A DNA stretch of 32,915 nucleotides from Bacteroidales bacterium (GTDB lineage: Bacteria > Bacteroidota > Bacteroidia > Bacteroidales > UBA7960): the NCBI GenBank assembly GCA_007129255.1, contig SKVW01000186.1, forward strand, positions 1 through 32,915, written 5' to 3'. Made by a program: the position numbers and the translations under genes. The notes beneath the pieces were generated by a model. That model searched no databases, was not told the origin of the DNA, and saw nothing but the letters and a program-made list of their open reading frames with translations. The stretch's first letter is position 1, and the number at the start of each line of letters is the position of its first letter. Below are positions 1-32,915 of this stretch, piece after piece.

Positions 1-599
1 AGGGAAGCCGTAACTTCCTGCATCTTGGCCTGGGCCTGCTGGTGGCGAAGTTCATAATTGTTTTTTGCCTGCCCGTAGGCCCTTTTGGCTTTCTCCAGGC
101 TGATCTCCGCCTGACGGATAGTGGCAGGAGGTTCAAACTGAGATTGCTCAAGGGTAAGCTGGGCCTCTTCGTAGTTAAACTGAAGGTTGACCAGTTCATC
201 GCGTGCATTACGCAACTCCAGGGTGGTATCGAGCCGGGTTTGCGTATGCATTGTTTGCAGCTTCTCCAGTTCGGTCTCCATATCTTTCAGGCGGTTACTG
301 ATCTCCGTGCGATCCAGGGTAGCCACCCAGTCACCTTCTTCCACCACACTGCCCTCGGGAATCAACTCGGCAATCTGAACATTCCATATGCCTACCGTGC
401 GCAAACCCGAAGGACCCTGAATATTTTCAGAGCTTTTGGCCTCCAGCTCCCCGCTGGTAAAAACGCTGATTTCAAAATCTCCATGCTTTACCGGTACCTT
501 TATCGCTTCCACGGTACCGGGCTCGGAACGCAAAAAATACCACAGCCCCAGCAACACAATGGCAGCCAAAGCCGTAAGTATCCATTTTTTGTTTTTCAT
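1..599 (-). CDS. HlyD-family efflux RND periplasmic adaptor subunit, 3' part missing
   Basis: This is the N-terminal part of a membrane fusion (adaptor) protein that links an inner-membrane transporter to an outer-membrane channel. It starts at the ATG at 599 and stays open for about 199 codons to the left edge, so the C-terminal half lies outside the window. Residues 1-5 are basic, and residues 6-23 form one hydrophobic membrane anchor. The first half of the barrel-sandwich (lipoyl-like) domain is visible around residues 74-100, where a hydrophobic beta pattern ends in a VxEGDxVATLD-type turn. From about residue 100 the chain is a long charged coiled coil, the hairpin arm typical of the family. 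The transporter genes would be expected further left. The transported substrate cannot be told. Confidence 0.87.
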   Translation of the reverse strand, partial: MKNKKWILTALAAIVLLGLWYFLRSEPGTVEAIKVPVKHGDFEISVFTSGELEAKSSENIQGPSGLRTVGIWNVQIAELIPEGSVVEEGDWVATLDRTEISNRLKDMETELEKLQTMHTQTRLDTTLELRNARDELVNLQFNYEEAQLTLEQSQFEPPATIRQAEISLEKAKRAYGQAKNNYELRHQQAQAKMQEVTAS

Positions 600-701
600 T
601 TTTTTGGAAAAAATTATGTAATACTAAAATGAAGCCTTATTAATAAACCAACATTATCTAATTCAGGTCTTACCGGTTAATATAAAGAGGAACCCGGTCA
701 G

Positions 702-709
702 CAAATTTA
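702..709 (-). promoter_or_regulatory. Candidate -7 promoter element for the HlyD adaptor gene
   Basis: On the minus strand this reads TAAATTTG, an exact match to the Bacteroidota -7 consensus TAnnTTTG. It lies about 100 nt upstream of the ATG at 599. No clear TTTG -33 element is seen at the usual 19-22 bp spacing, so the call rests on one element only. Confidence 0.35.
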
Positions 710-743
710 ATCAAAAGCAATGCCGAAATATAAAGTTAATTTA

Positions 744-797
744 CATTGCCCGTCTTACCCAGGCCGGGAAAGTTAAAAAATCATAAGCCGGGCAATG
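744..797. repeat. 9-bp perfect inverted repeat with 36-bp spacer
   Basis: The arms are CATTGCCCG (744-752) and CGGGCAATG (789-797). No T-run follows on either strand, so it does not look like a terminator. It sits between the two divergent promoters and could be an operator or a structured RNA. The role is unknown. Confidence 0.4.
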
Positions 798-901
798 AGG
801 TTTTATTTTCTGCAAAACCCGTTATCCCCTAATAAATCTATCGTTTAAAAATGGGTTTAACAAAAAAACGCAGGTTTGCTAAATAAAATTTTAATCTTTT
901 G

Positions 902-931
902 TTGGTGGAATTAATTTTTTATTTAAATTTG
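902..931 (+). promoter_or_regulatory. Bacteroidota-type promoter for the Cys-rich protein gene
   Basis: A TTG (-33-like, 902-904) is followed after 19 bp by TAAATTTG (924-931), an exact TAnnTTTG -7 element. The ATG follows 34 nt later at 966. It is one of the few elements here with a plausible -33 partner at correct spacing. Confidence 0.55.
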
Positions 932-965
932 GTCTAAATAAAAACAAGACCTAAAAATTTAATTC

Positions 966-1334
966 ATGAAAAAATTACTTTTAACCTCCATACTCGGCTT
1001 TTTTCTTTTGGCCGGCACCGGCATGACAGTACATGCCGAGGAAACAAAAGAAAATAAAGAAACCACTGAAGCCAAAGCATGCTGCTCCAGCGCCAATGCT
1101 GAAAAAACAGCTGAAGCCACCTGCGGAAGCGATACTGCAGACAAAGCAAAAACGGCTGAAGAAAAGAGCGGTTGCGACAGTGACTCAGCTGCCGTTCAAA
1201 CCAGCCAGGAAGCTTCCAAAGCAGGAGTTTGCGGAGGATCTTCTGAAGTAAAAGCAACCCAGGTATCCAATACCATTCCGGGAGAGTGCCGTAAACTCCC
1301 TTCAGGTGTTAACAACCGGGCTGAAAACCGATAG
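966..1334 (+). CDS. Small Cys-rich exported protein with degenerate repeats, function unknown
   Basis: I do not recognise this 122-residue protein. It opens with a clear Sec signal peptide (MKK, hydrophobic residues 4-18, AxA-like end near HAEE at 23-26), so it is probably periplasmic or secreted. The mature part is rich in Ala, Lys, Glu, Ser and Thr and has no hydrophobic core. Six Cys lie at 39, 40, 53, 70, 89 and 108, each starting a unit of about 13-19 residues of the form C-[GCD]-x-S...A-x-K. This looks like a degenerate tandem repeat with one Cys per unit. Such proteins may bind metal or form disulfides, but that is inference. It has its own promoter and a strong terminator, so it is monocistronic. 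The low complexity makes homology hard to judge. Confidence 0.72.
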   Translation: MKKLLLTSILGFFLLAGTGMTVHAEETKENKETTEAKACCSSANAEKTAEATCGSDTADKAKTAEEKSGCDSDSAAVQTSQEASKAGVCGGSSEVKATQVSNTIPGECRKLPSGVNNRAENR

Positions 1335-1388
1335 TTTTTTCCCTTTGTAGTTTAATCTCCTTGTTAATTTCGTGCATAAGTTGTTTAG

Positions 1389-1416
1389 CCCTCCCGTTTT
1401 TCGGGAGGGTTTTTTT
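1389..1416 (+). terminator. Rho-independent terminator of the Cys-rich protein gene
   Basis: An 8-bp perfect stem, CCCTCCCG (1389-1396) and CGGGAGGG (1402-1409), has a T5 loop and is followed by seven T (1410-1416). It ends directly against the promoter element of the next gene. Confidence 0.88.
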
Positions 1417-1423
1417 ATTTTTG
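1416..1423 (+). promoter_or_regulatory. Candidate -7 element for the thioesterase gene
   Basis: TATTTTTG matches TAnnTTTG exactly and lies 14 nt before the ATG at 1438, which would give a very short leader. It begins in the T-run of the preceding terminator. No -33 element is evident. Confidence 0.42.
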
Positions 1424-1437
1424 CAAAAAACCAGCCT

Positions 1438-1827
1438 ATGGAACATCAGATTCAACCAGGGACCAGAGGTCAAATGGAAATGACCGTAAAGGAAAAGGAT
1501 ACGGCAGCGGCCTATGGCTCAGGCCTTGTAAAAGTATTTGCCACCCCGGCCATGATCGCATTAATGGAAAACACTGCCCATAGCAGTGTTCAGCCTTTTT
1601 TACCGGAAGGATACATGACCGTTGGCTTTGAATTAACCATCAGGCATTTGAAGGCCACTCCGGTGGGAATGGGGGTAACCGCCTACTCCGAACTGACAGA
1701 GGTTGACGGGAAAAAACTGGTTTTCAACATCAGTGCCTGGGATGAGGAAGGAGAAATCGGTAAGGGAGTGCATACCCGTTTCATTGTTCACGGAGAAAAA
1801 TTCATGGAAAAGGCCGGTGGAAAATAA
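1438..1827 (+). CDS. Hotdog-fold acyl-CoA thioesterase, FlK-like
   Basis: This 129-residue cytoplasmic protein has the pattern of the fluoroacetyl-CoA thioesterase (FlK) group, which hydrolyses small acyl-CoA esters. Thr36, Glu44 and His70 fall exactly where FlK has its Thr42, Glu50 and His76 triad, each offset by six. The family motifs TPAMIALME, VGFE and RHLKATPVGM (residues 36-78) are all present, followed by a VDGKKLVF strand and a C-terminal IGKGVHTRF strand. An upstream in-frame ATG at 1372 would add 22 residues encoded by the terminator of the previous gene, so the ATG at 1438, just after a TAnnTTTG element, is preferred. The physiological substrate is unknown; most Bacteroidota homologues are annotated only as thioesterase family proteins. 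Confidence 0.88.
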   Translation: MEHQIQPGTRGQMEMTVKEKDTAAAYGSGLVKVFATPAMIALMENTAHSSVQPFLPEGYMTVGFELTIRHLKATPVGMGVTAYSELTEVDGKKLVFNISAWDEEGEIGKGVHTRFIVHGEKFMEKAGGK

Positions 1828-1851
1828 AGACCACACTTTTTCCACTCAAAT

Positions 1852-1887
1852 AAAAACCCCTGAGAGAAATTGCCTCCGGGGTTTTTT
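1852..1887. terminator. Bidirectional terminator between convergent thioesterase and AsmA genes
   Basis: A-rich and C-rich bases at 1852-1860 (AAAAACCCC) pair with GGGGTTTTT at 1878-1886, with an additional inner GAG/CTC pairing. T-runs occur on both strands, as expected between two converging genes. Confidence 0.75.
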
Positions 1888-1912
1888 AATATTTCGCCAA
1901 ACAGGGAAAAGG

Positions 1913-4777
1913 TTACTCTTCGCCTGCTCTTATCCGGTCGGCCTGTGCTTTGGCCTCATCAATTATTCTCTGGGCGTTGGCTTCCGCCTCGGCCTCTACC
2001 TGATCGGCCCTGCGGTCAGCTTCACGTATCAGGGCTTCGCCGGTTCGCCTGGCTGCGGCTTTGGCTATGGGGCCGGAGGCTTCATCTTCCAGTTTTTTGG
2101 CCTGGTCACGTGCTTCCTGCCGTATGGCATCTGCAGCTCTTTTTCCTTCCCGGCGGATCTGTTCGGCCCGTTGCTCTGCCTGTTGTATCACCTGGTCGGC
2201 ACGGCGGTCAAGTTCTTCCTGGGCCCTTTCCCGTGCATCATCAATGGTTTCTTCCACGCGTTCCTCTACCTCATCGCGCACCCGGTCCACTTCTTCACGA
2301 ACACGGTCTTCTGCGTCGCGGATTAGCCGGTCCACTTCTCCTTTAAGTTGTTCTCCCACATCGTCCATCATGCCGGCAAGGTGGAAGGACACTTCAGGAT
2401 CGGTAAACGTGCCTTCGATCTTCACATCCAGGTTGACGGTTTCCCCGGGAGTGATGTTAACCCCCCTGTCAGCAGCACGTCCCACCAGATTATTCAACAC
2501 CTGGTTGGCCTGGGTGCCGAATTGTTCCCGGGGTATCTGAACCTGCATTACGTAATCAATGCGTTGGTCAAAGTAACTGCTTCCGGCAATTTCGGCCCGG
2601 GACTGCCCGAATCGAATATCGAAAGGATCCACATCTACTTTTCCATCGGCAAACCGGAAACTGAGGGAGAGGTCTCTGACAGGAATTTCCCTGAAGAGGT
2701 CAAGTCGCAGCTGATCTGCCAGCTTCACCATGGCCGGGCTGTTTTCCACCACCACGGAAGAAGAACGGAAACTTCCCTGACCGGAAAGGGTTTCCAATAA
2801 AGGTTCAAGGTTTTCATCCAGCACAGAATTCAGTTGCAGTGTGGAAGAAAAACTACCTGTGGCATACCGGCCAATGGGGGCAAGTACCTGAACGGTATTA
2901 AAGGTATTAAAGGTTTCCTGTATATTAAAGCCATTGATATTAAGCCCAAAATTCACTTCAGGGAGTTCCTCCCGGGTGTCATACGATCCGTTGAGTACCA
3001 GGTTGCCTCCGAGCAGGTTCATCCTCAGGTTATCCATAACGGCCTGTTGTTCGCCAATCCTTAACCGTCCATTGACGCCGGAAATCTCCATTTCGCCAAA
3101 CACCAGGTTTTGCACCCTGCTTCTGAGGGAGAAGTCGATGTTTTCGGGAATTTTGATCACGGAAAGCTGCATGGGTTCATCTGACGGGGTTTCGTCTTCA
3201 GGAATTTGCTCCATCAGCTGGTTGAGGTTCAAAAAAGCAGAGCGGGTCTCAAAGGATCCCCTGAGCAGTTGTCCGTCAAAAAGGTAACCAAGCAGGTTAT
3301 CAATGCTTCCGGTGGCATTCAGGTCGCTTTCTCCGAAAGAAGATTCAAAGGCATCCAGGCTCATGCGTTCGGGCCGGAACCGGAAATCAGCCGTTTTAAT
3401 TTTTACCCCAAGAGGAAGGGCTTCACTGACATAATCCAGCTCCTGCACCTGCAGGCGGCCACCGGCATGGAATTCACGGTAACGTCCTGCTTCGATGGAT
3501 GACAAGCGGCCACGGGCTTCCAGGTTGCTGGTAATGATGCCGCTTAGGGATTCTCCGGGATCCAGGGGATAAAAATTTTCGACCTGCGAAAGGTCAATGC
3601 GGCCGGTGAGTGCTGCATCTACCTGAGGGTCACTAACGGGGGTTTTCAGGTTAAAGCGGGCATCTACCGGGTTTCCGGCAAAGTTCATTTTAAATACGGG
3701 GACGTCCACCACCGTGAGGTCGGCATCAACTCCCGGGTTGACAATACTTCCGCCAATTTGCACCCCGGTAACGGCACCCGGCAGGTCCGGGTATTGAAAG
3801 CGGCCGTTTTCAACGGCCAGGTTGAGGCCAAAACCGGGAATTTCATCCTCAGTAAACATTCCGTTGACAAAGCCGTCGAGTTGAAGGGTTCCTGAGGTTT
3901 GTAACGACTCAAAGTCTTTGGCATAGACCGCGGGCACCAGCGAAAGAAAATGACGAAATTCCGACTGCTCGGCACCAAAGGTAAAGTCCATCAGCATTCC
4001 TTCTTCGGGCATTCCAAATAGGCCGTCAAAGCGAACAGGCAGCTCATTAAGCCGAAGGCGGTTATCCCTGAAGGTGAACATGAAGTTATTTAAATCTGCA
4101 TCCAGGGTGGCCGTGAGGTTTACCGCCACCCTGCTCAGTATGGGCATTTTGTCATAACGCAGGCTAAAGGCTCCAATGGTGGCATTGCGGGTAGAAATGG
4201 TTGTAAGGTCCTGTGTAAGATCGCCCCTCATGGTGGCATTCAGATTATCGGCCGTAATATAGGTTGTGGCATAATCATCGTGATAAAGGATATGCCCGTT
4301 GCGGATCTGAATGCGCTGAAGCGTAAGCTGGAAAGCAGCAGGCTCTGCATCTTCGGGTCTTTCTGGGGCATCTTCCTCCACGATGGCAATATCCCAGTTG
4401 GCGGTGCCATCAGTCAGGATTTTAAAATTCAGTTTTGGGTCATCCAGTCTGATGGTATTGATTTCATAGCCATTGCCCCTGATAAGGCTCATCAGATCAA
4501 TGGAAACGAAAAAGCTCCCGATATCTGCAAGGGGAACGCCATCAAATTCATCCACTCCAACTACTTTAACCTCATTTACCCTTAAGGAAACATTGGGAAA
4601 ATTCCGGATCAGGGAGATCCTAAAGGTACCGAAATCCACATCAGCATTTACATTTTGGTTTATTTCATATTTTACGCGTTCCACGATCTGCCCTTTAAAG
4701 GCAACAGGAAGCACAATCAGCAGCAATAGCAGGGAAGCTATTACAATGACGGTTGTTTTAATGATTTTCCTTAGCAT
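1913..4777 (-). CDS. AsmA-family inner-membrane protein with long amphipathic C-terminal tail
   Basis: This protein of about 954 residues has one N-terminal membrane helix (roughly residues 6-26) followed by a large periplasmic region of repeated beta strands with AsmA / AsmA-like C-terminal character. Signs include the DADLNNFMFTFRDN-type strand, repeated 'LNGSYDTREELPEVNFGLNINGF'-like segments (only partly quoted) and an N-terminal V..(V/I)..RNFPNVSL pattern. The family is linked to lipid transfer between membranes and outer-membrane assembly. The last 144 residues differ: they are a highly charged, Ala-rich helical tail built of 11-residue units. The ATG at 4777 is preferred; a GTG at 4795 would add six residues. 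It follows aroC by 71-89 nt on the same strand and may be cotranscribed with it. Confidence 0.84.
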   Translation of the reverse strand: MLRKIIKTTVIVIASLLLLLIVLPVAFKGQIVERVKYEINQNVNADVDFGTFRISLIRNFPNVSLRVNEVKVVGVDEFDGVPLADIGSFFVSIDLMSLIRGNGYEINTIRLDDPKLNFKILTDGTANWDIAIVEEDAPERPEDAEPAAFQLTLQRIQIRNGHILYHDDYATTYITADNLNATMRGDLTQDLTTISTRNATIGAFSLRYDKMPILSRVAVNLTATLDADLNNFMFTFRDNRLRLNELPVRFDGLFGMPEEGMLMDFTFGAEQSEFRHFLSLVPAVYAKDFESLQTSGTLQLDGFVNGMFTEDEIPGFGLNLAVENGRFQYPDLPGAVTGVQIGGSIVNPGVDADLTVVDVPVFKMNFAGNPVDARFNLKTPVSDPQVDAALTGRIDLSQVENFYPLDPGESLSGIITSNLEARGRLSSIEAGRYREFHAGGRLQVQELDYVSEALPLGVKIKTADFRFRPERMSLDAFESSFGESDLNATGSIDNLLGYLFDGQLLRGSFETRSAFLNLNQLMEQIPEDETPSDEPMQLSVIKIPENIDFSLRSRVQNLVFGEMEISGVNGRLRIGEQQAVMDNLRMNLLGGNLVLNGSYDTREELPEVNFGLNINGFNIQETFNTFNTVQVLAPIGRYATGSFSSTLQLNSVLDENLEPLLETLSGQGSFRSSSVVVENSPAMVKLADQLRLDLFREIPVRDLSLSFRFADGKVDVDPFDIRFGQSRAEIAGSSYFDQRIDYVMQVQIPREQFGTQANQVLNNLVGRAADRGVNITPGETVNLDVKIEGTFTDPEVSFHLAGMMDDVGEQLKGEVDRLIRDAEDRVREEVDRVRDEVEERVEETIDDARERAQEELDRRADQVIQQAEQRAEQIRREGKRAADAIRQEARDQAKKLEDEASGPIAKAAARRTGEALIREADRRADQVEAEAEANAQRIIDEAKAQADRIRAGEE
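1916..2347 (-). repeat. Hendecad (11-residue) repeat tail of the AsmA-like protein
   Basis: The coding DNA for the last 144 residues of the AsmA-like protein forms about 13 units of 11 residues. Typical units are RRADQVIQQAE, QRAEQIRREGK, RAADAIRQEAR, ANAQRIIDEAK and AQADRIRAGEE. Ala recurs at position 3, Val/Ile/Leu at 6 and often Ala at 10. Such spacing gives amphipathic or right-handed coiled helices, as in apolipoproteins and LEA proteins. The DNA copies have diverged and are not identical. Confidence 0.65.
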
Positions 4778-4866
4778 ATGGTTAAGTTTTCTCACCTTTT
4801 AAGGGAACTCTTTCTTCCCCGGGAGGTTTTGGTTAATAAAAATTGAAAGTAAAAATATCTTAGCCT

Positions 4867-5952
4867 TTATAAAACAGAAGAAATTTTATTTAACAAAACA
4901 TGATCGGCAATCACCAGGGCGGCCATGGCTTCTACAATGGGCACTGCTCTTGGCACCACACATGGGTCGTGCCTGCCTTTTGCAGAAAGCCTAACCGGGT
5001 TGCCTTCCCGGTCAACCGTATCCTGGTCTTTTTGAATAGTGGCTACCGGTTTAAAGGCCACCCTGAAATAAATATCCTGCCCGTTGGAGATTCCCCCCTG
5101 CATGCCCCCTGAAAAGTTGGTGCGGGTAGTTACTTTCCCGGTCTGGTCCTTTACAAATGCATCGTTGTGTTCAGAGCCTTTCATGGCCGGGGCTTCAAAG
5201 CCGCTGCCAAAATCAAACCCCTTGGCGGCATTGATACTTAGCATGGCATGAGCCAGGCTGGCCTGCAGTTTGTCAAAAACCGGTTCGCCGATTCCGGCAG
5301 GAACCCCTTTAATCAGGCAGGTGATTAACCCGCCGGTGCTGTCTCCTGAGGCTTTCAATCCTTCAATAAAGTTAATCATGGCATCGGAGGCTTCCTCATC
5401 GGGACATCTCACGAAGCTGGCTTCCACCTTTCGGGCGGTAACTTTATCCTTTTGCACAGCGGCCTGAATGGGCCCGATCTGGCTGACCCATGCCTGAACC
5501 TGTATGTTGTCTTTATTCAGCAGCATTTTTGCCAGTGCACCGCCCACCACCCTGGCGGCAGTTTCCCTGGCCGAAGCACGGCCTCCACCCCGATGGTCGC
5601 GCAGGCCGTATTTTTTTTCATAGGTATAGTCGGCATGTGAGGGCCGGTAAAGGTTTTCCAGATGAGCATAATCTTCAGGCCGGGAATCCTTATTTCGGAT
5701 CATAAAGGCAATGGGGCTGCCCAGGGATTTGCCGTTAAAGATCCCCGACAAAAACTCCACTGCATCGGGCTCTTTTCGGGGGCTGGCAAGGTGTGACTGC
5801 CCGGGCCGGCGTCGCATCAGGTCTCGCCCCACCAGGGAGAGATCCACCTCTATCCCGGCGGGAAACCCATCCAAAATTCCGCCTATTCCTGTTCCGTGGG
5901 ATTCGCCGAAGGTAGTCAAACGTAAAAGCTTTCCAATCATGTTTCCTGCCAT
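4867..5952 (-). CDS. aroC: Chorismate synthase
   Basis: AroC makes chorismate from 5-enolpyruvylshikimate-3-phosphate using reduced FMN, the last step of the common aromatic pathway in the cytoplasm. At 361 residues it has the usual length. The first signature, with GESHG at 16-20 (catalytic His18), is intact. The second and strongest, YRPSHADYT at 102-110 followed by RDHRGGGRASARET at 118-131, contains the second active-site His106. The ATG at 5952 is 4 nt from an exact TAnnTTTG element; an in-frame ATG four codons later is possible. The DAHP synthase-chorismate mutase of the same pathway is at 22483 but is not linked to aroC. An AsmA-like gene follows downstream. Confidence 0.98.
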   Translation of the reverse strand: MAGNMIGKLLRLTTFGESHGTGIGGILDGFPAGIEVDLSLVGRDLMRRRPGQSHLASPRKEPDAVEFLSGIFNGKSLGSPIAFMIRNKDSRPEDYAHLENLYRPSHADYTYEKKYGLRDHRGGGRASARETAARVVGGALAKMLLNKDNIQVQAWVSQIGPIQAAVQKDKVTARKVEASFVRCPDEEASDAMINFIEGLKASGDSTGGLITCLIKGVPAGIGEPVFDKLQASLAHAMLSINAAKGFDFGSGFEAPAMKGSEHNDAFVKDQTGKVTTRTNFSGGMQGGISNGQDIYFRVAFKPVATIQKDQDTVDREGNPVRLSAKGRHDPCVVPRAVPIVEAMAALVIADHVLLNKISSVL

Positions 5953-5956
5953 AAGA

Positions 5957-5964
5957 CAAATTTA
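5957..5964 (-). promoter_or_regulatory. -7 promoter element 4 nt upstream of aroC
   Basis: On the minus strand this reads TAAATTTG, an exact TAnnTTTG match, with only TCTT between it and the aroC ATG. If used, transcription would start at or very near the ATG, giving a leaderless message. No -33 partner is evident. Confidence 0.48.
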
Positions 5965-6139
5965 CATTTAATTTGGCTTAATTAATAGCTACCATCTCCA
6001 CAGAAAAGATATTTTTTTAAAAAACCGAAGCTTTGGAAATCCCTGGTTTTGTAAATCTTCGGTTGAAATAAAATATCAGCTGGCCGGTACAAATGGCAAA
6101 CAGCTTCCCTCAAAGCAAAAACAACCGCTGAATTTTTGT

Positions 6140-6147
6140 TATTTTTG
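6140..6147 (+). promoter_or_regulatory. Candidate -7 element for the GH13 gene
   Basis: TATTTTTG matches TAnnTTTG exactly, 60 nt before the ATG at 6208. There is no convincing -33 element. A weak 8-bp inverted repeat (6023-6030 with 6057-6064) lies upstream in the same aroC-GH13 intergenic stretch. Confidence 0.42.
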
Positions 6148-6207
6148 TAGTTTACAGCGAGTTTAACCCAACCTTAAAGAAGTTTTATTAAACAAACAAA
6201 ACAAACG

Positions 6208-9015
6208 ATGAAAAACCCTTATCTTTTTACCATAACAAAAATTATTTTAACCCTGCTGTTTTTTGCAGGAATAATCGGTTCTTCTCATGCACAGATCACC
6301 ACCGACCCTCCCCTGCCTACAGCTGGGAGCCAGGTGACCATCACTTTTGATGCCACCCAGGGTTCGGGCAGCATGGAAGGCTATACCGGAGATGTTTATA
6401 CCCACACCGGTGTGCGAATAGAAGGAGTCGGCAACTGGCAATACGTAATCGGCAACTGGGGCGACAACGATGTGCAGCCACAGTTGACCCGTATCGGCAC
6501 CGACCTATACGAACTGGTCATCAGCCCAGATCTCTACGATTTTTACGGTGTCCCGGAAACCGAGACCATTACCGGGATGAATTTTGTTTTCAGGGCAGCT
6601 GAAAACGCTCCCCAGACTGAGGACCTGTTTGTTGAAGTGGTTGAAGAAGGCCTGATGGTGGCTATACTTTCACCGGAAGGGTTACAGCCCATTGTAGAGC
6701 TTAATGAAGAGGTGCCAATCCATGCGGCCGCCAACGAGTCGGACTCTTTGTCTCTTTTTGTAAACGAAGCCTTAATCGCAACCACCCATACCCCGGAACT
6801 TTTCTACGACTGGACTGCCGATGAGCACGGACGTTTCGACATCCAGGTGGTTGCCTATGGTGCAGGAGATGAAACTGCTGAAGCCAGCACCTATTTTTAC
6901 GTAAGACCTGAAGTTCCCGTTGCCGATCTTCCCGAAGGGGTGGTACCCGGCATCAACTACATTGACGAAAACACCGTGACCCTGGTTTTGCATGACCCAC
7001 CCGCCCTGAAGGAATACGTTTTTGTAATCGGAGACATCCTGGAGTGGGGCGTGGGAGAAGAAAATTACATGAACCGCACTCCCGATGGTACCCACTTCTG
7101 GATTACATTTAATGACCTTACTCCTGACACAGAGTATGCTTTTCAATATTACATAGACGGAGAATTACGGCTGGCCGACCCCTATACCCACAAGGTACTG
7201 GACCACCTGGACCAGTTCATTGATGACTTCAACTACCCCGATCTGATGCCTTATCCGGAAGATAAAACCTCCGGTAATGTGAGCATCATGCATCCGGGCC
7301 GTACCCCCTATGAATGGGAAGTAACGGATTTTATCCCTCCCGCGGAGGAAGACATGGTCATTTATGAGCTGCTGATAAGGGATTTTGTGGAAACCAGTGC
7401 CATCAAAACGGTAATGGACTCCCTGGATTATTTGGAAAACCTGGGGGTAAACGTAATTGAGCTGATGCCCATCAACCAGTTTGAGGGCAACATTTCATGG
7501 GGTTACAACCCCTCTTTTTACTTTGCCACCGATAAGGCTTACGGCACCATGGAAGATTACAAAAAATTCATTGACGAATGCCATAAGCGGGGCATTGCCG
7601 TGGTACTGGATATTGTGCTGAACCATTCTTTTAATTTGTCACCCCTTGTGCAGATGTATTTTGACCCCGGGGCCGGAAACTGGGGGCAGCCCCTGCCCGA
7701 GAACCCGTGGTACCTGGAAACCTGCCCCCACCCACCCTGGTGCTGGGGACAAACCTTTGACCAGGAAAGCGAATACACCATTGAGTTTTTTGACCGGGTA
7801 ACCGAACACTGGCTCACCGAATTCAACGTGGATGGCTTCCGCTTTGACTTCACCAAAGGGTTTACCAATGAACAAACCGGTGGGCAGGGCTGGAACTATG
7901 ATGCTGACCGCATTGCCAACCTCAAGCGCATTGCCGACCATGTTTGGAGTGTTAACCCCAACGCCTATGTTATCCTGGAACACTTTACCGAAAACAGCGA
8001 AGAAAAGGAACTGGCCGAATACGGGATGATGCTTTGGGGCAACATCACTTTCAATTACCAGGAAGCAGCAATGGGCTGGCTGGACAACAGCAACTTCGAC
8101 TGGATCTCTTATACTAACAGGGGCTGGGACGATCCCCACCTGATCGGTTACATGGAAAGCCATGATGAAGAGCGCATCATGTTTAAAAACCTCAACTACG
8201 GCAACTCCAACAACCCCGCTCATGATGTGAAGAACCTCTCCACCGCCTTAAGAAGGGCTGAGCTGGTGGCTGCGTTTTACTTCCCAATCCCCGGCCCGAA
8301 AATGATCTGGCAGTTTGGGGAGCTGGGCTACGACTACTCCATTAACCATTGCCAGGATGGCACCATAGACGACGGCTGCCGCACCGACCCCAAACCCATT
8401 CGCTGGGATTACTATGATGACTGGAGGCGCAAAAGGGTGTATGATATTTACTCCATCCTGGCCAACTTGAAAACGTCGGAGGAAGTGTTCCGCACCACCG
8501 ATTACTCACTGAGCCTTGATGGGGCCATGAAGCGGATCCACCTGAACCATGAAACCAACAACGTGACCGTTTTGGGCAATTTTGACGTAGTAGCCGGAGA
8601 GATCAACCCCCACTTTCAGCAAACCGGAACCTGGTATGAGTTTTTCAGCAGAGAAACCCTGGAGGTAACAGATGTGAATCAACCCCTGGAACTGGAGCCC
8701 GGAGAATACCGTCTTTATTCAACCGAAGAGTTTCCAGATCATGGCATCCCCCTGAGCACTCCGTCTGTTTCCGATCCGGAAAGCATCAGTTTTATGGCAT
8801 ATCCCAATCCGGCTAGAAACACCCTGATGATAGACGCTGAGCTCGAAATGAAGCAGGTACGATTAATGGATGTAACCGGAAGAACCGTTTTGGTAAAAAA
8901 TCCCGGAAGCACCAAGGTCAGCCTGAGTGTTGGCGGATATCCTGAGGGGATTTACTTCATACAGGTGGAAACCGTCAATGGAGTAACCGCAAAAAAAATA
9001 CAGATCAGTAAGTAA
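6208..9015 (+). CDS. Secreted GH13 alpha-amylase-family hydrolase with T9SS sorting domain
   Basis: This 935-residue protein probably hydrolyses alpha-glucans such as starch outside the cell. It has a signal peptide (residues 1-29, ending SSHA-Q). Two beta-rich domains follow: about 30-145, of the kind common in Bacteroidales amylases, and about 150-232. A CBM48/E-set-like domain then spans about 236-380. The GH13 barrel spans about 388-760 with all conserved regions: DIVLNH with Asp468, Asn472 and His473; GFRFDF with nucleophile Asp547; ILEHF with acid/base Glu591; and ESHDEER with Asp653. A C-terminal beta domain precedes a type A sorting domain from about 855 (YPNPARN at 865-871, GIYFIQ, end KIQISK). 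That domain marks it for T9SS export through SprA, encoded nearby. Amylase, pullulanase and other GH13 activities cannot be told apart here. Confidence 0.93.
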   Translation: MKNPYLFTITKIILTLLFFAGIIGSSHAQITTDPPLPTAGSQVTITFDATQGSGSMEGYTGDVYTHTGVRIEGVGNWQYVIGNWGDNDVQPQLTRIGTDLYELVISPDLYDFYGVPETETITGMNFVFRAAENAPQTEDLFVEVVEEGLMVAILSPEGLQPIVELNEEVPIHAAANESDSLSLFVNEALIATTHTPELFYDWTADEHGRFDIQVVAYGAGDETAEASTYFYVRPEVPVADLPEGVVPGINYIDENTVTLVLHDPPALKEYVFVIGDILEWGVGEENYMNRTPDGTHFWITFNDLTPDTEYAFQYYIDGELRLADPYTHKVLDHLDQFIDDFNYPDLMPYPEDKTSGNVSIMHPGRTPYEWEVTDFIPPAEEDMVIYELLIRDFVETSAIKTVMDSLDYLENLGVNVIELMPINQFEGNISWGYNPSFYFATDKAYGTMEDYKKFIDECHKRGIAVVLDIVLNHSFNLSPLVQMYFDPGAGNWGQPLPENPWYLETCPHPPWCWGQTFDQESEYTIEFFDRVTEHWLTEFNVDGFRFDFTKGFTNEQTGGQGWNYDADRIANLKRIADHVWSVNPNAYVILEHFTENSEEKELAEYGMMLWGNITFNYQEAAMGWLDNSNFDWISYTNRGWDDPHLIGYMESHDEERIMFKNLNYGNSNNPAHDVKNLSTALRRAELVAAFYFPIPGPKMIWQFGELGYDYSINHCQDGTIDDGCRTDPKPIRWDYYDDWRRKRVYDIYSILANLKTSEEVFRTTDYSLSLDGAMKRIHLNHETNNVTVLGNFDVVAGEINPHFQQTGTWYEFFSRETLEVTDVNQPLELEPGEYRLYSTEEFPDHGIPLSTPSVSDPESISFMAYPNPARNTLMIDAELEMKQVRLMDVTGRTVLVKNPGSTKVSLSVGGYPEGIYFIQVETVNGVTAKKIQISK

Positions 9016-9036
9016 CCTTCACAACGGGCAAAGTTT

Positions 9037-9086
9037 AACCCACCCGGAACCTCCTACAATTTGGAGAAAGTTTCAGGTGGGTTTTT
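9037..9086 (+). terminator. Rho-independent terminator of the GH13 gene
   Basis: AACCCACC (9037-9044) pairs with GGTGGGTT (9076-9083) around an inner CTCC (9051-9054) / GGAG (9063-9066) helix and is followed by a T-run. It lies 21 nt after the stop codon. Confidence 0.75.
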
Positions 9087-9095
9087 CTTTTTAAG

Positions 9096-9103
9096 TAAAT
9101 TTG
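9096..9103 (+). promoter_or_regulatory. Candidate -7 element for the exonuclease III gene
   Basis: TAAATTTG matches TAnnTTTG exactly, just after the upstream terminator and 54 nt before the ATG at 9158. No -33 element at proper spacing was found. Confidence 0.45.
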
Positions 9104-9157
9104 CCGCGGCAGGTAAAAAACCAAAATACCGGTAACACAAATCAAAAAAACACATCC

Positions 9158-9928
9158 ATGCAAATCATATCTTACAATGTTAACGGGATTCGTTCGGCAA
9201 TCAATAAAGGTTTTCTGCAATGGCTGGAGCGGTCCCTGCCTGATGTGGTGTGCCTGCAGGAATCAAAAGCCCAGCCGGAACAGGTTCCGGTTTTTCATTT
9301 CCAGGAAATGGGTTACCATGACTTTTGGTTTTCTGCAAAGAAAAAGGGCTATAGCGGGGTGGTGATCCTGAGCCGTGAAAAACCCGATCATGTGCAATAC
9401 GGCATGGGCAATAGGGCTTATGACGATGAAGGCAGGCTGATACGGGCAGATTTTGGAGATCTGTCGGTGATCAGCGTATACCATCCAAGCGGCACCACGG
9501 GAGGTGAGCGACAAGCCTTTAAAATGAAGTGGCTGGAAGATTTTTATGATTATATTCAGGATTTGAGAAAAACCCGTCCCAACCTGGTCATTTCAGGAGA
9601 TTTCAACATTTGTCATCAGCCCATCGACATCCACGACCCGGTGAGAAATGCCAAAACCTCCGGTTTTTTACCCGAAGAGCGCGAATGGGTTTCCCGCTTT
9701 TTGGATGCCGGATTCATTGATTCTTTCCGGCACTTCGTAAAAGAACCCAATCATTATTCCTGGTGGAGTTTCCGTGCCAATGCACGCCCACGCAATTTGG
9801 GCTGGCGCATCGATTACAACATGGTAAGCGACAACCTGAAAGACGATCTGAAAGCAGCGGGAATCATGCCCGAAGCTGTGCTCTCCGACCACTGCCCGGT
9901 ATGGGTGGAACTCAATCACCGGGTTTAA
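9158..9928 (+). CDS. xth: Exodeoxyribonuclease III (AP endonuclease, ExoIII family)
   Basis: This 256-residue enzyme cuts DNA at abasic sites and has 3'-5' exonuclease activity in base-excision repair. It is near the E. coli Xth length of 268. Motifs run in order: SYNVNGIRSA at the N-terminus; LQESK with metal-binding Glu35; GYSGVVILS; SGDFNI and HDP; GFIDSFR; WRIDY; and LSDHCPV with catalytic His245. These are the conserved residues of the Mg-dependent endonuclease/exonuclease/phosphatase fold. A TTG at 9101 would extend the frame by 19 residues, but those have no family character and begin at the -7 element, so the ATG at 9158 is chosen. It appears monocistronic. Confidence 0.96.
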   Translation: MQIISYNVNGIRSAINKGFLQWLERSLPDVVCLQESKAQPEQVPVFHFQEMGYHDFWFSAKKKGYSGVVILSREKPDHVQYGMGNRAYDDEGRLIRADFGDLSVISVYHPSGTTGGERQAFKMKWLEDFYDYIQDLRKTRPNLVISGDFNICHQPIDIHDPVRNAKTSGFLPEEREWVSRFLDAGFIDSFRHFVKEPNHYSWWSFRANARPRNLGWRIDYNMVSDNLKDDLKAAGIMPEAVLSDHCPVWVELNHRV

Positions 9929-9967
9929 AATCCTTTTGGTTTATCCAAAATAATAAACGGTTTTTTA

Positions 9968-9975
9968 TACTTTTG
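9968..9975 (+). promoter_or_regulatory. Candidate -7 element for the OmpA-like lipoprotein gene
   Basis: TACTTTTG matches TAnnTTTG exactly, about 70 nt before the ATG at 10048. A TTTG occurs at 9935-9938, but at 29 bp it is too far upstream to be a standard -33 partner. Confidence 0.42.
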
Positions 9976-10047
9976 TTACCGAAAGAGGCAGGCTTCGGTT
10001 ATTCTGCGACAAGCCCCCCTCACTAAAAACCATCAACAAATTGCATT

Positions 10048-11055
10048 ATGAAAAAAAACCTGATCTATACCCTGATTATCCTGTTAGCTTTGGGTTCGTC
10101 CTGTGTACCTGCACGCAAGTTTGAGGACCTCCAGGAACGTCACCGAACTGCTGAGGCCGAAAACCGGCAACTAAAAGAAAAAACCGAGACCCTTTCTTCT
10201 GAGAACGAGGAACTCAAAGACCGGCTAGCGCGCCTGGAGAAAGCCCGGGAAGACCTGACCGGCGATACCACCCGCTATGGGCGGCAGCTTCGCATGATCA
10301 ATGAGCATTATGAGCAACTCAATGATTCCTACATGACCCTGATGGGACAAAAGGAAAAGCTACTGGAAGGGAAATCCATCGAAACACAGCAAATTCTGGC
10401 GCGCCTGCAGGAAACCCAGGAAGACCTTCAGCGAAGGGAAGATCAGTTAAGGGCAGCGTCCCGGCAAATGGACGAAAAAGAGCAAAACCTGAACCGGTTG
10501 ATGGCAGAGATCAGTGACAAGGAAGTTCGGTTAAACGAATTGGAAGACATTCTGAGCCGTCAGGATTCAGTGGTAAATGCGCTCAGAAACACGGTTTCCA
10601 ACGCATTGCTTGGGTTCCAGGACAACGGCTTATCGGTAGAGATCAAAAACGGGAAGGTATATGTTTCCCTTGAAGAAAGTCTGCTTTTTGCCACCGGCAG
10701 TACCCGCGTGGACTCCCGGGGCGAATCGGCCCTGAAGGAGCTGGCGGCAGTCCTGGAAAAAAACCCTGACATCAACGTGCTAATCGAAGGACACACCGAT
10801 GATGTGCCTTTCAGGCCGGGAAGCCAGATCCAGGACAACTGGGACCTGAGTGTATTGCGGGCCACAGCCATTGTCAGGATCCTGAAAAAGCACGGCAGTA
10901 ATATTGACCCCCAGCGGCTTGTCGCAGCAGGCAGAGGAGAATACCACCCTCTTGACCCGGATAAAACCCCCGAAGCCAGGGCCAAAAACCGCCGTACCGA
11001 GATCATCCTTACTCCGCAATTGGATGAACTTTTCCAGATCATCGAAACCAACTGA
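10048..11055 (+). CDS. OmpA-family lipoprotein with coiled-coil linker
   Basis: This 335-residue envelope protein has a lipoprotein signal peptide with lipobox LGSSC (lipidated Cys19), so it is likely anchored in the outer membrane. Residues from about 22 to 175 form a long charged coiled coil rich in Glu, Arg, Leu and Gln. The C-terminal part from about 210 is an OmpA/MotB peptidoglycan-binding domain: LLFATGSTRVD, EGHTDDVPF (residues 247-255) and NRRTEI (314-319). These carry the Asp and Arg that bind diaminopimelate in the family. It probably spaces or tethers the outer membrane to peptidoglycan. It differs from Pal by its long coiled-coil spacer. It has its own promoter and terminator. 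Confidence 0.92.
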   Translation: MKKNLIYTLIILLALGSSCVPARKFEDLQERHRTAEAENRQLKEKTETLSSENEELKDRLARLEKAREDLTGDTTRYGRQLRMINEHYEQLNDSYMTLMGQKEKLLEGKSIETQQILARLQETQEDLQRREDQLRAASRQMDEKEQNLNRLMAEISDKEVRLNELEDILSRQDSVVNALRNTVSNALLGFQDNGLSVEIKNGKVYVSLEESLLFATGSTRVDSRGESALKELAAVLEKNPDINVLIEGHTDDVPFRPGSQIQDNWDLSVLRATAIVRILKKHGSNIDPQRLVAAGRGEYHPLDPDKTPEARAKNRRTEIILTPQLDELFQIIETN

Positions 11056-11085
11056 CATTCGCATACTCAACATCCGTTTTATTGC

Positions 11086-11112
11086 AAAAGCCGGGGAATA
11101 CCCGGCTTTTTT
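11086..11112 (+). terminator. Rho-independent terminator of the OmpA-like lipoprotein gene
   Basis: A 10-bp perfect stem, AAAAGCCGGG (11086-11095) and CCCGGCTTTT (11101-11110), has a GAATA loop and ends in six T. Confidence 0.92.
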
Positions 11113-11179
11113 GGCTTACTGCACAATAAAATGTGAAAAAATTTCTTTTAGTGGTTTTTATATGACGTTTAATTTATTT

Positions 11180-11187
11180 TATCTTTA
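11180..11187 (+). promoter_or_regulatory. Near-consensus -7 element for the malic enzyme gene
   Basis: TATCTTTA matches TAnnTTTG at seven of eight positions and lies 23 nt before the ATG at 11211, after the preceding terminator. The last-base mismatch keeps this tentative. Confidence 0.3.
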
Positions 11188-11210
11188 CCGTCAAACCAAA
11201 CAAACCCACC

Positions 11211-12677
11211 ATGAAGAAACTCAACCTCAACCTCGACAACCTGGAAGAATTGCTTCCCGAAGACCTTACCCCCCAGCAAAAGGCCAAAGCCAAAACCCTT
11301 TTTTACAAGGAAATGGCCCTGAAGGCCCACCGGTTTTACAACGGAAAAATGCAAACCCTTCCCAAGGCCCCCGTTCTGGGATTCAACTGGTTCAATGCCT
11401 GGTACACCCCCGGGGTTTCCAAAGTCTCCACCACCATTCGCGACAACAACGACACCTCTTATGAGATCTCCAACCGCGGAAACCTTGTAGCTGTTGTAAG
11501 TGACTCCACCAGGGTTCTTGGAGACGGGGACTGCACCCCTCCCGGCGGTTTGGGCGTGATGGAAGGAAAGGCTTTTTTGATGAAATACCTGGGCGGGGTG
11601 GATGCCATTGCGCTGTGTGTGGATAGCAAAGGAAAAGATGGCAAAAATGATCCGGAAAAGGTGATAGAATTTGTGAAAATGGTCCAGCACAGCTTTGGTG
11701 CCATCAACCTGGAAGACATATCCCAGCCCAATTGTTACCGGGTGCTGGATGTTTTAAGGGAGGAATGCAACATCCCGGTTTGGCATGACGATGCCCAGGG
11801 AACGGCCTGCGTAACCCTGGCCGGGTTGATCAATGCCCTGAAGCTGGTAAACAAAAAAATGGAGGATGTAAAAATCGTTTATTTCGGTGCAGGAGCTTCC
11901 AACGCCACCATTGCCCGTATTGTAAATGCCGCAGGGGCCGATCCCGCCAAATCCATCATGTTTGACTCCAAAGGCGCCCTGCACACCGGCCGCAAAGATA
12001 TTGAAGAAGACAAGCGATTTTACAGGAAATGGGAGCTTTGCCAAATCACCAACCCCGGCAAGGTGGAAACCATGGAGGAAGCCATGAAGGGAGCAGATGT
12101 GCTGATCGCCCTGTCGAAGCCCGGCCCGGATGTGGTAAAGGAAGAATGGATCCGTTCCATGAACCAGGACAAACCCATTGTGTTTGTTTGCGCCAACCCG
12201 GTACCCGAAATTTATCCATACGCAGCCAAAGATGCCGGTGCATATATAGTAGCTACCGGAAGGGGCGATTTCCCCAACCAGGTGAACAACTCTGTTGGGT
12301 TTCCGGGAATCCTGAAAGGTGCCCTGATGGTAAGGGCCCGGAAGATCACAGACAATATGGCCATTGCCGCTGCGGAATCCATTGCCAAATTTTCAGAGAA
12401 AAGAGGCATAAACCCCGAAGACATCATTGCCAAGATGAGTGAATCGGATGTGTTCCCTTATGAGGCGGCTGATGTGGCCATACAGGCCATCAAAGACGGG
12501 GTAGCCCGCAAGGAGATGACCTGGCAGCAGGCTTTTGACCTGGCAAAAAAAGACATTGAGCATGCCAGAAAAACCACGCACTTTTTGGTGGACCATGGCC
12601 TGATTGCACAGCCTCCCCAGGAACTCATCCACGATGCGCTGAATGCCGCCATTGAAACCGTGAGGAAAACCGCCTAA
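11211..12677 (+). CDS. NAD(P)-dependent malic enzyme, short form (oxaloacetate-decarboxylating)
   Basis: This 488-residue cytoplasmic enzyme is expected to convert malate to pyruvate and CO2 while reducing NAD(P). Family features are present: WYTPGVS with catalytic Tyr65; VMEGKA with catalytic Lys120; the metal-binding EDI (Glu168-Asp169); HDD at 192-194; and a Rossmann GAGASN at 226-231. It lacks the phosphotransacetylase-like domain of the MaeB type, so it is a short form. Two motifs differ from most relatives: the nucleotide-site loop reads SDSTRVLGDGDCTPPGG rather than the usual NGTAVLGLGDIG type, and the HDDQHGTA box reads HDDAQGTA. The cofactor, NAD or NADP, cannot be read with certainty. 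ruvA and sprA follow on the same strand. Confidence 0.9.
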   Translation: MKKLNLNLDNLEELLPEDLTPQQKAKAKTLFYKEMALKAHRFYNGKMQTLPKAPVLGFNWFNAWYTPGVSKVSTTIRDNNDTSYEISNRGNLVAVVSDSTRVLGDGDCTPPGGLGVMEGKAFLMKYLGGVDAIALCVDSKGKDGKNDPEKVIEFVKMVQHSFGAINLEDISQPNCYRVLDVLREECNIPVWHDDAQGTACVTLAGLINALKLVNKKMEDVKIVYFGAGASNATIARIVNAAGADPAKSIMFDSKGALHTGRKDIEEDKRFYRKWELCQITNPGKVETMEEAMKGADVLIALSKPGPDVVKEEWIRSMNQDKPIVFVCANPVPEIYPYAAKDAGAYIVATGRGDFPNQVNNSVGFPGILKGALMVRARKITDNMAIAAAESIAKFSEKRGINPEDIIAKMSESDVFPYEAADVAIQAIKDGVARKEMTWQQAFDLAKKDIEHARKTTHFLVDHGLIAQPPQELIHDALNAAIETVRKTA

Positions 12678-12717
12678 CAAATCGGTGTTTTTCCCTTTTT
12701 AATTTCTTTTCAATTAT

Positions 12718-12725
12718 TACTTTTG
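12718..12725 (+). promoter_or_regulatory. Candidate -7 element for the ruvA-sprA operon
   Basis: TACTTTTG matches TAnnTTTG exactly, 70 nt before the ruvA ATG, with a stable hairpin in between. No -33 element is clear. Confidence 0.45.
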
Positions 12726-12735
12726 CAACGTTTTA

Positions 12736-12770
12736 CCGCTCCCACCGTATACATTAAAACGGGGGAGCGG
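12736..12770 (+). promoter_or_regulatory. Strong hairpin in the putative ruvA leader
   Basis: CCGCTCCC (12736-12743) and CCGT (12745-12748) pair with ACGG (12759-12762) and GGGAGCGG (12763-12770). This gives twelve base pairs with a single bulged A. It is followed by AATTTATTTC rather than a clean T-run. It is either an imperfect terminator of the malic enzyme gene or a leader structure affecting ruvA-sprA expression. Confidence 0.5.
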
Positions 12771-12795
12771 AATTTATTTCTTAAAAAAACATCCG

Positions 12796-13386
12796 ATGAT
12801 CGCATTTATTGAAGGAACCGTTGAGGAAAAAAATCCCGCCTATTGTATAGTGAATTGCCAGGGGGTAGGTTACCTGGTTCATATTTCCCTGAACACCTAC
12901 TCCGGCATTCCTGACTCCGGCAAGGTAAAGATCCACACCTTGCAGGTGATCCGCGAAGACGCCCATACCCTGTTTGGCTTTGCTGACAAGGAAGAAAAGG
13001 AATTGTTTAAGCTTCTGATTTCGGTAAGCGGGGTAGGACCCAATACGGCAAGGATGATCCTTTCCTCCATGTCGCCGGCAGAGATCAAAGCTGCCATTGT
13101 AAACAACAACATCTCGGTACTGCAATCCATTAAGGGAATCGGCGCCAAATCGGCCCAGCGCATTGTGGTAGACCTCAAAGACCGGCTTGAAAAAGAAGGG
13201 GTACTGGAGGATGAAAATTTGGTTTTGGTAAACAATACTATTCAGGAAGAAGCGTTATCAGCATTAGTAATGCTTGGGTTTGCCAAGAGTTCGGCCCAAA
13301 AAGCCATTTCGTCGATCCTTAAGCAAAAGCAGGGAACAGTCATATCGGCAGAGGCCCTTGTGAAGGAAGCATTAAAAAATTTCTGA
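12796..13386 (+). CDS. ruvA: Holliday junction branch migration protein RuvA
   Basis: RuvA (196 residues, usual length) binds four-way DNA junctions and loads the RuvB motor during recombination repair. The N-terminal OB domain spans about 1-64 (MIAFIEGTVEEK, GVGYLVHIS, EDAHTLFGF). Two helix-hairpin-helix motifs follow: SVSGVGPNTARMILS (about 76-90) and SIKGIGAKSAQRIVVDL (about 111-127). An acidic linker leads to the RuvB-binding domain III (about 148-196, EALSALVMLGF). ruvB and ruvC are not nearby. sprA starts only 25 nt after the stop, so the two are very probably cotranscribed. Confidence 0.97.
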   Translation: MIAFIEGTVEEKNPAYCIVNCQGVGYLVHISLNTYSGIPDSGKVKIHTLQVIREDAHTLFGFADKEEKELFKLLISVSGVGPNTARMILSSMSPAEIKAAIVNNNISVLQSIKGIGAKSAQRIVVDLKDRLEKEGVLEDENLVLVNNTIQEEALSALVMLGFAKSSAQKAISSILKQKQGTVISAEALVKEALKNF

Positions 13387-13411
13387 TCCGGATTCTTTAA
13401 ATAGTTATTCA

Positions 13412-16400
13412 TTGGTGCTAGTAAGGCTTTTTTTCTCTTTCCCGTATTTTTTCCGGTGTTTGATCCTGGCAACCCTGGGCCTTCTGCTTTTAACCGCCGG
13501 CAATAAGGGGGCTGCTTTTAACCTGAAAGCCAGTCCTGCCATTCTGGATACCGACACCCTTCAGCCTCTTCCCCCGATAGACCTGCCTTTCCCTTTTACA
13601 GATGCCGACCCCTATGATCTGAAAGGCACCCCTTCGGGCGGACTGTATTTTACGGATCCTCCCAATGTTACCACAGAAATAAATTATGACCCGGAAACAG
13701 GGCACTACGTTAAAACCAGGAAAGTGGGCGACATGGTGATCGGCCGCCCGGTATATATCAGCTTTGAAGACTACCTGCAATATGATATGGACCGCGGGCT
13801 GCAAAAATACTGGAGGGAAAGATCGCAACCACAGACCTTTGAACGTCGTGAAGGAGTGATTCCCGAAATTTATATCGGGGGGGAGTTTTTTGACCGCATA
13901 TTTGGTGGTAGCACCATAGATATCCGGCCTACCGGTTCGGCAGAACTCATTTTCGGGGTTATGTCCAATTACCGGGAAGATCCTGCCCTTGATGAAAAGC
14001 GCCGCCGCACCACCAACTTCGACTTTCAGCAAAAGATCCAACTAAGTGTGGAAGCCAGGATCGGTGAAAAGATCGAGATCAGCAGCAATTACAATACGGA
14101 AGCTTCCTTTGATTTTGAGAACCGGATGAAACTTGAGTACCGGGGTACCGAAGACGAGATCCTGCAGCTGGTAGAAGCAGGAGATGTTACCCTTCCCCTT
14201 CCCGGCTCCCTGATATCGGGCACCCAGGGGCTTTTTGGGTTCAAAACCGAAATGCGTTTTGGCAACACCACCGTGACCAGCATTTTCTCCCAGCAAAAAA
14301 CCGAAACCTCTACCATTGAAGTTTCCGGAGGAGCCCAAACCACTGAATTTGAACTTGATGCACTTGATTACGAATCCAATCGCCACTATTTCCTGGCGCA
14401 GTATTTCCGGGATAATTATGGCGAAGCCCTTTCCACCCTGCCGGTTGTAAGCTCAAATGTCAACATCACCCGTATGGAGGTATGGGTTACCAACGTGGGG
14501 CCTGCCACCGAGGACAACCGCAACATTGTCGGGTTTGCCGATCTAGGCGAGGTGGAGCCCTATAACGAAAACCTGGAACCCTATCATACCATGGGGCCAA
14601 CCAATGCCTCCAACAACCTTTATGAAAGCATGCTGGGAACTCCCATACGGAACATTAACCAGGTAAATACTTACCTTTCGCAACGGCCCGAAGGTTTTGC
14701 ATCGGGCGTGGATTATGAGAATGTAGAAAACGCGCGCAGGCTGCGTTCCAACGAATATACCTTTAATAGCAAGCTTGGCTTCATTTCCTTGAACCAACCC
14801 GTAAACCCTGATCAGGTTTTGGCGGTAGCTTTTCAGTATACCATTATTGGGGACACCACAACCTACCAGGTGGGTGAGTTTTCAAACGAAGTTTCCGCCC
14901 CCAGCACCCTGATGGTAAAGCTGCTGAAAAGCACGGCAGTGGACACCCGCCTTCCCATGTGGGACCTGATGATGAAAAACGTTTACAGCCTTGGTGCTTT
15001 TCAGATCAACCGCCAGGACTTCCGGTTTAACGTTTTATATGAAAGCGAGGAACTTGGTGTTCCCATTGGCTTTTTAAACGAAGGTCCGGTTGAGGGAGAG
15101 CCCCTGATACGTGTTCTGGGCCTGGACAATCTCAACACCCAATTGGATCCCACCCCCGACGGTATCTTTGACTTTATTGACAATGCCGCCACTCAGGGAG
15201 GAACCATCCAGGCTTCCAACGGCAGGGTCTATTTCCCGGTTGTGGAACCTTTTGGCTCCCATCTTCGAAAAGTGCTCGAAGATGAAGAACTGGGCGACAA
15301 GTACGCCTTTGACTCCCTGTATACTACCACCAAATCCAGGGCGCAGCAGTTTCCTGAACAGAACCGCTTTATCATGCAGGGGACCTATAAGTCGGAAGCC
15401 GGATCGGACATTCCCCTCAATGCCATGAACATCCCTCCGGGATCCGTGGTGGTCACTGCAGGCGGTGTGCCCCTTACCGAAGATGTGGACTATACTGTAG
15501 ATTATACCCTCGGCCGGGTGAGGATTATCAATGAAGGAATCCTGAATTCGGGAACCCCCATCCGCATTTCCCTGGAAAGCCAAAGCCTTTTCAACCTTCA
15601 GACCAAAACCCTGATGGGTACGCATGTGAACCATCGCATCAGTGACGACTTCAATATCGGGGCCACCATCATGCGCCTTTCGGAACGGCCCCTCACCCAG
15701 AAGGTGAATTACGGGGATGAGCCCATTGCCAATACCATATGGGGACTGAACACAACCTACACCACGGAGTCTTTGTTTTTGACCCGTATGCTGGACCGGT
15801 TGCCCTTTTACAGTTCAACTACCCCCTCGCGCATTACCTTCGACGGGGAGTTTGCCCACCTGATCCCAGGGCACTCCCGCCATATCGGGAGTGCAGGAAC
15901 TGCATACATCGACGACTTTGAAGGAGCCAAATCATCCATTGATCTGAAAAATGTTCAACGGTGGAACATTGCCAGCACCCCGCAACACCAGACAGAACCG
16001 GGCATGTTTCCCGAAGGGGCGCTGATCAACGACTGGGCATTCCGCTACAACGTTGCCAAACTGGCATGGTACGTCATTGACCCTCTGTTTACCCGCAACA
16101 ACAACCTCACCCCTTCCCACATCCGCAATGATGTGGAGCAGCGCTCCAACCACTTTGTTCGGGAAGTGCTGGAAAACGAGATCTGGCCGAACAAAGAGAG
16201 TCCTACAGGCATTCCCTCTCCCATTCCGGTGTTTAACATGGCTTTTTACCCTAGTGAAAGGGGACCCTACAATTACGATGTGCTTCCTTCGGTTTACAGC
16301 CGGGGTATGGGGCAGGACGGTTTTCTTAACGATCCGGAAACCAGGTGGGGCGGTATCATGCGCGGACTGGAAACTACCGATTTTGAAGCGGCCAACATCG

Positions 16401-19400
16401 AATACGTAGAATTCTGGATGATGGATCCTTTCGTGTATGATGAGAACCACTCAGGAGGTGACCTTTACATCAACCTTGGAGACATTTCTGAAGATGTGTT
16501 GCGCGATGGAAGGAAAAGTTTTGAAAACGGACTACCCATTACCGATGAAGTGATAAACGTAGATACCACCGTATGGGGGCGGGTACCCACGGTGCAGGAA
16601 GTGGTAGATGCCTTTGACAACAACCCCGAGTCGCGTCAATACCAGGATGTAGGACTTGACGGGCTGAGCACCGAAGACGAGCAGGACTTTTTTGCTGAAG
16701 ATTTTCTTGACGTGATTGCTGCAACCTTCGGCACCGGCTCAGAGGCTTATGCAAAGGCCTTTGAAGACCCTTCGGCAGACAATTACCGGTATTACAGGGG
16801 TTCGGACCTGGATGCCGCAGAGGTCAGCATCCTGGATCGATACAAAAGATACAACGGCCTGGAAGGCAACAGCCCCACCGCAGAACAGTCGCCGGAACCA
16901 TTTCCCACCGCCGCTACCAACCGCCCCAATACCGAGGACATTAACCGGGACGGAACCCTGAATGAATCGGAACGCTATTTTCAGTATCGCGTTAGTCTAC
17001 GGCCAGAAGATATGGAAGTGGGGCAAAACTACATCACCGATGTAATGGAAGCCAATGTGAGGCTTGCCAACAACGAGGTGGAAACCATCAGGTGGTACCA
17101 GTTTAAGGTACCCTTGCGCGATCCTGACAGGCAGGTGGTAGGCAACATACAGGATTTTAAATCCATCCGCTTTTTGCGCATGTTTTTTAAAGGATTTGAA
17201 GAGCCCATCGTTTGCCGCTTTGCCACCCTGGAGCTTATCAGGGGCACCTGGAGGACTTATGACCGCTCCCTTACCAGCCCCGGAGAATATGTTCCTATAG
17301 ACAATGAAGATACCTCTTTTGAGGTTTTCGCGGTAAACATTGAGGAAAACGGGCAGCGTTCGCCCATCCCTTATGTATTGCCTCCGGGCATTGAGCGGGA
17401 AGTGGACCTGGGTACCACTACTATGCAGCAGCGCAACGAGCAATCCCTGGCCATGAGAACCCGTAACCTCAAAGACGGAGATGCCCGTGCGGTTTATAAA
17501 ACCGCAAACATGGACATGCGTCAGTACCGCCGCCTGAAAATGTTTGCCCATGCCGAAGCCGCAGGTGAGCAGGAAGACCTGAACGATGACGACATCACCG
17601 TTTTCATAAGACTGGGGGCCGACTTTACCAACAACTATTATGAGTATGAAGTCCCCATGAAGGTGACCCCATGGGGTACCAGTGCTTTAAATGACCTGGC
17701 CATTTGGCCCGAAGAGAACAATTTTGACATTGAACTTTCCAAGCTTACCGATCTGAAACTTGCCCGCAACAGCCTGTCAAGGGATCCCACTTCAGGGGTG
17801 AGCATGAATATTCCTTACAGCCAGTACGACGGGCACAACAAAATGACCATTGTGGGTACCCCCACTTTGAGTGATGTAAAAGTGATCATGATTGGGATGA
17901 GAAATCCAAAGAGAACCTTTAACAACCCGGATGACGATGGCATGCCCAAGACTGCAGAAGTATGGGTAAACGAGCTTCGCCTTTACGACTTTGAGGACCA
18001 GGGGGGATGGGCAGCCAACGCCCGCATGAACGCACGGCTTGCAGATCTTGGTAATTTAACCGTCGCCGGTTATACCAGCACCCCTGGCTTTGGGGGCATT
18101 GAGCAAAAGGTAAACGAACGCCAGAAAGAATATTATTCTTCTTATGACCTTGCTACCAACCTGGAACTGGGCCGGTTTTTCCCTGAAGATTTCGGCCTGC
18201 GCATTCCCATGCATTTCAGCTATTCGGAAAGCCTAAGCAACCCACAGTATAACCCGCTGAACCCCGATATTCTGTTCAGGGACGATCTGGATTCCTATGA
18301 AACAAGTGCAGAAAGGGATTCCATCCGGCACCTGGCCCAGCACTATACCCAAAGGAAAAACCTCAACTTCACCAATGTCGGGAAAACACGTACAACACCC
18401 GGGGCAACCCCAAGACTTTGGGACATAGAGAATCTCGACTTCACCTATGCCTATACCGAATTGTATATGCGCAGCGTGGATATTGAATACGACCGTCAGA
18501 AAAGATGGAGGGGGGCCATCGGCTATAATTTCTCAACCAGCCCCACCAATGTCACTCCATTTTCAGGGGTAGGCTTCTTAAGCCACAATGCCTTTCGGCT
18601 GATCAGGGATTTCAACTTTTACTATATGCCCAGGTTGATCTCTTTCCGCACTGATGTGGACCGGGGATATGCCGAATCACTTATGCGCAACAAGAGTGAG
18701 GCCATCATTGTGCTGGAACCGAATTTCGTCAAGTCTTTCAGCTGGAACCGGTTGTATGATCTGCGATGGGATCTGACCCGTTCGCTGAAGGTGGAATTTA
18801 CCGCTACCAACAATGCCCGCATTGATGAGCCCCCGGGGCGCATTAACCGCGAAGAAGATGATTACCGGGAGAAACGCGATTCCATCATACAGAACATTCG
18901 GAATCTTGGGCGTACCACTTTTTATAACCATCGTGTGAATGCCACCTACAATATTCCCATCAACAAGTTGCCGATGCTGGATTGGATCAATGCCAATGCA
19001 GGCTATGCTGCGGATTTTGACTGGCTGGCCGCACCCTTGTCGGCCCAGGAACTGGGCAACACCATCGAGAACTCCCAGACCCGTCGCCTGAACGTTAATG
19101 CCAACATGGTGAACCTTTACAACAAGGTTGGCTTTTTGCGGGAGATCAACCAGCGCAGCCCGGCCAGACCCGGCGGACAGCAAAGAGGCGGCACCCCGCA
19201 GCGACAGCAAAGGCCCGGCCAGGACCGTGAAGAAGAGGAAGAAGAGCGTCCGGATTATGCACGTATGGTTTTCGACGGATTTATGCGGGTACTGATGGGC
19301 TTTCGCAACTTCTCACTCAATTATACCGAAAGCAACGGGATCCGCTTGCCCGGTTTTGAACCTTCTCCCTCCATCATCGGACAGGACTGGAACAAAATGG

Positions 19401-20653
19401 CCCCGGGAACAGGCTTCATCTTTGGAAGCCAGCAGGACATCCGTCAGCAGGCCGCAGAGGAAGGCTGGATTACCGATAACCCTATGCTGAACAACGCATA
19501 CATCACCAACCATACCCAGAATATTTCGGCCCGCTCCAACTTTGAACCCCTACCCAACCTGAGGATAGAGTTCACGGCCATGCGTAACTATTCACGTAGC
19601 TATTCGGAATATTTCAAGTTTGACACCATCACCAACCGCTTCGATTCCTTCAGCCCTATGGAAGCCGGAAGCTTTAGCATTTCCTTCCTTTCCATTGCCA
19701 CGGTATTCGAGTCGGTTGACGACCGGTTTTACACTTCCGAGAATTTTGAGAATTTTAAAGATCACCGCTTTGACATCGCCATGCGTCTTGCCGGGGAAAA
19801 CCCTAACTGGAACGGTGCCATCAACGACACCACCGGTTTTCCAACCGGTTACGGACCCACTTCTCAAAGCGTGATGATCTCTTCCTTTATGGCGGCTTAT
19901 GCCGGATGGGATCCCTCCACCTCTACCCTGAACCCCTTCCTGAGCATCCCCATGCCCAACTGGAGACTCACTTATGACGGGCTATCCAGAATACCGGCCC
20001 TGCAAAGGTATTTCCAGTCGGTAACTTTAGGGCATGGCTACCGCAGCACTTTTAACATCTCCAACTTCCAATCGGATATCCGTTACCGTGAACGGGAGGC
20101 CCATCCCGGCTTCCCATCGGCCATCAGTGAGGCCACCGGCAACTTCATTCCCGAACATGAGATCGCCCAGGTGAGTATCAACGAACAATTCAACCCCCTG
20201 ATCAATATTGATATTACCTGGCAAAACAGCCTGCTGACGCGTTTTGAATACCGTCGCTCACGTGATATCGCCCTGAGCTTTGCCAATAACCAGGTAACCG
20301 ACGTCACTACCAGGGAGTTCATTATCGGTACGGGATACCGCTTTGAAAACCTGGCCTTTAATATGGCACAGGCAGGTGGAGGCAGGCAACGCATCGAAAG
20401 CGACCTGGTGCTGCGGCTGGACCTTTCCATAAGAGAAAACCGCACCGTTTTGAGAAAGCTGATTGAAGAAGAAAATCTGATCACCGCAGGGCAGCAAACC
20501 ATTTCCCTTAACAGTTCGGCTGATTACCAGGTGAGCCCCAGGGTGAACTTCCGCTTTTTCTTCGACCGCATCATATCCAGCCCCTTCGTTTCAAACCAGT
20601 TTCCCAACTCCAACACCCATGCGGGGTTCAGCCTAAGGTTTATGCTGATGTAA
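13412..20653 (+). CDS. sprA: SprA, type IX secretion outer-membrane translocon
   Basis: SprA (Sov in Porphyromonas) is the giant beta-barrel channel through which T9SS cargo crosses the outer membrane. At 2413 residues it matches the family's unusual size. It begins with a hydrophobic signal sequence (residues 5-33). Many amphipathic strands follow, with SprA-type segments such as YIDDFEGAKSSIDL, EVWVNELRLYDFED and MGFRNFSLNYT...GIRLPGF. It ends in aromatic barrel strands (FRFFFDRIISS, FSLRFMLM). Residues about 1913-1950 are a low-complexity R/P/G/Q then poly-Glu insert, probably a surface or periplasmic loop. There is no ATG near the start: TTG at 13412 or GTG at 13415 must serve. It follows ruvA by 25 nt. 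Three T9SS-sorted proteins in this window are likely clients. Confidence 0.96.
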   Translation: MVLVRLFFSFPYFFRCLILATLGLLLLTAGNKGAAFNLKASPAILDTDTLQPLPPIDLPFPFTDADPYDLKGTPSGGLYFTDPPNVTTEINYDPETGHYVKTRKVGDMVIGRPVYISFEDYLQYDMDRGLQKYWRERSQPQTFERREGVIPEIYIGGEFFDRIFGGSTIDIRPTGSAELIFGVMSNYREDPALDEKRRRTTNFDFQQKIQLSVEARIGEKIEISSNYNTEASFDFENRMKLEYRGTEDEILQLVEAGDVTLPLPGSLISGTQGLFGFKTEMRFGNTTVTSIFSQQKTETSTIEVSGGAQTTEFELDALDYESNRHYFLAQYFRDNYGEALSTLPVVSSNVNITRMEVWVTNVGPATEDNRNIVGFADLGEVEPYNENLEPYHTMGPTNASNNLYESMLGTPIRNINQVNTYLSQRPEGFASGVDYENVENARRLRSNEYTFNSKLGFISLNQPVNPDQVLAVAFQYTIIGDTTTYQVGEFSNEVSAPSTLMVKLLKSTAVDTRLPMWDLMMKNVYSLGAFQINRQDFRFNVLYESEELGVPIGFLNEGPVEGEPLIRVLGLDNLNTQLDPTPDGIFDFIDNAATQGGTIQASNGRVYFPVVEPFGSHLRKVLEDEELGDKYAFDSLYTTTKSRAQQFPEQNRFIMQGTYKSEAGSDIPLNAMNIPPGSVVVTAGGVPLTEDVDYTVDYTLGRVRIINEGILNSGTPIRISLESQSLFNLQTKTLMGTHVNHRISDDFNIGATIMRLSERPLTQKVNYGDEPIANTIWGLNTTYTTESLFLTRMLDRLPFYSSTTPSRITFDGEFAHLIPGHSRHIGSAGTAYIDDFEGAKSSIDLKNVQRWNIASTPQHQTEPGMFPEGALINDWAFRYNVAKLAWYVIDPLFTRNNNLTPSHIRNDVEQRSNHFVREVLENEIWPNKESPTGIPSPIPVFNMAFYPSERGPYNYDVLPSVYSRGMGQDGFLNDPETRWGGIMRGLETTDFEAANIEYVEFWMMDPFVYDENHSGGDLYINLGDISEDVLRDGRKSFENGLPITDEVINVDTTVWGRVPTVQEVVDAFDNNPESRQYQDVGLDGLSTEDEQDFFAEDFLDVIAATFGTGSEAYAKAFEDPSADNYRYYRGSDLDAAEVSILDRYKRYNGLEGNSPTAEQSPEPFPTAATNRPNTEDINRDGTLNESERYFQYRVSLRPEDMEVGQNYITDVMEANVRLANNEVETIRWYQFKVPLRDPDRQVVGNIQDFKSIRFLRMFFKGFEEPIVCRFATLELIRGTWRTYDRSLTSPGEYVPIDNEDTSFEVFAVNIEENGQRSPIPYVLPPGIEREVDLGTTTMQQRNEQSLAMRTRNLKDGDARAVYKTANMDMRQYRRLKMFAHAEAAGEQEDLNDDDITVFIRLGADFTNNYYEYEVPMKVTPWGTSALNDLAIWPEENNFDIELSKLTDLKLARNSLSRDPTSGVSMNIPYSQYDGHNKMTIVGTPTLSDVKVIMIGMRNPKRTFNNPDDDGMPKTAEVWVNELRLYDFEDQGGWAANARMNARLADLGNLTVAGYTSTPGFGGIEQKVNERQKEYYSSYDLATNLELGRFFPEDFGLRIPMHFSYSESLSNPQYNPLNPDILFRDDLDSYETSAERDSIRHLAQHYTQRKNLNFTNVGKTRTTPGATPRLWDIENLDFTYAYTELYMRSVDIEYDRQKRWRGAIGYNFSTSPTNVTPFSGVGFLSHNAFRLIRDFNFYYMPRLISFRTDVDRGYAESLMRNKSEAIIVLEPNFVKSFSWNRLYDLRWDLTRSLKVEFTATNNARIDEPPGRINREEDDYREKRDSIIQNIRNLGRTTFYNHRVNATYNIPINKLPMLDWINANAGYAADFDWLAAPLSAQELGNTIENSQTRRLNVNANMVNLYNKVGFLREINQRSPARPGGQQRGGTPQRQQRPGQDREEEEEERPDYARMVFDGFMRVLMGFRNFSLNYTESNGIRLPGFEPSPSIIGQDWNKMAPGTGFIFGSQQDIRQQAAEEGWITDNPMLNNAYITNHTQNISARSNFEPLPNLRIEFTAMRNYSRSYSEYFKFDTITNRFDSFSPMEAGSFSISFLSIATVFESVDDRFYTSENFENFKDHRFDIAMRLAGENPNWNGAINDTTGFPTGYGPTSQSVMISSFMAAYAGWDPSTSTLNPFLSIPMPNWRLTYDGLSRIPALQRYFQSVTLGHGYRSTFNISNFQSDIRYREREAHPGFPSAISEATGNFIPEHEIAQVSINEQFNPLINIDITWQNSLLTRFEYRRSRDIALSFANNQVTDVTTREFIIGTGYRFENLAFNMAQAGGGRQRIESDLVLRLDLSIRENRTVLRKLIEEENLITAGQQTISLNSSADYQVSPRVNFRFFFDRIISSPFVSNQFPNSNTHAGFSLRFMLM

Positions 20654-20662
20654 AACAATTTC

Positions 20663-20682
20663 CCCGGAAAGACATTCCCGGG
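20663..20682. terminator. Weak hairpin between convergent sprA and epimerase genes
   Basis: CCCGG (20663-20667) pairs with CCGGG (20678-20682), with short A/T flanks. The stem is only 5 bp and the T-run is poor, so terminator function is uncertain. Confidence 0.3.
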
Positions 20683-20683
20683 T

Positions 20684-21619
20684 TTAGCCTTGGTCGGAAT
20701 AGGAGGAAAAGGAAAATTTCTCTTTGAAGTTGATCAGCTCCTGCTTTACGGAGATCTCCGGCAGGGTAAGCAACTTTTTAATTCGAAGGTCATCTTTCAC
20801 TTTAATTTCGCGCATAACCAGGTGCTGGTTCACAAAGATCATTTCCAGTTGCGGGAAGATCTCTTTTATGAGTGCGGCAATATTCTGGATGGCCAGGTTC
20901 TGATCAGAAAGGTTGTAGGTGCCTGAGGGCAGGTCGTAGCGCAGCAGGTTGCCAATTACGTTCACCACCTTGTCCACATGAATGAAGGCCCTTTGTTGCC
21001 GGCCATTACCGGTGATTTGTATCTTGCCGATAAAGTTGGCTTCAAACATAAAGCGGTTGATCACGGCATCAAAGCGCACACTGGGGCTGTAGCCGTATAC
21101 ATTACCACAACGGATCACCCAGGTATCCATTTTCGGGAATAACCTTTCCACATGGGCTTCTCCCCGGAGTTTGCTGCTGCCGTAAAAAGTTTTTGGATCG
21201 GGAGGGGTATCGATATCGATCATTTCTTCCGAGGCTCCGTAAACAGAAGTGGTGCTGAGATAAACAAACTTCGACACATTGCTTTCTTCCACGGCATAAA
21301 CCAGTTCGGCGGTACCCCAGTGGTTTACCTGCTCATACAGGTGAGAGTCTTCGGTGGCCAGGGGAGTAGAAACCTTTGCGGCCAGGTGGTACACCACATC
21401 AATGTCTTTCAAAACCTGCCGCAGTTTGCGGGTATCCAGCAGCTCACCGGCAATAAACTGTACCTTGCGGGGCTCGTATCGGGTATCCAGGAAAAGGTTG
21501 AAATTTTTCCGGCTAAGGTTGTCATAAATGATAATCTTTTCAATGGAAGGATCCTTGAGCAGCTCAAAGACCAGTTCGTTTCCAATGTAGCCGGCCCCGC
21601 CGGTGATCATTATTTTCAT
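20684..21619 (-). CDS. NAD-dependent epimerase/dehydratase (extended SDR family)
   Basis: This 311-residue protein has a Rossmann fold typical of nucleotide-sugar epimerases and dehydratases. The NAD-binding GGAGYIG is at residues 7-13, an acidic YDN at 32-34, HLAAKVS at 78-84, and the active-site STTSVYG with YGSSK (Tyr146, Lys150). Later RCGNVYG and the HVDKVV motif fit the sugar-substrate lobe. It may change a nucleotide sugar for surface polysaccharide, but no glycan genes are near and the substrate cannot be told. It lies 58 nt downstream of the reductase gene on the same strand with no terminator seen, so the pair may be one transcript. Confidence 0.88.
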   Translation of the reverse strand: MKIMITGGAGYIGNELVFELLKDPSIEKIIIYDNLSRKNFNLFLDTRYEPRKVQFIAGELLDTRKLRQVLKDIDVVYHLAAKVSTPLATEDSHLYEQVNHWGTAELVYAVEESNVSKFVYLSTTSVYGASEEMIDIDTPPDPKTFYGSSKLRGEAHVERLFPKMDTWVIRCGNVYGYSPSVRFDAVINRFMFEANFIGKIQITGNGRQQRAFIHVDKVVNVIGNLLRYDLPSGTYNLSDQNLAIQNIAALIKEIFPQLEMIFVNQHLVMREIKVKDDLRIKKLLTLPEISVKQELINFKEKFSFSSYSDQG

Positions 21620-21677
21620 GAAAATATATCGGTTTTGGGTTTTCAGGTTTTGCGCTTCCCGGGTAAAATAGCCGGGG

Positions 21678-22340
21678 TCAGGTTTTGTTTTTTCCCATCA
21701 GGTCGGTGTGCAGTCCGCATTCTGTTTTGGTCATGCCAAACCAACGCCCCTCGCGGGGACCTTTGGCCCCGGCCGGCCGGGTGCAGGGTTCGCAGCCAAT
21801 ACTGGTATAACCCCGGGCATCCAGGGGATGCTCCGGAAGATTGTAAGCCGCAATATAATTGCGGATGTCGCTTTGTGTCCAGCCAAGCAAAGGATGATAA
21901 CGAATGGTATGATGGTTGGTTTTCTGCTCTTCCTTTAGATTGCGGCGGTTGCTGTTCTGATCGGCCCTCACCCCGCTGATCCATACATCGTAACGTTCCA
22001 GCAAATTTTCTACAGGCTGCACTTTGTTAAGGTAACAGCAATAATCGGGGTCGAAAGTAAACAGCAGGTTACCGGAAGCGTTTTTTTGCATGGTTTTGGG
22101 GACATTGGAAAAAAGATCGTGAATCCTGATGCCAAAGGCGTCAGCAACCCGGTCTTTATAAAGGATAGTCTCGGCAAAATGAAAGCCGGTATTGATAAAG
22201 TAAATGGGGATGCTTTTGTCGATGCGGCTGAGGACATGCACCAGCACCACGCTATGGGTTTGAAAGCTGCAGGTAGAAAAAATGCTTTTCCCCTGCAGGC
22301 GGTAACCTTCAATCTTTTGCTGAATCGCAGAAATATCCAT
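21678..22340 (-). CDS. cysH: Phosphoadenylyl-/adenylyl-sulfate reductase, CysH family with Fe-S cysteines
   Basis: This 220-residue enzyme reduces activated sulfate (APS or PAPS) to sulfite in assimilatory sulfur metabolism, using thioredoxin. The N-terminal STCSFQTHSVVLVHV (about 22-36) is the modified P-loop, followed by FINTGFHFAET. A Cys pair at 101-102 and a CxxC at 183-186 (GCEPC) are the [4Fe-4S] ligands that mark the APS-reductase type. The C-terminal TECGLH carries the catalytic Cys208. The cluster suggests APS as substrate, though some such enzymes use both. ATP sulfurylase and sulfite reductase genes are not in the window. Downstream is an unrelated epimerase. Confidence 0.94.
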   Translation of the reverse strand: MDISAIQQKIEGYRLQGKSIFSTCSFQTHSVVLVHVLSRIDKSIPIYFINTGFHFAETILYKDRVADAFGIRIHDLFSNVPKTMQKNASGNLLFTFDPDYCCYLNKVQPVENLLERYDVWISGVRADQNSNRRNLKEEQKTNHHTIRYHPLLGWTQSDIRNYIAAYNLPEHPLDARGYTSIGCEPCTRPAGAKGPREGRWFGMTKTECGLHTDLMGKNKT

Positions 22341-22359
22341 AACGTAGGATTATATGAAA

Positions 22360-22367
22360 CAAATTTA
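22360..22367 (-). promoter_or_regulatory. -7 promoter element of cysH
   Basis: On the minus strand this reads TAAATTTG, an exact TAnnTTTG, 19 nt upstream of the cysH ATG at 22340. No convincing -33 element is seen. Confidence 0.5.
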
Positions 22368-22454
22368 ATATTTTTTCTTGTTCATGGGTCAGGATAAAAC
22401 AATCTCTTTGAGGGCCGGGAAAAAGTTGCGGGTTTTTATTTCGGGCGGATGTTA

Positions 22455-22462
22455 TACCTTTA
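22455..22462 (+). promoter_or_regulatory. Near-consensus -7 element for the DAHP synthase gene
   Basis: TACCTTTA matches TAnnTTTG at seven of eight positions, 20 nt before the ATG at 22483, in the 142-bp region divergent from cysH. Confidence 0.32.
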
Positions 22463-22482
22463 CATAAAATTTTTCTCTGCCG

Positions 22483-23586
22483 ATGGTTACCCAGGATCCC
22501 ATGCAATTTGAGCCCCTGAAGGATTGGCTGCCAATAAAAAGCAAGCTGCTAGTTATTTCCGGCCCCTGCAGTGCCGAAAGCCGCGAGCAGGTGGAAACGA
22601 CCGCCCGTGAACTGGCCGCCACCGGGCTGGTATCGGTTTTCCGGGCGGGCATCTGGAAGCCGCGCACCCGCCCCAAAAGCTTCGAGGGCAAAGGAGAGGA
22701 AGCCCTTCGATGGGTCGCGGAGGTGAAAAGCCAAACCGGCATGCTCACCGCCGTGGAGGTGGCCACCCCAAAGCATGTGGAGCTTTGCCTCAAATATGGC
22801 ATCGATATGCTATGGATCGGGGCCCGCACCGGAGTCAATCCTTTTTCCGTGCAGGAAATCGCACAGGCCCTGGAAGGAATCAACATCCCGGTGATGGTAA
22901 AAAACCCCATCAACCCCGACATCCGCCTCTGGACCGGGATCATCGAACGCATTTACCAGGCGGGCATTTCCAGGATCATCGCAATTCACCGGGGCTTTAA
23001 TACTTACGAAAAAAGCATTTACCGAAATATCCCGCTATGGGAGATCCCCATCGAGATGAAAAGGCTGTTCCCTGGCCTTCCCATGATCTGCGACCCCAGC
23101 CATATTGCCGGCAACCGCACCCTTCTGCCCAAAGTCTCCCAAAACGCACTGGACCTGGATATGGACGGACTGATGATCGAAAGCCACTGTGAGCCCGACA
23201 AAGCCCTTACCGATGCCCGTCAGCAGGTCACCCCGGCCAGGCTGGAGCTGCTGGTTAAAAACCTTGTGATACGCAAAGCTGCCGGACACAAAAAAGAACC
23301 CGCCCAAGAGCTGGAAGCCATCCGCAAACAGATCGACGATACCGATCACCAGATCCTGGAGTTTTTGTCGAAAAGAATGAGTATGGTGGAAAAGATCGCC
23401 CACCTGAAAAAGCACCACAACATCACCATTTTGCAGATCGAACGCTGGAACAGCATATTTAAAGACCGCATAAAAACCGGTGAAGCCCACGGGCTGGATG
23501 CCGCCTTTCTGAAAAAGATCCTGGAGCTAGTGCATAAAGAATCCATCAACATACAAACCCGTATCATGAACCGGGAAAACCCTTAA
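22483..23586 (+). CDS. Bifunctional DAHP synthase / chorismate mutase
   Basis: This 367-residue fusion catalyses the first step of aromatic biosynthesis (phosphoenolpyruvate plus erythrose-4-phosphate to DAHP). It also converts chorismate to prephenate. The DAHP synthase part (about 1-265, type I beta without an extra N-terminal regulatory domain) has GPCSAES at 27-33, KPRTRP at 59-64, GARTG at 113-117, CDPSH at 203-207 and IESH at 232-235. The mutase part (about 275-365) is of the AroQ all-helical type: LEAIRKQIDDTDHQI, then LSKRM and KI..LK. In such fusions the mutase domain often mediates feedback inhibition. thiL follows after 9 nt. The gene is apart from aroC. Confidence 0.95.
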   Translation: MVTQDPMQFEPLKDWLPIKSKLLVISGPCSAESREQVETTARELAATGLVSVFRAGIWKPRTRPKSFEGKGEEALRWVAEVKSQTGMLTAVEVATPKHVELCLKYGIDMLWIGARTGVNPFSVQEIAQALEGINIPVMVKNPINPDIRLWTGIIERIYQAGISRIIAIHRGFNTYEKSIYRNIPLWEIPIEMKRLFPGLPMICDPSHIAGNRTLLPKVSQNALDLDMDGLMIESHCEPDKALTDARQQVTPARLELLVKNLVIRKAAGHKKEPAQELEAIRKQIDDTDHQILEFLSKRMSMVEKIAHLKKHHNITILQIERWNSIFKDRIKTGEAHGLDAAFLKKILELVHKESINIQTRIMNRENP

Positions 23587-23591
23587 TTTTG
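23584..23591 (+). promoter_or_regulatory. -7 promoter element 4 nt upstream of thiL
   Basis: TAATTTTG matches TAnnTTTG exactly. It begins with the stop codon of the upstream gene and is separated from the thiL ATG by CAGC only. As at aroC, this would give a leaderless or near-leaderless start. Confidence 0.42.
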
Positions 23592-23595
23592 CAGC

Positions 23596-24669
23596 ATGAA
23601 AAAAAGCTACCAACCCAACCTGACCGATATTTCGAGCCTTGGGGAGTTTCGCCTGATCGACCACCTCACCCGGAACGTAAAAACCTACCATGCTGGCACC
23701 GTTAAAGGAGTGGGCGACGATGCCGCCGTAATCGACAACGCCAAGGAGATGACCATCGTCACCAAGGACTTGCTGGTGGAAGGGGTTCATTTCGACATGG
23801 TTTATACCCCCCTTAAACATCTGGGGTACAAAGCCGTGACGGTAAATCTGTCGGATGTTTACGCCATGAATGCTCTACCCAAACAAATAATTATCGGCCT
23901 GGCCGTTTCCAGCCGCTTTTCGCTGGAGGCCCTGGAGGAACTGTATGCCGGCATGCTGCTGGCCTGCGAAAAATACCAGGTGGACCTGGCCGGAGGCGAT
24001 ACCACCACCAGCCCTTATGGCATGACCCTGAGCATTACCGCAATTGGCCATGCCCCCAAAGAAAAGATCACTTACCGTTCAGGTGCGCAAACCAATGATA
24101 TCCTTTGCGTAAGCGGCAACCTGGGTGCAGCCTACTGCGGCCTGCTGGTATTGCAAAGAGAAAAGCAGGTTTTCAAGGCCAACCCAAACATGCAGCCTAA
24201 GATCGCCGATTACTCCTTTGTCCTGGAGCGGCAACTCAAACCCGAACCCCGCAGGGACATCGTGGAAGCCCTGGGGAAGACCGGGGTGGTGCCCACCTCC
24301 ATGATTGACATCTCAGACGGCCTGGCTTCGGAGATCCTGCACCTTTGCAAGAATTCCGGAAAAGGGGCCGCCATTTACGAAGACAAGCTGCCCTTTGACC
24401 AGCGTACCGTGGTAGCCGCCAATGAATTCAACATCGATCCCACCACCTGCGCCCTGAGCGGAGGAGAAGACTACGAGCTACTGTTTACCATCAGCCAGAA
24501 AGATTACGAAAAGATCAAAGACCTGCCGGAGATCACCCCCATTGGACACATAACCGATGACGAACAGGGCAAGCACCTGATCACCTCTTCCGGGCAGTTT
24601 GTAAAACTTACTGCCCAGGGCTGGGACTCCTTTGGAAAAAGAGCTGAAGAAAACAATCCCGATTCCTGA
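23596..24669 (+). CDS. thiL: Thiamine-monophosphate kinase
   Basis: ThiL phosphorylates thiamine monophosphate to the active cofactor thiamine diphosphate using ATP. The 357-residue protein shows the PurM-like AIR synthase fold motifs in order: GVGDDAAVI with Asp41-Asp42 (38-46); NLSDVYAM (84-91), close to the family NLSDxAAMG; LAGGDTT (131-137); IDISDGL (237-243); and SGGEDYELLF (288-297). These supply the Mg and ATP ligands. It starts 9 nt after the DAHP synthase gene, and its stop overlaps the next start by one base (TGATG). The three genes may therefore be cotranscribed, although thiL also has its own promoter element. Confidence 0.96.
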   Translation: MKKSYQPNLTDISSLGEFRLIDHLTRNVKTYHAGTVKGVGDDAAVIDNAKEMTIVTKDLLVEGVHFDMVYTPLKHLGYKAVTVNLSDVYAMNALPKQIIIGLAVSSRFSLEALEELYAGMLLACEKYQVDLAGGDTTTSPYGMTLSITAIGHAPKEKITYRSGAQTNDILCVSGNLGAAYCGLLVLQREKQVFKANPNMQPKIADYSFVLERQLKPEPRRDIVEALGKTGVVPTSMIDISDGLASEILHLCKNSGKGAAIYEDKLPFDQRTVVAANEFNIDPTTCALSGGEDYELLFTISQKDYEKIKDLPEITPIGHITDDEQGKHLITSSGQFVKLTAQGWDSFGKRAEENNPDS

Positions 24670-25304
24670 TGGCGGCAAAGAAAAAGTTTTATGTGGTTTG
24701 GAAGGGAAACAAAACCGGCCTTTTCGATAACTGGAAAGAATGCCAGCAAGCGGTGAAAGGGTTTGAGGGTGCCATTTATAAGTCTTTCCCCACCCGTGAG
24801 GAGGCCGAAAAGGCAGTGAATGACAGTCCATGGCAATACATTGGAAAAAACAAAGCCAAACCGGCCATAAGCCCTGCACAGCAAAAAGCTGCAGGCAAGC
24901 CCGTTGCCAACAGCATTTCGGTGGATGCCGCCTGTAATTCGGTTACAGGACAAATGGAATACCAAGGCGTGCACACCACCACCGGACAGCTGCTGTTCAA
25001 AAAAGGCCCCTTCCCAAAAGCCTCCAACAACATAGGTGAATTCCTGGCCATTGTGCATGCACTGGCCTGGTGCAAAAAACACAAAATAGACCTGCCCATC
25101 TATACCGACTCCCACACCGCCATGGTATGGGTAAAAAACAAAAAAGCCAAAACCAAAGTGGAGAAGAACCACCTCAATGAAGAGGTGTTCGACCTGATTT
25201 CCCGGGCCGAAGCCTGGCTGCAAACCAACACCTGGAAAAACCCCATCCTCAAATGGAACACCGAAGTATGGGGGGAGATCCCGGCGGATTTTGGCAGGAA
25301 ATAA
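24669..25304 (+). CDS. Ribonuclease H1 with N-terminal viroplasmin-like hybrid-binding domain
   Basis: This 211-residue enzyme cleaves the RNA strand of RNA-DNA hybrids. Residues 5-52 (KKFYVVWKGNKTGLF, then YKSFPTREEAEKAV) are the small hybrid-binding (caulimovirus viroplasmin-type) domain. A linker to about 80 leads to the RNase H fold. The catalytic carboxylates are Asp86 in SVDAAC, Glu124 in NIGEFLAI, Asp147 in YTDSHTA and Asp207 near the C-terminus (PADFGRK). This is the full DEDD set, so it is probably active. The start ATG overlaps the thiL stop by one base, indicating translational coupling. Confidence 0.94.
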   Translation: MAAKKKFYVVWKGNKTGLFDNWKECQQAVKGFEGAIYKSFPTREEAEKAVNDSPWQYIGKNKAKPAISPAQQKAAGKPVANSISVDAACNSVTGQMEYQGVHTTTGQLLFKKGPFPKASNNIGEFLAIVHALAWCKKHKIDLPIYTDSHTAMVWVKNKKAKTKVEKNHLNEEVFDLISRAEAWLQTNTWKNPILKWNTEVWGEIPADFGRK

Positions 25305-25490
25305 ACCTCACCTGAAAAGGGAACCCAAAACCAGTTTGAGAAAAGCACAAGCTTCCGCACAATTTTCAGTTTCCGGATCAGGAAATTTTTTTGATTTTAA
25401 CCCGGAAGTTTTCAGTTCCGGAAATTGGGGAGCTGGAAATTCCTGGCCCTTGATTCCCAATATTCCCTGAAGCTTCCGGTTCTGCAAGCA
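25305..25490. other. Non-coding spacer with short degenerate repeats
   Basis: No gene is seen here. Related words recur: TTTTCAGTTTCCGGA near 25363-25377 and TTTTCAGTTCCGGAA near 25409-25423, and AAGCTTCCG near 25349 and 25470. They may be remnants of a repeat or chance similarity in a decaying spacer. Confidence 0.4.
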
Positions 25491-25521
25491 AAAAAAGGAG
25501 GGCTCTGAAGCCCTCCCTTTT
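25491..25521. terminator. Bidirectional terminator between RNase H1 and the T9SS cargo gene
   Basis: GGAGGGC (25497-25503) pairs with GCCCTCC (25510-25516). The stem is flanked by six A on the left and four T on the right, so it works in both directions between converging genes. Confidence 0.85.
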
Positions 25522-25548
25522 CATTGATTGATTTGGTATGGAAACCGC

Positions 25549-28500
25549 TTACCTGCTGATTTGCAGACGCTCGATGGCAAAACCAACAGATGTCCTTATT
25601 TGAATGAAATAAACTCCATTATCAAAGCCTAAAACATTCAGAAGGTATTTATTCCCCTCAACTCTGGAAGCATAAACAAGCTGCCCTAAAACGTCCAACA
25701 CCCTGATTTCTTCAATGGTTTCATCAGCATGTATGTGGAGATTGTTCCGTGCAGGATTCGGATAAATGGTCAAACCGGCTACCGAAGGATCCATAACAGA
25801 AACAGGATCTTCCAGAATTACTTCAACCAAAACATCTTCATCTTCCACGCTCACCTCACCGGTTGCATCCTCATAACCATCTCTGCTTACAATATAATCG
25901 TAATTTCCGGGCTCAACATTTTCGAACACATATTCACCGGCATCGTATTGAGTTCCATCAAAAGTAATGGTGGCATCAGCAATGGCTTCGCCTTCCTCGT
26001 CAGTAACATTGAAGGTTACCGTATAAGAGACAGGTTCTCCTTGCATTTCAAAATCGATCTCGACAATGTCCGAAGAACCGGTGGTGTAAACCGACTGCAC
26101 GCCTGCGGTGTGATCACCTGCCGGAAGGTCAGTAAACAGGTATTCTGTTTCAGGATACTCTTCTTCTACCATGTTACCGTTGATATATACATTGAAGCCG
26201 ATGAAAACTTTATTGGATCTATCCTCATTAGGGCTGTCAACAATGAAAGGAGTTTCCACAGGAATAGCTTTTGGAGAAGGTCCTTGGTTGAAAGCAGGTT
26301 GTTGCTTCCCGAACTGGATTTCACCGTTATTTTCACCATACGCCCTCAGAAGGAAATTCATTTCAAAGTTCCAGGTATTGATGTCCGAGAAGTCCATGTT
26401 TGCATCAGTAATATCCTGAACGGCAAAGTGTGTTCCTGGAGAAAACTCCCAGGGAGGGCCGGACCCATTGTCAGTAGCAATTCCCAGAAATCCATTATAG
26501 CTTAAACCGACAAAAAAACCATTTGAAGCATCAATAGGTTCAGGAAAAGCGAAAGTATTCCATTGCTCATCGGTATTGGTAACATTCTCTTGGGTGTGGA
26601 TGATGTTGTTGCGATCGGGAAAGCCATTTTCATCAAGCCCCAAAATCCAAATTTTTACATAATTATGTGGTCCTCCTTCAGAGGTAAGAAACCATGAAAC
26701 TTCATGAACTACCGCATCATAATGGTGGACAGCACCGAGCACACTATTCAGGTTACCTTCGGTAAAGCCTAGCTGGTGGTCAACATATCCGTCATCGTAG
26801 CGAAATTCATATTCGCTGCCATAATCATTCCACATAAACAGGGCCTCACCTTCGTCCATTCCTTCTGTTACGATTTCAAGGTTATATGGCTCAACAATGT
26901 CATCCAGCATAAAAACATTCATTTCTTTATCCTGGTGCTCAAGTTCAAAAGAAACGGTTTCGGTGAGATATCCCTGTGCAAAAACGGTAGCTTCATAAGC
27001 CATTCCACCAATCAGGTCAATGTGGGCAGTTCCGGTAGCATCTGTAGTGGCTTGTTGATCATTCACTGTAATAACCGCTCCTTCAATGGGATCTTCCTCA
27101 TTGGTATCCTCCATAACATTAAAGGTTACTGTATGAATTGCCGATTCATCAACCAAAAAAATGTTATCAAAATTCCAGGAATTGACATCATAGGAAGGCC
27201 CGTCAAAAACCCAGGCCAGGAAAAACTCCTCTGATCCTACCCCATGATCTTCTGCTGTAAGTATGGTTTGAAATTCGTGAGCGGGGATATCACTGGGGCT
27301 TTCCCATTCGTGGATCAGGAATTCTTCCCCGTCGGCGATAGAAACCACACGCAAGTCATAGCCACTTGGTATCCAATAGTTGTTCAAATAATTATTAAAA
27401 AAGAAAACAAGAGAGGTGTTTCCGGATGTATTGATTTTGGGAGATGTAAGATAAAATTCTCCACTGGCCATAGGGGCCATGTAAAAGCGCATTTCGGGTG
27501 CTTCACCACCGGCATGGTTGGTGTTGGATACCCCCCAGTTTAATACATCTCTTGTCCATAACGCCGGGATCTCTCCTTCAGGAACGCCGGAAAAGTCCTC
27601 CATAAAGGGCAGCTCCACTGCATCTGCTGAAGAGAAATGTGCTTTAACTGTTTGGTCTTCATCCATGGTAATGGTTGTTTCAGGATTATGCTCCTCTGCA
27701 ACGTTTCCTTCCCAATGGCTGAACTCCCAGCCCAGATCCGGACTTGCGGAAATACTGACAATTTCTCCGGAAAGATAATCATGGTCTCCCACCTCTGGCA
27801 CTACACTGCCGTTCCCTTCGGGTTCCTCCATTGTTAATGTAAAGGTTTCTTCTGAAACAAAAAATGCCTGAACTGAAATGTTCTCATGAATATGAATCAC
27901 CGTATCCGCATGATAAGAGTATGTTTCTCCATTCACTTCCCATTTTTCAAAGCTCCAGTTGTTTTCTGCTTCAGCATTTAGTTCTACCTCGGTTCCTTCG
28001 GTATAGTTATGATCTCCGGACTCCGGACTGACGGCACCCTCTCCAACCGGATCCTGCATGGACAGGGTAAACGTATCGAACGTTCCCACGGCAACATCGT
28101 CTACATAAATCCTGTTGGGGCCTGCCTCATCTTCCCCTTTAATGTAATAATTAAACGCAATATGTTTAATTCCGCTGTAATCTTCCAGAGACAATATATA
28201 CTCTTCCCAGCTTCTGGTAAAAGAGATTTCATCAATTAAAACTGCGTTGACATGAAGTTCAAAAACATTATCATACTGGTCATCCACTATCATTATTCGC
28301 ATATTTTCCCTAACCCCGTCAGGCCAATAACTGGAGTACCCAAAAAATAAAAGCATTGTTGCTTCGGGGTTATCCAGGTTCAATGCGGGGCTAATCAGCC
28401 ATTCATCAGCTTGAGAGTTTGAACTGCTGCCCTGATAAGCTCTTGCAGCATAATCACCGGTATTGGATGTTACATCTGTATGCTCCCAATAGCTTCCAAA

Positions 28501-29418
28501 ATTTCCGCTGACAACTTTCCAGCCTTCCGGTGATTCCGGATCGCCTGACCAGGCAGTTTCAAAATCTTCAATCCATGGAAACTCATCAACCAAATCATCG
28601 GGGAGATCAGTGGCTTCCATGAAAACATTGATGGTCTTTGTCTCGCCATCAATTGTAAAATCAATGGTTTGTTCTTCAAAGTCCTCTTTGGTAACATGGG
28701 CCGTATAACTGCCGTCTGAAAGTTCTATTGAAGCCTGGCCTCCGGTATCTGTCTGAAACGGATCCATTCCATCTATTGCTATTTCCGCACCTTCAATAGG
28801 ATCCTCCTCTGGTGTATCCTCCTTAACCATAAAGGTTACCAAATACTCTTCGGTTGTGGCCTCTGCCAGGGAAATGTCGTCAATGTTCCAGGAAATAAGA
28901 TCATAGGATGGTCCGTCAAAAACCCATGCCAAACGAAAATCCTCAGCACCCACCCCATGATCGGCAGCTGTAAGGACCATGTCAAACACATGGGCTGCCA
29001 TGTCGTCCGGGCTGACCCACTCATGGATCAGGTATTCATTATCTCCAGCAAGAGCTACAACCCTAAGGTCATGTGGTGGAGGAGAAAAATCATTGTTCAG
29101 GTAATTCCTGAATGAAAATTCAAGGGCATCACGTCCGCTGGTATTGATAGCGGGTGTGGTAAGATAAAACTCTCCGCTTACCATGGGCGACATGAAAAAC
29201 CGCATCTCAGGTGCCTCTCCACCGGCGTTGCTGGAATTGTGAACCCCCCAGTTACTGGCATCCCGCGTCCAGCCGGCCGGTATTTCACCACTCTCCACAC
29301 CCGAAAAATCTTCAGCAAACGGAAGGGTTATTCCATTAGCAGGCTGTTCTGCATAGGCATGGCTTAATGCCATCACCAAAGAAAGAATCGTAAAAAGCAA
29401 ATAGTTAATTTTTTTCAT
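25549..29418 (-). CDS. Large multidomain T9SS-secreted adhesin-like protein
   Basis: This 1289-residue surface protein has no catalytic domain I can recognise. A signal peptide (1-23) is followed by a choice-of-anchor-J-like (jelly-roll) domain (31-187) and a carboxypeptidase-regulatory/PEGA-like beta domain (192-269). A second anchor-J/MAM-like domain spans 281-448, then two InlB-type B repeats (449-521, 526-597). A second copy of the first module follows (601-757 plus 762-838). A beta domain (about 850-1030), an Fn3-like domain (about 1060-1127), a further regulatory-like domain (1131-1204) and a type A sorting domain (1214-1289: YPNPARN, GVYFIQI, RLQISR) complete it. It is strongly acidic. 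It is probably exported by T9SS and surface-attached, for adhesion or glycan binding. It is divergent from a two-component operon. Confidence 0.9.
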   Translation of the reverse strand: MKKINYLLFTILSLVMALSHAYAEQPANGITLPFAEDFSGVESGEIPAGWTRDASNWGVHNSSNAGGEAPEMRFFMSPMVSGEFYLTTPAINTSGRDALEFSFRNYLNNDFSPPPHDLRVVALAGDNEYLIHEWVSPDDMAAHVFDMVLTAADHGVGAEDFRLAWVFDGPSYDLISWNIDDISLAEATTEEYLVTFMVKEDTPEEDPIEGAEIAIDGMDPFQTDTGGQASIELSDGSYTAHVTKEDFEEQTIDFTIDGETKTINVFMEATDLPDDLVDEFPWIEDFETAWSGDPESPEGWKVVSGNFGSYWEHTDVTSNTGDYAARAYQGSSSNSQADEWLISPALNLDNPEATMLLFFGYSSYWPDGVRENMRIMIVDDQYDNVFELHVNAVLIDEISFTRSWEEYILSLEDYSGIKHIAFNYYIKGEDEAGPNRIYVDDVAVGTFDTFTLSMQDPVGEGAVSPESGDHNYTEGTEVELNAEAENNWSFEKWEVNGETYSYHADTVIHIHENISVQAFFVSEETFTLTMEEPEGNGSVVPEVGDHDYLSGEIVSISASPDLGWEFSHWEGNVAEEHNPETTITMDEDQTVKAHFSSADAVELPFMEDFSGVPEGEIPALWTRDVLNWGVSNTNHAGGEAPEMRFYMAPMASGEFYLTSPKINTSGNTSLVFFFNNYLNNYWIPSGYDLRVVSIADGEEFLIHEWESPSDIPAHEFQTILTAEDHGVGSEEFFLAWVFDGPSYDVNSWNFDNIFLVDESAIHTVTFNVMEDTNEEDPIEGAVITVNDQQATTDATGTAHIDLIGGMAYEATVFAQGYLTETVSFELEHQDKEMNVFMLDDIVEPYNLEIVTEGMDEGEALFMWNDYGSEYEFRYDDGYVDHQLGFTEGNLNSVLGAVHHYDAVVHEVSWFLTSEGGPHNYVKIWILGLDENGFPDRNNIIHTQENVTNTDEQWNTFAFPEPIDASNGFFVGLSYNGFLGIATDNGSGPPWEFSPGTHFAVQDITDANMDFSDINTWNFEMNFLLRAYGENNGEIQFGKQQPAFNQGPSPKAIPVETPFIVDSPNEDRSNKVFIGFNVYINGNMVEEEYPETEYLFTDLPAGDHTAGVQSVYTTGSSDIVEIDFEMQGEPVSYTVTFNVTDEEGEAIADATITFDGTQYDAGEYVFENVEPGNYDYIVSRDGYEDATGEVSVEDEDVLVEVILEDPVSVMDPSVAGLTIYPNPARNNLHIHADETIEEIRVLDVLGQLVYASRVEGNKYLLNVLGFDNGVYFIQIRTSVGFAIERLQISR
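27148..27618 (-). repeat. Second copy of an internal duplicated module in the T9SS cargo
   Basis: This encodes residues 601-757. The shared pattern ...FSGVxxGEIPAxW and GGEAPEMRF(F/Y)M, then SGEFYLT and NTSG, also occurs at residues 31-187 (28858-29328). The match is evident in protein and has diverged in DNA. Confidence 0.8.
28858..29328 (-). repeat. First copy of the internal duplicated module in the T9SS cargo
   Basis: This encodes residues 31-187, paired with 27148-27618. The following regulatory-like domain (EDxxEEDPIEGA motif at residues 200-211 and 770-781) is duplicated too, so the unit is about 235 residues. Confidence 0.8.
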
Positions 29419-29759
29419 AGTTGATTTTGATTTATTTTCAAATAAAAAGATAATTCCTGCTTTCTGTTTTCAGAGTATTATCAATACAAGATCAAACATA
29501 ATTTGCCACTGTAATCTGAACAATACCCGTTGATAGGTATTTTTACCGTTAAGCTTACCCCGCCCCTTCACTGATGCCTTCATTTAGCAATGGGTACAGC
29601 CACTTTAAAACAAACGGGAATTTACCCCTCAGATTACTTTTTAAAGTACCCTCTAAAAAAACATTAATTTTGAAAAACATTTAAACAGCTCCAATATTAA
29701 ATAAATATTTAAGAGTTTTTTGGAGAACTAAATTGATCCCTTTAAAAGAAACCGGTTCA
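29419..29759. other. Divergent intergenic region of cargo gene and kinase operon
   Basis: This AT-rich region of about 340 bp has no coding frame. It carries a cluster of TACC-type boxes (see 29524-29651) and a TAAATATTTA palindrome at 29702-29711. A GGAG (29721-29724) suits a TTG start at 29733 for the kinase. No exact TAnnTTTG element with a -33 partner was found in either direction, which may mean that these promoters need an activator. Confidence 0.6.
29524..29651. promoter_or_regulatory. Putative operator cluster of TACCC boxes, NarL-like 7-2-7 inverted pair
   Basis: TACCCGT (29524-29530), TG, then ATAGGTA (29533-29539) match the NarL-type arrangement TACYYMT-n2-AKRRGTA at 13 of 14 positions. 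Further boxes are TACCCCG (29556-29562), ATGGGTA (29590-29596, minus-strand TACCCAT), TACCCCT (29623-29629) and TACCC (29647-29651). The starts 29524, 29556, 29590 and 29623 are 32, 34 and 33 bp apart, about three helical turns. The natural candidate to bind is the NarL/LuxR regulator encoded at 31832. Binding is inferred, not shown. Confidence 0.5.
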
Positions 29760-31814
29760 ATGAGAAAGAAAGAAAAAAAATTTTCTTTTCGACTTAATGC
29801 TCAAACATTGGCTTTAATAACCTTTTGTTATGTTTTTTTACTTTTTAAGCACGCAGCAATGGGCAATTCGTCAACTGAGCCCTTAATCAAGGATAATGAC
29901 TATCATTCACAGCTTGCCTTTGAACTGGCGTTTTCCGATCCGGACAGTGCCAGAAAAATAGCACAACAAAGATTGGAAATTATCAAGGCAGAAGAAAAAA
30001 CATTAGAAAAATTACCATTTTATAATGTTATTGGTATTTCATACTTCTTTCAGGCCCGCTATAACAAAGCTCTGGAGAACTTCTACACCAATCTGGAACT
30101 GGCAATAGAAGCCAATGAAGAATACTACAAGGCTCATTCATACAACAATATCGGGTTGATTAACCTTTTAACCGGCAAATATAAAGATGCACTTGAGTTT
30201 CTGTTGAAGTCTGCAGAATTGTATGAAGCTTTGGATGACACAATAAGTCATTTAAGGTCGGTAAATAATATCGGGCGTGTTTATTTCAATGCCAATGACC
30301 TGGATAAAGCCGATTATTATTATTCAAAAGCTTTTCAGGGCTTTACTGCCCTTGGGTTTGACGAAGGGATCTCTTCCGTGGCAAATCATAAGGCTCAATA
30401 TTATCTTAAAGAAAATAAACCGGATTCTGCTCTATTTTTTTTCAGGAAAGCTGTTGAATTTGGTAAAAAGACTGAATACACCTATGGCTTAAGTGTCATT
30501 TTTTTGGAAAAAGGAAACTTCTATTTGAAAACCGGGAATCCTTCTAAAGCAATTGTGAATTACCAAATAAGTGACTCTTTGGCAAAAATTTTACAATCGC
30601 CCTTGCAAACCTGTTATCCCATGCTTGGCATCTCACAAGCTTACTTGAAAATGGGGAAAACCAATTTGGCTAAAAAATACGTGAATAAAGTCAGTGAAAT
30701 TAACAAGGAGTTAAAAAACGAAGAATTAAGCTACAAAATAAATGAGGCTTTGTCAAAAGTTTTTGAAGCGAAAGGGAATGTTGAGAAAGCTTTTTATTAT
30801 TACAGGTTATCAAACGAGAAGAAAGCCCGGTTATTTGATCAAACAGAAGTTTATCAGTTATATAATGTGGAGATAGAGGAGCTGGGTCGAAAAATGGAGC
30901 TCAAAGAACTGGAAATGGAAAAGCAGGAGCTTTTACTGGGTAAACGCAAAAACCTAATTTACCTGATTGTACTGGCATCAGCTTCCCTTATTATCATATT
31001 GTCTTTGTTATACTATTTTTACATCAACCGAGTTAAACAGATTCAGAAAGAAAACCTTCATCAAAGCAGGATCAGACACACCCATGAAAAGAACAGGGCA
31101 GCACTGAAAGCCGAGCTCCACGAAAGAAAACGCCTGGGCATGGAACTACATGACGGGGTAGGCCCCCTGATTTCGCTGACAAAGCTGAATGTAACCAACG
31201 TTTTGGAAGATGAAACTTTAAGTCCGGAAAGAAAGACGGAGTTGCTGGGCAAATCGGCCGACAATCTGGATGAAGTGCTCCGGGAAATGAAATACATATC
31301 CTATAACCTGGCTCCTTTGGTTTTGATAGAAAAAGGTTTTGAATATGCCTTAAGGGATCTGGTGGCTAAAATCCGGAACTTAAAAAAGCATAAAATAAGC
31401 ATTAACATTAACGGGTTAGACAATTCTCTTGACGGTTATTTTGAGCATGCCCTATACCGCGCCATCCAGGAGACCTTTAACAACATCATACTTCATGCAG
31501 AAGCCAGCGAGATAAATGTTGAAATTCTCCAAAGCAAAACAGACCTGACCATCATGATCGAGGACAACGGGAAAGGTTTCGATGCCCGCGAGGATGGGCC
31601 GGGTTTGGGACTCAAAAGCACGGTTTCACGGATAGAAGGGTTGGGTGGTAGGCTTTTAATTGACAGCAAACCCGGTAGGGGAACCATCATCACCATCATC
31701 ATTCCCCTGAGTGAAAATGCGTTTCAAATAAAAAAATCAAAACTTTCCTTACCAAAAGACAAACCAAATAAGACGGAACAGACCCGTCATCAATATACAA
31801 GAGCAGGTTTTTAA
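29760..31814 (+). CDS. TPR-containing sensor histidine kinase (NarL/LuxR-partner type)
   Basis: This membrane sensor kinase of about 684 residues starts with a basic and hydrophobic signal/anchor (about 1-35). A tetratricopeptide array (about 45-370) and one membrane helix (about 397-422) follow, so the TPRs are probably periplasmic. A short coiled coil leads to the HisKA_3-type dimerisation box RKRLGMELHDGVG with phospho-accepting His464. The HATPase domain has the N box ETFNNI (571-576; Asn574, Asn575), G1 DNGKGFD (602-608) and G2 GPGLGLKS (613-620). Family knowledge pairs such kinases with LuxR-type regulators, and one follows after 17 nt. Start: the ATG at 29760 is taken; a TTG at 29733 has a GGAG 8 nt upstream and is a real alternative. 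The signal sensed is unknown. Confidence 0.93.
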   Translation: MRKKEKKFSFRLNAQTLALITFCYVFLLFKHAAMGNSSTEPLIKDNDYHSQLAFELAFSDPDSARKIAQQRLEIIKAEEKTLEKLPFYNVIGISYFFQARYNKALENFYTNLELAIEANEEYYKAHSYNNIGLINLLTGKYKDALEFLLKSAELYEALDDTISHLRSVNNIGRVYFNANDLDKADYYYSKAFQGFTALGFDEGISSVANHKAQYYLKENKPDSALFFFRKAVEFGKKTEYTYGLSVIFLEKGNFYLKTGNPSKAIVNYQISDSLAKILQSPLQTCYPMLGISQAYLKMGKTNLAKKYVNKVSEINKELKNEELSYKINEALSKVFEAKGNVEKAFYYYRLSNEKKARLFDQTEVYQLYNVEIEELGRKMELKELEMEKQELLLGKRKNLIYLIVLASASLIIILSLLYYFYINRVKQIQKENLHQSRIRHTHEKNRAALKAELHERKRLGMELHDGVGPLISLTKLNVTNVLEDETLSPERKTELLGKSADNLDEVLREMKYISYNLAPLVLIEKGFEYALRDLVAKIRNLKKHKISININGLDNSLDGYFEHALYRAIQETFNNIILHAEASEINVEILQSKTDLTIMIEDNGKGFDAREDGPGLGLKSTVSRIEGLGGRLLIDSKPGRGTIITIIIPLSENAFQIKKSKLSLPKDKPNKTEQTRHQYTRAGF

Positions 31815-31831
31815 GAAAAATACAAAACAAT

Positions 31832-32488
31832 ATGAGTGCAATAAAAGTTTTTCTGATAGATGACCATAAATTATTTATTCACGGACTTACCTCCATTCTA
31901 AATGATAAACCCGGCCTGAAAGTGGTCGGATACGTGCATTCCGCTGAGGAATATTTTGAAAGGGAAGAAAGTCTGGATGTTGATGTTTTCCTTATTGACG
32001 TGAATATGCCCAAAATGTCGGGCATTGAAATTACCAGGCACATAAAAGAAAAGGATCCCAGGGCAAAAATTTTAGCCCTCAGCATGTATGAAGACTCTTT
32101 GTACATTGAAAAAATGATCCAGAGCGGTGCCAGCGGGTATATCATAAAATCTGCGAATATCAAAGAGCTTGTAAAAGCAATAAAAGAGGTAGCCAAAGGA
32201 AAAACTTACCTGGGAGAGGATTTACAAAAGGTCATTTTTGAAAAAATGGGATCCATGGATTTTTTTGAAGACCATGGGCATCTGAACACCAATAACCTTT
32301 CTAAAAGGGAGATAGAAATTTTATCATTGATCGCCAGAGAATATTCCACCCAGCAAATAGCTGAAAAGTTGTTTATAAGTGAGCTTACTGTGGAAACCCA
32401 CCGAAAAAATATCCTGGCCAAAACCAAGGCCAAATCCATTGTTGGTTTGGTAAAATACGCCATCAGAGAAGGCCTGGTGGACTATTGA
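31832..32488 (+). CDS. NarL/LuxR-family response regulator
   Basis: This 218-residue DNA-binding regulator is phosphorylated by the kinase encoded just upstream. The receiver domain (about 4-120) has Asp10-Asp11, phospho-acceptor Asp56 in LIDVNMP, Ser84 and Lys106 (YIIKS), the full active-site set. The C-terminal LuxR-type helix-turn-helix (about 155-216) has LSKREIEIL, then TQQIAEKLFIS and TVETHRKNI recognition region. It likely controls its own operon and the divergent T9SS cargo gene, given the box cluster between them. The gene ends 22 nt before a strong bidirectional terminator. Confidence 0.96.
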   Translation: MSAIKVFLIDDHKLFIHGLTSILNDKPGLKVVGYVHSAEEYFEREESLDVDVFLIDVNMPKMSGIEITRHIKEKDPRAKILALSMYEDSLYIEKMIQSGASGYIIKSANIKELVKAIKEVAKGKTYLGEDLQKVIFEKMGSMDFFEDHGHLNTNNLSKREIEILSLIAREYSTQQIAEKLFISELTVETHRKNILAKTKAKSIVGLVKYAIREGLVDY

Positions 32489-32510
32489 CCCATCCGGGAT
32501 ATTCAACTAC

Positions 32511-32540
32511 AAAAAGGGAAGGCGGTCGCCTTCCCTTTTT
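32511..32540. terminator. Perfect palindromic bidirectional terminator
   Basis: This 30-bp stretch has perfect 14-bp arms around GT: A5, GGGAAGGCG, then the complement ending in T5. It lies between the converging response regulator and T9SS cargo genes and can stop transcription from both sides. Confidence 0.95.
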
Positions 32541-32567
32541 GCGTATTACTGGAAAAATTTCTGTCAA

Positions 32568-32915
32568 TTACCTGCTTATTTGCAATCTTTCGGTGGCTGT
32601 ACCCTGTTGGGTGGTCAGCTGTAAAAAATACAGGCCAGGCTTAAACCCTGCCACATCCAGTACATATTGTATATCCTGCACCGGGGTGTGATACACCATG
32701 TTTCCCAGGATATCGAACAGCCGCAGCTCTTTGATTTTTTCACCGGATTGGATGTTGACAAGAAATCCTGCGGGATTGGGAAAAACCCGGATCTCTTTTT
32801 CCTGGATAGCTTCCACTTGTGTACCCTCGGGATAAAGAACCACCTGAATCTCCAGGTCCTGGTCAATAATTTCCGCCACTCCTTCATGGGTTTGAAAACC
32901 TTCGGCAGATACCAA
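32568..32915 (-). CDS. T9SS type A sorting domain protein, N-terminal part outside the window
   Basis: Only the last 115 or so codons lie in the window, and the frame is open at the right edge. From the edge inward there is the end of a regulatory-like beta domain (VSAEGFQTHEGVAE, then LEIQVVLYPEG). A type A T9SS sorting domain follows (FPNPAG, LRLFDILGNMVY, GLYFLQL, end RLQISR). Both parts match the C-terminal end of the protein encoded at 25549-29418, including the last six residues RLQISR, so the two are paralogues. Together they flank the two-component operon. The main function of this protein is not visible here. Confidence 0.88.
   Translation of the reverse strand: MVSAEGFQTHEGVAEIIDQDLEIQVVLYPEGTQVEAIQEKEIRVFPNPAGFLVNIQSGEKIKELRLFDILGNMVYHTPVQDIQYVLDVAGFKPGLYFLQLTTQQGTATERLQISR

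Follow-up and report, generated by a model that had tools for sequence, protein, structure and literature searches.

The locus and its genes

The window, the whole 32,915-nucleotide stretch of Bacteroidales DNA analyzed here, is the entire contig C66 of a 3.14-Mb genome in 247 contigs. Near one end, a gene for a T9SS cargo protein is divergent from a gene for a TPR sensor histidine kinase. The two are separated by a 314-bp spacer, and a NarL/LuxR-type response regulator gene follows that of the kinase on the far side from the cargo. The features discussed below are as follows.

25549–29418, minus strand: T9SS cargo gene, 1289 aa, with CarboxypepD_reg, InlB-type repeats and a Por_Secre_tail sorting domain (Pfam)
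29493–29500, minus strand: TATGTTTG, cargo-promoter -7 element of the form TAnnTTTG (pattern search, sequence)
29521–29523, minus strand: TTG at one end of the inverted repeat (GGTATTG on the cargo strand), which provides the cargo promoter with its -33 element (sequence; fixed 20-bp distance)
29522–29541, no strand: 20-bp inverted repeat AATACC-CGTTGATA-GGTATT, predicted binding site for the neighboring NarL/LuxR regulator (exact match, shuffles, composite search)
29556–29651, no strand: four further TACCC/GGGTA boxes at 29556, 29592 (minus), 29623 and 29647, all four missing from L166, the closest orthologue
29665–29672, plus strand: TAATTTTG, candidate -7 element of the kinase operon (identical octamer in L166)
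29733–31814, plus strand: TPR sensor histidine kinase (HisKA_3, HATPase_c; Pfam), start TTG 29733 or in-frame ATG 29760
31832–32488, plus strand: NarL/LuxR-type response regulator (Response_reg, GerE; Pfam), recognition helix SELTVETHRKN

These assignments agree with the first-pass annotation, which had placed the spacer between a T9SS cargo gene and a two-component operon of the NarL type. The C-terminal sorting domain of the cargo (PF18962, 2.9e-11, residues 1218–1284) predicts export by T9SS. The kinase has a FimS-like anatomy, with a TPR region followed by HisKA_3 and HATPase_c and with two membrane helices, read from the sequence as hydrophobic stretches at about residues 25–45 and 410–435. 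Its H-box, ERKRLGMELHDG, and its N and G boxes are intact, as are the receiver motifs of the regulator. The domains of the regulator (PF00072, 9.2e-26; PF00196, 6.1e-18) identify it as a NarL/LuxR-type protein, and its nearest solved relatives in a PDB search are VraR (2.1e-31) and NarL (2.1e-29).

Contig C66 also carries a homologue of the T9SS translocon protein SprA (13412–20653), a further sorting-domain protein (6208–9015) and a third sorting-domain gene, a paralogous cargo that is convergent with the regulator and cut off by the contig end (32568–32915). Rfam gave no match anywhere in the window.

An inverted repeat in the spacer

The spacer contains an exact AATACC-N8-GGTATT match, which occurred in none of 300 shuffles. 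Many of the corresponding spacers, from paralogous cassettes as well as from orthologous ones, share ACAATACC-N8-GGTATTTT when compared side by side. When every 6-base palindrome with a gap of 0–14 was enumerated de novo and without bias in 18 kinase-linked spacers, AATACC-N8-GGTATT ranked first by far, being present in 9 of the 18 as compared with at most two in 200 shuffled sets. As a search pattern on its own, the exact 12-base palindrome was rejected as too loose, with matches outside kinase loci that are mostly intragenic.

The closest orthologous locus, L166, encodes a kinase and a regulator that are 58 and 75% identical to those of the window. Between the two spacers, 17 of 20 positions are identical inside the site, as against 125 of 282 (44%) outside it.

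The NarL/NarP heptamer operator is TACYYMT-NN-AKRRGTA, in a 7-2-7 arrangement. The TACC-N8-GGTA core of the inverted repeat likewise spans 16 bp, TACC opening one heptamer and GGTA closing its inverted partner, and the neighboring regulator belongs to the NarL family. In the window, TACCCGT-TG-ATAGGTA matches the NarL consensus at 13 of 14 positions, as had been pointed out in the first-pass annotation, and it is one of two matches at that level in the window, where 0.08 would be expected by chance. The heptamer itself is nevertheless not the rule, because orthologues differ freely at the inner bases; what recurs in the spacers of regulator clade A is the 7+2+7 geometry of the core. The site also differs from the NarL/NarP operator in that a fixed 20-bp register with an embedded -33 element is part of the pattern. 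A scan of the source genome with the strict NarL consensus returned a single site, on a contig other than C66.

Architecture of the cargo promoter

Class II activators bind at sites centered near -41.5 that overlap the -33/-35 element. Read on the cargo strand, the palindrome is AATACCTATCAACGGGTATTG, and from its terminal TTG it is exactly 20 bp to TATGTTTG. If transcription starts where the TAnnTTTG element predicts, the center of the palindrome lies at about -42 to -42.5 and the site overlaps -33. The earlier statement that neither divergent gene has a TAnnTTTG promoter is thus incorrect, since TATGTTTG is present on the cargo side and TAATTTTG on the kinase side. The -7 element of the cargo promoter is consensus in the window, and several orthologues have weak ones (CATCTTTG, GAGATTTG and TATCATTG). 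The sigma-ABfr promoter consensus consists of TTTG at -33 and TAnnTTTG at -7 (PMC7366714). Both elements are present in the cargo promoter, which differs in that its -33 TTG belongs to the palindrome.

Distribution of the site and the regulator clades

The pattern TACC-N8-GGTATTG-N(20-22)-AnnTTTG was searched in 47 genomes of the family, all of them many-contig drafts in which gene starts were assigned mechanically and several cargo genes are cut by contig ends, with the reversed pattern as the control. The composite TACC-N8-GGTATTG-N20-nAnnTTTG was found 12 times and the reversed control not at all. The distance from TTG to the -7 element was 20 bp in all 12 matches. Ten lie at T9SS cargo genes, eight of them between a TPR kinase and the cargo and two (G000:C142 and G012:C78) ahead of T9SS-type cargo that has no visible kinase neighbor. 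The first of these is a second cargo operon of the source genome. Based on pattern searches, the exact composite occupies only two places in that genome, compared with about 89 sorting-domain matches. The two matches elsewhere (L163 and L156) represent one conserved place, between a lipoprotein-like gene and an NADH:flavin oxidoreductase-like gene, where no downstream gene is evident.

Some of the matching loci, namely the window, L032 and L037–L041, had served to frame the pattern. Loci found after framing were L166, L167, L168, L192, L193, L184, C142 and C78. Among the held-out loci, the site is present in L166, L167, L168, L192, L193 and L184 and absent from L194 and L170, consistent with the matching to regulator clades described next.

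In a phylogenetic tree of the regulators, clade A comprises 14 rows (support 100/100) and its sister clade B eight (98/95). TACC-N8-GGTA occurs in 13 of the 14 clade A spacers, the exception being L169, and in none of the eight of clade B (Fisher P = 2.8e-5), a strong match but one that common descent may partly explain, because regulator and spacer are inherited together. The split is also seen among paralogues within single genomes. In the source genome the site is present in the window and C88 and absent from C156 and C215, and in G012 it is present in C38 and absent from C127 and C73. The recognition helices of clade A read TVETHRK(N/S), or TVQTHRKN in L192, and those of clade B TVETHRRN or TVEAHRR(N/S).

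Two clade B loci, L034 (2798–3090) and L046 (3722–3965), keep ATTG-N20-TAnnTTTG, and there a direct-repeat-like AATACC/ACCTATT replaces the palindrome; in L046 the repeat reads AATACC....AATACCTATTG. FISUMP-type cargo-cluster promoters beside clade A regulators (L032, L042, L044, L192 and L193) have two sites 31–34 bp apart, or about three helical turns, of which the distal one is a full AAAATACC-N8-GGTA.

Across the order as a whole, the composite at one mismatch or fewer is found in 101 of 197 genomes, and most of the exact matches examined precede feoAB or genes for flavodoxin or ferredoxin. In many other families it stands immediately before feoAB and genes for flavodoxin, ferredoxin and RIC/ScdA-like proteins (L128, L137, L142, L145, L147, L150, L229–L232, L234, L235, L237, L240, L241, L228, L242, L131 and L244). 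In the family of the window, none of 30 feoAB promoters contains TACC-N8-GGTA. That the order-wide composite reflects the spread of the same kinase-cargo system was considered and rejected, the downstream genes being mostly iron genes. Because feoAB promoters of the window's family are without the core, the order-wide composite was treated as a different operator of similar form, probably an iron- or redox-type operator with an embedded -33 element. Outside the family, the pattern alone cannot name the regulator, because there the composite is mostly found at iron genes.

Proposed regulation and alternative explanations

Based on this evidence, it seems likely that the spacer holds an operator for the NarL/LuxR regulator fused to a sigma-AB-type cargo promoter, from which the phosphorylated regulator would activate the T9SS surface protein. 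The TPR kinase would sense a signal, in the periplasm to judge by its anatomy, and phosphorylate the regulator encoded downstream. A dimer of the regulator could then bind AATACC-N8-GGTATT, the cargo-side end of which provides the cargo promoter with its -33 TTG. The bound dimer would most likely recruit RNA polymerase, because the center of the site near -42 is a class II activator position, and the surface protein would be switched on. The site, its register, its recurrence and its clade match are read directly in the DNA, and we infer the signal, the binding of the adjacent regulator and its role as an activator, not a repressor.

The first-pass annotation had suggested a dedicated circuit in which the kinase-regulator pair controls a T9SS surface protein. 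The comparison largely supports this suggestion, because an inverted site on the cargo promoter is found repeatedly in spacers between kinase and cargo and goes with one regulator clade. The phased boxes, the missing promoter and the strict NarL consensus on which it had also drawn did not hold up.

Another global regulator, iron-responsive or of the Crp/Fnr type, might instead own the palindrome and control the cargo as well, with the adjacent pair acting elsewhere. The order-wide occurrence of the composite before feoAB and genes for flavodoxin, ferredoxin and RIC/ScdA indicates that another factor reads a very similar site. Within the family, however, the core is missing from the feoAB promoters and most exact matches are at T9SS cargo. 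Moreover, the site tracks the regulator clade even where paralogues share a genome, and the exact composite is confined to two places in a genome with far more sorting-domain matches. Control by such a regulator therefore appears unlikely.

Repression, with the adjacent regulator bound at the site and masking the -33 element of the cargo promoter, is also improbable. The overlap with -33 would fit repression too, and so would the consensus -7 element of the window. In contrast, the invariant 20-bp register, together with the center near -42, is typical of a class II activator, and weak -7 elements, as in several orthologues, are expected of activator-dependent promoters.

The original proposal, in which five TACCC boxes phased at three helical turns make up the regulatory unit, is very unlikely. 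The words themselves were confirmed, four on the plus strand (29524, 29556, 29623 and 29647) and one on the minus strand (29592), and their density is far above chance, with a shuffled mean of 0.61 and none of 500 shuffles reaching five. Tandem sites at a comparable distance do occur in the FISUMP-type paralogues. The claimed spacings of 32, 34 and 33 bp, however, were measured as 32, 36, 31 and 24 bp. In the alignment with L166, only the palindrome, with the first box, is kept and the other four boxes are missing, and most paralogous spacers are not enriched in TACCC. These four boxes may be auxiliary half-sites, for example for an oligomer, or may be due to chance. Chance clustering with no regulatory role at all is hardly credible given the 12 composite matches against none in the control, the palindrome enumeration and the split between clades A and B.

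Relation to known systems

Activation of the cargo by the adjacent regulator would resemble control by FimS and FimR of Porphyromonas gingivalis. FimS has TPR repeats between two membrane helices and, together with FimR, which binds the mfa1 promoter directly, exerts positive control of surface adhesins (PMC11053733, PMC1974823). Both systems combine a TPR kinase and a cognate regulator with positive control of a surface protein, positive control being predicted here, and they are likened by anatomy rather than sequence kinship. They differ in that the targets of FimS/FimR are fimbriae while the target here is a T9SS sorting-domain gene divergent from the kinase. In addition, the study of FimR in PMC1974823 describes no palindromic operator, and the palindrome is a feature of the present system; the operator is new relative to FimS/FimR-like control. 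PorY/PorX-SigP in P. gingivalis is likewise two-component control linked to T9SS (PMC4800418), but it acts on the secretion machinery via a sigma factor, not on a single cargo gene via a NarL-type operator. In the open-licence literature searched, there was no description of a TPR kinase/T9SS-cargo circuit or of an AATACC-N8-GGTATT operator.

As to the question of how Bacteroidota choose among their dozens of T9SS surface proteins, the published control that was found acts on the machinery. An operator tied to a regulator clade and to a promoter register makes one branch of this question directly testable. The sequences compared place the cassette among several paralogous sensor-regulator/cargo units, and operator types differ between the regulator clades. 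Tentatively, and with slightly less than even confidence, we suggest that the family carries a growing set of one-sensor-one-cargo units, in which every duplicated TPR kinase and NarL regulator would retain a T9SS surface protein of its own. Their operators would have diverged with the regulators, clade A having the palindrome, at least part of clade B another repeat and the FISUMP type a tandem form. If each operator did diverge together with its duplicated regulator, the surface proteins would be separately switchable within one cell. Paralogous regulators with matched operators also constitute a set for studying specificity. In two loci (L040, 261–917; L168, 3357–4112) the regulator gene is inverted and convergent with the kinase, and the operator is still present in the kinase/cargo spacer.
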